A DNA stretch of 64,000 nt from Bradyrhizobium cenepequi (GTDB lineage: Bacteria; Pseudomonadota; Alphaproteobacteria; Rhizobiales; Xanthobacteraceae). Each line of letters begins with the position of its first letter. Within the stretch, counting starts at the first letter, position 1. Location of the stretch: NCBI RefSeq assembly GCF_020329485.1, contig NZ_JAGKJI010000013.1, positions 62,001-126,000 on the forward strand, read 5' to 3'. Below the pieces are notes generated by a model. It had not been told where the DNA came from and made no database searches. It saw nothing but the letters and a program-made list of their open reading frames with translations. Positions 1 through 64,000 of the stretch are shown here, one piece after another. Position numbers and translations under genes: made by a program.

Positions 1-1
1 G

Positions 2-55
2 GCGATGATCACCAAGGAACTGATCGAAATCATTTCCGGCGCCGAGGCGGTCTAA
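2..55 (+). CDS. atpG: ATP synthase gamma subunit, C-terminal end (partial)
   Basis: Only the last 17 codons are in the window, ending MITKELIEIISGAEAV and a TAA stop. This is the typical C-terminal helix of the F1 gamma subunit, the central rotor shaft of F1Fo ATP synthase. The identification rests on this tail and on atpD and atpC following in the same direction. The rest of the gene lies upstream of the window. An unrelated Ohr-type gene starts 15 bases after the stop. Confidence 0.8.
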   Translation, partial: AMITKELIEIISGAEAV

Positions 56-70
56 CCAAGGGAGCGCGAC

Positions 71-472
71 ATGGCATACGTCACATCGGCTACCACCAAG
101 GGCGGACGCAACGGCCGTTCCATGCTCGACAGCGGCGGGCTCGCGCTCGCGATGGCGCTGCCGAAGGAATTGGGCGGTGCCGGCGACGGCAATAATCCCG
201 AGCAGCTTTTTGCACTGGGCTATTCGGCTTGCTTTGGCCAGGCCATTCTCGTTGTCGCCAAGAACCACGGTGTCGACGGCCAGGCGGCCGAGGTCACCGC
301 TGACGTGACGCTCAAGACTGACGGCGGCTTTTCGCTCGCGGTCGAACTCAAGGTTTCCATTCCCGGCGCCGACAAGGCCAAGGTGCAGGCGGTCGTCGAT
401 GAAGCTCACACGGTGTGCCCGTATTCGAAGGCCACCAAAGGCAATATCCCGGTCAAGCTGACCGTGGTCTGA
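71..472 (+). CDS. Ohr/OsmC-family peroxiredoxin nested in the atp operon
   Basis: A 133-residue protein of the Ohr branch of the OsmC family. Family members reduce organic hydroperoxides in the cytoplasm with a pair of cysteines recycled by lipoylated proteins. Both cysteines are visible: Cys54 in EQLFALGYSACF and Cys116 in TVCPYSKATKGNI. Length matches Ohr (about 140). A GGGAG ribosome site precedes the ATG. It sits 15 bases after atpG and 26 bases before atpD, so it is almost certainly co-transcribed with ATP synthase. That position is odd, because atpG and atpD are normally adjacent. Whether its substrate is a lipid hydroperoxide cannot be told from sequence. Confidence 0.88.
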   Translation: MAYVTSATTKGGRNGRSMLDSGGLALAMALPKELGGAGDGNNPEQLFALGYSACFGQAILVVAKNHGVDGQAAEVTADVTLKTDGGFSLAVELKVSIPGADKAKVQAVVDEAHTVCPYSKATKGNIPVKLTVV

Positions 473-498
473 AATTCGGATCGAAGGAGACAGAGTAA

Positions 499-1941
<1,443 letters not shown>

Positions 1942-1944
1942 GGG

Positions 1945-2007
1945 GCGAATGGCGAAGTAGGGAGTAGCGAATAGCGCTGCTCCCTGACTTCGCCACTCAC
2001 CATTCGC
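1945..2007 (+). repeat. Hairpin-forming repeat between atpD and atpC
   Basis: Left arm 1945-1964 pairs with a right arm running from 1980 to 2007, interrupted by a few unpaired bases. Short units of the type GCGAATAGCG recur on both sides. In the mRNA this would form a long stem between the beta and epsilon cistrons. The sequence style matches short intergenic repeats of Bradyrhizobium-like genomes (recalled, not searched). Confidence 0.7.
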
Positions 2008-2030
2008 TATTCGCTATTCGCAGGTACACC

Positions 2031-2438
2031 ATGGCCACCTTCCACTTCGATCTCGTTTCCCCCGAAAAGCTCGCTTTCTCCGGTGAGGTCGATCAGGTGG
2101 ATATTCCCGGCCTGGAAGGTGATTTCGGCGTGCTCGCCGGTCACGCGCCGGTCGTCGCGGCGGTCCGTCCGGGTATCCTGACCATCACGGCTGGCGGCGC
2201 GCATCAGAAGATGGTGGTGCTCGGCGGTTTGGCCGAAGTCTCGGACAATCGCCTGACCGTGCTCGCCGATGTCGCGACCTCGATCCAGGAAGTCGATCGC
2301 GCTCAGTTCAGCGAGACCATCGCCGAGATGGAAGAGAATCTGAAAGAGAAGGAAGGCTCGGAGCTCGACCACGAGATCGAGCGGCTTGACCACTTCAAGA
2401 GTATCGAGCACATCCTCAACGCGACAGCCATGCACTAG
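2031..2438 (+). CDS. atpC: F1Fo ATP synthase subunit epsilon
   Basis: 135 residues, matching the epsilon subunit that couples rotor to stator and restrains ATP hydrolysis. The N-terminal beta-sandwich begins [14 protein letters not shown] and contains the family segment [16 protein letters not shown] charged C-terminal helical hairpin follows. The ribosome site is weak (AGGTACACC before the ATG) because the inter-cistronic repeat runs close to the start. It is the last gene of the atp operon and is followed at once by an intrinsic terminator. Confidence 0.98.
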
Positions 2439-2475
2439 GCCCCGGTGCACTGCGCCGGGGCCGAGCAAAAATTTT
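2438..2475 (+). terminator. Intrinsic terminator of the atp operon
   Basis: A perfect 8-bp GC stem (GGCCCCGG at 2438-2445 with CCGGGGCC at 2455-2462) has a 9-base loop. It overlaps the last base of the atpC stop codon and is followed by AAAAATTTT. The T-tract is short and offset, so termination may be incomplete. Confidence 0.7.
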
Positions 2476-2754
2476 GAACGACCCGACGCCCGTCATCTCC
2501 TGGCGGGCGGCAGTTTACTGATCGCCGAATTCAAGCATCGCGGTTCCTTAACGCCGCTTTGTCCTGCTTGAGATCGCGGCATTCGCATGCCACCGCTGCA
2601 GCCGTGCCAGCCATGGCACGGCGATCACCGCGGATGCTTGATTGATCAAAGCGAGCGCCAAAATTGATGGCGTCAGCATGGCGAAGGGCGAGGCGCGGGC
2701 TTTTGGTCGCCGCCGAGAGATTCCGCAGCGGGAAAGACACCGTTGTAGTTGAGA
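2476..2754. other. Gene-free convergent spacer between atpC and hsp20
   Basis: About 280 bases with no convincing reading frame on either strand. One perfect 8-bp hairpin (GCCGTGCC at 2601-2608 with GGCACGGC at 2615-2622) has no T-tract. I see no promoter or RNA gene. Confidence 0.5.
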
Positions 2755-2778
2755 AAGGCGGCGCAGGGGCACCGCCTT
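2755..2778 (-). terminator. Possible terminator after hsp20
   Basis: A 7-bp stem (AAGGCGG at 2755-2761 with CCGCCTT at 2772-2778) lies 7 bases past the hsp20 stop. On the minus strand it is followed by TCTC, so the T-tract is poor. Confidence 0.4.
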
Positions 2779-2784
2779 GCCATG

Positions 2785-3282
2785 CTATTGCTTGTTGATC
2801 GGGATGCGTTTGACGTTTTCTCGCACCTGCTCCGTTTTTGGCAGCGTGATCTTCAGCACGCCGTCGCGGAACGAGGCCTCAGCCTTGTCCTCTGCGATGC
2901 CCTCCAGCGGGATCTGCCGCTCGAACGCGCCGTAGTAGCGCTCGGAAAAATACCTTTCCTCGTCCGTCCGCTCAGCCCTCTTCTCACCCTTGAGCGTCAG
3001 CACGCCGTTGGCGATTTCGACCTGGACGTCCTTCTCGGTCAAGCCGGGGAGTTCGGCGGAAACGGTTAGCGTGTTGTCGGTCTCGCTGAGCTCGATCTTC
3101 GGCCAGCTGAACCGGCCCTCCATCAGCGGACTGCCGACGCGGCCGAACGAACCGAAGCCGCGGAAGGCGTCGTCGAACAGCCGGTTCATCTCGCGGTGGA
3201 GCGTGAAGAATGGATCAAACGGGTCGCGCGTCGGCGCAAGCTCCTGGTTTCTCGACCAGGGAATAAGATCACGAAATGCCAT
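2785..3282 (-). CDS. Small heat-shock protein, Hsp20/alpha-crystallin family
   Basis: 165 residues starting MAFRDLIPWSR. The protein is an ATP-independent holdase that keeps unfolding proteins soluble. The alpha-crystallin domain spans roughly residues 50-155, with LSETDNTLTVSAELPG, GVLTLKGEK and a C-terminal LKITLPK strand. The start was chosen because AGGAGG (3289-3294) lies 6 bases before ATG 3282; an in-frame ATG 7 codons upstream has no such site. It lies 199 bases downstream of groEL on the same strand. Its leader can form hairpins that involve the ribosome site, suggesting control at translation by heat. Confidence 0.95.
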   Translation of the reverse strand: MAFRDLIPWSRNQELAPTRDPFDPFFTLHREMNRLFDDAFRGFGSFGRVGSPLMEGRFSWPKIELSETDNTLTVSAELPGLTEKDVQVEIANGVLTLKGEKRAERTDEERYFSERYYGAFERQIPLEGIAEDKAEASFRDGVLKITLPKTEQVRENVKRIPINKQ

Positions 3283-3334
3283 GTTTATCCTCCTGTCTAG
3301 CATGAGATCTGTGGCGCGGACTCCGTAGTCCGCG
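3283..3334 (-). promoter_or_regulatory. Possible RNA thermometer in the hsp20 leader
   Basis: Reading the minus strand, a perfect 8-bp hairpin (CGCGGACT and AGTCCGCG, plus coordinates 3315-3334) is followed by TGCT (3299-3302), AGAC, then AGGAGG (3289-3294). TGCT can pair with AGGA through a G-G mismatch, which is the hallmark of ROSE thermometers known upstream of bradyrhizobial small heat-shock genes. The stem is short, so this is a candidate only. Confidence 0.35.
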
Positions 3335-3481
3335 AGCCTGCCCTCATTCCCGCAGCGGCCGACGTCGGGCCGCCTGCTGCGCTCGATCGGCCGAGAGGAT
3401 CCGGCGTCCCCGATACCGATCGTGCTCGATCCGTTGCTCAGGCGCGCGACCAGGTCCGTTCCCGACCGGGGTTTGGGCCGA

Positions 3482-5219
<1,738 letters not shown>

Positions 5220-5414
5220 TAAGTGGCCTTCCGCGAGGCCCTGGTCGTCCCGCTTCAACGGCGTCACAGGACCGGCGCTCGGAACCAGTCCAGGGCGGAA
5301 GTCGAACTAGGAACGTAGAATTCCGATTCAAGAGGGCGAGACGAAATTTTTCGCGGCGTGCAGGGCCGTCCGGCTACGGACAGAGCCGCCGCGGAAGCGC
5401 AGCTAGCCACCAGA
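5220..5414. other. Spacer between divergent groEL and glgX
   Basis: About 195 bases with no convincing coding frame. It contains GGAACC at 5281 followed 16 bases later by CGAA, which is only a poor EcfG-like match. A better match lies further downstream at 5415-5439. Nothing else was recognised. Confidence 0.4.
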
Positions 5415-5439
5415 GGAACGATGGCGACGTAAAAGCGTT
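5415..5439 (+). promoter_or_regulatory. Candidate EcfG (general stress sigma) promoter of glgX
   Basis: GGAAC at 5415-5419, a 16-base spacer, and CGTT at 5436-5439 match the published alphaproteobacterial EcfG consensus GGAAC-N16/17-CGTT exactly. It ends 26 bases before the glgX ATG, giving a leader of about 20 bases. Glycogen and trehalose genes are common EcfG targets, which fits. Confidence 0.6.
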
Positions 5440-5465
5440 CACTTGATCCAAGGGCACGCCATCCG

Positions 5466-7700
5466 ATGGATAGATCAGCGGCCGATCGTGAGCTCGCGCA
5501 GGCAGCGCAGTTGCTGCGGCGCTCCGCCGTTCGAGAAGGCAAGCCAGTTCCCTTCGGCGCCACTTGGGACGGCCTTGGCGTCAACTTCGCGCTGTTTTCA
5601 GCGCACGCCTCCAAGGTGGAGCTGTGCCTGTTCGATAACGCAGGCGAAACCGAGATCGAGCGGATCGAGCTTCCCGAATATACCGACGAAGTCTGGCATG
5701 GCTATCTGCCGACCGCGCGCCCAGGATTGGTTTACGCCTACCGCGTCCATGGTCCCTATGAACCGGATGCCGGCCATCGCTTCAATCCGAACAAGCTGGT
5801 GATCGATCCCTACGCCCGACAACTGGTCGGTCAGTTGCAATGGGGCCCCGAGCTGTTCGGTTACAAGATCGGTGATCCCGACAAGGACAAATCCTTTGAT
5901 GACCGTGACAATGTCCATCTGGTGCAGAAGTGCCGGGTCATCGATCCCGCTTTCACCTGGGGGCGTGACCGCAAGCCCGCGACACCGTGGGAGCGCACCA
6001 TCATCTACGAGATGCATGTGAAAGGTTTCACCAAGCTGCATCCATTGGTGCCGGAGGCCGACCGCGGCACATTCGCGGGCCTCGCCTGCCCGAACGTGTC
6101 AGCGTATTTGCGCTCGCTCGGCGTCACCAGCGCCGAGCTGTTGCCGATTCACGCTTTCGTCGACGACAGCTATCTGGTCGACAAGGGCCTGCACAATTAT
6201 TGGGGCTACAACTCGGTCGCCTTCTTCGCACCCGATCCGCGCTATCTGCGGACGCCCTGGCCGAACGAGTTCAAGGAGATGGTCAACCAGTTCCATGCCC
6301 ACGGCATCGAGGTGATCCTCGACGTGGTTTATAACCACACGGCGGAAGGCAACGAACTCGGACCGACGCTGTCGTTTAAGGGCATCGACAACGCGAGCTA
6401 CTATCGGCTGCTGCCCGATCAGAAGCGCTACTACATCAACGATACCGGCACCGGGAATACCGTCAATCTATCGCACCAGCGCGTGCTGCAGATGGTCGCC
6501 GACTCTCTTCGTTACTGGGCAACGGAGATGCGCATCGACGGCTTCCGTTTCGATCTTGCCACCATTCTCGCGCGCGAGCCCTACGGCTTCGATGAGGGCG
6601 GCAGCTTCCTTGATGCCTGTCGGCAGGACCCGGTGCTCTCCAATGTCAAGCTGATCGCAGAGCCGTGGGACATCGGCCCCGGCGGCTACCAGGTCGGCCA
6701 GTTTGCGCCGGGCTGGGCGGAATGGAACGACAAATTCCGCGATACCGTGCGAAGCTTTTGGAAAGGGGATGCCGGACAGGTCGCCGATTTCGTCAAGCGT
6801 ATTAGCGGGTCAGGAGACTTGTTCAACAAGCGCGGCCGCAAACCCTGGGCGAGTGTCAACTTCGTCACTGCCCATGACGGCTTCACCCTCAACGATCTCG
6901 TCTCGTACAACGACAAGCACAACGAGGCCAATGGCGAGAACAACAAAGACGGTCACTCCAACAATCACTCGTGGAATCACGGCGTCGAAGGTCCAACGCA
7001 GGACGCGGAGATTGTCGCGCTGCGCGAACGGCAGAAACGCAATTTCCTGGCCACGATGATCTTGTCGCACGGCACGCCGATGCTGCTCGCCGGTGACGAG
7101 TTCGGTCACAGCCAGAAAGGCAACAACAACGCCTATGCGCAGGATAACGAGACCACCTGGCTCGATTGGATGAAGATATCGCCTGAAGGCCGCGCCTTGC
7201 GCGAATTCACGCGAAAGCTGATCGCGATGCGCAAGGCGTTTCCAATCCTTTATCGGAGCCGCTTCGTCGTCGGAACACACAATGAGGAGCTTGACGTCAA
7301 GGATGTGACCTGGCTCGCCCCGTCGGGCGAGGAAATGGTCACCGAGCAATGGCAGGATGGCAATGTGCGCTGCTTTGGGATGCTGCTCGATGGTCGCGCT
7401 CAGGAGACCGGCATCAAGCGTCGCGGATCGGACGCGACCCTGCTGTTGATCTACAACGCCCATTTTGACGTCGTGAACTTTACGCTGCCGAAGGTCCCGC
7501 AAGGGCAGCATTGGCAGGGGCTGATCGACACCAACCAGCCGGACGGGCACCTGCCGACCTTTCCGTTCGGCCACGCCTATGCCGTGACCGGACGCTCGAT
7601 GCTGGCATTCGGTCTCGCGAGCGAAGACAGCGCCATGCGCCGCCTGCGGCATGGCATCGGCAGCATCCTTGATGTCGCCGAGCTCCCGCTATCGGAGTAG
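5466..7700 (+). CDS. glgX: Glycogen debranching enzyme (isoamylase type)
   Basis: 744 residues. It hydrolyses alpha-1,6 branches in phosphorylase-limited glycogen in the cytoplasm. An N-terminal CBM48 domain (about residues 25-120, PFGATWDGLGVNFALFS) precedes a GH13 barrel. Catalytic motifs are DVVYNH at 286-291, the nucleophile Asp363 in RIDGFRFDLA, the acid/base Glu399 in AEPWD, and Asp471 in TAHDGF. The ATG has only a weak ribosome site. No other glycogen or trehalose gene is adjacent, so it is a single-gene unit. An EcfG-type promoter just upstream suggests induction by general stress or stationary phase. Confidence 0.95.
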   Translation: MDRSAADRELAQAAQLLRRSAVREGKPVPFGATWDGLGVNFALFSAHASKVELCLFDNAGETEIERIELPEYTDEVWHGYLPTARPGLVYAYRVHGPYEPDAGHRFNPNKLVIDPYARQLVGQLQWGPELFGYKIGDPDKDKSFDDRDNVHLVQKCRVIDPAFTWGRDRKPATPWERTIIYEMHVKGFTKLHPLVPEADRGTFAGLACPNVSAYLRSLGVTSAELLPIHAFVDDSYLVDKGLHNYWGYNSVAFFAPDPRYLRTPWPNEFKEMVNQFHAHGIEVILDVVYNHTAEGNELGPTLSFKGIDNASYYRLLPDQKRYYINDTGTGNTVNLSHQRVLQMVADSLRYWATEMRIDGFRFDLATILAREPYGFDEGGSFLDACRQDPVLSNVKLIAEPWDIGPGGYQVGQFAPGWAEWNDKFRDTVRSFWKGDAGQVADFVKRISGSGDLFNKRGRKPWASVNFVTAHDGFTLNDLVSYNDKHNEANGENNKDGHSNNHSWNHGVEGPTQDAEIVALRERQKRNFLATMILSHGTPMLLAGDEFGHSQKGNNNAYAQDNETTWLDWMKISPEGRALREFTRKLIAMRKAFPILYRSRFVVGTHNEELDVKDVTWLAPSGEEMVTEQWQDGNVRCFGMLLDGRAQETGIKRRGSDATLLLIYNAHFDVVNFTLPKVPQGQHWQGLIDTNQPDGHLPTFPFGHAYAVTGRSMLAFGLASEDSAMRRLRHGIGSILDVAELPLSE

Positions 7701-7741
7701 CGCAGTTGCTCAGATGAGGCGCGGCGTTCTGCAATCCGTCT

Positions 7742-8245
7742 TCAGTGCCCTTGCGCAAAGCCGGCGAAGCTGCGGGCGACATGCCGGTACACTTCGCGCC
7801 GGAACGGCACGACGAGGTCGGCGACGCGGTCGAGCTGTTCCCAGCGCCAGCCATCGAATTCGGCCGGTTGTCCGTTGCGCAGTGTCAGCGGATCGATCTC
7901 CTCGTCGCGCCCGGTGAATCGCAGCGCAAACCACTTCTGCCGCTGTCCGTGGAATTTGCCGAGGCGATGTGGCGGTCCGTCGTAACGCGGAAACTCGTAA
8001 ATGATCCAGTCGGTCTCGCCGAGATAGTCGGCGGAGACCGCCCCCGTCTCCTCCCAGAGTTCGCGCATGACCGCCTGGCGCGGTTCCTCGCCTGGATCGA
8101 TGCCGCCCTGCGGCATCTGCCATTCGAGCCCGGGGAGGATGATTTCCGGGCCATCGTCCCTGAAGCGATGGCCGATCAGCACGCGGCCGGACCCGTTGAA
8201 CAGGGCGATCCCGACATTGGGGCGGTACAGCTTTTGCTCGGGCAT
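7742..8245 (-). CDS. rppH: RNA 5'-pyrophosphohydrolase, RppH family (copy 1)
   Basis: 167-residue Nudix hydrolase of the RppH/NudH/IalA type. Family members remove pyrophosphate from 5'-triphosphate RNA to start decay, and also cleave dinucleoside polyphosphates. The Nudix box lies in GGIDPGEEPRQAVMRELWEE continuing TGAV, with all conserved Gly, Glu and Arg residues. WQMPQGG and RGQRQKW-like ([12 protein letters not shown]) segments are RppH-specific. It starts only 2 bases after the stop of a second Nudix gene, so the two are co-transcribed. Which copy does RNA decapping cannot be told here. Confidence 0.92.
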   Translation of the reverse strand: MPEQKLYRPNVGIALFNGSGRVLIGHRFRDDGPEIILPGLEWQMPQGGIDPGEEPRQAVMRELWEETGAVSADYLGETDWIIYEFPRYDGPPHRLGKFHGQRQKWFALRFTGRDEEIDPLTLRNGQPAEFDGWRWEQLDRVADLVVPFRREVYRHVARSFAGFAQGH

Positions 8246-8247
8246 TC

Positions 8248-8754
8248 TTATCGACCCGCGAGCCTGGAAAATTCCCGCACCACGCGCTCGTAGACGGGCC
8301 GCTTGAACGGGACGATCAATTCGGGGAGATTCTTCATCGGCTCCCAGCGCCAGTTCGAGAACTCGGCCTTGTGGCCTCCGCCGCCGGGATGCTCGACGTC
8401 GATCTCATTGTCCTTGCCGGTGAAACGCACGGCGAACCATTTCTGGCGCTGGCCGCGATAACGGCCTTTCCAGGTGCGCCCCGCGACCGTGCGCGGAATA
8501 TCGTAAATCAGCCAGTCGTCGACTTCGCCGAGCTTCTCGACCGAACGGACGCTGGTCTCCTCATAGAGCTCGCGCTTGGCGGCTTCCCAAACCTCTTCAC
8601 CAGGGTCCACGCCCCCTTGCGGCATCTGCCAGACATGGGTGTCGTCGACATGCTCGACGCCGCCGGCGCGGCGTCCGATAAAGACCAGCCCGTCTCGGTT
8701 GAGCAGCATCACGCCGACGCAGGTCCGGTAAGGCAGCTCCTCGTAACGCGTCAT
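8248..8754 (-). CDS. rppH: RNA 5'-pyrophosphohydrolase, RppH family (copy 2)
   Basis: 168 residues, a close paralogue of the downstream gene. It starts [19 protein letters not shown], and its Nudix box is in [20 protein letters not shown]. It also has WQMPQGG and [14 protein letters not shown], as in RppH. It is first in a two-gene unit, and GGGGGT lies before the ATG. It differs from copy 1 in carrying the short insert [11 protein letters not shown]. Tandem RppH paralogues look like an old duplication; one may prefer diadenosine polyphosphates. Confidence 0.93.
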
Positions 8755-8770
8755 TCGATCAGGACCCCCA

Positions 8771-8843
8771 GAGCGTGATCCGGAATAGTGGGATCGGTTC
8801 TCCCTCGCGACAAACGCGAAGCGTTTGCGCGGAGATCACGCTC
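8771..8843. repeat. GAGCGTGATC palindromic repeat
   Basis: Perfect 10-bp terminal arms, GAGCGTGATC at 8771-8780 and GATCACGCTC at 8834-8843, lie in the 239-base gap between the Nudix pair and the deacetylase gene. Related to the element at 5175-5219. The following 8860-8930 contains a looser GGATCATGATC palindrome. Confidence 0.7.
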
Positions 8844-8930
8844 CAATAAAAAGACGAGACCATGACCCGATTCATCCGAGCGGATCATGATCTGGTCCGA
8901 AGTCCGAAATCGCGCCATCAGGTCGATGCT

Positions 8931-8996
8931 CTAAATTCTTGTTTTGATACGTTTTCTTCACGCGAACCGGTGTCCACTTCGCTCGAAAACGCTCTA
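8931..8996 (-). repeat. AGCGTTTTCGAGCG repeat (copy A), overlapping a stop codon
   Basis: On the minus strand it reads TAGAGCGTTTTCGAGCG, then ACACCGGTTCGCGTGAAG and AAAACG, and ends near TTTAGAGCAT. Further copies are at 21391 and 27268. The first three bases are the TAG stop of the deacetylase gene, so the repeat abuts or supplies the gene end. Confidence 0.8.
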
Positions 8997-10187
8997 GCCC
9001 GATTTTGATTTCAGCATCGCGGTTGTCAATGGCACAAGCAGGATGCCGCGGGCCTCCAGCGTCCTGGTCCAGGCTGCGATACGCTCGATCGAAATCGGCA
9101 GCGCCGAGGCGACGCCGACCGCCAAGCCGCGTTCCTTGGCGAGCGTCTCGAGCTTGACCAGCACACGGTCGATCTCCACCGAAGTCGGAACCGCGTCGAT
9201 GGTAAAGTCGGCTTTGGCAAACGGCAGCGCCTGACCCGCGGCGAGCGAGGCCGCGGCGCTGCGTGGCGTAGCACCGTCGTCGAAATAGCTGAGGCCGCGC
9301 TTGGCCGCTTCCCGCATGATCGGCTGCATCGCTGGGTCGGTCGCCACGAAACGGGCTCCCATGAAATTGGCGATGCCGGCATAGCCCTGGAAGCGGCTGA
9401 AGTGCCAATAGAGCCGGTCGAGATTCTGCTCCGTGTTCAGAGTCGTGAGCAGGGTCTGGGGGCCCGGATCATTGTCCGGGTAATCGAACGGCTCCATCGG
9501 GACCTGCAGCAGGATTTCGTGGCGCTGCGCCCGTGCCCGTTCGGCCAGCTTTGTCGGATCGGCGCCATAGGGCGTGAAGGCCAGCGTGACCGCTGGCGGC
9601 AGTTTCATGATCGCATCGGTCGTCTTGGCGGCGCCGACGCCAAGCCCGCCAATCACGATCGCGACCACGGGCATTTTTGCCGCCTTGGCGCGGTCGGCAT
9701 CCGCCGCATAGACTGTGAACGGCTTCAAGCCGTCTGCGGCCACCGGGATCATGCCATAGCGCGATTTTTCCAGAAGGCGCTGGTCAATACCGGCCATTGG
9801 CCCCGGCGCGGCGTCAGTCTCGGCCTTGTCGGCGGCACCACTGCCAATCACGACGTCATGCCGCGCGCCGCTTGAGCCGTCGATGATGGTGACTGTCCTG
9901 CTCTCGCCGGCAGCAGCCTGCTTGGGCGACGATTTGGCCGCAGGCTCGGCGGTATGGCCGGCCGCCGCCGGTTTTTCCTCCGCCACCGGCGTCTTGCGCA
10001 AGGTAATATGGGCGATCGGCTCGCCGCCGAGTGGATCGTCGTTGAACAAGGCGACGCCGGCGAAGGTGAGCAGAATCAGCCCAAGCACCACCGCCAGCAT
10101 GGTCGTGAACGGCACCTGGAACCGGCGCTTCTTGGCCACGGTTTCCTGTCCGAGCGGTGCGCTCAGCTCGTCGGCCGCCTCTGCCAT
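8994..10187 (-). CDS. Divergent polysaccharide deacetylase (YibQ-like), membrane-anchored
   Basis: 397 residues. One membrane segment at about residues 27-48 (MLAVVLGLILLTFAGVALF) follows a short cytoplasmic tail, then a Pro/Ala-rich linker to about 140. The C-terminal domain (about 165-395) has VVAIVIGGLGVG, LAFTPYGAD, LLQVPMEPFDYP and FMGARFV, typical of the divergent polysaccharide deacetylase family (old DUF610). Catalytic activity in this family is uncertain. It lies downstream of ctpA on the same strand, and the two are often neighbours with murein hydrolase activators, which suggests a role in envelope polysaccharide or peptidoglycan turnover. The TAG stop lies inside a genomic repeat. 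Confidence 0.85.
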   Translation of the reverse strand: MAEAADELSAPLGQETVAKKRRFQVPFTTMLAVVLGLILLTFAGVALFNDDPLGGEPIAHITLRKTPVAEEKPAAAGHTAEPAAKSSPKQAAAGESRTVTIIDGSSGARHDVVIGSGAADKAETDAAPGPMAGIDQRLLEKSRYGMIPVAADGLKPFTVYAADADRAKAAKMPVVAIVIGGLGVGAAKTTDAIMKLPPAVTLAFTPYGADPTKLAERARAQRHEILLQVPMEPFDYPDNDPGPQTLLTTLNTEQNLDRLYWHFSRFQGYAGIANFMGARFVATDPAMQPIMREAAKRGLSYFDDGATPRSAAASLAAGQALPFAKADFTIDAVPTSVEIDRVLVKLETLAKERGLAVGVASALPISIERIAAWTRTLEARGILLVPLTTAMLKSKSG

Positions 10188-10290
10188 AGATCCCCCGAAT
10201 CACCCAGCGCCGACGATAGCATGAGCGAGCCGGTTCGGGCGGAGGACGCGCCAGTCAGAGCTGGTGCCTCCCGGGGTACCCGCAAAGCAA

Positions 10291-10316
10291 AAAGAGCGGC
10301 CGACTGGCCGCTCTTT
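10291..10316 (-). terminator. Intrinsic terminator after ctpA
   Basis: A perfect 11-bp hairpin (AAAGAGCGGCC at 10291-10301 with GGCCGCTCTTT at 10306-10316, loop GACT). On the minus strand the stem runs into TTTTTGC, a T-tract in the right place. It lies about 20 bases beyond the ctpA stop. Confidence 0.85.
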
Positions 10317-10338
10317 CCGCAAAATCGTTCTCAGCCGA

Positions 10339-11703
10339 TCAGTTCGCGGCCTTGCCCGGCTTGTTGTCGACAGCAGCCTTGTCGCCGCTCGCGGGCGGCG
10401 GAGCTGAACTCGCCGTGGACTTGATGCCGTGCAGGAGGTCGTCGGCCAGCTTGAGCGCCTTGTCGTCCTTGGCGTCCGGCGGCACGTAGGACTGCGAGCC
10501 AGTCTTTTCGTCACCGTCGGATTTCAGGTGGCCGCGCAGCGACGCCTCACCCTTGGTGTCGGTCCGGGCCTTCAGTTCGTCCGGCACATCCTGCAGCACC
10601 TCGATATCAGGCACGATACCCTTGGCCTGGATCGACTTCCCGGACGGCGTGTAGTAGCGCGCCGTGGTCAGCCGCAGCGCGCCATTGCCGCTGCCGAGCG
10701 GGATGATGGTCTGGACCGAGCCCTTGCCGAAGGAACGGGTGCCGACCAGCGTCGCCCGCTTGTGGTCCTGCAGCGCGCCAGCGACGATTTCGGAGGCCGA
10801 GGCCGAGCCGCCGTTGACCAGCACGATCACCGGCTTGCCCTTGGTCAGGTCGCCCGCATGGGCGGCGCGGCGCTGGGTTTCCTCAGCATTGCGGCCGCGG
10901 GTCGAGACGATCTCACCGCGCTCCAGGAAGGAGTCGGAGACCGTCACGGCTTCCTCCAGGAGACCGCCGGGATTGTTGCGGAGATCGATGATGTAGCCCT
11001 TGAGCTTGTCGCCGATCTGGCTCGAGAGGTTGGCGATCTCCTTCTTCAGGCCCTCGGTGGTCTGCTCATTGAAAGTAGTGATGCGGATATAGGCGATGTC
11101 GTCGGCCTCGACGCGGGCGCGCACCGAGCGGACGCGGATGTTGTCGCGCACCAGCGTGACTTCGATCGGATTGTCCTGGCCCTTGCGGATGATCTTCAGC
11201 CGGATCTTGGTGTTCACCGGGCCGCGCATCTTCTCGACGGCCTGGTTGAGGGTCAGACCCTGCACCGCCTCATCGTCGAGCGTGGTGATGATGTCGTTGG
11301 CCATGATGCCGGCCTTCGACGCCGGGGTGTCATCGATCGGAGAGACGACCTTGATCAGGCCGTCTTCCATCGTGACCTCGATGCCGAGCCCGCCGAACTC
11401 GCCGCGGGTCTGCACCTGCATGTCGCGGAAGCTCTTGGCATCCATGTAGCTCGAGTGCGGATCGAGCCCGGTCAGCATGCCGCTGATCGCGGATTCCACA
11501 AGCTTGCTGTCATCGGGCTTCTCGACATAGTCGCTGCGCACGCGCTCGAACACGTCGCCGAACAGATTGAGCTGGCGGTAGGTGTCCGAGGTCGCGGCGC
11601 GCGCGCTTGATCCCATCAGCACGGCGCGCGGTTGAGTAACGAACAGCGTCAACGCTGCACCGCATGCGGCGCTGAGGAGAATTACAGAAGTCTTGCGCAT
11701 CAT
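10339..11703 (-). CDS. ctpA: Carboxy-terminal processing protease, S41 family
   Basis: 454 residues. A signal sequence or anchor at about residues 5-37 exports it to the periplasm, where family members trim C-termini of envelope proteins and control peptidoglycan hydrolases. The PDZ domain is at about 95-180 (GEFGGLGIEV). The S41 core follows, with Ser302 in GGSASASEIVAGAL and Lys327 in RSFGKGSVQ; the 25-residue spacing is that of known Ser/Lys dyads. The C-terminal 60 residues are low-complexity, rich in Ala, Pro, Asp and Lys. The start overlaps the envC stop (ATGA), so the two are translationally coupled. A strong terminator follows. Confidence 0.96.
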   Translation of the reverse strand: MMRKTSVILLSAACGAALTLFVTQPRAVLMGSSARAATSDTYRQLNLFGDVFERVRSDYVEKPDDSKLVESAISGMLTGLDPHSSYMDAKSFRDMQVQTRGEFGGLGIEVTMEDGLIKVVSPIDDTPASKAGIMANDIITTLDDEAVQGLTLNQAVEKMRGPVNTKIRLKIIRKGQDNPIEVTLVRDNIRVRSVRARVEADDIAYIRITTFNEQTTEGLKKEIANLSSQIGDKLKGYIIDLRNNPGGLLEEAVTVSDSFLERGEIVSTRGRNAEETQRRAAHAGDLTKGKPVIVLVNGGSASASEIVAGALQDHKRATLVGTRSFGKGSVQTIIPLGSGNGALRLTTARYYTPSGKSIQAKGIVPDIEVLQDVPDELKARTDTKGEASLRGHLKSDGDEKTGSQSYVPPDAKDDKALKLADDLLHGIKSTASSAPPPASGDKAAVDNKPGKAAN

Positions 11704-13076
11704 CCGCGAACCTTTTCGCCTTCATTTGCGGCCCACCATGGGCCTGGATCGATTGGAGTGCCGTCCTTACGGAACTCGACATAGAGCACGGGTTGGCTCG
11801 CGCTTGTCGCGAAAATGGATGCAACCTGGGATGTCGACCCCATGGTCGCGACCGGCTCTCCCGTAAGTACAAACTGGCCGATGTTTACCGAAATACGCTC
11901 CATCCCGGCGATTAAAACATGATACCCGCCCCCGGCGTTGAGGATCAAGAGTTGACCGTAACTTCGGAAGGGTCCGGCATAGACGACCCAGCCGTCACAC
12001 GGGGTTGTGACCTGGGCGCCGGGCCTGGCTGCCAAAGAAATGCCTTTTTGCGCGCCGCCAGCACCGTCGGACGCGCCAAAATCACGAATTTTGGTGCCGT
12101 TGACTGGGTAGGCGAACAGGCCCTTGGCGGAGGCAAAGGCCACAGCCGGGCTCAGCCGCGCCGGATCCTTCAACGCGCCTAAATTGGGCTTGCCGTTCGG
12201 GGCGGCGGGTGTGCCCTGCAGATTGGCGGTGGCGGCCGCCTTTGCCGCGCTCTTGAGATCTTGTTCCATCTTGGCGATCAGGCCCTGCAGGCTGTCGACC
12301 TGCTTGGACAGCGCGATGGCGCGCGTGCCTTCCGCTTCCATGTCCCTCTCGATCGCGCTCTGCTGGCGCTGCCGCTCCTCGACCAGCGCAGCCAGCCGGA
12401 CCTGATCTTCCCGGAGCTTATCGCGGTCGCGCGCCAGCGCGTCGCGCTCGCTGGCGATGGTCTTGCGCAATGCAACCAGCTCGCCGAGGTCGGCGGTCAG
12501 CTTTTCCGCGCGCCCCCTCAATTCAGGTACGACCGCGCCGAGCAGCATCGCGGTCCGCAGCGACTGCAGTGCGTCTTCTGGTCGCACCAGCAGCGCGGGC
12601 GGCGTGCGCCGGCCGGCACGCTGCAGCGCCGCCAGCACCTCGATGATCTCGGCGCGGCGAGAATCGAGCGAGGTGCGGATCTCCTGCTCGCGGCTGTCGA
12701 GCGGCCGCAGCCGCGCCTCCGCATCGGCAATTCGGCCTTCGACCCCGCGCACCTGGCCTGCAATGTCGATGATCTGCTGGTTGAGCTTGCTGCGGTCCTG
12801 GCCGATCGCGGCAATGTCGGCCTTCAATTTCTCCTGCAGCTCGGTCGCTTTTCGCTGCTGCTCGCGGGCGGCTTCAAGTTCCTGCTCCCGCTGCCTGATG
12901 ATATCGGGCGAAGGCGCGGTTGCCGCCGTCTCCTGCGGTTGCGGCGGTGTTTGCGCGATCGCGACTGTGGCAAGGCTCGCCGACAACAATAGGACCGGCA
13001 GGGGGAGCGAGGACGCCGGACACCGGCCACGGTGCGCGGTGTCGGGATAACAGGGAAGGTCGCGCGGCGACAGCAT
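11700..13076 (-). CDS. envC: EnvC-like murein hydrolase activator (degenerate M23 domain)
   Basis: 458 residues from the chosen ATG, which gives a hydrophobic export segment at about 23-41 (LPLPVLLLSASLATVAIAQ). A long coiled coil spans about 55-290, rich in Glu, Arg and Gln. The C-terminal LytM/M23 fold (about 330-450) lacks zinc ligands: QKGISLAA replaces HxGxD and YHVLIAGM replaces the HLxH motif. That is the hallmark of activators that switch on amidases at the septum rather than cutting peptidoglycan themselves. It follows rlmH by 29 bases and overlaps ctpA. The reading frame stays open 40 codons further upstream into rlmH, so the start is moderately certain. Confidence 0.87.
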   Translation of the reverse strand: MLSPRDLPCYPDTAHRGRCPASSLPLPVLLLSASLATVAIAQTPPQPQETAATAPSPDIIRQREQELEAAREQQRKATELQEKLKADIAAIGQDRSKLNQQIIDIAGQVRGVEGRIADAEARLRPLDSREQEIRTSLDSRRAEIIEVLAALQRAGRRTPPALLVRPEDALQSLRTAMLLGAVVPELRGRAEKLTADLGELVALRKTIASERDALARDRDKLREDQVRLAALVEERQRQQSAIERDMEAEGTRAIALSKQVDSLQGLIAKMEQDLKSAAKAAATANLQGTPAAPNGKPNLGALKDPARLSPAVAFASAKGLFAYPVNGTKIRDFGASDGAGGAQKGISLAARPGAQVTTPCDGWVVYAGPFRSYGQLLILNAGGGYHVLIAGMERISVNIGQFVLTGEPVATMGSTSQVASIFATSASQPVLYVEFRKDGTPIDPGPWWAANEGEKVRG

Positions 13077-13105
13077 CGGATTGCTCAGCGCTTTCTCTTG
13101 TCGGT

Positions 13106-13588
13106 TCACGCGCGGTGATAGGGGTGGCCTGCCAAAATGGTCGCCGCCCGATAAATCTGTTCCAGAAGCATGACTCGGACCATCTGATGCGGCCAAGTCG
13201 CCGCGCCGAATGCGACGCGCAGCTTGGCATTGCGCCGCAAATCAGGCGAAAGTCCGTCCGCGCCGCCGATGACGAAAATAGTGTTAGCCACCGATTGGTC
13301 CCGCCAGCGCCTGAGATACCCGGCAAATGCCGCGCTGTCGACGTTCTCGCCGCGCTCATCCAGCGCCACGAGCACATGTTTTTCGGGCATCAATGCCGAG
13401 ATCGCCGCCGCTTCCTCGGCCATCCTCGTTGCGGCGTCGCGTGCGCGGCTTTCCGGAAGTTCATGAATGTCCAGGCCGCGAAAGCCGAGCTTGCGGCCGA
13501 TATCATCGAAGCGCTCGCGGTAGCGCTCCGCTAGTTCACGCTCCGGGCCTTGCTTCAATCGGCCGACTGCGATGACGAGTAATCGCAT
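13106..13588 (-). CDS. rlmH: 23S rRNA pseudouridine-1915 N3-methyltransferase
   Basis: 160 residues, the normal size of this SPOUT methyltransferase, which modifies helix 69 of 23S rRNA with S-adenosylmethionine. It starts MRLLVIAVGRLKQGPE. The cofactor-binding knot is formed by FVIGGADGLSPDLRRNA, and the C-terminal segment is TWPHQMVRVMLLEQIYRAATI followed by HPYHRA, the signature end of RlmH. It sits between rsfS and envC, in the conserved order seen in alphaproteobacteria. Confidence 0.97.
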   Translation of the reverse strand: MRLLVIAVGRLKQGPERELAERYRERFDDIGRKLGFRGLDIHELPESRARDAATRMAEEAAAISALMPEKHVLVALDERGENVDSAAFAGYLRRWRDQSVANTIFVIGGADGLSPDLRRNAKLRVAFGAATWPHQMVRVMLLEQIYRAATILAGHPYHRA

Positions 13589-13636
13589 TAACGCATGTTA
13601 GCATGCGCATCGGCCGATTTGCATCGGCTCAGAGGT

Positions 13637-14065
13637 CTAGACCGCCGCGACCGGGCTTTGCGTCCACAACCGCTCGAGATTGTAGAACTCGCGCACCTCG
13701 GGCCTGAACACGTGCACGATCACATCGCCGGAATCGATCAGCACCCAGTCGCAATTGGGCAAGCCTTCGACATGGATTTTGCTGACGCCGTTTTCCTTCA
13801 GCGCTTTCGTGACATTCTCCGCGATCGCACCGACGTGCCGGTTGGCCCGGCCCGAGGTGATGACCATGTAGTCGGAGTATGCTGATTTGCCGCGAAGGTC
13901 GATGGTGACCGTTTCTTCCGCCTTCATATCGTCGAGGCGGGAGAGGATCATATTCAGGGTCTTGTCGGCGTCGCCTTGCGCCTTCAAGGCCGCAGTTTGG
14001 GTCGATGTTTTACGCGCAGGTTTCGCTGCCTTGTTGGCTACCTTGGGTAAAACAGACTTGGACAA
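13637..14065 (-). CDS. rsfS: Ribosome silencing factor RsfS
   Basis: 142 residues from a TTG start. RsfS binds uL14 on the large ribosomal subunit and blocks subunit joining in poor growth conditions. The conserved core is KAEETVTIDLRGKSAYSDYM, then HVEGLPNCDWVLIDSGDVIV and HVFRPEVREFYNLERLW. The first 35 residues are a Lys/Ala-rich extension. The start is a problem: a stop lies 9 codons upstream and no ATG or GTG is in frame. AAAGGA is spaced for a CTG at 14080 rather than for the TTG. A nearby ATG is out of frame by one base. Function is certain, the start is not. Confidence 0.93.
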   Translation of the reverse strand: MSKSVLPKVANKAAKPARKTSTQTAALKAQGDADKTLNMILSRLDDMKAEETVTIDLRGKSAYSDYMVITSGRANRHVGAIAENVTKALKENGVSKIHVEGLPNCDWVLIDSGDVIVHVFRPEVREFYNLERLWTQSPVAAV

Positions 14066-14191
14066 TACAGATGTGGCCAGGGACCATTCCTTTCACTGTA
14101 TCGCGAACGCCGCGAATCTCAGCGTCCGCCTCCTATACTACGCATGTGGGGTTAAAGGTTTCAATATTCCAGTAAGCCCCACTTCGCTTGC

Positions 14192-14214
14192 CGCATGATC
14201 CAGCCGATCATGCG
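14192..14214 (-). terminator. Hairpin directly after nadD
   Basis: An 8-bp stem (CGCATGAT at 14192-14199 with ATCATGCG at 14207-14214) begins at the base after the nadD stop on the minus strand. No T-tract follows, so it may stabilise the mRNA end or reduce read-through into rsfS rather than terminate. Confidence 0.4.
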
Positions 14215-14865
14215 CTAGACCGTCCTCCAGCTTCCATCAGGGTTCCGAAGGCCGGTCGACGACAGATTGGATTTCATGCCGGTGAGAAAGACCCAGGCCG
14301 GCGCCGGCTGATCCGCCAGCCGGGGCGCCTGATTCTCGGGCAGACGATAGCGGGCGAGTGCCTGGGCGGCGGGCGCGGCGAGCGCGCGGAAACTTTGTGG
14401 CGGACGGTCGATCACGGCGATCGGCACATCGGAGGCGATGCGCCGCCAGTCTTTCCAACGATGGAACTGCGCGAGATTGTCGGCGCCCATGATCCAGACA
14501 AAATGCACGCCGGAAACGCGGCGCCGCAAATGGATGATCGTTTCGACAGTGTAGCGCGTGCCGATGACAGCTTCGAGACAGCTCACATCGATACGGGGAT
14601 CGTCGGCCACTTTCAGTGCGGCTGCGGCGCGCTCCGCGAGCGCATGCAAGCCGTCGTGATTCTTGAGCGGGTTGCCGGGCGTGAGCAGCCACCAGATGCG
14701 GTCGAGCTGCAACCGCTTGAGCGCGAACAGGCTAATGGCGCGATGCGCGGCATGTGGCGGGTTGAAAGAGCCGCCGAGCAGGCCGATGCGCATCCCGTTG
14801 GTGTAGAACGGAAGCGCCCGCGCGGCGGATGGCGACGCGATCTGGGCTGGCTTCAACGGGATCAC
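14215..14865 (-). CDS. nadD: Nicotinate-nucleotide adenylyltransferase
   Basis: 216 residues. It joins nicotinate mononucleotide and ATP to give deamido-NAD, the penultimate step of NAD synthesis. The nucleotidyltransferase signature [11 protein letters not shown] is at about residues 31-41, and [17 protein letters not shown] and FHRWKDW follow as in NadD. The C-terminal SSTxLR motif appears as LSSTGLR. An internal ATG at codon 25 (MRIGLLGG) is an alternative start. It begins 11 bases after the proA stop, so the genes are probably co-transcribed. Confidence 0.96.
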
Positions 14866-14875
14866 AAGGTTGGCT

Positions 14876-16168
14876 TCACGGCCGCGTCTGTCCGGTGCCG
14901 TGGATGCGATATTTGAAGCTCGTCAGCTGCTCGGCGCCGACCGGCCCGCGGGCATGGAATTTGCCGGTGGCTATTCCGATCTCCGCGCCGAAGCCGAACT
15001 CGCCGCCGTCGGCGAACTGGGTCGAGGCGTTGTGCAGCACGATCGCGGAGTCGACCTCGTTGAGGAATTTCTTCGCCACCTCGGCATCCTCGGTCACGAT
15101 CGCATCTGTGTGCCGCGAGCCGTGATGGTGGATATGCGCGATCGCCTCATCGACGCCGCTGACGACGCGGGCCGCGATGATCGCGTCCTCATATTCGGTG
15201 TCCCAGTCTTCTCCGGTCGCCGGCTTCACGCGGGCATCGACGTGCTGCACCGCCTCGTCGCCGCGCACCTCGCAGCCGGCGTCGATCAGCATCTCGATGA
15301 GCGGCTTCAAGCTGGTGGAAGCGCCGGCGCGGTCGACCAGAAGAGTCTCGGCGGCGCCGCAGACGCCGGGACGCCGCATTTTGGCGTTCAGCACGATCGA
15401 CTTCGCCATCTCGAGATTGGCGTAGCGGTCGACATAGACGTGGTTGACGCCCTCGAGATGGGCGAACACCGGCACGCGCGCTTCCGCTTCCACCCGCGCG
15501 ACCAGGCTCTTGCCGCCACGCGGTACGATCACGTCGACGCCGCCGTTCAGGCCGGTGAGCAATAGCCCGACCGCGGCGCGGTCGCGGGTCGGCACCAGCG
15601 TGATCGCGGCCTCCGGTAGATCCGCCTCGCGCAGGCCCTGCGTCAGGCAGTCGTGGATCGCGCGGCAGGAACGGAAACTGTCCGAGCCGCCGCGCAGGAT
15701 CACGGCGTTGCCGGATTTCAAGCACAGCACGCCGGCATCGGCCGCGACATTGGGACGGCTCTCGAAGATCACGGCGATAACGCCGAGCGGCACGCGGACG
15801 CGTTCGATGGTCATGCCGTTCGGTCGCTGCCAGCTCTCGGTGACGGCGCCGACCGGATCAGGAATGTTGCGCACGGTGGCGACGCCATCGGCCATCGCAT
15901 CGATGCGCGCCTGCGTCAGCGTCAAGCGGTCGATGAAGGCCGAGGTGGCGCCGCTCGCACGCGCTTCGGCGACATCCTCGGCATTGGCGGCAAGGATGGT
16001 CGGCGCATTCTCGCGGATCGCGCGCTCGATCGCGGCGAGCGCGCGGTTCTTTTGCTCGGGCGGCGCAAGCGCCAGCACGCGCGCAGCCGCGCGCGCCTGC
16101 GTCGCGAGTTCATTCATCAGGCTCGGCAGATCGGCGTTGCCGTCGATCGCCTTCAGCGGCGCAGTCAT
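14876..16168 (-). CDS. proA: Gamma-glutamyl phosphate reductase
   Basis: 430 residues. It reduces glutamyl-5-phosphate to the semialdehyde with NADPH, the second step of proline synthesis. The aldehyde-dehydrogenase-like fold shows [17 protein letters not shown] and the catalytic Cys in [16 protein letters not shown]. The start at MTAPLKAID matches the usual length; an upstream in-frame extension of 60 codons is arginine- and tryptophan-rich and unlike the family. It lies 136 bases downstream of proB and just before nadD. Confidence 0.97.
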
Positions 16169-16304
16169 GGAATGTCCCAGCGTTCTGTTAAGGCCATGGT
16201 CTAGCACGGAATTCGGGGCCTTGGCGAGGTGAGGAACCAGCATGGCAGGTCGAACCGGGCGGTTTCGCCGGCCGCTGGGAGTCCACAGGAACTCGGCCAA
16301 TGGC

Positions 16305-17447
16305 CTATTTGATCGAGATAATCCCGGTCGGGCCCACCACCAGATCATCCCGGTGGATCATCTCCGCCCGGCCGCTGATGCCGAGGATGGCCATCACGTC
16401 GGGGGAGGAGCGGCCCTTGATCTTCTCGGCATCGTCAGCGTCGTAGGCGACGAGGCCGCGGCCGATCTCATGGGTGTCGGGACCGCGGACGATTACGGCG
16501 TCGCCGCGGGCGAACTGGCCGTCGATCCGGATCACCCCGGCCGGCAACAGGCTCTTTCCGGCGCGTAGGGCGGCCACCGCGCCGGCGTCGATGGTCAGCG
16601 TGCCCTTCGGCTCCAGCGAACCCGCAATCCAGCGTTTGCGCGAGGTGATCGGGTTGGCCGGCGTCAGGAACCAGGTGCAGCGCCCCCCGTCCGCGATCGC
16701 CTGCAGCGGATGCTCGATCTTGCCGGAAGCGATCAGCATATGCGTGCCGCCGGTGGTCGCGATCTTCGCCGCCTCGATCTTGGTGCGCATGCCGCCGCGC
16801 GACAGTTCGGATCCGGCTTCGCCCGCCATCGCCTCGATCTCGGCGGTGATGCTTTCCACGACCGGGATCAGTTTTGCGTCGGGGTTGCTGGCCGGCGGCG
16901 CATCATAGAGGCCGTCGATGTCGGACAGCAGGATCAGGAGGTCCGCGCTCGCCATGGTGGCGACGCGGGCGGCGAGGCGGTCGTTGTCGCCATAGCGGAT
17001 CTCGTTGGTGGCGACCGTGTCGTTCTCGTTGATCACGGGTACCGCGCGCCATTCCAGGAGCTTTGCGATGGTGGACCGCGCATTGAGATAGCGGCGGCGC
17101 TCCTCGGTGTCCTGCAGCGTGACCAGGATCTGCCCTGCGCCGATTCCGTGGTCGCCAAGCACTTCCGACCAGATTCGCGCCAGCGCGATCTGGCCTACGG
17201 CGGCCGCGCCCTGGCTTTCCTCGAGCTTCAGCGGTCCGCGCGGCAGCTTCAGCCGACTGCGCCCGAGCGCGATCGAACCGGAGGAAACGATCAGGACCTC
17301 GCGGCCTTCCCTGTGCAGCTTGGCGATATCGGCGGCGAGCGCAGACAGCCACGACGCCTTGACCTCGCCCGCCTCGGAATCGATCAGGAGCGATGAGCCG
17401 ACCTTGACGACGATGCGACGGAAATTGCTCAGTTCGGGACGGGCCAT
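16305..17447 (-). CDS. proB: Glutamate 5-kinase
   Basis: 380 residues. It phosphorylates glutamate for proline synthesis and is usually inhibited by proline. The amino-acid kinase domain (about 1-260) has [30 protein letters not shown] and [13 protein letters not shown]-terminal PUA domain covers about 290-375 ([20 protein letters not shown]). It is followed by proA. In related genomes obgE usually lies just upstream; here a binding-protein gene and a sulfatase gene intervene. Confidence 0.97.
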
Positions 17448-17632
17448 GGGCGCGCAGCATTAGGTCTGTAAAGGGAGACGGCGGTTCGTTATCCGGCGCC
17501 GATGCGATCTGCTTTTGCAGCAGGACGGTGGCCGGCGCAAGGCAGGTTCAGTCGGAATCAGCACCAGTGCCGGCCTTGTAACGATGTCGCTGCGTCGCTT
17601 TAATGGGCGATCAGAAGGATGGGGGAAATACA

Positions 17633-18601
17633 GTGGACCGCCGCAAATTCGTTGCCGGATGCCTCGGGTTGCCTTTGCTGGGAAGCGTTCATGCGGCGAG
17701 CGCCGAATCAGGGCCGCTCACCAAGATCATCTTTCCGTTTGCCGCCGGTGCCGGTGGCGATACGCTGTGCAGGCTCGTGGCCCAACAGCTCGGGCCGCTG
17801 CTTGATCGCACCATCATCGTCGAGAACCGGACCGGCGGTGACGGTCTGATCGGTATCAAAGCGGTGAAGAACGCAAGTCCCGACGGCACCACCATCCTGG
17901 TGACTACCGGTCCCACCATGTACCTGCTGCCGATGGTGGAGACGCAGCCGAGCTTCAACACCGCAAAGGACTTTGTGCCGGTTTCGCTGCTCGCGCGGTT
18001 CGAATTCGGTATCGTTGCCGGCCCCGCTGTTGACGCCAAGGATTTTGCGCAACTTGTCGCCTGGTTGAAGGCCAATCCGGGCAAAGCGACATTCGGCGTG
18101 CCGAGCAATGGCACGATTCCCCATTTCACCGGCTCGCGGCTCGAGGACGCGCTGAAGATTCCGCTGCAGCGCGTGCCGTACCGCGGCAGCGCGCCCATCA
18201 TCAACGACCTCGTCGGCGGCCACCTGCCGTTTGGCATCACCACCATTGCGGATGCAATCCCACAACATCGCTCGGGCGGCCTCAGGATTCTCGCGGTGAG
18301 CAGCGCGACGCGTTCGCCCTTCCTGCCTGAGGTGCCGACGCTGAAGGAAAACGGCATCGATCTGGTGGCGGACGGCTGGTATGGCATGTGGTTACCCGCA
18401 AGCAGTTCGCCTGATTTTGCGAACAAGTTGAGCGCGGCAGCCGCCGCAGCGCTCGCGAGGCCAGAGGTGAAGGAGAAACTGACCGGCATCGGCCTGATCC
18501 CGGCGGGCACGACGCCGGAAGGCCTTGCCCAGGAACTCGCCGCCAACACCGAGTTCTGGCAGCCCGTCGTGAAAGCGACGGGCTACAAGATCACGAATTG
18601 A
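17633..18601 (+). CDS. Bug-type (TctC family) periplasmic substrate-binding protein, orphan
   Basis: 322 residues from a GTG start with GGGGGA 7 bases upstream; an in-frame ATG 10 codons earlier lacks a site. The N-terminus VDRRKFVAGCLGLPLLGSVHAASA is an export signal. The mature part has features of the tripartite tricarboxylate transporter binding proteins: FPFAAGAGGDTLCRLVA, VENRTGGDGLIGIKAV, PYRGSAPIINDLVGGH and PEVPTLKENGI. These bind small carboxylates in the periplasm. No TctA or TctB membrane partner is nearby, which is common for this family, so the ligand and transport role are unknown. It converges on a sulfatase gene 25 bases away. Confidence 0.88.
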   Translation: MDRRKFVAGCLGLPLLGSVHAASAESGPLTKIIFPFAAGAGGDTLCRLVAQQLGPLLDRTIIVENRTGGDGLIGIKAVKNASPDGTTILVTTGPTMYLLPMVETQPSFNTAKDFVPVSLLARFEFGIVAGPAVDAKDFAQLVAWLKANPGKATFGVPSNGTIPHFTGSRLEDALKIPLQRVPYRGSAPIINDLVGGHLPFGITTIADAIPQHRSGGLRILAVSSATRSPFLPEVPTLKENGIDLVADGWYGMWLPASSSPDFANKLSAAAAAALARPEVKEKLTGIGLIPAGTTPEGLAQELAANTEFWQPVVKATGYKITN

Positions 18602-18626
18602 TCTCAAATGACTTGTCGTCTGACAA

Positions 18627-20261
18627 TCACAGTCTCGCGCGCTGCGCGATCTGCTCGCGGATCACGGCAAGCTCCGCCTCGTCGTAGATGCCGATCAGGA
18701 TGCCGCCTTTGACCTGGAGCTGATTGTCGGCATATGCCGCAATCTTCTCGCGGCTGGTAGTGATGTGGTCGTTGGGGTGCAGCGCCCAGTCGAACAGCGC
18801 AGCCTGCAGTCGCGCGATCACATCGGCGCAGGATGGGTCCTGGCCGCGATCGATGTATTCCGGCGGATCGGTCTTAAGGTCATACAGCATCGGGCGGAAG
18901 CCGGAGGCATGGACGTATTTCCAGCGTCCGTCGAACACCATGAACAGGCGGCAGCGCTCGATCGGCTGGTTCAGCTTCAACCGCACGTCTTGCATGGCAT
19001 AGTCGTATTCGGAGAAGACGACCTTGCGCCAGTCATCGGGCTTTTGACCGCGCAACAGCGGCATCAGGGAGCGGCCCTCGAGGATGTGATCCGGCACTTT
19101 GCCGCCGAAAAAATCGACAAAGGTCGGCGCAAGGTCAATCGCCTCGACCAGCGCATCGCAGGTCGTGCCTCTCTGCGCGTCAGCCTCGGGCGAAGGATCG
19201 ATGATGATCAGCGGGATCTTGGCAGACTGCTCGTGGAATAGATCCTTCTCGCCCATCCAGTGATCACCGAGATAGTCGCCATGGTCGGACGTGAATACGA
19301 TCAGCGTGCTGTCCAGAAGGCCGCGCGCTGTCAGAAACTTCATCAGCACGCCCATCTGGTCGTCAATCTGCGTGATCAGGCCCATGTAGGCAGGGATCAC
19401 CTTCTCGCGCGCGTCGTCGCGGGCCATGTTCTTCGAGTAGCGCATATCCATGTAGGCGGCGAACACCGGATGCGGATCTTGCCGCTCGCTGTCCGAACGG
19501 ATCACCGGCAGCATGTCTGATGTCGCGTACATGCTGGCGTACGGCTCGGGAGCGATATAGGGCCAGTGCGGCTTGATGTAGGAGAGGTGCAGGCACCAGG
19601 GGCGACCGTCCGCTTCGGCCTCACCGATGAAGTCCATCGCGCGGCGCGTCATGTAGGGCGTCTCGGAATGCTGCTCCGGGACGCGCGCGGGCTTGTCCGC
19701 GTGCACCAGCAGCCAGCCGTTCTGCAGGCTGCCGTCCGTCGCTTCTCCGGAATTCGCCCAGTGTTCCCAGGGGTTTGCAGCCTCGAATCCCTGTTGGCGC
19801 AGATATGCATCGTATTTTGGACGTGGGCGCCCGGTCGGATGCAAGCCATCGTCGCGCTCATAAGGCTCAAAGCCGCATTCGGACACATGCACGCCGATGA
19901 TCGATTCCGGCGGGATGCCGAGCATCTTCATGCCTTCGATGTCCGGCGCCATATGGGTCTTGCCGACCAGCACATTGCGCACGCCGATCTTCTTCAAGTG
20001 GTCGCCGAGAGTCGGCTCTCCGACGCGCAAGGGCCAGCCGTTCCAGTGCGAGCCGTGTGAGCGCATGTAGCGGCCGGTGTAGAATGACATCCGCGAAGGT
20101 CCGCAGATCGGAGATTGCACATAAGCGTTGGTGAAGCGCACGCCGCGCTTGGCCATGGCATCGATATTGGGAGTCTTCAGGGTCGGATGTCCGGTGCAGC
20201 CGAGATAATCATAGCGAAGCTGGTCGCACATGATCCAGAGAACGTTTTTGGTGCGCGCCAT
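18627..20261 (-). CDS. Sulfatase / alkaline-phosphatase-superfamily hydrolase
   Basis: 544 residues. Formylglycine-type sulfatases cut sulfate esters, and relatives cut phosphonate monoesters. The modification motif CGPSR is at residues 53-57 (Cys53 becomes formylglycine), metal ligands start with DQ at 13-14, and the second metal site is SDHGDYLGDH. No signal peptide is visible, so it probably acts in the cytoplasm. It would need a formylglycine-generating enzyme encoded elsewhere. It converges on the Bug-type gene, and the pair sits between proB and obgE, which looks like an insertion into a conserved block. The substrate cannot be named. Confidence 0.88.
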   Translation of the reverse strand: MARTKNVLWIMCDQLRYDYLGCTGHPTLKTPNIDAMAKRGVRFTNAYVQSPICGPSRMSFYTGRYMRSHGSHWNGWPLRVGEPTLGDHLKKIGVRNVLVGKTHMAPDIEGMKMLGIPPESIIGVHVSECGFEPYERDDGLHPTGRPRPKYDAYLRQQGFEAANPWEHWANSGEATDGSLQNGWLLVHADKPARVPEQHSETPYMTRRAMDFIGEAEADGRPWCLHLSYIKPHWPYIAPEPYASMYATSDMLPVIRSDSERQDPHPVFAAYMDMRYSKNMARDDAREKVIPAYMGLITQIDDQMGVLMKFLTARGLLDSTLIVFTSDHGDYLGDHWMGEKDLFHEQSAKIPLIIIDPSPEADAQRGTTCDALVEAIDLAPTFVDFFGGKVPDHILEGRSLMPLLRGQKPDDWRKVVFSEYDYAMQDVRLKLNQPIERCRLFMVFDGRWKYVHASGFRPMLYDLKTDPPEYIDRGQDPSCADVIARLQAALFDWALHPNDHITTSREKIAAYADNQLQVKGGILIGIYDEAELAVIREQIAQRARL

Positions 20262-20338
20262 GCTCCTGCCCCGGTGTTTTCTTGATGATCGAATGCTGCG
20301 CTATCGGGGCGCCGCTGGCAAGCGTGCGCCTGCGTGGC

Positions 20339-21478
<1,140 letters not shown>

Positions 21479-21548
21479 TAAGGCAGGGGGCCGGATGCGG
21501 CAACCCTGTTACATCACGGAAACCTGCGAGAAGCCTTAATTCTTGGAA

Positions 21549-24353
21549 CTACGCCGCCGGCTGGGCGGCGGCGTTTTCGTCCGCGAGCAGGTGCAACAGC
21601 GCGCTCTTGATCGCGGCCTGCCGGGTCGGCGCGGTGATCTGCGCGCCCAGGAGGTCGGTGACGTAGAACACGTCGCGGGCGCGCTCGCCGAAGGTCGCGA
21701 CATGGGCGGAGGCGATATTGAGGTTGAGCTTCGAGATGGCGGTGGTGAGTTGATAGAGCAGGCCGGGGCGGTCGAGACCGGACACCTCGATCACGGTGTA
21801 GCGGTCCGACCACTGGTTGTTGATTGTCACTTCCGGCTCGACGGTGAACGCCTTTACCTTATTGCCGCTGCTGCGATGGACGGCGCGGCGCGCCATCGCC
21901 TCGGGCAGACGCAATTTGCCTTCCAGCACATCCTCGATCATCTCGCCGATCCGGGTGGCGCGGCGGCCTTCATCCTCGTCGCGGTCGTATTCGCGGGAGA
22001 TCGCGATGGTGTCGAGCGCGCGGCCATCGGTCGTGGTGTAGATCTGGGCATCGACGATATTGCCGCCCGCGGACGCACAGGCGCCGGCGATGATCGACAG
22101 CAGCCAGGGATGGTCGGTCGCCCAGATCGTCAGTTCGGTGACGCCGCGCGCCTCGTCGAACCCGACATTGATCGCAAGCTTATGCCCGGCCTGCTCACTG
22201 GCGCGGATGAACCGCGCCTGGCGGATCTTGCGCGGCAGTTCGACCTTAAGCCAGTAAGCTGGATAGTGCCGTTCGATATAGGCGTTGAGCTCCGCTTCGG
22301 GCCACTCGGTGAAGGCGTCGCGGAATTCGGCCTGCGCCATCGCGATGCGGCGGGCGCGGTTCACTTCCGAGAAGCCGCCGGTCAGGACCGGCTCGGTCTC
22401 GTAATAGAGCGTGCGCAGGAGCTGCGCCTTCCAGCCGTTCCAGACGCCGGGGCCGACGCCGCGGATGTCAGCGGTGGTGAGGATCGTCAGCAGCTTCATC
22501 TGCTCGACCGATTGCACGACGGCGGCGAAATTCTCGATGGTCTTGCGGTCGGAGAGATCGCGCGACTGGGCGACCGTCGACATCGTCAGATGCTCCTCGA
22601 TCAGCCATGCGACGAGCTCGGTGTCGGCGTTGCTGAAGCCGAGCCGGGGGCATAGCCGCCGCGCCACCTTCGCGCCGGCGATCGAATGATCTTCGGGCCG
22701 GCCCTTGGCGATATCGTGCAAAAGGGTCGCGATATACAGCACCGGACGATGCTCGGGCCGGATCTTGCGAAACAGGTCACTGGCAACAATGAACTCGTCA
22801 TTGCCGCCGCGCTCGATCTCCTGCAGGAAGCCGATGCAGCGGATCAGGTGCTCGTCCACCGTGTAGTGGTGATACATGTTGAACTGCATCATCGAGACGA
22901 TCTTGCCGAAAGCGCGGATGAAGTGACCGAGCACGCCGGTTTCGTTCATTCGCCGCAGCACGATCTCGGCATTGTCTGATGTCAGGATTTCCATGAACAG
23001 CCGGTTGGCTTCCGCGTCTTCGCGAAGCTGCGTGTTCACGAGCTTCAGCGAGCGCGTCACCGTGCGCATCGCGTCGGGATGGAAGGCGAGGTTGTTCTTC
23101 TGCGCCAGGCGGAAGATGCGGATCAGGTTGACCGGATCGTGCTTGAACACGTCGGGCGCGGCCAGGTTGATGCGGTTGTTGTCGACGATGAAGTCGTCGC
23201 TCTCGGGCACGCGTCGCTTGGTGCCGCCCGGCCGCAAGCGCGCCACAACGCGGCTCAGCACCGGAGCCGGCTTCTTCTGCTCCTCTTCCAGCTTGGCGCA
23301 TAGGATCGCGGTGAGGTCGCCGACGTCCTTGGCGATCAGGAAGTAGTGCTTCATGAAGCGCTCGACGTCCTGCATGCCGGGATGCGAGGTGTAGCCGAGC
23401 CTGATCGCGATCTCGCGCTGGACGTCGAAGGACAGCCGCTCCTCGGCGCGGCCGGCGAAGAAATGGATATTGCAGCGGACCGACCACAGGAAATCGGCGC
23501 AGCGGCGGAAGGTGCGATATTCCTGCGCGTCGAACACGCCGCGTTCGAGCAGCTCGTCAGTCTGGCGCACGCGGTAGACGTATTTTGCGATCCAGAACAG
23601 CGTGTGCAGGTCGCGCAGACCGCCTTTGCCGTCCTTGACGTTGGGCTCGACCAGGTAGCGCGACTGTCCCGCGCGGCGGTGCCGCTCCTCGCGTTCGGCG
23701 AGTTTGGCGGTGACGAATTCGGCCGCGGTGCCCTGCACGACGTCCTTGTCGAAGCGCTCGACCAGCTCGTCATAGAGCGGCCGGTCGCCGGTCAGGAACC
23801 GCGTCTCCAGGATCGCCGTGCGGATCGTCATATCGCCGCGCGCCTGTCGGATCGATTCATCGACCGAGCGGGTGGCGTGGCCGACCTTCAGTCCCATGTC
23901 CCACAGGCAATAAAGGATCGCTTCGGCGACCTGCTCGCCCCAGGCGGTCTGCTTGTAGGGCAGGATGAAGAGCAGATCGATGTCCGACTCCGGCGCCATC
24001 AGGCCGCGGCCGTAGCCGCCGGTGGCGACGACAGCCATGCGCTCCTCGCCGGAGGGGATCGGCGAGTAGTAGAGATGCTTGGTCGCCGCCGCATACAGGA
24101 TGCGGATGATCTCGTCCTGCACGAAGCAGAGCCGCTCCGCGCAGCGCCGGCCGTGGCGGTCCTTGAGCAGCACCGCCTGCGCCGTCGCCCGCGCGGCGAT
24201 CAGTTCCGCCTTGAGCAGTTGCGCCATGGCCGAGCGGAATTGGTCCTCGCGGCCCGCGTGTTTCTCGGCGAGTGCGTCGACCGCGGCGGTGATCCGCGCA
24301 GTATCGAAACTTTCATCCACTTCCGGGCGGGGTTCGGCCACGACACTATCCAT
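21549..24353 (-). CDS. glnD: Bifunctional PII uridylyltransferase / uridylyl-removing enzyme
   Basis: 934 residues. It senses glutamine and adds or removes UMP on PII proteins, setting nitrogen control. Domain order is typical: nucleotidyltransferase with GGYGRG at 112-117 and Asp124 and Asp126 in SDIDLL; a GlnD linker with VEPNVKDGKGGLRDL; an HD hydrolase with LLHDIAKGRPEDHS; and two C-terminal ACT domains (about 720-920, with LSIIAGACASAGGNIVDAQI and VSGLDRPGLLYQLTTAISKL). It lies downstream of obgE's promoter region, on the same strand and upstream of obgE in transcription order. Confidence 0.98.
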   Translation of the reverse strand: MDSVVAEPRPEVDESFDTARITAAVDALAEKHAGREDQFRSAMAQLLKAELIAARATAQAVLLKDRHGRRCAERLCFVQDEIIRILYAAATKHLYYSPIPSGEERMAVVATGGYGRGLMAPESDIDLLFILPYKQTAWGEQVAEAILYCLWDMGLKVGHATRSVDESIRQARGDMTIRTAILETRFLTGDRPLYDELVERFDKDVVQGTAAEFVTAKLAEREERHRRAGQSRYLVEPNVKDGKGGLRDLHTLFWIAKYVYRVRQTDELLERGVFDAQEYRTFRRCADFLWSVRCNIHFFAGRAEERLSFDVQREIAIRLGYTSHPGMQDVERFMKHYFLIAKDVGDLTAILCAKLEEEQKKPAPVLSRVVARLRPGGTKRRVPESDDFIVDNNRINLAAPDVFKHDPVNLIRIFRLAQKNNLAFHPDAMRTVTRSLKLVNTQLREDAEANRLFMEILTSDNAEIVLRRMNETGVLGHFIRAFGKIVSMMQFNMYHHYTVDEHLIRCIGFLQEIERGGNDEFIVASDLFRKIRPEHRPVLYIATLLHDIAKGRPEDHSIAGAKVARRLCPRLGFSNADTELVAWLIEEHLTMSTVAQSRDLSDRKTIENFAAVVQSVEQMKLLTILTTADIRGVGPGVWNGWKAQLLRTLYYETEPVLTGGFSEVNRARRIAMAQAEFRDAFTEWPEAELNAYIERHYPAYWLKVELPRKIRQARFIRASEQAGHKLAINVGFDEARGVTELTIWATDHPWLLSIIAGACASAGGNIVDAQIYTTTDGRALDTIAISREYDRDEDEGRRATRIGEMIEDVLEGKLRLPEAMARRAVHRSSGNKVKAFTVEPEVTINNQWSDRYTVIEVSGLDRPGLLYQLTTAISKLNLNIASAHVATFGERARDVFYVTDLLGAQITAPTRQAAIKSALLHLLADENAAAQPAA

Positions 24354-24547
24354 GGTCTATCCCGATAAAGGACCGCGCCTGCACTGTCACGGGACATTGT
24401 GGCCCTGTGATCGCTCTGTGCTGAATTCCAGCTGATTTGAGCAAAGTCATTCTCGCATTGCCGCCTTCAGGGTGCGGATTTTCTCATTGACCTTCCGACC
24501 TAACTCATTGAGATAAAATGACGTTTTTCATCACCTGGAGGCTGAGG

Positions 24548-25522
24548 ATGGTCCGGATTTCACGGCGCGCTATGGCTGCGATGATTGCAGGTCTAGCGCT
24601 TGCGCCCGCGGCAGGTTTTGCGGCGGAGCCGCCGAAGGAGATACGCATCGATTGGGCGACCTACAATCCGGTCTCGCTGGTCCTGAAGCAGAAGGGGCTC
24701 CTGGAAAAGGAGTTCGCCAAGGACGGCATCAGCATCGTCTGGGTGCAATCCGCCGGCTCCAACAAGGCGCTCGAATTCCTCAATGCGGGCTCGATCGATT
24801 TCGGCTCGACAGCGGGCTCGGCCGCGCTGGTCGCCAAGATCAACGGCAACCCGATCAGGTCGATCTATGTCTATTCGCGTCCTGAATGGACTGCGCTGGT
24901 CACGGGCAAGGACTCCAAGATTGCCTCGGTCGCCGACCTCAAGGGCAAGCGCGTCGCGGTGACCCGCGGCACTGACCCCCACATCTTCCTGGTCCGTGCG
25001 CTGCTCGATGCCGGCCTCTCCGAAAAGGACATCACGCCGGTGCTGTTGCAGCACGCCGACGGCAAGACCGCGCTGATCCGCGGCGACGTGGACGCCTGGG
25101 CTGGCCTGGATCCGATGATGGCGCAGGCGGAAGTCGAGGACGGTGCAAAACTGTTCTTCCGCAAGGCGGACGCCAACACCTGGGGTATCCTCAATGTGCG
25201 CGAGCAGTTTTTGAAGGATCATCCCGACATCGTCCGCCGCGTGCTCGCGGTTTACGAAGATGCGCGCAAATATTCGCTCGCAAACTACGATGACCTGAAG
25301 AAGACCTTCATTGCCGTGACGAAGCTGCCGGAGGCCGTGGTCGACAAGCAGCTCAAGGAGCGCACCGAGTTGACCCACAGCCGGATCGGCGCCCCGCAGC
25401 GCGATTCGATCCTCGCCGCAGGGCTTGCGCTGCAGCAGGCCGGCGTGGTCGACGCCAAGGTCGACGTGAAGGCGGCGTTGAACTCGCTGATCGACGACCA
25501 GGTCCCGCTGCCGACGAACTGA
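24548..25522 (+). CDS. ssuA: Aliphatic sulfonate-type ABC transporter substrate-binding protein
   Basis: 324 residues. A signal peptide (MVRISRRAMAAMIAGLALAP, cleaved near AAGFAAEPP) sends it to the periplasm. The SsuA/NitT-like fold has WVQSAGSNKALEFLNAGS, IDFGSTAGSAAL, SVADLKGKRVAVTRGT and a C-terminal helical region. The start at 24548 was chosen for the GGAGG 7 bases upstream; an in-frame ATG 10 codons earlier has none. First gene of a four-gene cluster with permease, ATPase and an OsmC protein. The ligand is inferred as sulfonates or a related compound; nitrate or taurine cannot be excluded. Confidence 0.85.
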   Translation: MVRISRRAMAAMIAGLALAPAAGFAAEPPKEIRIDWATYNPVSLVLKQKGLLEKEFAKDGISIVWVQSAGSNKALEFLNAGSIDFGSTAGSAALVAKINGNPIRSIYVYSRPEWTALVTGKDSKIASVADLKGKRVAVTRGTDPHIFLVRALLDAGLSEKDITPVLLQHADGKTALIRGDVDAWAGLDPMMAQAEVEDGAKLFFRKADANTWGILNVREQFLKDHPDIVRRVLAVYEDARKYSLANYDDLKKTFIAVTKLPEAVVDKQLKERTELTHSRIGAPQRDSILAAGLALQQAGVVDAKVDVKAALNSLIDDQVPLPTN

Positions 25523-25529
25523 TCGCTAA

Positions 25530-25556
25530 ACCCTCCCCTGCCTTTCAGGGGAGGGT
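25530..25556 (+). terminator. Perfect hairpin between ssuA and ssuC
   Basis: ACCCTCCCCTG (25530-25540) and CAGGGGAGGGT (25546-25556) form an 11-bp perfect stem with a 5-base loop. No T-tract follows. In a binding-protein operon such a hairpin usually protects the upstream message and lowers expression of permease genes. Confidence 0.55.
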
Positions 25557-25598
25557 GGCATCCCACCTTGCAATTCGGCGCGGGAAAGGGTTCTTGCC

Positions 25599-26450
25599 GT
25601 GGCCATGACCATCGAAGCGCCAGTGCTGGAACGACCCGACGCCGCCGTGCCGTCTGCGGCATCGGCGCGCCTGTCGCGTTTTGCGCGGCCGGCGCTGGGG
25701 CTGCTTTTACCTGTCGGCCTCGCTCTCGGCTGGGAGCTTGCGGTTTGGCTCGGTTATTCCAACGGCCGGCTGGTGCCGCCACCCACCAAAGTCTTCGCCA
25801 CGATCGTGGAACTCGCAAAAAGCGGTGAGCTGTCGCGGCACATCATCACGACGCTCTCCCGCGTCGCCGCGGGCTTTGGGCTTGGCGTCGTCGCCGGCAC
25901 GCTGCTCGGCGCTGTCTCCGGCTATTGGGGGGTGGCGCGGCGGCTGCTCGATCCGACCGTGCAGGCGCTTCGCGCGATCCCCTCGATCGCCTGGGTGCCG
26001 CTGTTTATCCTTTGGCTCGGCATTTTTGAAACTTCGAAGGTTGCCCTCATCGCGGTCGGCGTGTTCTTCCCGGTCTATCTCGGCGTGATGGGCGCGATCC
26101 ACTCGGTCGATCGCAAGATCGTCGAGGTCGGCCGCATCTTCCGCCTCTCCGGCCCTGCGATGATCCGCCGTATCCTCTTGCCGGCGATGTTGCCGGCTTA
26201 TGTGGTAGCGCTTCGTGTCGGCCTTGGTCTGGGCTGGATGTTCGTGGTTGCCGCCGAGTTCATGGGCGCCTCCGAAGGGCTTGGCTATCTCCTGATCGAT
26301 GGCCAGCAGCTCGGGAAGCCGGCGCAGATCGTCGCCGCGATCGTGATCTTCGCGATCCTCGGCAAGACCACCGACTGGCTGATTGAGCTCGCTACCGCGC
26401 CGCTCTTGCGCTGGCAGGATGCCTTCGGCCGCGAGCGTGGAGCCGCCTGA
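25599..26450 (+). CDS. ssuC: ABC transporter permease, sulfonate type
   Basis: 283 residues with about six membrane segments (for example LGLLLPVGLALGWELAVWL near the N-terminus). The binding-protein-dependent permease motif appears as the loop EVGRIFRLSGPAMIRRILLP, which contacts the ATPase. The GTG at 25599 is preceded by AAAGGG 8 bases away; an ATG two codons later is possible. The stop overlaps the ATPase start (TGATG), so translation is coupled. It forms the membrane channel with SsuB. Confidence 0.9.
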   Translation: MAMTIEAPVLERPDAAVPSAASARLSRFARPALGLLLPVGLALGWELAVWLGYSNGRLVPPPTKVFATIVELAKSGELSRHIITTLSRVAAGFGLGVVAGTLLGAVSGYWGVARRLLDPTVQALRAIPSIAWVPLFILWLGIFETSKVALIAVGVFFPVYLGVMGAIHSVDRKIVEVGRIFRLSGPAMIRRILLPAMLPAYVVALRVGLGLGWMFVVAAEFMGASEGLGYLLIDGQQLGKPAQIVAAIVIFAILGKTTDWLIELATAPLLRWQDAFGRERGAA

Positions 26451-27235
26451 TGCTCGCGCTCGACAGGGTCGGCAAGACCTATCCCAACAGGGTCCATGCG
26501 CTTTCGCGCTTCTCCGCCGAGATCAGGCCGGGCGAGATAGTCGCCATCATCGGCGGTTCCGGTTGCGGCAAGTCGACGCTGCTCCGCGCCATCGCGGGGC
26601 TTGATCGCGCCACATCAGGCACGGTGACGCTCGATGGCGCCACCATCACCGCGCCGCACGCCAAGATCGGCATCATCTTCCAGGAGCCGCGGCTGCTGCC
26701 CTGGCTTAGCGTCGCCGACAATATCGGTTTCGGACTTTCGGACCTGCCAGCCGATGCGCGACGTGAGAAGGTAACCCGCGCGCTGGCCCGCGTCGGCCTC
26801 GCTGACAAGGCCAACGCCTGGCCGCGCGAGCTTTCCGGCGGGCAGGCGCAGCGGGTGGCAATCGCGCGTGCCTTGGTGCCGCAGCCGGAAGTGCTGCTCT
26901 TGGACGAGCCGTTCTCCGCGCTCGATGCCTTCACCCGGCGCGACCTGCAGGATCATCTGCTCGACCTCTGGGCCGACACAAGACCGACGCTGATCCTGGT
27001 GACGCATGACGTCGACGAGGCCGTGGTGCTGGCGGACCGCGTGCTGGTGATGCGGCCGCGGCCGGGCCGGCTGTTCGAGGAGATCGCGATCAATCTGGCG
27101 CGGCCGCGTGACCGCAACTCGCTGCATTTCGACAATTTCAAGCGCCGCGTGCTCACCGCGCTCGACCGCTCGCTCGATCGCAACGTGCCCGACAGCGAGG
27201 CGGCCGCGAACGCCGGCGAGGCGATGTGGTGGTGA
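26450..27235 (+). CDS. ssuB: ABC transporter ATP-binding protein, sulfonate type
   Basis: 261 residues. All ATPase motifs are present: Walker A GGSGCGKST, Q-loop FQEPRLLPW, signature LSGGQAQR, Walker B LLLDEPFSALD and the switch His in LVTHDVDEAV. The FQEPRLLPW form is typical of SsuB/TauB/NrtD transporters for sulfonates, taurine or nitrate. It overlaps the permease gene by one base. A repeat and a strong hairpin separate it from the OsmC gene downstream. Confidence 0.93.
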   Translation: MLALDRVGKTYPNRVHALSRFSAEIRPGEIVAIIGGSGCGKSTLLRAIAGLDRATSGTVTLDGATITAPHAKIGIIFQEPRLLPWLSVADNIGFGLSDLPADARREKVTRALARVGLADKANAWPRELSGGQAQRVAIARALVPQPEVLLLDEPFSALDAFTRRDLQDHLLDLWADTRPTLILVTHDVDEAVVLADRVLVMRPRPGRLFEEIAINLARPRDRNSLHFDNFKRRVLTALDRSLDRNVPDSEAAANAGEAMWW

Positions 27236-27267
27236 CAGCACCGCGCTCAGGGAGTACATCGAAGGCG

Positions 27268-27368
27268 AGAGCGTTTTCGAGCGAAGTGGAGGCCGGTTCG
27301 CGTGAAGAAAACGCGTCAAAACAAAGAGCAAGAGTCTTATCGCTTCCGATCAGAAGCGATAAGACTCT
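27268..27368 (+). repeat. AGCGTTTTCGAGCG repeat (copy C) ending in a 16-bp perfect hairpin
   Basis: Same element as at 21391: AGAGCGTTTTCGAGCG, a CCGGTTCGCGTGAAGAAAA core, CGCGTCAAAAC, then a hairpin with arms AGAGTCTTATCGCTTC (27331-27346) and its exact complement (27353-27368), loop CGATCA. It lies between ssuB and the OsmC gene and could act as a terminator or mRNA stabiliser. Confidence 0.8.
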
Positions 27369-27389
27369 AGAACATCCGGGAGAACAACA

Positions 27390-27899
27390 ATGGACGCCAC
27401 CGAGCTCCGCGCGCTGCAAGCCCCGATCAAGGAACGCTACAAGGCTGATCCCTCCGCCGCCGTCATCACGCTGAAAGCCAAAGGCTCGATCGAGAACGAA
27501 GGCATCGCCTGCAAGGTCGAGACCGGCCGCGCGCTCGCGGTCGCCGGCCTCCATCCGGCAACCGGCGGCTCCGGACTGGAACTGTGCTCCGGCGACATGC
27601 TGCTAGAAGCGCTGGTCGCGTGCGCCGGCGTGACGCTCAAGTCGGTGGCGACTGCGATCGAAGTGCCGCTGCGGAGCGGCAACGTCTTAGCCGAAGGCGA
27701 TCTCGATTTCCGCGGCACGCTCGGCGTCGACAAGGAGGCTCCGGTTGGGTTTGCCGAGATTCGCCTGCGCTTCGAGGTCGACACCGACGCACCGCAGGAC
27801 AAGCTCGACCTCTTGCTCAAGCTCACCGAACGCTATTGCGTGGTCTACCAGACCATCAGGCACGGCCCGCAGGTCGCGGTCTCGATGAAACGAGTGTGA
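27390..27899 (+). CDS. OsmC family protein
   Basis: 169 residues, OsmC superfamily but not the Ohr branch. The two reactive cysteines appear as LEALVACAGVTLKS (about Cys79) and ERYCVVYQTI (about Cys151). The family reduces organic peroxides. It is the fourth gene of the ssu-like cluster, although a repeat and hairpin separate it from ssuB, so co-transcription is uncertain. OsmC proteins close to sulfonate transporters may protect sulfur metabolism from oxidants; this is inference. Confidence 0.85.
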   Translation: MDATELRALQAPIKERYKADPSAAVITLKAKGSIENEGIACKVETGRALAVAGLHPATGGSGLELCSGDMLLEALVACAGVTLKSVATAIEVPLRSGNVLAEGDLDFRGTLGVDKEAPVGFAEIRLRFEVDTDAPQDKLDLLLKLTERYCVVYQTIRHGPQVAVSMKRV

Positions 27900-27910
27900 T
27901 GCTTTCTTTC

Positions 27911-28030
27911 CACCTCTCCCATGGGGAGAGGTCGCGCCGAAGGCGCGGGTGAGGGGTTTCGCTCCCTCGAGGGACCTGAAACCCTCACCCGATTTGCTGC
28001 GCAAATCGACCTCTCCCTATGGGAGAGGTG
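27911..28030. repeat. CTC-rich palindromic repeat, multi-hairpin
   Basis: Several nested hairpins: CACCTCTCCC and GGGGAGAGGT at the left end, GGTTTC/GAAACC in the middle, and ACCTCTCCCTA with GGGAGAGGT at the right end. Related elements occur at 61029 and 61931. It ends about 50 bases before the next gene. Confidence 0.75.
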
Positions 28031-28079
28031 AAAGCGGCCGTCGCTGCACTGATCCGGCAAAAAATTCTTCTCGCGCCCG

Positions 28080-28880
28080 ATGTCCCCCGAATTCATCTTC
28101 CTGCTGACGCTGCTATTGCGCATGGCGATCACGGCAGCGTTTGTCGTGACCGCCTCGATCATCACCGAGCGTTCGGGGCCGATGATCGGCGCGCTGGTGG
28201 CGACGCTGCCGATCTCGGCGGGACCATCCTATGTCTTCCTCGCGCTCGACCATGATGCAGCCTTCATCGCCGAGGGTGCGCTCGCAAGCCTGCCGATCAA
28301 TGCGGCGACCATCTATCTCGGCTTGACTTATGTCGTGCTGGCCCAGCGCCATAGTGCGCTGCTCAGCACGACCGCGGCAGTCGCGGTATGGCTTGCGCTC
28401 GCGACCATCTTTCGCCAGTTTCAGTGGACGCTTGCCGCAGGGCTGATCGTAAACGTCATCACCTTCGCGATCTGCGTGCCGCTGTTGCAGCGTTATCGCC
28501 ATGTGAAGAAGATGCCGCTGATCACGCGCCGCTGGTACGACATCCCGCTGCGCGCCTCGCTGGTCGCGACATTGGTCGCGATCGTGGTGACGTCCTCAGG
28601 CTGGGTCGGCCCGCAGGTCAGCGGCATCATCGCGCTGTTTCCGGTCGTGTTCACCTCGATGATGCTGATCCTGCATCCGCGCATCGGCGGTCCGCCGACC
28701 GCTGCCGTGATCGCCAACGGCGCCTGGGGCCTGATGGGGTTTGGAATTGCGATCGCCGTGTTGCACCTCGCTGCGCTGCAGTTCGGCTCAGCGATCGGCT
28801 TGAGTCTCGCGCTCGCCACCTGCGTGACCTGGAATCTCGGCCTGTGGTGGCGCGGGCGGCGACAAGTGCGCGTCGGTTAG
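28080..28880 (+). CDS. Integral membrane protein of unknown function
   Basis: 266 residues with about eight predicted membrane segments and short loops. The N-terminal segment FIFLLTLLLRMAITAAFVVT is followed by SIITERSGPMIGALVATLPI, and a similar pattern (SGIIALFPVVFTSMMLILHP) recurs in the second half, so it may be built of two related halves. The conserved-looking polar spots are TERSGP, PISAGPSY and HPRIGGPPTAA. It stands alone, between the OsmC gene and mutS on the other strand. I do not recognise a named family, and transport is only a guess. Confidence 0.75.
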   Translation: MSPEFIFLLTLLLRMAITAAFVVTASIITERSGPMIGALVATLPISAGPSYVFLALDHDAAFIAEGALASLPINAATIYLGLTYVVLAQRHSALLSTTAAVAVWLALATIFRQFQWTLAAGLIVNVITFAICVPLLQRYRHVKKMPLITRRWYDIPLRASLVATLVAIVVTSSGWVGPQVSGIIALFPVVFTSMMLILHPRIGGPPTAAVIANGAWGLMGFGIAIAVLHLAALQFGSAIGLSLALATCVTWNLGLWWRGRRQVRVG

Positions 28881-28915
28881 TTTCGTCATTGCTTTGGCAG
28901 GATGCCTAGGGTGGG

Positions 28916-28990
28916 CAAAGGCGCGTCAGCGCCGTGCCACCATCCACGTTTTGCTGGCGATGGTGGGCACGCTGCGCTTTGCCTACCCTA
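28916..28990. repeat. AGGGTGGGCAAAG inverted repeat
   Basis: Left arm AGGGTGGGCAAAGGCGCG (from 28918) and right arm GCTGCGCTTTGCCTACCCT (ending 28989) flank inner arms GTGCCACCAT and ATGGTGGGCAC. It fills most of the 119-base gap before the end of mutS. Confidence 0.75.
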
Positions 28991-28999
28991 CAGCAGTCG

Positions 29000-31729
29000 T
29001 TACTGCTTCGGCAGTTTCGCTTTCAGTGCGTAGAGTGCCTCCAGCGCCTCGCGCGGCGACATCTCGTCGGGATGCAGTGCCTTCACTGCTTCCATCAAAA
29101 GCTCCGCTTCACTCGGCGGCGCGGCCTCTGCGGCGGCGCGTGAGGGGACGGCGAACAGCGGGAGGTCGTCGACCAAAGCGCGTGCGGTCTGGCCGCGGTC
29201 CTGCGCCTCCAGTTTCGCCAGCACCGACTTTGCGCGGCTGATCACGGCCGGCGGCAGGCCTGCGAGCTTTGCCACCTGGATGCCGTAGGAGCGATCCGCC
29301 GAGCCCGGCAGCACCTCGTGCAGGAACACGACGTTGCCCTGCCATTCCTTCACCCGCACCGTGGCATTGAACAGCCGCGGCAGTTTTGCCGACAGCGCGG
29401 TGAGCTCGTGATAGTGCGTTGCGAACAGTGTGCGGCAGCGGTTGTTCTCATGCAGATGCTCGATCGCGGCCCAGGCGATCGACAGGCCGTCGAAGGTTGC
29501 CGTGCCGCGGCCGATTTCGTCGAGGATGACCAGCGACCGTTCGCTTGCCTGGTTGAGGATCGCGGCGGTCTCGACCATCTCGACCATGAAGGTCGAGCGC
29601 CCCCGCGCCAGATCGTCAGCAGCACCGACGCGGGAGAACAGGCGGTCGATGATGCCGATCCGCGCCCGCGAGGTCGGCACATAGCTTCCGATCTGCGCCA
29701 GCAGCGCAATCAGCGCATTCTGGCGCAGGAAGGTCGACTTGCCGGCCATGTTCGGACCGGTGAGCAGCCAGATCTGTCCGGATTTCTGCGCCGGTCCTGG
29801 CGACAGATCGCAGGCATTGGCGATGAACGGCTGGCCGTTGCGCTTCAACGCCTGCTCGACCACGGGATGGCGGCCGCCTTCGATCGCAAAGCCAAGGGAA
29901 TGATCAACCTCGGGCCGCACGTAGTTCTCGTCGACTGCGAGCTTTGCCAGCGCAGTCGCGACATCGAGCAACGCAAAAGCATGCGCGGCGGCGCGCAAAT
30001 CATCGCTTGCCGCAAGCGCCATGGCGCAGAGCCGGTCGAAGATCTCGAGTTCGAGGTTGAGCGCGCGGTCTCCGGCATTGGCAATCTTGGCTTCGATCTC
30101 GCCGAGCTCCGATGTGGTGAAGCGGATCTGGCCGGCGAGCGTCTGGCGATGGATGAAAGTCGCGTTCAAGGGCGGCGTCATCAATTTGTCGCCGTGCTGC
30201 GCGGTCACCTCGACGAAATAGCCGAGCACATTGTTGTGCCGAATCTTGAGCCCCTTGACGCCGGTGTCCTCGGCATAGCGCGCCTGCATCGAAGCGACGA
30301 CGAGGCGTGAGGCGTCACGCAGGTTTCGGCTCTCGTCGAGCGCAGCCTCATAGCCCTCGCGGACAAAGCCGCCGTCGCGCTTGATGAGCGGCAATTGCTC
30401 GGCGAGGGCGCGCTCGAACTCGCGCGCCAGCTCGCGCGAAGGACGCCGCAGCGCCTCCATCATGGCCACGACTTCGGTCGGTGGCTGATCGAGCTGCGCC
30501 AGCCGCGCCAGCGCCTGATCGGCGGCGAGGACGCCGTCACGGAGGCCTGCGAGATCGCGCGGGCCGCCGCGGCCGACCGAGAGCCGAGCTAGCGCGCGGG
30601 ACATGTCGGGCGCTGCGCGCAGCACGCTACGGATATCCTCGCGCGCAGCACTATCCGCGACGAAGGCCGCGATCGCATCGAGCCGCCGCGTGATTGCGGC
30701 GCTGTCGGTGAGCGGCGCCGCGAGCCGCTGCGCCAGCAGGCGCGAGCCGGCGGCGGTCACCGTGCAATCGATCGCATCGAGCAGCGAGCCGCGGCGTTCG
30801 CCGGCGAGCGTGCGCGTCAATTCGAGATTGGCGCGGGTCGCAGGATCGATCGCCATGGTGGTGCCGACCGCCTCGCGCGCGGGCGGCGACAGCGGCGGCC
30901 GTCTCCCCACCTGCGTGCGGTCGATATAGGTGACGGCGGCCGCAGCCGCAGTCGCTTCCAGCCGCGACATCGCGGCAAGGCCGTCCATGGTCGCGACCGC
31001 GAAATAGTCGCACAGCCGCCGCTCGGCGGTGGCACCATCGAAGACGTCTCGGGTGAGCGGCGTCACCGCCGGCAATTCGCGCAAGTGTGCCCCGAACTCG
31101 ACGTCGTTGTAGAGCGCGTCGGTGACAATGGCTTCATTCGGATTGATGCGCGCCAGCGTTGCCGGCAACTCAGCCGACGAGCATTCCGTCACCATGAATT
31201 CGGAGGTCGAGATATCGATCCAGGCAAGCCCGATGCGGTCACCGCCGGACGAGCCGCGGGCGCGGGCGATCGCCAGCAGGTAGTTGTTGGTGCGGGCATC
31301 GAGCAGCGTGTCTTCGGTCAGCGTGCCCGGCGTCACCAGCCGCACGACGTCGCGCTTCACCACGCTCTTGTTGCCGCGGGCGCGCGCCGCCGCCGGATCC
31401 TCGCTCTGCTCGCACACGGCGACGCGATGTCCTGCCGCGATCAGCCGGTGCAGATAGTCCTCGGCGCGTTCCACCGGCACGCCGCACATCGGGATGTCCA
31501 TACCCTGATGCTTGCCGCGCTTGGTCAGCACGATGCCGAGCGCCTTCGAGGCGATCTCGGCGTCCTCGAAGAACAATTCGTAAAAGTCGCCCATCCGGTA
31601 GAACAGGAGCAGGCCCTGATTGGCGGCCTTGATCTCGAGGTACTGTTCCATCATCGGCGTGATGCGCGTAGGCGCCTCCGCATTCGACGTCGCCTCGGGT
31701 GGAACAGGGATTGGCTGCTGGACGGTCAT
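29000..31729 (-). CDS. mutS: DNA mismatch repair protein MutS
   Basis: 909 residues. It recognises mispaired bases and starts mismatch repair with MutL. The mismatch-recognition domain has [17 protein letters not shown], which includes the Phe-x-Glu motif. The C-terminal ATPase has Walker [11 protein letters not shown], then [20 protein letters not shown] and [16 protein letters not shown]. The start MTVQQPIPV was chosen over a longer in-frame extension of 51 codons that is unlike the family, though its ribosome site is poor. It diverges from pcaF across 199 bases in which I see nothing clear. Confidence 0.98.
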
Positions 31730-31928
31730 GAGGGGGCGGAAACTACAAAATTTCGTCTGCCCGTCCCACCGCTTTGCCCGAGATGGAGGGGTTTTCCACT
31801 CTCTCCACGCTGTGAGAGCGGGCGAGGGGCGCGTTCCCGTCAATTGACCTCTTGCCGGCCCGCTCCTAAAACTCGCCATCAATCCAAGCCTCTAACGCCC
31901 AAGTCCGCGGCAATCAGGGAGAGAATCG

Positions 31929-33137
31929 ATGCGTGATGTGTTTATTTGCGATGCCGTCCGGACCCCGATCGGCCGCTTCGGCGGATCCCTCGCCAAGGTG
32001 CGCACTGACGATCTCGCCGCCACCCCGATCAAGGCGCTGATGGCCAAGCATCCGAATCTCGATTGGTCGCAGGTGGATGAGGTCTTTTTCGGCTGCGCCA
32101 ACCAGGCTGGTGAAGACAACCGCAACATTGCGCGCATGGCACTGCTGCTCGCGGGCATGCCTGATACGGTTCCCGGCCAGACGCTGAACCGGCTCTGCGC
32201 CTCCGGTCTCGACGCGGTCGGCGCCGCGGGCCGCGCCATACGTGCCGGCGAGATTGATTTCGCGATCGCCGGCGGGGTCGAATCGATGACGCGGGCGCCA
32301 TTCGTGATGGGCAAGGCGGCGGAGGCATTCTCGCGCTCGGCTGAAATCTTCGACACCACCATCGGCTGGCGCTTCATCAATCCGTTGATGAAAGCGCAAT
32401 ACGGCGTCGATTCGATGCCGGAGACGGGCGAGAACGTCGCCGAGGAATTCCAGGTCTCGCGCGCCGACCAGGATGCGTTCGCGATCCGCTCGCAGCAGCG
32501 CGCGGGTGCGGCGATCGCGGCCGGCTATTTCGCCGAGGAGATCACGCCGGTCACTGCGCCGGGCGGCAAGGCGGGCCCGATTACCGTCGACAAGGATGAG
32601 CATCCGCGTCCGGAGACGACGCTGGAAGGCCTCGCCAAGCTCAAGCCAATTGTGCGCAATCCCGGCACGGTGACCGCCGGCAACGCCTCTGGCGTCAATG
32701 ACGGCGCCGCCGCCATGATCCTGGCGTCCGAGGCCGCCGTGAAGAAGCACGGGTTGACGCCGCGGGCGCGCATCCTCGGGCTTGCGTCCGCCGCGGTGCC
32801 GCCGCGCATCATGGGAATCGGCCCGGTGCCTGCGACGCGCAAATTGATGGAGCGGCTCGGCCTCAAGATCACTGATTTCGATCTGATCGAGCTCAATGAA
32901 GCCTTCGCCTCGCAAGGGATAGCCTGCCTGCGTCAGCTCGGGGTCAAGGAGGATGCCGACTTCGTGAACCCGCATGGTGGCGCGATCGCGCTCGGCCATC
33001 CCTTAGGGATGAGCGGCGCGCGGCTTGCCTTGACCGCCGTGCATGGCATGGAGAAGCGAGGCGCAAAGCTTGCCTTGGCAACCATGTGCGTCGGCGTCGG
33101 CCAGGGCGTCGCTGCAGCGATCGAGAAGTTGAACTAA
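31929..33137 (+). CDS. pcaF: 3-oxoadipyl-CoA thiolase
   Basis: 402 residues. It cleaves 3-oxoadipyl-CoA to succinyl-CoA and acetyl-CoA, the last step of the beta-ketoadipate pathway. Thiolase motifs: nucleophilic Cys in NRLCASGLDAV, GGVESMTRAPFVM, NEAFASQG, NPHGGAIALGHPLG with the catalytic His, and the second Cys in ATMCVGVGQG. FFGCANQAGEDNRNIARMAL is typical of the PcaF/PaaJ branch. GGGAG precedes the ATG. The neighbouring pcaHG favour PcaF over the phenylacetate enzyme. Confidence 0.93.
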   Translation: MRDVFICDAVRTPIGRFGGSLAKVRTDDLAATPIKALMAKHPNLDWSQVDEVFFGCANQAGEDNRNIARMALLLAGMPDTVPGQTLNRLCASGLDAVGAAGRAIRAGEIDFAIAGGVESMTRAPFVMGKAAEAFSRSAEIFDTTIGWRFINPLMKAQYGVDSMPETGENVAEEFQVSRADQDAFAIRSQQRAGAAIAAGYFAEEITPVTAPGGKAGPITVDKDEHPRPETTLEGLAKLKPIVRNPGTVTAGNASGVNDGAAAMILASEAAVKKHGLTPRARILGLASAAVPPRIMGIGPVPATRKLMERLGLKITDFDLIELNEAFASQGIACLRQLGVKEDADFVNPHGGAIALGHPLGMSGARLALTAVHGMEKRGAKLALATMCVGVGQGVAAAIEKLN

Positions 33138-33145
33138 GTGCTTGA

Positions 33146-33270
33146 CCCTCATGGTGAGGAGGCGCGAAGCGGCGTCTCCGGACGATGCTTAGCATCGCCG
33201 GGCGAACCATGAGGCCCGGACCGTGGCCTCATCCTTCGAGACGCGCGTGCCGCGCTCCTCCGGATGAGGA
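33146..33270. repeat. CCTCATGGTGAGGAGGCGCG palindromic repeat
   Basis: Two palindromic modules: CTCATGG and CCATGAG bracket the left half (33148-33212), and CCTCATCCTTCGAG with CTCCTCCGGATGAGG bracket the right half (33227-33269). They fill the pcaF-pcaH gap up to the hairpin at 33280. Confidence 0.75.
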
Positions 33271-33279
33271 GAGAGAGGT

Positions 33280-33313
33280 AACCCGGAAGAGCAAAACAGC
33301 GCTTTTCCGGGTT
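33280..33313 (+). terminator. Hairpin between pcaF and pcaH
   Basis: A 13-bp stem (33280-33292 with 33301-33313, one G-T pair, loop AAAACAGC), with arms AACCCGGAAGAGC and GCTTTTCCGGGTT. It is followed by AGTTATATCC, a weak T-tract. It probably ends or attenuates pcaF transcription before pcaHG. Confidence 0.5.
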
Positions 33314-33323
33314 AGTTATATCC

Positions 33324-33329
33324 TATAAT
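33324..33329 (+). promoter_or_regulatory. Possible -10 box upstream of pcaH
   Basis: A perfect TATAAT lies 47 bases before the pcaH ATG in AT-rich sequence unusual for this region. No good -35 box is seen; TTTTCC at 33303 is the nearest. It would give pcaHG a promoter of their own. Confidence 0.3.
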
Positions 33330-33376
33330 GATCTGGCGGAAGGCTCGCCGGCAAAGGCGCCAGGGAGGAAATCATC

Positions 33377-34081
33377 ATGACCTTGCTCTATCCGCTGCAA
33401 TCGCTTGCGGCGCATCCACCGCGGCTGTCGCCGGCCTATCGCTCGACGGTCAAGCGTGCGCCCTCGAAGCCGCTGATCCCGATGCGGCACACGCTCTCGG
33501 AACTGACCGGCCCGGTCTATGGCCACGAGACCGTACGCGAGAATGACAATGACCTCACCATCCAGCACAAGGGCGAGCCGCTCGGCGAGCGCATCATCGT
33601 GCACGGCCATGTACTCGACGAGGATGGCCGCGGTGTGCCCAGCGCGCTGGTCGAACTGTGGCAGGCCAATGCCTGCGGCCGCTACATCCATGTCGTTGAC
33701 CAGCATCCGGCGCCGCTCGATCCGAACTTCACCGGCGCCGGCCGCGTGCAGACCGATGCGAGCGGCTATTACAGGTTCATCACCATCAAGCCCGGCGCTT
33801 ACCCTTGGGGCAATCACCACAACGCCTGGCGCCCGGCCCACATCCATTTCTCGGTGTTCGGCCATTCCTTTATCTCGCGCCTGGTGACGCAGATGTATTT
33901 CCCGGGCGATCCCCTGTTTCCGTTCGATCCGATCTTCAACTCGGTGACGGACGAGAGGGCGCGGGCGCGGATGATCTCCTCGTTCGATCTGGAGAACACC
34001 CAGCCGGAATGGGCGCTGTGCTACCGTTTCAACATTGTCCTGCGCGGCAGGAACGCGACGCCGATGGAGAATAAGCAGTGA
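33377..34081 (+). CDS. pcaH: Protocatechuate 3,4-dioxygenase beta subunit
   Basis: 234 residues. It carries the non-haem Fe(III) of the enzyme that opens the protocatechuate ring to beta-carboxymuconate. Iron ligands are Tyr103 (GRYIHVV), Tyr142 (AYPWGNHHNAW), His155 and His157 (RPAHIHFS), with spacing as in the Pseudomonas enzyme. GGGAGG precedes the ATG. The stop overlaps the pcaG start by the GTGA arrangement, so subunits are translated in step. It follows pcaF in the same direction. Confidence 0.97.
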   Translation: MTLLYPLQSLAAHPPRLSPAYRSTVKRAPSKPLIPMRHTLSELTGPVYGHETVRENDNDLTIQHKGEPLGERIIVHGHVLDEDGRGVPSALVELWQANACGRYIHVVDQHPAPLDPNFTGAGRVQTDASGYYRFITIKPGAYPWGNHHNAWRPAHIHFSVFGHSFISRLVTQMYFPGDPLFPFDPIFNSVTDERARARMISSFDLENTQPEWALCYRFNIVLRGRNATPMENKQ

Positions 34082-34683
34082 GCGAGCAGCGGCCGGACGG
34101 CATCACGCCATCGCAGACGGTCGGCCCGTATTTCAAATACGGTCTGACGCCGAACGGCGAATACGCGTGGAACGACGCCTTCAGCAACAACCTCGTCACA
34201 CCGGACGTCTCCGGCGCGCGCATCCGCGTCGAGGGCGTCGTTTATGACGGCGATGGCGTGCCGGTGCCGGACTGCATGCTGGAGATCTGGCAGGCCGACG
34301 CGCAGGGCCGGTTCTCCGACCCGCAGGATGCCCGCGCGCTGCCGAACAATTCCTTCAAGGGGTTTGGCCGCATCGGCACCGACGCCAAGGGCGGCTATGC
34401 CTTCGACACCATCAAGCCGGGGCAGGTCGCCGATCCCGACGACAAGCCGCAGGCGCCGCACATCGTGCTCGCGGTGTTCGCGCGCGGCATGCTCTTGCAT
34501 CTCTACACCCGGATTTATTTCGACGACGAGGAGGCCAACGCCACCGATCCCGTGCTGGCGCTGGTGCCGGCCGATCGCCGCGCGACACTGATCGCCCAGC
34601 GCAAGGCCGGTGCGACCAATCCGAGCTACGTGCTCGACGTCCACCTGCAAGGCGACAACGAGACGGTGTTCTTCGAGGTGTGA
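34078..34683 (+). CDS. pcaG: Protocatechuate 3,4-dioxygenase alpha subunit
   Basis: 201 residues from a GTG start overlapping the pcaH stop. The alpha subunit lacks iron but shapes the active site of the alpha-beta dimer. SQTVGPYFKYGLTP, ARIRVEGVVYDGDG, MLEIWQADAQG and PHIVLAVFARGMLLHLYTR are typical of PcaG. The later pathway genes pcaB, pcaC and pcaD are not in this window, nor is a pcaQ-type regulator. Confidence 0.96.
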   Translation: MSEQRPDGITPSQTVGPYFKYGLTPNGEYAWNDAFSNNLVTPDVSGARIRVEGVVYDGDGVPVPDCMLEIWQADAQGRFSDPQDARALPNNSFKGFGRIGTDAKGGYAFDTIKPGQVADPDDKPQAPHIVLAVFARGMLLHLYTRIYFDDEEANATDPVLALVPADRRATLIAQRKAGATNPSYVLDVHLQGDNETVFFEV

Positions 34684-34707
34684 GATTGCACCGCGGCGTT
34701 CTCTCTC

Positions 34708-34794
34708 GTCATGGCCGGGCTTGACCCGGCCATCCATCTTCAATGAGTCGTTTGCGAAAATGGATGGATACGCGGGTCAAGCCCGCGTATGACA
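34708..34794. repeat. GTCATGGCCGGGCTTGACC inverted repeat
   Basis: Outer arms GTCATG and CATCCATC/GATGGATG enclose two strong hairpins: GGCCGGGCTTGACCCGGCC (34713-34731) and CGCGGGTCAAGCCCGCG (34771-34787). It fills the convergent pcaG-cbbR gap and could terminate transcription from both sides. Confidence 0.8.
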
Positions 34795-34814
34795 GCGCCT
34801 GTTGCGCGGCTGCC

Positions 34815-35741
34815 TCACCGCACATTCGGCAAATAGCGCGATCCCTCCTTTCCCAGGAAATCCAGCATTGCCTGCGCCGGCGGCAGCAGGATCTTGTCGG
34901 CGCGGCGGATCGCGTGCCATTGGCGCATCACCGGCAGGCCTGCGACTTTGAGCATCACCAGCCGGCGTTCCTCCAATTCGTGGAACACCGTGTGCTGGGA
35001 GATGAAGGCGATGCCGAGCCCGGCCATCACGGCCTGCTTGATGGTCTCGTTGCTGTCCATGGCCATACCGACCATCGGCTCGATCCGGTGGTTCTGAAAG
35101 AACTGCTCCATCAGCATCCGCGTGCCGGAGCCATTCTCTCGGGTAATGAAGGTCTCGCCAGCGAGGTCGGCAGCGGCGACGCGCTTCTTTCCATTGAGCC
35201 GATGATCGGCGGCGGCGATGATCACATGCGGATGCCTGCCCAGCGGGCGCATCTCGACCTCGATGTCCGCTGGCGGCTGCCCCATCACGGCGATATCGAG
35301 ATCGTAGCCGCGCAGCGCGTCGCGGATATCCTCGCGGTTGCCGATCCTGAGCGTCACGTCGATTTTCGGGAAGCGCTGCGAGAATGCCGCGATCGCGAAC
35401 GGCACGAAATATTTCGCGGTGCTAACCGCGCCCATCGCGACGCGTCCGCCGCTCTTGCCCGCGATCATGTCGAGCGACTGTTCGCAGTCGGCGAGCGCCG
35501 ATTCGATGCGCTCGACCAGCGCGAGAACGGTGCGGCCGGCGTCGGTCAGCGCCATGCCGTCGCCGGTGCGCTGGATCAGCGGCAGGCCGGCGAGCTCCTG
35601 CAGATTGCGAAGCTGCAGGGTGACCGCCGGCTGGGTGAGGTTGAGCCGGTTCGCCGCGCCCGTGATCGAGCCCGCTGCGTGCACGAAAGCCAGCGCACGG
35701 AGCTGACGAATGGTGAGGTCGCGCGAGAAATGTCCCGGCAT
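34815..35741 (-). CDS. cbbR: LysR-type regulator of the Calvin cycle operon
   Basis: 308 residues. The N-terminal winged helix-turn-helix (about residues 7-65) has LRALAFVHAAGSITGAANRL and LTQPAVTLQLRNLQ. The effector domain shows STAKYFVPFAIAAFSQRFP and ENGSGTRMLMEQFF, typical of CbbR. Homologues activate cbb genes in response to metabolites of autotrophic growth. The start was set at 35741 because GGAGG lies 5 bases upstream; two earlier in-frame ATGs have no such site. It is transcribed away from cbbF, sharing a 136-base control region. Confidence 0.93.
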   Translation of the reverse strand: MPGHFSRDLTIRQLRALAFVHAAGSITGAANRLNLTQPAVTLQLRNLQELAGLPLIQRTGDGMALTDAGRTVLALVERIESALADCEQSLDMIAGKSGGRVAMGAVSTAKYFVPFAIAAFSQRFPKIDVTLRIGNREDIRDALRGYDLDIAVMGQPPADIEVEMRPLGRHPHVIIAAADHRLNGKKRVAAADLAGETFITRENGSGTRMLMEQFFQNHRIEPMVGMAMDSNETIKQAVMAGLGIAFISQHTVFHELEERRLVMLKVAGLPVMRQWHAIRRADKILLPPAQAMLDFLGKEGSRYLPNVR

Positions 35742-35761
35742 TGGCGCCTCCATAAGAAATA

Positions 35762-35800
35762 CTTCGGTCACACTTAAGATATTAAAATTTCACTAATCCG
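35762..35800. promoter_or_regulatory. Probable CbbR-binding region between cbbR and cbbF
   Basis: The 136-base divergent gap contains an AT-rich block at 35772-35796, with TTAAGATATTAAA and TTAAAATTTCACTAA. These are compatible with the loose T-N-A repeats bound by CbbR proteins. Placement relies on context; exact sites were not resolved. Confidence 0.45.
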
Positions 35801-35877
35801 GCAATTCGCGCGTTGATAGTGGCGACAGCGACTCCAGCCCGGAGCCGCGTCAAGCAAGGCCCCGTCGAGAGGGCAGG

Positions 35878-36933
35878 GTGAATGGGAGAGCGGCCTTGGA
35901 TCATCTTCCTGCATTGCATGCCTATCTCGACGACCCCGCGCGTCAGGACACCGTCCGCGCCGCAGCCGTCGCGGTCGTCGAAGCGCTCGCCGCAGCCGCG
36001 ATCGAACTTGCAGGCATCATCGCCTCGGGGCCGCTGGTCGGCATCACCGGCCGGGATGGCGCGGTCAATCCCGACGGCGACATCCAAAGGGACATCGATG
36101 TTGTCGCAGATCAGCTGATGCGCGATGCACTGCGCACCGCGCCGGTCGCCGCCGTGCTCTCCGAGGAAGTAGAGCTGCCGGAGACGCTCGATGGCGAGGC
36201 GCCGCTCTGTGTCGCGATCGATCCGCTCGACGGTTCGGCCAATCTCCAGAACAACATCTCGATCGGCACCATCTTTTCGATCCGGCCCAAGGCGCGCGAC
36301 ATCCTGTCGACCTTCTTCGAACCCGGCACTGCGCAGATCGCTGCGGGCTTTTTCATCTATGGTCCGCAAACCGTGCTGGTGCTGGCGTTGGACCGGCGTG
36401 TCGATATCTTCACGCTGTATCCCCCGAGGCGCGAATTCGTGCTGACCAGGCGCGGCGTCCGGATTCCGCCTGACACGCCAGAGTTCGCCATCAACGCCTC
36501 CAACCGCCGGCACTGGAGCGGCGCGGTGCGCGGCTACATCGATGAATGCCTTGCTGGCGCCAATGGCGAGCGCGGCCGCGATTTCAACATGCGCTGGATC
36601 GGCTCGCTGGTGGCCGAAGCCTACCGCATCCTGGTCCGCGGCGGCGTGTTCCTCTATCCAGCCGATGCGCGCCCAGGCTACCGCGAGGGCCGCTTGCGCC
36701 TGCTCTATGAGGCCCATCCGATGGCGCTGATCATGGAATGTGCTGATGGCGCTGCCTCCAGCGGGCGAGCGCGCATCCTCGAGCTTTCGGCACGGACGCC
36801 GCACCAGCGGGTGCCCCTGATCATGGGATCGCCGCGCACGGTGCGCGACATCGATATCATCCATCAGGCGGTTGAGCCGCTGTTCGAAAATGCTGACGCG
36901 CCGCTCTTTGCGCGCCGCGGCCTGTTCCGCTGA
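35878..36933 (+). CDS. cbbF: Fructose-1,6-bisphosphatase, class I (Calvin cycle)
   Basis: 351 residues. It removes phosphate from fructose-1,6-bisphosphate (and often sedoheptulose bisphosphate) to regenerate the CO2 acceptor. Metal-binding motifs are SEEVE at about 95-99 and DPLDGSANL at 116-124; FNMRWIGSLVAEAYRIL and YREGRLRLLYEAHPMA follow. The first codon is GTG with AGAGGGCAGG before it; a TTG 6 codons later with GGGAGAG is an alternative. First gene of the cbb operon, divergent from cbbR and 11 bases before cbbP. Confidence 0.96.
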   Translation: MNGRAALDHLPALHAYLDDPARQDTVRAAAVAVVEALAAAAIELAGIIASGPLVGITGRDGAVNPDGDIQRDIDVVADQLMRDALRTAPVAAVLSEEVELPETLDGEAPLCVAIDPLDGSANLQNNISIGTIFSIRPKARDILSTFFEPGTAQIAAGFFIYGPQTVLVLALDRRVDIFTLYPPRREFVLTRRGVRIPPDTPEFAINASNRRHWSGAVRGYIDECLAGANGERGRDFNMRWIGSLVAEAYRILVRGGVFLYPADARPGYREGRLRLLYEAHPMALIMECADGAASSGRARILELSARTPHQRVPLIMGSPRTVRDIDIIHQAVEPLFENADAPLFARRGLFR

Positions 36934-36944
36934 GGAGGCACGTC

Positions 36945-37816
36945 ATGTCGCGCTGGCACCCTATCATCTCGATCACTGGCTCTTCAGGAGCCGGCACGAC
37001 GTCGGTCAAGAAGACGTTCGAGAACATCTTCCGCCGCGAGAACGTTGTCGCGGCCTATATCGAGGGCGATGCCTTTCATCGCTACGATCGCGCGGAAATG
37101 CGTCAGAAGATGCTGGAGGAGGCGGAGCGCGGCAACAAGCATTTCAGTCATTTCAGCCCCGAAACCAATTTGTTCGAGGAACTGGAGAAACTGTTCCGTG
37201 ACTACAGCGAGTCCGGCACCGGAACGACGCGTCATTACATCCACGACGCTGAGGAAGCGAAGCTTTACGACGCCCAGCCCGGCACCTTCACCCAATGGGA
37301 GCCGCTGCAGGAAAGTTCGGATCTGCTGTTCTATGAGGGTCTGCATGGCGCCGTCGTCACTGATAAAGTGAACGTGGCGCAATACGCCGACCTCAAGATC
37401 GGCGTCGTTCCCGTCATCAATCTGGAGTGGATCCAGAAGCTGCATCGCGATCGCAGCCATCGCGGCTACTCCAAGGAAGCCGTGACCGACACGATCCTGC
37501 GCCGCATGCCGGATTACGTGAACTACATCTGCCCGCAGTTCTCCGAAACCGACATCAACTTCCAGCGCGTGCCGACGGTCGACACGTCGAATCCGTTCAT
37601 CGCGCGCTGGATCCCGACGCCGGACGAATCGATGGTCGTGATCCGGCTGAAGAATCCGCGCGGCATCGATTTCCCCTATCTGCTTTCGATGATCCCGCAC
37701 AGCTTCATGTCGCGCGCCAATTCGATCGTGATCCACGGCGCCAAGCTCGATCTGGCGATGCAGCTCATCCTCACCCCGCTGATCCTGCAACTGATGGAAC
37801 GAAAGAGGCGAACGAT

Positions 37817-37820
<4 letters not shown>
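36945..37820 (+). CDS. cbbP: Phosphoribulokinase
   Basis: 291 residues, the bacterial form. It makes ribulose-1,5-bisphosphate from ribulose-5-phosphate and ATP, a reaction specific to the Calvin cycle. The nucleotide loop [12 protein letters not shown] is at residues 12-23. [10 protein letters not shown] and FYEGLHGAV hold catalytic and substrate residues. GAGGCACGTC precedes the ATG. The stop overlaps the cbbT start (ATGA). Confidence 0.98.
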
Positions 37821-39841
<2,021 letters not shown>

Positions 39842-39843
39842 GC

Positions 39844-42418
<2,575 letters not shown>

Positions 42419-42430
42419 AAGGAGCACATC

Positions 42431-42856
42431 ATGCGCATAACCCAGGGCTGCTTCTCCTTCCTGCCCGATCTCACCGACGAGCAGATCACCGCGCAGGTCC
42501 AATACTGCCTGGACAAAGGCTGGGCCGTTAACATCGAGTTCACCGACGATCCGCATCCGCGCAACACTTATTGGGAGATGTGGGGCCTGCCGATGTTCGA
42601 CCTGCCCGACGCCGCCGGCATCATGCGGGAGCTCGCCGAATGCCGGCGCGTCTATGGCGATCGTTATATTCGGATATCCGGCTTCGATTCGAGCCACGGA
42701 TGGGAGTCCGTGCGCATCTCCTTCATCGTCAATCGCCCCAAGGACGAGCCCGGCTTCCGCCTCGACCGGCAGGAAGCCGTCGGCCGCAACCTCCGCTACT
42801 CGACGCACGCTTATGCGGTGGAGCGGCCTGAAGGCGAGCGCTACGCTGATCGTTAA
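42431..42856 (+). CDS. cbbS: Ribulose-1,5-bisphosphate carboxylase small subunit
   Basis: 141 residues, the longer red-type small subunit that caps the L8 core. It starts [19 protein letters not shown], with the form IC/ID signature [28 protein letters not shown] and the C-terminal extension (about 110-141) that forms the beta-barrel in red-type enzymes are visible. GAAAGGAG lies before the ATG, 12 bases after cbbL. Confidence 0.98.
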
Positions 42857-42915
42857 CCGCGTCCGGTCGAAGCCAGGCGGATGGCTCCCTCGGCCGACCT
42901 GGTCCGGATGCACTT

Positions 42916-42948
42916 CTCCGTCGTCGCTATCGCGGCGACGGAGCTTTT
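42916..42948 (+). terminator. Hairpin with T-tract between cbbS and cbbX
   Basis: A 12-bp stem (42916-42927 with 42932-42943, one T-G pair, loop TATC), arms CTCCGTCGTCGC and GCGGCGACGGAG, followed by CTTTT. It resembles a weak intrinsic terminator. It would let most transcripts end after RuBisCO and only some continue to cbbX, or it may protect the cbbLS message. Confidence 0.6.
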
Positions 42949-42963
42949 CGATACGAGAGGACA

Positions 42964-43887
42964 ATGACGATAGCGAAAGAAAAAGAGCTCGAAGCCCCGC
43001 TGGAGACCGTCGATGTCAGGCGCGAATTCGCCGACCTCGGCATCGGCGCCGTGCTCGACCAGCTCGATTCCGAATTGATTGGTCTCGCGCCAGTGAAGAC
43101 GCGCATCCGCGAGATCGCAGCGCTGCTGCTGGTCGAGCGCATCAGGCAGAAGATGGCGCTCGCCACCACTTTTCCGACCCTGCATATGTCCTTCACCGGC
43201 AATCCCGGCACCGGCAAGACGACGGTGGCGTTGCGTATGGCGAGCATCCTGCATCGGCTCGGCTTCGTGCGCCGCGGTCACGTCATCAGCGTCACCCGCG
43301 ACGATCTGGTCGGGCAATATATTGGCCACACTGCGCCGAAGACCAAAGAAATATTGAAGAAGGCGATGGGCGGCGTGCTGTTCATCGATGAGGCCTATTA
43401 CCTCTATCGCCCCGACAATGAGCGCGACTACGGCCAGGAGGCGATCGAGATCCTGTTGCAGATCATGGAGCAGCAGCGCGAGGATCTGGTCGTGATCCTC
43501 GCCGGCTACGGCGAGCGGATGGAAAAATTCTTCCAGAGCAATCCGGGCTTCCGTTCCCGCATCGCCCATCACATCGACTTTCCCGATTATTCGGATGTCG
43601 AGCTTCTGGCGATCGCGGAATTGATGCTGCAACAGCAGAACTACCGGCTTTCGTCGTCGGCGCGCGACGCCTTCATCCGCTACATCGCTGTGCGCAAGAC
43701 CCAGCCGCTGTTCTCCAACGCGCGATCGATCCGCAATGCCTTGGACCGCATCCGGCTCCGCCAGGCCAACCGCATTGTCTCGCGGCTCGACCGGGTGCTG
43801 ACGGCCGATGACGTGATGTCGATCGAGGCCGGCGACGTGCTGGCAAGCCGGGTATTCTCGAAAGGCGCGATGGACAAGGAAACATGA
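42964..43887 (+). CDS. cbbX: Red-type RuBisCO activase
   Basis: 307 residues, AAA+ ATPase. Hexamers pull on the RuBisCO large-subunit C-terminus to release inhibitory sugar phosphates, and are activated by ribulose bisphosphate. Walker [10 protein letters not shown] is at 79-87, the pore loop YIGHT at 119-123, Walker B LFIDEA at 139-144. Sensor and arginine residues follow in [11 protein letters not shown] and NPGFRSRI. It lies 107 bases after cbbS, behind a hairpin, and overlaps cbbY by four bases. Confidence 0.97.
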
Positions 43888-44633
43888 GCGAGGCGCTGAC
43901 AGCCGTGCGGGGGGCAGCCTTCGGGGACCTCATCGCCCGCGCCCACGCCCTGATCTTCGATGTCGACGGCACGCTGGCCGAGACGGAGGAGGTGCACCGC
44001 CGCGCCTTCAACGATGCGTTCTTGCGCGCAGGCCTCAACTGGCACTGGGACCAGGCGACCTACGGGCAATTGCTGCGTGTCGCCGGTGGCAAGGAGCGCA
44101 TCCGCGCCTTTGCCATGCGCAAGCGAACCATGCCCCTGCTATCCAATCGCGAGATCGCAGAGCTGCACCGGATCAAGACCGCACGTTATGCCGAACTGAT
44201 CGCAGCGGGCGGCTGCCCGCTGCGGCCCGGTGTGGAAGCCTTGCTCCGGAGGGCACGACGTCGCAGCCAGCGGCTGGCGATCGCGACCACGACCTCGCGT
44301 GCCAATATCGATGCGCTGCTGTCGGTTGCGCTGGGCGACGACTGGGCCGAATGGTTCGAGGCGATCGTCGCGGGCGACGATGTGCCCGAGAAGAAGCCGG
44401 CGTCCGACGTCTATCTCATGATGCTGACGCGACTGTCGCTCCCCGCTTCCCGCTGCATCGCCATCGAGGACTCGCGCAACGGATTGCTGGCGGCCTCGCG
44501 CGCCGGCATTCCCGTGCTGTTCACCCGCAGCGCCTACTTCCGCGACGATGATTGCTCGGAGGCGCTGCTCGCCGTCGATGAACTGACCGAGATTGAGTTT
44601 GAGTGCGGTAGCCCGGGTGGAGCGCCAGCGTAA
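43884..44633 (+). CDS. cbbY: HAD phosphatase CbbY (RuBisCO by-product phosphatase)
   Basis: 249 residues. CbbY proteins dephosphorylate xylulose-1,5-bisphosphate, a misfire product that inhibits RuBisCO. HAD motifs: [12 protein letters not shown] (nucleophile Asp and acid Asp), ATTTSRANI (Thr/Ser), KKPASDVY (Lys) and [11 protein letters not shown]. The cap domain is alpha-helical. The last eight residues, GSPGGAPA, and the TAA stop are encoded by a palindromic genomic repeat, so the natural C-terminus may have been altered. Last gene of the cbb operon, overlapping cbbX by ATGA. Confidence 0.93.
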
Positions 44634-44698
44634 CCCGGGGCCGCTCGCAAACGCGGGCGCAGGTGTCCTGGGTTGCGCGTTCGCTCCACCCGGGCTAC
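44608..44698. repeat. GTAGCCCGGGTGGAGCG palindromic repeat overlapping the end of cbbY
   Basis: Perfect 17-bp terminal arms at 44608-44624 and 44682-44698, with inner AACCCGGG and CCTGGGTT arms. The left arm encodes the final residues of CbbY. A degenerate copy is at 58971-59037. Confidence 0.85.
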
Positions 44699-44731
44699 GT
44701 GCCGCTCGACGCGCTTGCGTACCGGCAGGCG

Positions 44732-45796
44732 TCAGGGAATGATATGTTCGTTCCGCAGACGGGCGAAGAGATCGAAGAAGCTGTCGTCCGTTGCCTGGTA
44801 ATCCAGGAAACCGAGCTTCCGGCTCTTGCTCATATCGGTGACGACCTCGATCGGGCGGCTGAGGTCGGCGTCGGTGTGCCAGGCCGAAGCGAGCACTCCG
44901 ATATCGGGCTCGGCCAGCCGGTGTTTTCGCGCAATATCGGACCAGATCGGGCCCGCATCCTCCAATTGCCGCTCCAGCGGGATCCCTTCGCCCGGAAATG
45001 GGGCTGGCTTTAGTCCGAACCAGTCGGCCAGCCGCTGCCACATCCAGCTCCAGCGAAAGACGTCACCATTGACGATGTTGAACGCTTGATTGCGGGCGAC
45101 CGGTGTTGTCGCCGCCCATTCCAGATGGCGTGCGAGCAGCCGCGCATCCGTCATATCGGTCAGACCATTCCACTGCGTCGCGGAGCCGGGAAACAGGAAT
45201 GGCCGGCCGGTTTCTCGGCAAATGGTGGCGTAGACGGCGAGCGTCACGCCCATGTTCATCGCGTTGCCCAGGGCATAGCCGATGATGGTGTGCGGCCGAT
45301 GGATGCTCCAGCCAAAGCCGTCGCGACTAGCCGCGGCGAACACTTCGTCTTCCTGGGCATAGTAGAAATTCTTGATATCGAGCCGTGGCTGGTCTTCCCG
45401 AAACGGCGTCGCGGGCAGCTTGCCCTTGCCGTAGTTTTCGAACGGACCAAGATAGTGCTTGAGCCCGGTCACGAGCGCGACATGCCTGACCGAGCCTGCA
45501 GGCGACAACGCGTCGAGCAGGTTGCGCACCATCGCCGAGTTGACCCTGATATTTTCGGCCTCGGTGTTCTGCCGCAACCACGTGCTGATGAACACATCCG
45601 TCGGTCTCAACCCCTGCAGCGCCTGGCGAACCGATGCGGGATCCAGCAGGTCCGCCGCCACAGGCTGTACGCCGTCGATGTTTGCCGGCGGTCGACGCGC
45701 CAGCCCGTAGACCTGCCATCCCTGCCGACGAAGGTGCCGGGCTAGATTATTGCCGACGATACCGCTCGCACCCACGACCAGCGCTGAACCCGCCAT
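44732..45796 (-). CDS. PRISE-type short-chain reductase (enone 5-beta-reductase-like)
   Basis: 354 residues. The NADPH-binding Rossmann start GASGIVGNNLARHL is at 9-22 and the cofactor-specificity segment GLARRPP follows. The signature TGLKHYLGPFE (110-120, Lys113) and NFYYAQED (143-150, Tyr145) match the catalytic Lys and Tyr of progesterone 5-beta-reductase and iridoid synthase (PRISE) enzymes, spaced 32 residues apart as in plants. Such enzymes reduce activated C=C bonds of small enones. It stands alone, convergent with cbbY. The natural substrate is unknown. Confidence 0.85.
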   Translation of the reverse strand: MAGSALVVGASGIVGNNLARHLRRQGWQVYGLARRPPANIDGVQPVAADLLDPASVRQALQGLRPTDVFISTWLRQNTEAENIRVNSAMVRNLLDALSPAGSVRHVALVTGLKHYLGPFENYGKGKLPATPFREDQPRLDIKNFYYAQEDEVFAAASRDGFGWSIHRPHTIIGYALGNAMNMGVTLAVYATICRETGRPFLFPGSATQWNGLTDMTDARLLARHLEWAATTPVARNQAFNIVNGDVFRWSWMWQRLADWFGLKPAPFPGEGIPLERQLEDAGPIWSDIARKHRLAEPDIGVLASAWHTDADLSRPIEVVTDMSKSRKLGFLDYQATDDSFFDLFARLRNEHIIP

Positions 45797-45894
45797 GTTC
45801 CAATCTCCTCGAATCCGGGTGAGGAGATAAGACTGCTTGGTGCATCGGCCAGAGCGGCCGCGCCGGAGGTAACTGCTTCGTGAGCGAGTCTGGG

Positions 45895-47460
45895 CTACTC
45901 CATCACCGCCGCATGGTCCGATGATGCTTGCGACTGCGACCGCAGCGTCGCCTTGGTTGAGCCGATCATGATCGCGAGCGGGATCGAGGTCAGGATGAAC
46001 ACCATCACGAGCTGGTAGTCGTGGGCGAACGCGATGATCTGCGCCTGCGCCGCGACGATCTTATCCGCCATCGCGCGGCCGGAGTCGGTGTTGAGGTTGA
46101 TCATGCCGGCAACGTCGGGCATCTGCAGTGCGTGGTTGAACGGGTTGATGTGCTCGGACAGCGTCGCATAGATGCGCCGGGAGCCTTCCGTGAGCTGCGC
46201 GATCACGATGGAGATGCCGATCGAACTCGCGACGTTGCGCAGCAGCGTCAGCATCGAGGTGCCGTCGGTGCGCAGGTGATGGGGCAAGGTCAGGAACGCC
46301 ACCGTCGAGAGCGGCACGAACACCAGTCCGAAGCCAAAACCCTGGACGATGCTCACGACCACGATCTCGCTCGAGCCGGTCTGGTCGGTCCAGCCCGTCA
46401 TCACGAACAGTGACGCCGCCGTCAGCGCCAGCCCGGAGATGATCAGCGTGCGCGCCTCGATGAAGCGCATCATGCGTCCGACCAGCATCATCGCGACAAA
46501 GGTGCCGCAGCCGCGGCTCGCCAGCAGCACGCCGGCGGTAATGATGGGATAGCCGATGACGTTCTGTAGATAGGGCGAGGACAGCGCCATGGTCGAGTAG
46601 AGCACGAGCCCCATCACGGTCATGAACACGCAGCCGCCGACGAAATTCTTGTCCTTGAACAGCTCGAACTGGATGAACGGCTTCGATGTCGTGAAGGAGT
46701 GGGCGAAGAAGTAATAGAAGCCGATGCCGCAGATGATGAATTCGGCGATGATCTCGTTGGATTCGAGCCAGCCGAGCTGCTCGCCGCGGTCGAGCGCAAG
46801 CTGCAGCGAGCCGATCGCGACCGCGAGCGCGCCGAAGCCGAACCAGTCGAAGCGCAGGTTCAGATCCTGCTTGGTCTCGTCCATGAAGATGATGAGGCCG
46901 AGCACGGTGATGGCGCCGAACGGCAGGTTGACGAAGAACACCCAGTGCCAGGAATAGGTCTCGGTCAGCCAGGCGCCGAGCGAGGGGCCCATGATCGGCC
47001 CCATCATCACACCCATGCCCCAGATCGACATCGCCTTCGCCCGCTCATGCAGCGCGTAGGAGTCGAGCATCACGGCCTGCGACAGCGGCACCAGCGCTGC
47101 GCCGAATACGCCTTGCAGCAGGCGGAACAGCACCATTTGGCTGATGTCCTGCGCAAGGCCGCACAACACGGAAGCCAAGGTGAAGCCGGCGGAGCAGATG
47201 ATGAAGATGCGCTTGCGGCCGAACCGGTTGGCGATCCAGCCCACCGGCGCGGTCATGATCGCGGCTGCCACGATGTAGGACGTCAGCACCCAGTTGATCT
47301 GGTCCTGCGACGCCGACAGCGTGCCCTGCATATAGGGCAGCGCCACATTGGCGATGGTGGTGTCCAGCGCCTGCATGACGGTTGCCGTCATGGCGCAGAC
47401 CGTCACCATGTTCCGGCGGAGGCCGGGCACCATGCTGGGCGAGTGCGCCGCTATTGACAT
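45895..47460 (-). CDS. emrB: Multidrug efflux MFS transporter, EmrB type (DHA2, 14 TM)
   Basis: 521 residues with about 14 membrane segments. DHA2 motifs include LDTTIANVALPYMQGTL in the first helix, GWIANRFGRKR in loop 2-3 and LLQGVFGAALVPLSQAVML. It pumps hydrophobic toxic compounds with protons, working with the membrane-fusion protein encoded just upstream. It starts 6 bases after emrA, in a marR-emrA-emrB unit. The C-terminus ends with a short soluble tail. Confidence 0.95.
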   Translation of the reverse strand: MSIAAHSPSMVPGLRRNMVTVCAMTATVMQALDTTIANVALPYMQGTLSASQDQINWVLTSYIVAAAIMTAPVGWIANRFGRKRIFIICSAGFTLASVLCGLAQDISQMVLFRLLQGVFGAALVPLSQAVMLDSYALHERAKAMSIWGMGVMMGPIMGPSLGAWLTETYSWHWVFFVNLPFGAITVLGLIIFMDETKQDLNLRFDWFGFGALAVAIGSLQLALDRGEQLGWLESNEIIAEFIICGIGFYYFFAHSFTTSKPFIQFELFKDKNFVGGCVFMTVMGLVLYSTMALSSPYLQNVIGYPIITAGVLLASRGCGTFVAMMLVGRMMRFIEARTLIISGLALTAASLFVMTGWTDQTGSSEIVVVSIVQGFGFGLVFVPLSTVAFLTLPHHLRTDGTSMLTLLRNVASSIGISIVIAQLTEGSRRIYATLSEHINPFNHALQMPDVAGMINLNTDSGRAMADKIVAAQAQIIAFAHDYQLVMVFILTSIPLAIMIGSTKATLRSQSQASSDHAAVME

Positions 47461-47466
47461 CGCAGT

Positions 47467-48630
47467 TCAGTCCTGTTCGTGGGTTGCCGCGGCCGAGGAC
47501 AGGCCGAGCAGACCGGACAGCGTGCGGCGATGGTTGGTGTCGATGGTCGCGTAGACGCTCATGCCCGCCTTCAGCTTCTTCACCATCCTGTCGTTCTTGT
47601 CGAAATAGATACGGACCGGCACGCGCTGCACGACCTTGACGAAGTTGCCGGTCGCGTTCTGCGGCGGCAGGATCGCGAACTGTGCGCCGGTGCCCGGCGA
47701 AAGCGAGCCCACCGTGCCCTTGAACAGGTGGTTCGGGAATGCGTCGACCTCGAGCTCGACCGGCTGGCCGATCGCAACATAGGTGAAGTCGGATTCCTTC
47801 GGGTTGGCGTCTACCCAGGGGTTCGCCACGTCGATGATGGAGAACACCGGCGTGCCGGCGGCGACGAAGCGGCCGAGCTGGATCTGTTCGACCTGAGTGG
47901 CGACGCCCGCCATCGGCGCGCGCATCACCGTATGGTCGAGATTGCGCTGGGCTTCATCGAGCTTGGCCTTTGCCTGCGCATAAGGCGGGAATTGCTCCAG
48001 CGGCAGGTCTGGATTGCCGAGCAGTTGCGCTTTCGAACTGGAGATCTGCTGCTTGATGAACTCGGCCTGCGCGCTTGCGGTGACCAGCGAGGTCGCGGCG
48101 TTGTCGAGGTCGAGCTGCGAGCCGAAATTGCTCTTGACCAGTGACTGCTTGCGGTCGACATCGCGTTGTTTCAGGTCGACGCCGCGCTGGGCCAGATCGA
48201 GCATCTGTCCGTAGATTTTGATATTGGCGACCAGATTGTCGTAATTCGTGCGCGCCTGGTCGAGCGCGCCCTTGGCCTGGTCCACCGCAAGGCGAAACGG
48301 CACCGGGTCGATCTCGAACAGCACGTCGCCTTCCTTGACCTGCTGGCCTTCCTTGACCACGACCTTCTCGATCTTGCCGGAGATGTCGGGCGTGATCAGC
48401 ACCTTCTGTGCGCCGACATAGGCGTCATCGGTCGACACGTAGCGGCCGCCGTTCAGATAGAAGACGACGCCGCCAACCAGTGCCACCAGCGGCAGAACGA
48501 CGAGGAGGAGGAAGCGGCGATGGCGCCGCAAGCCCGCCATCAAGCTGCGGCGCGGCTCCTCGGTCTTCGGCGGGGATGAGGCAGGATTGTCTCTTTGTTC
48601 GGGCGCGAGTTTCAATACGGGATCAGCCAT
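47467..48630 (-). CDS. emrA: Membrane-fusion protein of the EmrAB pump
   Basis: 387 residues, HlyD family. A single N-terminal membrane segment (FLLLVVLPLVALVGGVVFYL, about 40-59) anchors it in the inner membrane. GGRYVSTDDAYVGAQKV starts the periplasmic part, then the lipoyl/biotinyl half (KVVVKEGQQVKEGDVLFEID), coiled-coil hairpin, and beta-barrel. It bridges EmrB to an outer-membrane channel. The start MADPVLKL overlaps the end of marR by eight bases; an in-frame extension inside marR is not credible. Confidence 0.95.
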   Translation of the reverse strand: MADPVLKLAPEQRDNPASSPPKTEEPRRSLMAGLRRHRRFLLLVVLPLVALVGGVVFYLNGGRYVSTDDAYVGAQKVLITPDISGKIEKVVVKEGQQVKEGDVLFEIDPVPFRLAVDQAKGALDQARTNYDNLVANIKIYGQMLDLAQRGVDLKQRDVDRKQSLVKSNFGSQLDLDNAATSLVTASAQAEFIKQQISSSKAQLLGNPDLPLEQFPPYAQAKAKLDEAQRNLDHTVMRAPMAGVATQVEQIQLGRFVAAGTPVFSIIDVANPWVDANPKESDFTYVAIGQPVELEVDAFPNHLFKGTVGSLSPGTGAQFAILPPQNATGNFVKVVQRVPVRIYFDKNDRMVKKLKAGMSVYATIDTNHRRTLSGLLGLSSAAATHEQD

Positions 48631-49102
48631 AGCGCTGCTCTTTTCTGGGCGGTTCGCCGGCTGGGGTTTGGATCGCATTGCGGACGTTTTCCTTGATCGA
48701 TTCGAGTTGGGCGAGCAGGCGGTGGGCATCGGCGGGATTGATGCCGTCCAGCGCTGTTGCGGTGAGTTCGGAGCGAAGGCCGGCAAGCTTGGCGAGCAGC
48801 GGGCGCGCCGCCTTGCGCAGATAGAGCCGGTTGACGCGACGGTCGTTCTCGTCGCCGCGGCGTTCGATCCAGCCATTGTCGCAGAGCTTGTCGATCAGCC
48901 GCGTCAGCGTGATCGGCTGCATCTCGAGCAGCTCGGCAAGCTCGGTCTGCTTCATTCCCTCGCTGCGCTCGACCTTGGCCAGTACCGCCCATTGCGCGCG
49001 GGTAATTCCGTAGCGCGCGGCCTCCTTGTCCGCGTAGACGCGGATCAGCCGAAACAACTCACCAAGCGTGAACATGAAGTTCGCATCAACGGAACCGGCC
49101 AT
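48623..49102 (-). CDS. MarR-family repressor of the emrAB operon
   Basis: 159 residues. The winged helix-turn-helix is at about 35-105, with ITRAQWAVLAKVERSEGMKQ, TELAELLEMQPITLTRLIDK and the wing RRGDENDRRVNRLYL. MarR repressors release DNA when they bind phenolic or toxic ligands. The start at 49102 was chosen because GGAGGG lies 7-8 bases upstream; an earlier in-frame ATG (49117) falls inside the palindromic operator. First gene of marR-emrA-emrB, so it is probably autoregulated. Confidence 0.93.
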   Translation of the reverse strand: MAGSVDANFMFTLGELFRLIRVYADKEAARYGITRAQWAVLAKVERSEGMKQTELAELLEMQPITLTRLIDKLCDNGWIERRGDENDRRVNRLYLRKAARPLLAKLAGLRSELTATALDGINPADAHRLLAQLESIKENVRNAIQTPAGEPPRKEQRYG

Positions 49103-49114
49103 AAGCCTACCCTC

Positions 49115-49146
49115 CATAAGCTTGCAATATAATAAGCAAGCTTATG
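49115..49146. promoter_or_regulatory. Palindromic MarR operator over the marR-emrAB promoter
   Basis: Perfect 11-bp inverted repeat CATAAGCTTGC (49115-49125) and GCAAGCTTATG (49136-49146) with a 10-base AT-only centre, AATATAATAA. Size and symmetry fit a MarR dimer site. It ends 13 bases upstream of the marR start, where binding would block RNA polymerase. The centre also offers TATAAT-like -10 sequences on the plus strand, toward zur. Confidence 0.75.
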
Positions 49147-49246
49147 AATTCTGCATGCCGGGTTAACGGAAGGCAGCTCCGCTTCCAGAACATGGCTGGG
49201 AACGCTGCCCGCGTCGGGCTTTGGAATCGTCGGTCAGGCTGCTAAA

Positions 49247-49759
49247 ATGGCGTATATGACGTTGGCAAAACCCACATTTCCCGCACCTGACCACGATCAC
49301 GGCCGCTGCACGGCGGAAGGGATCGCGCATGCCGAGGAGGTCTGCGCGCGACGTGGGCAGAAGTTCACACCGATCCGCCGCCAGGTGCTCGAGGCGCTAT
49401 TGTCCAGCCACCGGCCGCTCGGCGCCTATGAGGTGATCGACGAACTCGCCAAGTCGATGCCGCGCCCGGCGCCTATCACCGTCTACCGCGCGCTCGATTT
49501 CCTGATGGAGAACGGCCTCGTCCACCGCATCGAAAGCCGCAACGCGTTTCTGGCCTGCGCCCATGACCACGACGAGACCTCGATGGTGGCGTTCCTGATT
49601 TGCGATCGCTGCGGCGCGGTCGGCGAAATTCCGGCGGCGCCTGTGGCACAGAGCCTGAAGGCCGCGGCGCGTGCGGCGGGCTTCGCGCCGAAGCTGTCGG
49701 TCGTCGAGATCGCCGGCACTTGCGCGCATTGCCAGAAAGAAGCCAAGGCAGTTCTCTGA
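49247..49759 (+). CDS. zur: Fur-family zinc uptake regulator
   Basis: 170 residues. The DNA-binding domain (about 30-95) has KFTPIRRQVLEALLSSHRPL and PITVYRALDFLMENGLVHRI. The metal domain has LICDRCGAVGEI and the C-terminal CAHCQ, the paired CxxC structural zinc site of Zur rather than the His-rich pattern of iron Fur. HDHDE is in the regulatory site region. Homologues repress zinc import genes when zinc is plentiful. An ATG three codons downstream is an alternative start. No zinc transporter is adjacent. Confidence 0.88.
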   Translation: MAYMTLAKPTFPAPDHDHGRCTAEGIAHAEEVCARRGQKFTPIRRQVLEALLSSHRPLGAYEVIDELAKSMPRPAPITVYRALDFLMENGLVHRIESRNAFLACAHDHDETSMVAFLICDRCGAVGEIPAAPVAQSLKAAARAAGFAPKLSVVEIAGTCAHCQKEAKAVL

Positions 49760-49847
49760 GGCAGTTTCTGATCGAATTGCAGCCGGAAGCCCCCCTGTTC
49801 CGGAATTCCAAACGATAACACGGCGCCAAGCCGGAAACTGAGGCAAC

Positions 49848-50792
49848 ATGTCAACGCAAGCCATCTCCAGCGTCGCCGCAGCCGGGCGCGCGCTCACCCC
49901 GGGCGCGGTCGCGATCATGCTGATGCTGTGCGTGAGCTGGGGGTTCAACCAGATCGCGGTCAAGCTCGCGCTGCCGGACATTCCGCCGATGCTGCAGGCG
50001 ATGTTGCGCTCCGCCGGCGCCTTGCCGGTGATGCTGATCGTTGGCTGGTTCCGCGGCGTCAAATTCTTCGAGCGCGACGGCACGCTTCTGCCCGGCCTGG
50101 TCGCGGGGTTGATGTTTGGCGTCGAGTTCGTGCTGATCTTCAGCGGGTTGGTGTTCACCTCGGCATCGCGCGCGGCGGTATTCCTCTACACGGCACCGTT
50201 CTTCGTCGCACTCGGCTCCTATCAGTTCCTCGGCGAGCGGCTCTCGGCTTTGCAGTGGAGCGGGCTTGCCTTGAGCTTTGCCGGCGTTGCGCTCGCGATC
50301 GGCGTGCCGCAGCCGGACGTCGACGCAAGAGTGTTGCTGGGCGATCTGATGGTGGTTGGCGGCGGCGCGCTATGGGCGGCCACCACGCTGGTGGCCAAGG
50401 GAACGGCGCTGCGCAAGGCTGCGCCGGAAAAGGCGCTCGGCTATCAGGTCGCCCTGTCAATTCCGATCCTGGGTATCGCCTCATGGCTTGCGGGCGAAAC
50501 CGTCACCCATTTTCCCAGTCCGCTGTCGCTTGCCTTGATGACGTATCAGGCGATCTGGGTGGTCGGCTGCACCTTCGTGATCTGGTTTGCGATGGTGAAG
50601 ATCTATTCCGCCAGCAAGCTGTCGGCCTTCACCTTCATCACGCCCTTGTTCGGCGTCGTCGCCGCCTACATCATCATGCACGACACGCTGACGCCGGTGT
50701 TCGGCGTCGCAGCGCTGCTGGTGATCGTCGGCCTCTATCTCGTCAACAAGCCAGATCCGAAGGTGACCCCGGATCCGAATGTGCCGGCGTGA
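49848..50792 (+). CDS. EamA-type DMT superfamily transporter
   Basis: 314 residues with ten membrane segments in two EamA repeats (about 20-155 and 165-305). Motifs such as LCVSWGFNQIAVKLALPDIPP, SRAAVFLYTAPFFVALG, and the C-terminal TFITPLFGVVAAYIIMHDTL are typical of RhaT/YdcZ-like metabolite exporters. The substrate cannot be inferred. It lies 88 bases after zur in the same direction; shared transcription is possible but not shown. Two strong palindromic repeats follow. Confidence 0.9.
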   Translation: MSTQAISSVAAAGRALTPGAVAIMLMLCVSWGFNQIAVKLALPDIPPMLQAMLRSAGALPVMLIVGWFRGVKFFERDGTLLPGLVAGLMFGVEFVLIFSGLVFTSASRAAVFLYTAPFFVALGSYQFLGERLSALQWSGLALSFAGVALAIGVPQPDVDARVLLGDLMVVGGGALWAATTLVAKGTALRKAAPEKALGYQVALSIPILGIASWLAGETVTHFPSPLSLALMTYQAIWVVGCTFVIWFAMVKIYSASKLSAFTFITPLFGVVAAYIIMHDTLTPVFGVAALLVIVGLYLVNKPDPKVTPDPNVPA

Positions 50793-50800
50793 GCCACCAC

Positions 50801-50909
50801 CGTCATTCCGGGGGCGCGACGAAGTCGCGAGCCCGGAATCCATCGGGCCGCAGGCGCAAGTGAAGAAATGGATTCCGGGCTCGATGCTTCGCATCGCCCC
50901 GGAATGACG
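50801..50909. repeat. CGTCATTCCGGGG palindromic repeat
   Basis: Terminal arms CGTCATTCCGGGG (50801-50813) and CCCCGGAATGACG (50897-50909), with inner GCCCGGAATCCAT and ATGGATTCCGGGC. A familiar type of repeat in Bradyrhizobium-like and many other genomes. Confidence 0.85.
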
Positions 50910-50937
50910 AGTGTGTATTGAGGTAAGTCTTTCCCCC

Positions 50938-51018
50938 GTCATTGCGAGCGAAGCGAAGCAATCCATGCCTCAGCAAGCGGCGCCATGGATTGCTTCGCTC
51001 CGCGAGGACGCAATGACG
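50938..51018. repeat. CGTCATTGCGAGCGAAG palindromic repeat
   Basis: Arms CGTCATTGCG and CGCAATGACG at the ends (50938-50947, 51009-51018) with inner AGCGAAGCAATCCATG and CATGGATTGCTTCGCT. It lies between the convergent EamA and sulfurtransferase genes and may terminate both. Confidence 0.85.
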
Positions 51019-51041
51019 TGGAGAGACCCGCGAACCCGATC

Positions 51042-51917
51042 CTATCCCCGCTCGATCGGCAGCGTCTCGTCCTTCGCCCATTCGCCCATCGAGGCGTCAT
51101 AGAGGGTGAGATTCTCGTAGCCGAGCCGATGCAGCTGAAACAAATCGATGGTGGCGGAAATGCCGCCGCCGCAATAGGCGATCACGCGCTTGTCCTTGCT
51201 GATGCCTTGGCTCGCGAATTTTGCCTCCGCTTCCACCGGAGGAACGAAGGTCTTCGCCACCGGGTCAAGCAATGCCGCCGCCGGCATGTTGACACTGCCG
51301 GGAATGCGCCCCGACCGGCCGTAGCGGCTCGGCTCCAGTCCTTGATGGAATTGCGGACCCAGCGCGTTGACGGTGACGGTGCGCGGGTCCGCTCGTGCGG
51401 CGAGCACGTCATCCTTGCCGACGAAGAAACCCGTTCGCGGTTTCGCGGCAAACGTCGCCGGCGGATAGCCCTTGGCGGGGCCGGTCTCGAGCGGACGGCC
51501 TTCCGCTTTCCATTTGTCCAAGCCGCCGTCGAGCACGGCGGCCCCGTCGAAGCCCAGCGACTTCAGCATCCACCAGAATCGCGTCGCCCACATCGGATTG
51601 CCCTGCGAATACAACACCACCCGGCCGTCGGGGCCGATCCCGTGACGGCCGAATGCGGATTCGAGCTGCGCGACGTCGGGCATCATGAACCGCAGTTCCG
51701 TGTTCGAATCGGAGAACTCGCCCTGCAGGTCGAGGAAATCCGCGCCCGCGATATGGTCGGCCTCGAAGGTCTCTCTCCCCGGCACGACGATATAGGGGAC
51801 GCCGCTGCCTTCGGGCGCAGGCTCCAGATAGGTCGTGCAGTCGAACAGGCGGAGATCGGGCTGGTGCAGAATGTCGGCAAGTTCCGTCGTGATGATAAGC
51901 CCATCCCGCGTCGCCAT
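51042..51917 (-). CDS. sseA: Sulfurtransferase with two rhodanese domains
   Basis: 291 residues, 3-mercaptopyruvate or thiosulfate sulfurtransferase type. The inactive first domain (about 5-135) has YIVVPGRETFEADHIAGADF. The second (about 160-285) holds the active-site loop CGGGISAT with the catalytic Cys; mercaptopyruvate enzymes usually show CGSGVTA, so substrate choice is uncertain. The start at 51917 has GGGAGG 5 bases upstream, better than an ATG five codons earlier. Confidence 0.9.
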   Translation of the reverse strand: MATRDGLIITTELADILHQPDLRLFDCTTYLEPAPEGSGVPYIVVPGRETFEADHIAGADFLDLQGEFSDSNTELRFMMPDVAQLESAFGRHGIGPDGRVVLYSQGNPMWATRFWWMLKSLGFDGAAVLDGGLDKWKAEGRPLETGPAKGYPPATFAAKPRTGFFVGKDDVLAARADPRTVTVNALGPQFHQGLEPSRYGRSGRIPGSVNMPAAALLDPVAKTFVPPVEAEAKFASQGISKDKRVIAYCGGGISATIDLFQLHRLGYENLTLYDASMGEWAKDETLPIERG

Positions 51918-52172
51918 CTGCGCCTCCCGCATTTGCCTTCACGTCAGGCTATGGCGCGCAGCCGGAGATGAAAAGGCGGGCTTTCCGTGTTTCCTTGCCC
52001 TTTAATCCTCCGAATCCGGCCCGATATACCCTGCAGCCGCCCGTTCGCACTTTACCCGGCTTTAGGCGCAACCTGTTGAATCTTCGTTAGAAAACATGTG
52101 ATCCGATAAAGCGCCAGCACAGCTTTGTGCCCCCCTTGGTGAATGTCACCAAAACCTGATATTCGAGACGCC

Positions 52173-53456
<1,284 letters not shown>

Positions 53457-53468
53457 GCTCTCTCCCGC

Positions 53469-53590
53469 GTCGTCCCCCGCGAAAGCGGGGACCCATAACC
53501 ACAGGATTTTGTGGTTAGGCAGGCTGTCACTCCGAGTCATCGCAAAACGCAATCCTGTGGTTATGGGTCCCGGCTCAAGGCCGGGACGAC
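53469..53590. repeat. GTCGTCCC...GGGACGAC palindromic repeat
   Basis: Outer arms GTCGTCCC (53469-53476) and GGGACGAC (53583-53590); inner arms ACCCATAACCACAGGAT and ATCCTGTGGTTATGGGT. Small hairpins CCCCGCGAAAGCGGGG and CCCGGCTCAAGGCCGGG lie at the ends. It occupies the ispG-dioxygenase gap. Confidence 0.85.
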
Positions 53591-53657
53591 GGATTGATTG
53601 CGCTTCGCTCCATCCGAGATACGATGCTCCCAATAACAACCATTGGGAGCACCGCCC

Positions 53658-54554
53658 ATGAGCTCGCTGTCCGGCAAGCAAGGTCCCCGCTACAAGCATC
53701 TCGCCGACGAAAGCGAACCCTACGAGACCATCAGTGTCGAGAAGCTGACGCCGATCATCGGCGCGGAGATTTCCGGCGCCGACATCGCACAGCTCGTCTC
53801 CGACGATGCTCGCTCCAATCGCCAGATGGACGAGATCCATCGCGCGCTCGCCGAGAATCTTGTGATCTTCTTCCGCGATCAAAGCATCACGGCGCAAGAC
53901 CATCTCGCCTTTGGTCGAAAATTCGGTGAGCTGCATATCCACCCTGCCGCGCCGCATGAGGGCGACGATGCCGCGCTGATGAAGATCTACGCCGACAAGG
54001 ATTCGCCGCGTGCCAATGGCGAAGGCTGGCATTCGGACGTGTCCTGCGATCTGGAGCCGCCGATGGGCTCGATCCTCTACATCAGGCAGTGCCCGCCGCA
54101 CGGCGGCGACACGCTGTTCGCCAACATGTATGCGGCCTATGAGGCGCTGTCGGAGCGGATGAAGGCCTATCTCGACGGGCTCACCGCGCTGCATGACGGC
54201 GAGCCGATCTATCGCGGGCTCTACGCCAATTACGGCGTTGCTGACAGGCCGAGCTATCCGAATGCCGAGCATCCGGTGGTGCGCACGCATCCGGTGACGG
54301 GAAAGAAGGCGCTCTACGTCAATCGCGGCTTCACCCGCCACATATCAGGCATTCCGCGCGACGAGAGCGACGCCATCCTCGCCTATCTCTACCAGCACGC
54401 GGAAAACCCGCTGTTCCAGTGCCGCTTCCGCTGGACCGAAAACGCGATCGCCTTCTGGGACAATCGCTGCACCCAGCACCGCGCGATGTGGGACTACTGG
54501 CCCCACACCCGATCAGGCACGCGCGTCACGGTGAAGGGTGAGCGGCCGGTGTAA
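53658..54554 (+). CDS. TauD/TfdA-family Fe(II)/2-oxoglutarate dioxygenase
   Basis: 298 residues. The family hydroxylates substrates such as taurine, 2,4-D or other small acids, using iron and 2-oxoglutarate. The iron triad is His125 and Asp127 (GWHSDVS) and His274 (NRCTQHRAMWDY); Arg285 is placed to bind 2-oxoglutarate. FFRDQSIT and GGDTLFANMYAAYEALS are family-typical. GGAG lies before the ATG. A Rieske oxygenase gene follows after 75 bases in the same direction, suggesting a shared catabolic role, but no transporter or regulator is adjacent and the substrate is unknown. Confidence 0.92.
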   Translation: MSSLSGKQGPRYKHLADESEPYETISVEKLTPIIGAEISGADIAQLVSDDARSNRQMDEIHRALAENLVIFFRDQSITAQDHLAFGRKFGELHIHPAAPHEGDDAALMKIYADKDSPRANGEGWHSDVSCDLEPPMGSILYIRQCPPHGGDTLFANMYAAYEALSERMKAYLDGLTALHDGEPIYRGLYANYGVADRPSYPNAEHPVVRTHPVTGKKALYVNRGFTRHISGIPRDESDAILAYLYQHAENPLFQCRFRWTENAIAFWDNRCTQHRAMWDYWPHTRSGTRVTVKGERPV

Positions 54555-54629
54555 GCGGAGATGCGTTGACGGTTGGTCTTCTCTGCGCCAAGCTTCGTCA
54601 CAACCAAAACAAAAATCGGAGGACGCCCC

Positions 54630-55970
54630 ATGCTCCGCGCGGAAGACAACAAGTTCCTGACCGAAAGCGGGCCGGGCACGGGAATGGGCGAGCTGTTGCG
54701 CCGTTTCTGGCTGCCGGTGCTGTTGTCGGAGGAACTGCCCGAGCCTGACAGCGAGCCGAAGAAGATTATCGTCCTCGGCGAGGAGCTGCTCGCCTTCCGC
54801 GACTCACGCGGCGTCGTCGGCGTCATCGACCAATATTGCCCGCATCGCGGCGCCAATCTCTGGCTCGGCCGCAACGAGGAATGCGGCATCCGCTGTGTCT
54901 ATCACGGCTGGAAGTTCGACACCGACGGGCGCTGCGTCGACATGCCGACTTCCTATCCCGATCTCAACGCCAAGGATCACATCCGCATCAAGTCCTATCC
55001 GGTGCGCGAGTGGGGCGACATCATCTGGGCCTATATGGGTCCGGCCGACCTCGTACCAGAATTGCCGGCGCTGGAGATGGCGCTGGTGCCGCCGTCGCAC
55101 CGCTACGTCAGCAAGAAGTGGCAGGACTGCAACTGGGTGCAGGCGCTGGAAGGCTCGATCGACACCGCGCATTTCACCTTCGCGCATCTGTCGTTCGAGA
55201 AGGAAGAGAACGAGATCCTCGACATCAAGAAGCATTTCGTGAACCCGCTGGTGCGCGTGGCAACCGACCACATGCGCTGGATCGCCGAAGATCCGCGGCC
55301 GGTGATCAAGATCAACCCGCATGACGCGGGGCTCGCGATCGCGGGCGGGCGTCTCACCGGCACCGACAATATTTATTGGCGCATCGCCCAGTTCCTGATG
55401 CCGGTTCACGCTTACGCGCCGAGCGCGATGCCGGGCGAGAACATCTTCGGCCAGAGCTTCGTGCCGGTCACCGACACCAACTGCTGGATCTACACCTACG
55501 CGTGGAATCCGGAGCGGCCGATCACGCAAGCCGAGCGCGACGCCTATGACCGCGGCAACGGCGTGATCGCCGAGGTCGACGAGAATTATGTGCCGCTGCG
55601 CAACAGGTCGAACGACTATCTGATCGATCGCAAGCTGCAGAAGACCAAGAGCTACACCGGCATCAAGGGTGTCTCCGAGCAGGACGCCGCGGTGCAGGAC
55701 AGCCAGGGCCCGATCGCCGACCGCACCCGCGAGCATCTCGGGCCGACCGACCTCGGCATCATGCATTTCCGCAAGCTGGTGATGGACGCGGCCCGCGCGC
55801 TGCAGCAGGGCGAGGTGCCGCCGCATGTTGCGCATCAGGATCGTTACACCGTCCGTTCCGGCGCCTGCGTCACCAGCAAGACCAAGGATCTGGCGGCAGT
55901 CATGACCGAGCGCTTCGGCGATCCCGCGGGCTTCGTCGGCGGTCCCGGCCAGAACGCGGCGGCGGAGTAG
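54630..55970 (+). CDS. Rieske aromatic-ring oxygenase alpha subunit (phthalate dioxygenase-like)
   Basis: 446 residues. The Rieske 2Fe-2S site is CPHRGA (Cys70, His72) and CVYHGW (Cys89, His92). The mononuclear iron site has DTAHFTFAH with Asp178, His181 and His186. The length and the C-terminal DRTREHLGPTDLGIMHFRKL segment resemble phthalate 4,5-dioxygenase and O-demethylase oxygenases. The start was chosen for GGAGG 7 bases upstream. No reductase or ferredoxin gene lies nearby, so electrons must come from elsewhere. It follows the TauD-like gene. Confidence 0.9.
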   Translation: MLRAEDNKFLTESGPGTGMGELLRRFWLPVLLSEELPEPDSEPKKIIVLGEELLAFRDSRGVVGVIDQYCPHRGANLWLGRNEECGIRCVYHGWKFDTDGRCVDMPTSYPDLNAKDHIRIKSYPVREWGDIIWAYMGPADLVPELPALEMALVPPSHRYVSKKWQDCNWVQALEGSIDTAHFTFAHLSFEKEENEILDIKKHFVNPLVRVATDHMRWIAEDPRPVIKINPHDAGLAIAGGRLTGTDNIYWRIAQFLMPVHAYAPSAMPGENIFGQSFVPVTDTNCWIYTYAWNPERPITQAERDAYDRGNGVIAEVDENYVPLRNRSNDYLIDRKLQKTKSYTGIKGVSEQDAAVQDSQGPIADRTREHLGPTDLGIMHFRKLVMDAARALQQGEVPPHVAHQDRYTVRSGACVTSKTKDLAAVMTERFGDPAGFVGGPGQNAAAE

Positions 55971-56035
55971 GGCGTAGCCCTGCGTGATGTGAACGAGACC
56001 GATCCCGGATTGCGCTTCGCCGCATCCAGGCTACG

Positions 56036-56845
56036 ATGCCGGGTGTGTGGCGCCACCGTCCGATCATCATAGGTTCGATCGTCATATTGTCGCTCGTGTC
56101 GCTCGACGCGGGATATGCCGCATGGGCGCGCGGAATTGTCAGGGCCGCGCCGAAGATCGCGCCTTCGAAATGCGAGCGGTCCAAGTTCAAAGTCATCCTC
56201 GATGTCGGCCATACCGCCGAAGCACCCGGCGCGAGGAGCGCTCGCAACATCCCGGAATTCGACTTCAATCTCCGTCTCGCCAAACGCATCGAGGACAGAT
56301 TAAAGTCGGAAGGCTTTGCGGAAACCAGCCTCCTGGTGACGGAAGGCCCGGCCCGGCCGAGCCTGTTCAAGCGCGCCGCTGTCATCAACGATTCAAAGGC
56401 CGATCTGGTGCTGTCGATCCACCATGACTCGGTGCCTGATTCCTTTCTCGAAGAATGGGAGTTCGAGGGAGCGCAGAGCCATTTCAGCGACCAGTTCAGC
56501 GGTTATTCGCTGTTCGTTTCTCACGACAATCCGAAATTCCGGACCAGCCTGAGGTTCGCCCGGTTGCTCGGCAAGCAAATGAAGGCCCAGGGGCTGCGAT
56601 ATGCTCGCCAATATGCGCAGCCGTTGATGGGGCGGTATCGGCGAAAACTGCTGGACAAGAGGGTCGGGGTCTATCGATACGACCAGCTCATCGTGCTCGC
56701 ACAGACCCGCGTGCCCGCCGTCCTGTTCGAGGCCGGCTCGATCATCAACCGGGACGAAGAGATGGCAATGGAGTCCACGGAGCGTCAGGACATGACCGGC
56801 GCCGCCGTGGTCGGTGCGGTGAAGGAATTCTGCGCCTCGCGGTAG
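56036..56845 (+). CDS. N-acetylmuramoyl-L-alanine amidase (Amidase_3)
   Basis: 269 residues. A hydrophobic N-terminal segment (PIIIGSIVILSLVSLDAGYA) targets it to the periplasm. The zinc amidase core has KVILDVGHTAE (His ligand), IPEFDFNLRLAKRI (Glu ligand), LVLSIHHDSV (His ligand) and VLFEAGSIINRDEE (catalytic Glu). It cleaves the sugar-peptide bond of peptidoglycan. The EnvC-like activator in this window could regulate such enzymes, though pairing is inference. It converges on the antiporter gene 7 bases away. Confidence 0.92.
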   Translation: MPGVWRHRPIIIGSIVILSLVSLDAGYAAWARGIVRAAPKIAPSKCERSKFKVILDVGHTAEAPGARSARNIPEFDFNLRLAKRIEDRLKSEGFAETSLLVTEGPARPSLFKRAAVINDSKADLVLSIHHDSVPDSFLEEWEFEGAQSHFSDQFSGYSLFVSHDNPKFRTSLRFARLLGKQMKAQGLRYARQYAQPLMGRYRRKLLDKRVGVYRYDQLIVLAQTRVPAVLFEAGSIINRDEEMAMESTERQDMTGAAVVGAVKEFCASR

Positions 56846-56852
56846 CGTGCCC

Positions 56853-58460
56853 CTACAACGGTATCTTCCGATGCTCGCGGTTCGCCAGGCTCGCTTCTTC
56901 CAAATCAAGATCGCGCTCGATCCGGCGCCGCGTCTCGTCGGTGATCTTGCCGTCGCGGAGCAGGGCGTGGATGAACTTGCGTTCGGTTGCGATCAATTCC
57001 CGCGTCAGCTCGGTGCCGTTGGCGGAGACGTCATTCTTGTCGGGGTCGAGCGCGGCCGGAAGCTGGCTGGTGCGGATATCGTGCCGCGCCCGCAGCAGCT
57101 TCACGACCTCGTCGGAGAGCTCGCGCTCGTCGGTGATGGCATCGAGCGATGCGAGCGCGGCCGCCAGCGCCTCGCGCCGGGCGGCAATTTCGGCTTCATG
57201 TTCGGCGACACTCTCGGCGCGGCCGTCCTTGGCGATGTTGAGCCACCCCACCACGGTGGGCAGGGTCGAGCCGAATCCCACCAGCGTGATGAAGATGACG
57301 CCGAAGGAAACGAACAGGATCATGTCGCGATAGGGAAAGGGATCGCCGCTGGCGAGCGAAAGCGGCAGCGCCAGCGCGGCGGCCAGCGACACCGCGCCGC
57401 GGACGCCGACGAAGGAGATCGTGAATACCCATTGCCAGCGCGGCTGCGGATCGCGCTGTCGCACGCGCTCGCTCAGGATCCGCGGCAGATATGTTGCGGC
57501 AAATACCCAGGCAAAGCGCGCGATGATGATGACCGCCACCACCAGCGCGATGGTGGAAAGGATGTCGTCGAGCGGGAATGCCTTCGATCTCTCGTAGAGC
57601 GAGCGCACCTGAAAGCCGGTGAGGAGGAACAGGACGCCTTCGATCAGGTAGATCACCAAGTCCCAGAAGAAGATGCCCTGCAGACGGGTGGCGGAAGGGA
57701 TCAGGAGCGGCCCGTTCCAGCTCACATAGAGGCCGCAGGCCACGGTGGCGATCACGCCGGAGCCGCCAAGGTGCTCCGGCAGCCAATAGGCCACATAGGG
57801 CGTGATCAGCGAGAGCGTGATCTCGATCTGCGGATCGTGCGAGCGCTGGCGGGCGCGCAGGCTCAACCATCCGACCACGATGCCGAATGCAACCTCGCTG
57901 ACGACGATGGCCGCGAACTCGCCGATCGCGATCGGCAGCGAAAACGTGCCGGTGACGATGGCCGCGATGGCGAAACGATAGAGGATCAGCGCCGTGGCGT
58001 CATTCGCCAGCCCCTCGCCTTCGAGTATGACGAGGACACGGCGGGGGAGGTGGAGCCGGCGTGCGATCGCAAGCGGCGCGACCACGTCGGGCGGCGCCAC
58101 GATCGCGCCCAGCAGGAACCCGACCTCCCAGGGCAGCCCTATCAGGTAGTGGGTAGCGGTCGCCACCGTCGCCGCCGTGAAGATCACGCAGCCGACGGCG
58201 AGCAGCACGATTGGACGAAGGCTGTTCTTGAACTCGCGCCAGCTCATCGCCACCGCCGCCATATAGATCAGGGGCGGCAGCACCAGGAGCAGCACCAGTT
58301 CCGGCGGCAATTCGATGCTGGGCATGCCCGGCACGAAGGCGAGCGCGATGCCGGCCAGCATCAAGAGAATGGCGGGCGCGACATTGATGCGCCGGGCCAA
58401 CAGTGCCGTGCCCGCCAGCACGCCAAGCAGGATCAGGAAGGTCTGGAATCTGGCTTCCAT
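56853..58460 (-). CDS. Na+/H+ antiporter, CPA1 (NhaP/NhaK-like)
   Basis: 535 residues with 12-13 membrane segments in the first 400 and a soluble, charged C-terminal tail. LEGEGLANDATALIL (about 146-160) contains the Asn-Asp ion site, in place of the usual ESLLND. SFVGVRGAVSLAAALALP is the second conserved motif. It exchanges protons for Na+ or K+ to control pH and salt. It starts MEARFQTFLILLG. It is monocistronic by position. Confidence 0.93.
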   Translation of the reverse strand: MEARFQTFLILLGVLAGTALLARRINVAPAILLMLAGIALAFVPGMPSIELPPELVLLLVLPPLIYMAAVAMSWREFKNSLRPIVLLAVGCVIFTAATVATATHYLIGLPWEVGFLLGAIVAPPDVVAPLAIARRLHLPRRVLVILEGEGLANDATALILYRFAIAAIVTGTFSLPIAIGEFAAIVVSEVAFGIVVGWLSLRARQRSHDPQIEITLSLITPYVAYWLPEHLGGSGVIATVACGLYVSWNGPLLIPSATRLQGIFFWDLVIYLIEGVLFLLTGFQVRSLYERSKAFPLDDILSTIALVVAVIIIARFAWVFAATYLPRILSERVRQRDPQPRWQWVFTISFVGVRGAVSLAAALALPLSLASGDPFPYRDMILFVSFGVIFITLVGFGSTLPTVVGWLNIAKDGRAESVAEHEAEIAARREALAAALASLDAITDERELSDEVVKLLRARHDIRTSQLPAALDPDKNDVSANGTELTRELIATERKFIHALLRDGKITDETRRRIERDLDLEEASLANREHRKIPL

Positions 58461-58567
58461 GGCCGGTCCAATTGGCCCGGAAGCACAGGCAAGGTCAATG
58501 CGCGATGGACGGCTCGATCGTGCGAGATCGAAAAAACCGGCCGCCGATCCGCCAGGTGCGGGCGGGC

Positions 58568-58942
58568 CTACTCCCGCAGGTCGTAACGATAGGATTTCGA
58601 GACGATCTGCCAGCCGTCTTTCAGCTTCATCGCCACCAGATAGTCGGTGAAATAACGCGGCGGCAATTGGCAGCGGACCTTGATGAAGGCGGTGGAGTCG
58701 TCCGAGCGGTCGATGGTGACGATGAAATCCTCGCGCGGCTTGCCTTCCGCCTTCGCCGACGGCCGCTTGCGCACCCGGTCGAGCCAGTCCGGCACGGTCA
58801 GCACCTGCAGCTCGCCCTTTTCCAGCCAGCGCAGGTCGGCGGACGGGTGAAAGATCGTGCCGAGCTTGTCGGCGTCGCCCTCATAGAGCCCATCGAAATA
58901 GTTCTGCACGACGGCTTCGACGGTTGATCGGTCCTGGCTCAT
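58568..58942 (-). CDS. NTF2-like / SnoaL-fold protein
   Basis: 124 residues with a cone-shaped NTF2 fold: VEAVVQNYFDGLYEGDADKL, FHPSADLRW, VTIDRSDDSTAFIKVRC and FTDYLVAMKLKDGWQIVSKS. It most resembles the putative lumazine-binding subgroup of that fold. GGGAGGAA lies before the start. No catalytic residue can be assigned, so function is unknown. It lies between the antiporter gene and the caspase-like gene, diverging from the latter. Confidence 0.85.
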   Translation of the reverse strand: MSQDRSTVEAVVQNYFDGLYEGDADKLGTIFHPSADLRWLEKGELQVLTVPDWLDRVRKRPSAKAEGKPREDFIVTIDRSDDSTAFIKVRCQLPPRYFTDYLVAMKLKDGWQIVSKSYRYDLRE

Positions 58943-58970
58943 GGTTGGTTCCTCCCTTGTGGATCCCCTG

Positions 58971-59037
58971 GTAGCCCGGGTGGAGCAGAACGCGCAACCG
59001 GGGGCATCTGCGCCACCACTACCGGGCTGGCGGCCCG
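58971..59037. repeat. Degenerate GTAGCCCGGGTGGAGC repeat
   Basis: Left part GTAGCCCGGGTGGAGCAGAA matches the arm at 44608; the right part CACCACTACCGGGCT is only a partial complement. It lies between the NTF2-like and caspase-like genes. Confidence 0.6.
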
Positions 59038-59173
59038 AACCATCGTTCGTCCCGCGGTACTAAAGCTTATCGGCTGGTGCGGCTCGTTTCGTGACCTGGC
59101 TCACCAAACCCGGCCGGGGCGTCTGATAGGCTTTGCTATCATGCTGAACAGGCATTTTTTTGAAGGTGCGATA

Positions 59174-61000
59174 ATGAAATCGATTGGATTTCCGGGATTG
59201 CATCGCCTCATTCCGGCGCTGTTCCTGCTTCTGATGTGCCAGCCGGCCTTCGCCGAGAAGCGCGTGGCGCTGGTGCTCAGCAACTCCGCCTATCAGAACG
59301 CCGCGCCGCTCCCCAACCCCATCAACGACGGCGCGCTGATCGCGGCGAAGCTGAAGGCCGCCGGTTTCGACGTGGTGGATTTCCGCCGCGATCTTCCAGC
59401 GGTTGAGACCCGCCGCGTGCTGCGCGACTTTGCCGACCGTAGCCGCGATGCCGAGATCGCCGTGGTCTATTACGCCGGCCACGGCATCGAGGTCGATGGC
59501 GCCAACTACCTCATTCCGGTCGACGCGAAGCTCGAACGCGACACCGACGTTTATGATGAGGCATTTTCGCTCGACCGTGTCCTGATCGCGATCGAGCCGG
59601 CCAAGAAACTGCGGCTCGTCATCCTCGATGCCTGCCGCGACAATCCCTTCGCCAAGACCATGAAGCGTACCGTGGCCTCGCGCGCGATCGGGCAGGGCCT
59701 CGCCAAGGTCGAGCCGACCAGCCCGAACGTGCTGATTGCGTACTCAGCCAAGGCCGGCTCCACCGCCGCCGACGGCGACGGCAAGAACAGCCCCTTCACA
59801 TCAGCGCTCTCGAAGCATCTGACAACGCCCGGGCTCGATGTGCGGCGCGCGTTCGGCTACGTCCGCGACGACGTGCTGAAGCTGACCAATAACCGCCAGG
59901 AGCCGTTCGTTTATGGCTCGCTCGGCGGCGAGGACGTGCCGCTGGTGCCGGCGCCGGTCAAGGCGGCGGCGCCTGCCGCGCCTGCACCTAATCTGCAAGC
60001 CGACATGCGCCGCGATTACGAACTGGCGCTGCAGGTCGGCAACAAGAGCGCGCTCAACGCCTTCCTCGCGCAACATTCCGACGGCTTCTATGCGAGCCTG
60101 GCCAAGCTCCAGCTCGAGAAGATCGCTGCCGAAGAGGCCCGCGTCGCCGCCACGGAGAAGGCGCGGGCGGCGGAGCAGGAGCGTGCCCGTCTCGCCGCCG
60201 AAGGGGCCCGGCGGGCCGAGCAGGCGAAGGCGGCCGCCGACGCCAGGGCCGCCGAACAGGCGCGTCTCGCCGCCGAAAAAGCCAAGCAGGTCGCGCAGGA
60301 TCAGGCGGCGGTCGCCGAGCAGAAGCGGCTCGCGGCCGAAAAGGCATTGGCCGACAAGATCGCCGCCGACAAGGCTGCCGCGGATCAGGCGGCAGCCGCG
60401 CCTTCCGACAAGGACAAACCGGTGAATGTAGCCGCGCTCAGCACCGGCTCGCCGCAAGTCGACGTCACCAAGTCGGTGCAGGCCGAACTGCGCCGCGTCG
60501 GCTGCCTCACCAGCGCGGCCGATGGCGAGTGGAACGCCGCCTCGCAACGGTCTCTGACGCTGTTCAACCGCTATGCCGGAACCAGGCTCGACACCAAGGT
60601 GGCCAATGTCGACACGCTCGATGCCATCAAGCTGAAATCCTCGCGCGTCTGCCCGCTCGTCTGCGAGCATGGCTACAAGGCTGATGGCGACCGCTGCGCC
60701 CGAATCGTCTGCGGCCAAGGCTCATTCCTGAATGACGAGAATGAGTGCGAGAAGCGGCGCGAGAAGAAGCCGGTTGCCAAGCGCGATTCCGACGATCGTC
60801 CAGCGCGGCGCGAGCGCGAACGGCCCGCTGTCCGCATTCCCCGACCGATAGCCTCTTCAGGCGGCGGGGGCGGAGGCCAGATCGTGTGTGACCGCGGCGG
60901 CTGCCGCCCGGTCGCCCGCGGCTGCCGCCTCGAATTCCGCACCACCGCGCAAGGCGGCCCTTACGAGGGCGGCGGCGGCAACGTCCAGGTTTGCAACTAG
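59174..61000 (+). CDS. Secreted caspase-like (C14 family) protein with Cys-rich tail
   Basis: 608 residues. A signal peptide ends near QPAFAEKR (cleavage about residue 27). The p20 caspase fold (about 29-250) has VALVLSNSAYQNAAPLPNP, the catalytic His103 in YYAGHGIEV and Cys154 in LDACRDNPF. An Ala/Glu/Arg-rich coiled coil spans about 313-410. Residues 430-478 (SVQAELRRVGC, DGEWNAASQRSLTLFNRYAG) look like a peptidoglycan-binding domain. The last 110 residues are rich in Cys, Gly and Arg. The start was set at 59174 for GAAGG upstream. Function is unknown; acting in the periplasm on proteins is inference. Confidence 0.88.
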   Translation: MKSIGFPGLHRLIPALFLLLMCQPAFAEKRVALVLSNSAYQNAAPLPNPINDGALIAAKLKAAGFDVVDFRRDLPAVETRRVLRDFADRSRDAEIAVVYYAGHGIEVDGANYLIPVDAKLERDTDVYDEAFSLDRVLIAIEPAKKLRLVILDACRDNPFAKTMKRTVASRAIGQGLAKVEPTSPNVLIAYSAKAGSTAADGDGKNSPFTSALSKHLTTPGLDVRRAFGYVRDDVLKLTNNRQEPFVYGSLGGEDVPLVPAPVKAAAPAAPAPNLQADMRRDYELALQVGNKSALNAFLAQHSDGFYASLAKLQLEKIAAEEARVAATEKARAAEQERARLAAEGARRAEQAKAAADARAAEQARLAAEKAKQVAQDQAAVAEQKRLAAEKALADKIAADKAAADQAAAAPSDKDKPVNVAALSTGSPQVDVTKSVQAELRRVGCLTSAADGEWNAASQRSLTLFNRYAGTRLDTKVANVDTLDAIKLKSSRVCPLVCEHGYKADGDRCARIVCGQGSFLNDENECEKRREKKPVAKRDSDDRPARRERERPAVRIPRPIASSGGGGGGQIVCDRGGCRPVARGCRLEFRTTAQGGPYEGGGGNVQVCN

Positions 61001-61028
61001 ATTGCGAGAAATAACGATGGCGGTGCGC

Positions 61029-61148
61029 TCCCTCTCCCGCCTGCCTGCGGGAGAGGGCCGGGGTGAGGGTGCCTCCACGATGGGACTCTCCGTGGGGAGA
61101 GAGCCCCCCGGCGCTTCGCGCCGACCTCCCCCGCAAGCGGGAGAGGTG
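61029..61148. repeat. CTC-rich palindromic repeat (second copy)
   Basis: Hairpins CCCTCTCCCGC/GCGGGAGAGGG, CTCTCCGTGGGGAGAG and CTCCCCCGCAAGCGGGAG in a row. Same style as 27911 and 61931. It lies between the convergent caspase-like and DUF1345 genes. Confidence 0.75.
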
Positions 61149-61187
61149 AACGAATTCGCGGATCGGCCGCTCTCAAAACTGTAAACC

Positions 61188-61868
61188 CTAGATCGCGCTC
61201 GCCGCGATATTGACCATCAACGCCAGCAGCGCCGTGTTGAACACGAAGGAGATGATGCCGTGCACGGTGGCGGTGCGGCGGATGATCCTGTCGGTGATGC
61301 CGACGTCGGAGACCTGCGCGGTCATGCCGATCACGAACGAGAAATAGACAAAGTCCCAATAGTCGGCTTCGACATGGTCCTTGCCGCTGGGAAACTGCAG
61401 ACCGCCGGCTTCCTTCCCGCGATAATATTCGTGCGCATAGTGCAGCGAAAACGCAGTGTGGATCAGCGCCCAGGATAGCGCAATCGTGACGATCGCGAGC
61501 GTCAGCGCTTCCGGGCTGTTCTTGGAGGCGCCGAGCTCGAAGATGATCGCGGCAAGGCTCGCGAAAGCGCCGAGCGCGGTGACAAGCAGGATCAGGAAGC
61601 GGCCGTCATCCTGCAGGATCGCATTGCGGCGGATGTAGGCGATGCTGCACTTGGACATCATCGTCAAGGCGAGGGCGAGATAAAGCGCGACGAAGATGTC
61701 CCAGCCGATCAGGAGCCGCGTCACCGGCCGCCACGAGGCCGGTAGCACGAAGAACGCGGCGACGCCGACTACGACCGAGATAAAGGTGCGCGGCCGCGAA
61801 TACACCACGCGCACGAGGCTCGGCAGTTTCCGGAAACGAACAAGGTGTTCCTCGAATTCCTTGCTCAT
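61188..61868 (-). CDS. DUF1345 membrane protein
   Basis: 226 residues with about five membrane segments. Family-typical features are LPASWRPVTRLLIGWDIFVA, ALIHTAFSLHYAHEYY and DFVYFSFVIGMTAQVSDV. Function of the family is not established. The start at 61868 (MSKEFEEHL) was chosen for GAGG 6 bases upstream; ATGs at codons 1 and 17 of a longer frame lack such a site. It stands alone, flanked by CTC-rich repeats. Confidence 0.85.
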   Translation of the reverse strand: MSKEFEEHLVRFRKLPSLVRVVYSRPRTFISVVVGVAAFFVLPASWRPVTRLLIGWDIFVALYLALALTMMSKCSIAYIRRNAILQDDGRFLILLVTALGAFASLAAIIFELGASKNSPEALTLAIVTIALSWALIHTAFSLHYAHEYYRGKEAGGLQFPSGKDHVEADYWDFVYFSFVIGMTAQVSDVGITDRIIRRTATVHGIISFVFNTALLALMVNIAASAI

Positions 61869-61930
61869 CGTCCGCCTCGTTGCCATCAAACCTGATGGTT
61901 GCCCTTGGAGATCAAGAAGCGGGCTCGGAT

Positions 61931-62079
61931 GCACCTGGCCCCGCTTGCGGGGAGAGGTCGAAATTCAAGCGCAGCTTGAATTTCGGGTGAGGGGGAGTCT
62001 CCGCGCATTCATCTCTCACCGTGTTCGCGGAGAGAGTCGCTCACCCCGGCCCTTTCCCCGCAAGAGCGGGCGAGGGAGA
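61931..62079. repeat. CTC-rich palindromic repeat (third copy)
   Basis: Modules CCCCGCTTGCGGGG, AAATTCAAGC/GCTTGAATTT and TTTCCCCGCAAGAGCGGG occur in series in the 246-base gap between the DUF1345 and ispA genes. It resembles the elements at 27911 and 61029. Confidence 0.7.
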
Positions 62080-62097
62080 AGTTCCGTCACAAAACCG

Positions 62098-62116
62098 TCT
62101 CTCTCTCTCTCTCTCT
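62098..62116. repeat. (TC)n dinucleotide run at the end of ispA
   Basis: Nine TC units plus one T run up to and into the ispA TAG stop codon (62115-62117). On the ispA strand it is an AG run immediately after the stop. Length changes would not alter the protein. Confidence 0.9.
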
Positions 62117-63035
62117 AATTCTTGCGCTCCGCGACGAACCGCGCTGCCGCGCGCAGCACGTCGCCCTTTGCTCCGAACACTGACAAGGCGGCATCGGCGC
62201 GCGCCAGGAGATCGCGGACGCGCTGCTTGGCGCCCTCGATGCCGAGTTGGGTGACGAAGGTGGTCTTGCCGAGCGCCGCATCCTGGCCGGTCTGCTTGCC
62301 GAGCGCGGCAGCGTCGCCCTCGACGTCGAGCAGGTCATCGGCGATCTGGAAGGCTTCACCGAGCGCGCGGCCGAAATCGTCGAGCGCCTGGTATTCCCTC
62401 TCGGAGGACTGGCCGAGGATGGCGCCGGCGATGCAGCCGAAGCGTAGGAGTGCGCCGGTCTTCATCTGTTGCAGCCGCGCCACGTCCACCGGCTCGCGGT
62501 CGCCGAACCGGCCCTCGCCGGCAAGGTCGAGCATCTGCCCGCCCGCCATGCCGCCGACGCCGGAGGCGCGCGCCAGCGCGCGGGTCAGTGCCAGCCTGAC
62601 GCCCGCATCGCGATGGATCTCGTCGCGCGTGATGATATCGAAGGCAATCGTGAGTAGGGCGTCGCCGGCGAGGATCGCGGTCGCATCGTCATAGGCCTTG
62701 TGCAGGGTGGGACGGCCGCGGCGCAGATCACTATTGTCCATCGCCGGCAGGTCGTCATGGATCAGGGAGTAGCCGTGGATGCATTCGAGCGCAGCGCCTG
62801 CCATCAGCGCAGCGTCGCGCGGCACGCCGAACACAGCAGCGCTTTCGACCACCAGGAACGGCCGCAGGCGCTTGCCGCCGCCGAGACTCGAATAGCGCAT
62901 GGCCTCGATCAGCCGCTTCGGGCGAACGATCTCGTCCCGCTCCACGGTGTCAGCCAATAGTTTCGCCAGCAGGGCCTCGGTATCGTCAGCGGTCTGGTCC
63001 AGCCGCTTGGCGAATTCTGCAGTACCGGTCGTCAT
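62115..63035 (-). CDS. ispA: Farnesyl diphosphate synthase (polyprenyl synthase)
   Basis: 306 residues. It condenses isopentenyl diphosphate with allylic diphosphates to give farnesyl diphosphate for quinones, bactoprenol and hopanoids. The first Asp-rich motif DDLPAMD is at 94-100 and the second in FQIADDLLDVEGD. GGGKRLRP and the GGQMLDLAGEG segment are typical. The start MTTGTAEFAK has GGAG upstream; a longer frame begins 12 codons earlier. It diverges from mtgA across 185 bases with nothing recognised. Confidence 0.96.
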   Translation of the reverse strand: MTTGTAEFAKRLDQTADDTEALLAKLLADTVERDEIVRPKRLIEAMRYSSLGGGKRLRPFLVVESAAVFGVPRDAALMAGAALECIHGYSLIHDDLPAMDNSDLRRGRPTLHKAYDDATAILAGDALLTIAFDIITRDEIHRDAGVRLALTRALARASGVGGMAGGQMLDLAGEGRFGDREPVDVARLQQMKTGALLRFGCIAGAILGQSSEREYQALDDFGRALGEAFQIADDLLDVEGDAAALGKQTGQDAALGKTTFVTQLGIEGAKQRVRDLLARADAALSVFGAKGDVLRAAARFVAERKN

Positions 63036-63220
63036 TAAGAATTGCTCCAGGTCGGATTCCGGGGCGGACAATCGTTGATGGCACCGGCTTCGTCAATTCC
63101 GCTAGGCCGAAGGCTGCGCCTTAAAAGCGCTGGAAAAACCACCCAAATGTCGCGAAATCTCATCCGAAACCGGCCAATATTGCCGGCAGCGCCGACCCGC
63201 TTTCAGCCGGAACCTCCAAT

Positions 63221-63892
63221 TTGCGTATTGTCCGGATCCTTTTGCTGCTGCTGGTGGCTGGGCTGCTCGTGCCCTACGTGCTGACGCCGCTTTACCGGTC
63301 CGGCCATCCGGTCTCGACGCTGATGGCGTGGCGCACCCTGAAGGGCGCGCCGGTTAGACGGCAATGGGTCGATTTCAACGCGATCTCGCCGTATCTCCCC
63401 CGCTCGGTGGTGGGGGCGGAGGATTCGAGATTCTGCAGCCATCGCGGCATCGACTGGGACGCGCTGCAGGATGCGATCGACGATGCCGAAGACGGCGCGC
63501 CAGGCCGCGGCGGCTCGACGATTACCCAGCAGGTCGCCAAGAACCTATTCCTGTGGCCGGGCCGCAGCATGGTCCGCAAGGCGCTGGAACTGCCGCTTGC
63601 CATGTGGATCGATTTCGTGCTGCCAAAGCAGCGGATCCTGGAAATCTACCTCAACATTGCCGAACTCGGTCCGTCCGGCCAGTTCGGGGCCGAGGCCGGC
63701 TCGCAATATGCCTTCGGCCGTTCGGCGGCGACCTTGTCGCCGCGCGAGGCCGCGCTGCTCGCGGCGATCCTGCCCAACCCCGTCAGGCGCAGCGCCCGCA
63801 ATCCCAGCCCCGGCGTACGCCGCCTCGGCGCGACCTATATGGCCCGCGCGAGCGCGGTTCAGCGCTGCTGGCGCGAAAATCGCGGCCTTTGA
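63221..63892 (+). CDS. mtgA: Monofunctional peptidoglycan transglycosylase
   Basis: 223 residues. It polymerises lipid II into glycan strands (GT51). One N-terminal membrane anchor ([16 protein letters not shown]) is followed by the catalytic domain: [19 protein letters not shown] with Glu67, [16 protein letters not shown], and [15 protein letters not shown] with the second Glu. The start is TTG; no ATG is available in frame, and the ribosome site is weak. The 108 bases after it to the window end hold no complete gene. Confidence 0.95.
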
Positions 63893-64000
63893 GCTGATTT
63901 TGGGCTGTTTTTGGCGCGTCAGGCTCTAGCCTTACACCATCCGTTCCTCTATAAGCGCGGCCTTATCGGCATCGCAGCTCGCTTTTGACGCGCGTCCTTC

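Follow-up and report, generated by a model that had tools for sequence, protein, structure and literature searches.

The gene at positions 59,174 to 61,000 of the window (the whole 64,000-nucleotide stretch analysed here) encodes a protein that is probably an exported and, by prediction, active relative of the caspases, in which a caspase domain is joined through a long predicted helix to a Cys-rich tail resembling a peptidoglycan-binding domain. The gene originally called here is real and its ends are exact, with the ATG beginning at 59174 and the stop codon at 60998-61000, giving a product of 608 residues. The source genome, that of a soil bacterium, comprises 8.47 Mb in 188 contigs. All of the closest named protein relatives are from Bradyrhizobium, one of them from B. 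elkanii, and the best four, which are 87-90% identical to the window protein, cluster with it in the tree. The features discussed below are collected in Table 1.

Table 1. Coordinates of the caspase gene and of its predicted features in the window
Feature	Window positions	Strand	Basis or remark
Whole coding sequence	59174..61000	+	608 aa plus stop; homologues in 80 named loci
Signal peptide, residues 1-27	59174..59254	+	cleavage expected after A-F-A; read from sequence
Caspase (peptidase C14) domain, residues 29-249	59258..59920	+	PF00656, Foldseek
Catalytic His103 codon	59480..59482	+	90/90 rows covering the position
Catalytic Cys154 codon	59633..59635	+	90/90 rows covering the position
Short helical hairpin, residues 274-300	59993..60073	+	AlphaFold helices 274-288, 291-300
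Ala/Glu/Lys/Arg-rich single long helix, residues 305-399	60086..60370	+	AlphaFold model
Three-helix PG_binding_1-like domain, residues 427-488	60452..60637	+	AlphaFold models, VIA-align
First Cys module, residues 493-525	60650..60748	+	C493, C497, C508, C513, C525
Arg/Lys-rich linker, residues 526-569	60749..60880	+	invariant Arg537, KPVAxR-like motif
Second Cys module, residues 570-607	60881..60994	+	C572, C577, C584, C607

The caspase-like identity proposed for the protein is borne out by a Pfam match to PF00656 over residues 29-248 (E 1.5e-35; 123.4 bits against a cut-off of 21.4), and the C14 fold is backed by the fold search. This is the only C14 match, covering profile positions 1-225 of 233 with no second domain such as the separate p10 of type I metacaspases, in a search that used no p10-only model. 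The best solved-structure relative is the MALT1 paracaspase, both by profile (E 5.4e-15) and by fold (Foldseek, E 1.7e-10). A match to Peptidase_S29 (E 0.036), under its cut-off, was taken as chance. For conservation we aligned 91 homologous reading frames from 80 named loci with the window protein, L004 and L008, which are the window's own gene, having been dropped from the 91-row set. The His/Cys dyad is intact in the window protein, as had been read from it, and His103 and Cys154 are likewise kept in all 90 of the homologous rows that cover them, so that close homologues retain the dyad. Cys154 is the sole Cys of the mature protein ahead of the tail. Two acidic residues of the putative S1 pocket, Asp52 and Asp152, are invariant in the rows covering them (89/89 and 90/90, respectively), and Asp52 aligns with the Asp of the MALT1 'APLVDV' in the profile alignment. 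Passages of PMC6426788 give two pocket Asp residues of TbMC2, Asp95 and Asp211, as the basis for its acceptance of basic residues. Because the window protein has two invariant pocket Asp and this precedent is published, it is predicted, by analogy, to cleave after Arg or Lys. The two AlphaFold models are middling (mean pLDDT 72.0 and 72.8; pTM 0.43 and 0.47), and pLDDT falls under 50 in residues 107-129, which adjoin the catalytic His. Selection on the gene is purifying: in comparisons with four near relatives, the caspase domain has a dN/dS of 0.08-0.12 and no part of the gene exceeds 0.37.

A signal peptide had been claimed for the protein, and one is present by eye (MKSIGFPGLHRLIPALFLLLMCQPAFA, followed by EKR). 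The A-F-A site has the same two residues, Ala25 and Ala27, in all of 60 aligned sequences, and the predicted export features are kept in homologues. A lipoprotein was rejected: just 50 of the 91 rows have Cys at position 22, so that Cys22 is unlikely to be a lipobox Cys, and the LLMC of the window protein does not match the usual lipobox. The Cys residues are distributed as would be expected if the protein were exported and disulfide-bonded, with only the catalytic Cys free. Between residues 28 and 424 all 89 of the rows counted, window included, have a single Cys, and the number in their tails is even; 3 of the 92 rows did not cover both ends and were left out. These rows are related and have only two tail states, 8 and 10 Cys, possibly produced by few changes on the tree, so they do not amount to 89 independent events. 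Taken from the sequence features, export to the periplasm appears the likely fate of the protein.

Beyond the caspase domain and the hairpin, the region originally described as a coiled coil is modelled as one long helix, in which 36 of the 95 residues are Ala. Its helical character stands, and a coiled coil is supported only weakly: the hydrophobic fraction at the a and d positions of a heptad over residues 305-399 is 0.63, compared with 0.64 in 2000 shuffles (p 0.70), and there is neither a signal at period 3.5 (p 0.68) nor a hendecad signal. When Ala is counted as hydrophobic, a weak repeat of about 7 residues appears in the window helix (p 0.014) and exceeds the 95th percentile of shuffles in 33 of 92 rows; when Ala is excluded the repeat is gone (p 0.24). 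The TolA profile matches the helix below threshold (E 0.026; 13.8 bits against 59.45). A TolA-like rod fits the helix better than a classical coiled coil, although it may form an Ala-based coil.

The next segment was originally described as peptidoglycan-binding-like, a description upheld by its predicted fold and by Pfam matches in relatives, though not by a Pfam match on the window protein itself. Three helices are predicted (residues 427-441, 455-468 and 479-486), and VIA-align places them on SltB3 with a Z of 7.9 over 61 residues and on the SleB N-domain with a Z of 7.7, values that are middling by the tool's own note and that, for a small helical domain, may reflect a common arrangement. 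Wall-active enzymes make up 13 of the 19 rows of fold matches and the protease CtpB 4. Foldseek on the tail model gave weak E-values (best 0.08), and the structure matches of that model barely cover the Cys modules. No peptidoglycan-binding Pfam family matched the window protein at E<=1, and the PF01471 cut-off was not reached. PG_binding_1 was matched at E<=1 by 17 of 60 close relatives (best 0.0011) and by 9 of 11 other proteins carrying the tail (best 0.00017). Two of the nine carriers scanned with Pfam, L170 (25.7 bits) and L202 (24.5 bits), pass its cut-off of 23 bits. Antistasin was matched at E<=1 by more of the close relatives than was PG_binding_1 (34 of 60 as against 17 of 60); its match to the window protein (E 0.097), below the cut-off, was put down to a chance resemblance in the Cys motif. 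The predicted fold suggests wall binding by the tail, which a fold alone does not prove.

The Cys-rich tail that had been noticed in the window protein holds 10 Cys, and it is conserved in homologues, the number across the 89 rows being 8 or 10. At eight positions (Cys 444, 493, 497, 508, 513, 525, 584 and 607) 90 or 91 of the 91 rows have Cys, and the rest have gaps. The remaining two, C572 and C577, behave as a pair, with both present in 68 of the 89 rows and neither in 21. This pattern would fit disulfides in the tail. The linker between the two Cys modules is mostly modelled with low confidence (pLDDT under 50 for residues 532-567). Arg537 is nevertheless present in all 90 covering rows while the linker around it varies, and as an invariant Arg in a varying linker it is a candidate site of self-cleavage or of contact.

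The tail is not peculiar to the window family. The last 186 residues of the protein match at least 63 of 297 genomes of the order, at least nine of these in the genus, while a profile with a stricter cut-off matched at least 1 of 288 genomes of the class outside the order; since no more than about 11 candidates were scored in any genome, both rates are lower bounds and can be compared only roughly. In these samples the Cys-rich tail thus seems nearly confined to Hyphomicrobiales. Within the source genome, the tail has three weak matches besides itself (E 0.005-0.2), and it was counted as single-copy because the frame holding the best of these does not look like a gene by eye. We retained 71 of 117 rows as carriers (70 of the 93 from outside the genus plus one from inside), excluding the weakest 22 and another that contains two stops. 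A local profile finds a C14 domain in 41 of the 71. Nine of the other 30 were scanned with Pfam, which identified a divergent C14 domain (L159), Ser/Thr kinases (L156 and L160), a nucleotide cyclase (L107), an FGE-sulfatase fragment (L170) and a TPR protein (L194); L150, L186 and L202 had no informative N-terminal domain above cut-off. The two kinases and the cyclase have a hydrophobic segment, visible by eye, between enzyme and tail, an argument for a tail outside the cytoplasm. In twelve of the 71 carriers the counted stretch has only two Cys. In the eight of these inspected, one Cys follows the first helix and the other the third, helix positions being assigned by analogy with the window model, an arrangement that would fit one basic disulfide.

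The family is widespread in the genus. Every one of the 146 genomes of the genus sample, which includes the source genome, is matched at E<=1e-20, and 137 are matched at E<1e-200; three of the remaining nine have no match stronger than 2.6e-83. This search does not separate syntenic from other copies, and the weak matches may be to other C14 genes. A profile of the protein family gave matches at E<=1e-10 in 80 of 119 genomes drawn from the wider family, many of the matches listed spanning the caspase part only. Pfam identifies the six neighbours scanned as an amidase_3, a CPA1-type antiporter, a lumazine-binding-like protein, a DUF1345 protein, a polyprenyl synthetase (GGPPS) and an MtgA-like transglycosylase. 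By these matches the neighbourhood is an ordinary one of housekeeping type, and none of the six indicates a function for the caspase gene. The two genes flanking it on either side are on the opposite strand. Among the 80 loci, some of which are truncated by contig ends, the neighbours kept are the lumazine-binding-like gene (62), GGPPS (57), MtgA (57), DUF1345 (55) and CPA1 (48). Fifteen loci have none of the tested neighbours. In a tree of 90 rows, from which those of 520 residues or fewer had been dropped, 24 copies and 66 rows fall on opposite sides of one branch (support 87); 14 of the 15 neighbour-less loci account for the 24 copies, and the fifteenth, L024, clusters with the other 66.

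Several local observations accompany these counts. Seven loci of other Bradyrhizobium (L057, L064, L080, L085, L087, L089 and L091) carry two or three whole-protein homologues in tandem, in places without the window's neighbours. In three genomes (L111-L113) the few neighbours of the copies that were scanned have no common theme. A divergent caspase-domain protein (C14, E 3.8e-14) is found at L113:3834-5630 in a genome of the genus, near a family member and another caspase-like frame. In the window, an amidase_3 gene with a hydrophobic N-terminus (56036-56845) lies close upstream of the caspase gene. Such a gene adjoins in only 5 of the 80 related loci (flanks of about 4 kb) and seems particular to near relatives. 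A repeat-like, G+C-rich stretch occupies window positions 61018-61150, between the caspase gene and the next gene. The lack of a defence context noted at the outset was confirmed, in that PADLOC gave 0 matches at E<=0.01 for the caspase protein and four neighbours; with none among the six Pfam-scanned neighbours either, a defence system was rejected.

The combination of an exported caspase with a wall-binding-like region had been called unusual, a claim that does not survive comparison with other C14 proteins. The source genome has seven C14 genes, and a heuristic finds an export-signal-like N-terminus in the products of all seven. The same is true of 26 of the 29 best matches in other genomes of the order (29 of the 41 such genomes that had a match), and in the three that the heuristic missed a hydrophobic stretch is visible by eye. 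Judged by their N-termini, exported caspases look like the rule in this order. Three of the seven in the source genome (L003, L005 and L006) have an export-signal-like N-terminus and have lost the dyad (Tyr/Ser, Tyr/Ala and Phe/Ser), forms that passages of PMC6426788 report for Rhizobiales. A peptidoglycan-binding domain was counted in 11 of 671 C14 proteins in 2012, and passages of that survey (PMC3501461) consider a location outside the cell; because of this count, the kind of protein is already known. PMC4550343 notes only that certain ExoR-like proteins contain C14 and PG_binding_1 domains. A Cys-rich tail of this kind, shared with kinases and a cyclase, was not found in the titles, abstract openings and passages of the literature searched, and its titles and abstract openings include no experimental study recognisable as being of this caspase family. 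A table for an nnrR mutant in PMC6710368 gives -4.3 for the B. diazoefficiens gene bll3611, annotated there as a 'caspase family protein'; no tie between bll3611 and the window gene could be made.

We consider it fairly likely that the protein is a periplasmic orthocaspase directed at Arg and Lys whose tail anchors it to the wall. The signal peptide would deliver the orthocaspase to the periplasm, where it would act as a cysteine endopeptidase on bonds after Arg or Lys. The hairpin and the long helix (some 95 residues, which would span about 14 nm if helical throughout) would join the catalytic domain to the C-terminal module, whose PG_binding_1-like domain and disulfide-bonded Cys part would hold the enzyme to the wall or to wall-linked material and so set the protease at a fixed reach. 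On a change in the state of the wall or envelope, it might then cut proteins of the envelope or else its own Arg-rich linker, with Arg537 as one conceivable site, although self-cleavage is put forward here only as an inference. The location and the near-universal presence of the protein prompt the guess that it has a part in envelope upkeep. Of the two roles suggested originally, envelope surveillance is possible, whereas no evidence was found for host contact, given a family present in 137 of 146 genomes and a housekeeping neighbourhood.

The tail might instead be a receptor or protein-interaction module, with a PG_binding_1-like fold that does not bind peptidoglycan, which recruits the protease to an envelope partner. 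Kinases, a cyclase and a TPR protein carry related tails, as would be expected of a sensor, the window protein has no peptidoglycan-binding Pfam match, and the protease CtpB is among the fold matches; however, wall-active enzymes predominate among those matches, and two of the nine other carriers score above the PG_binding_1 cut-off. We regard this reading as unlikely, if worth keeping in mind. A bolder proposal goes beyond the window family: Hyphomicrobiales would share one disulfide-locked sensor of the state of the wall, mounted either on exported caspases, which would respond by proteolysis outside the cell, or on transmembrane kinases and cyclases, which would respond inside it; the caspases would then form the outer arm of a network of wall surveillance with a common ligand. 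We think this rather improbable.

An executioner that acts at the cell surface in programmed lysis or fratricide would suit the caspase fold and the wall-related genes close by (amidase_3 and MtgA), and passages of PMC3501461 propose surface or fratricidal action for bacterial metacaspases. Such a role is nonetheless doubtful in the extreme for a protein nearly universal in the genus sample and under purifying selection; its six neighbours include no toxin, immunity or gasdermin-like gene by Pfam, PADLOC was empty, and the amidase_3 gene is rarely adjacent. The chance that the protein is a secreted factor acting on the legume host is slighter still. Its export features and the richness of rhizobial genomes in C14 genes (passages of PMC3501461) would be in keeping with that, but matches occur in nearly all sampled genomes of the genus, many loci keep a conserved chromosomal place, and the tail is of wall type, in a module spread over many families of the order. 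Equally slight is the prospect of a scaffold whose catalysis is dispensable: the three dyadless proteins among the seven of this genome indicate that exported caspase-like proteins without a dyad do exist here, yet the window family keeps its dyad in every row covering it, and Asp52 and Asp152 as well.

The reading of the protein as a wall-tethered periplasmic protease bears on how bacterial caspase homologues are viewed, since the parts of the literature drawn on here frame them mostly by cell death. Many caspases of the order appear to be extracytoplasmic, and the window family, in a genus that has workable laboratory strains, offers a tractable, near-universal case for the function of an exported caspase. 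If the shared tail were a wall sensor, extracytoplasmic proteolysis would be linked to kinase and cyclic-nucleotide signalling.

Among known systems, the nearest solved caspase fold by both profile and structure is that of the MALT1 paracaspase, a human signalling protease of the cell interior, which has no wall module. The PG_binding_1 domains of SltB3 and SleB share the three-helix fold of residues 427-488; unlike them, the window domain falls below Pfam detection, contains a Cys that is conserved (C444) and has a Cys-rich part after it. With the bacterial orthocaspases (MEROPS C14, PF00656; HC variants of Alphaproteobacteria), as described in passages of Klemencic et al. 2019 (PMC6426788), the window protein shares the C14 domain, the dyad and the acidic pocket. 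It differs from the orthocaspases of those passages in its PG_binding_1-like domain, Cys-rich tail, long helix and export features. There is also a likeness in domain content to the C14 proteins with a putative peptidoglycan-binding domain of Asplund-Samuelsson et al. 2012 (PMC3501461), which share a protease and a wall-type domain and are possibly extracellular. The Cys-rich modules and the long helix are undescribed in the passages of that paper drawn on here, and the window family may itself be among its 11.
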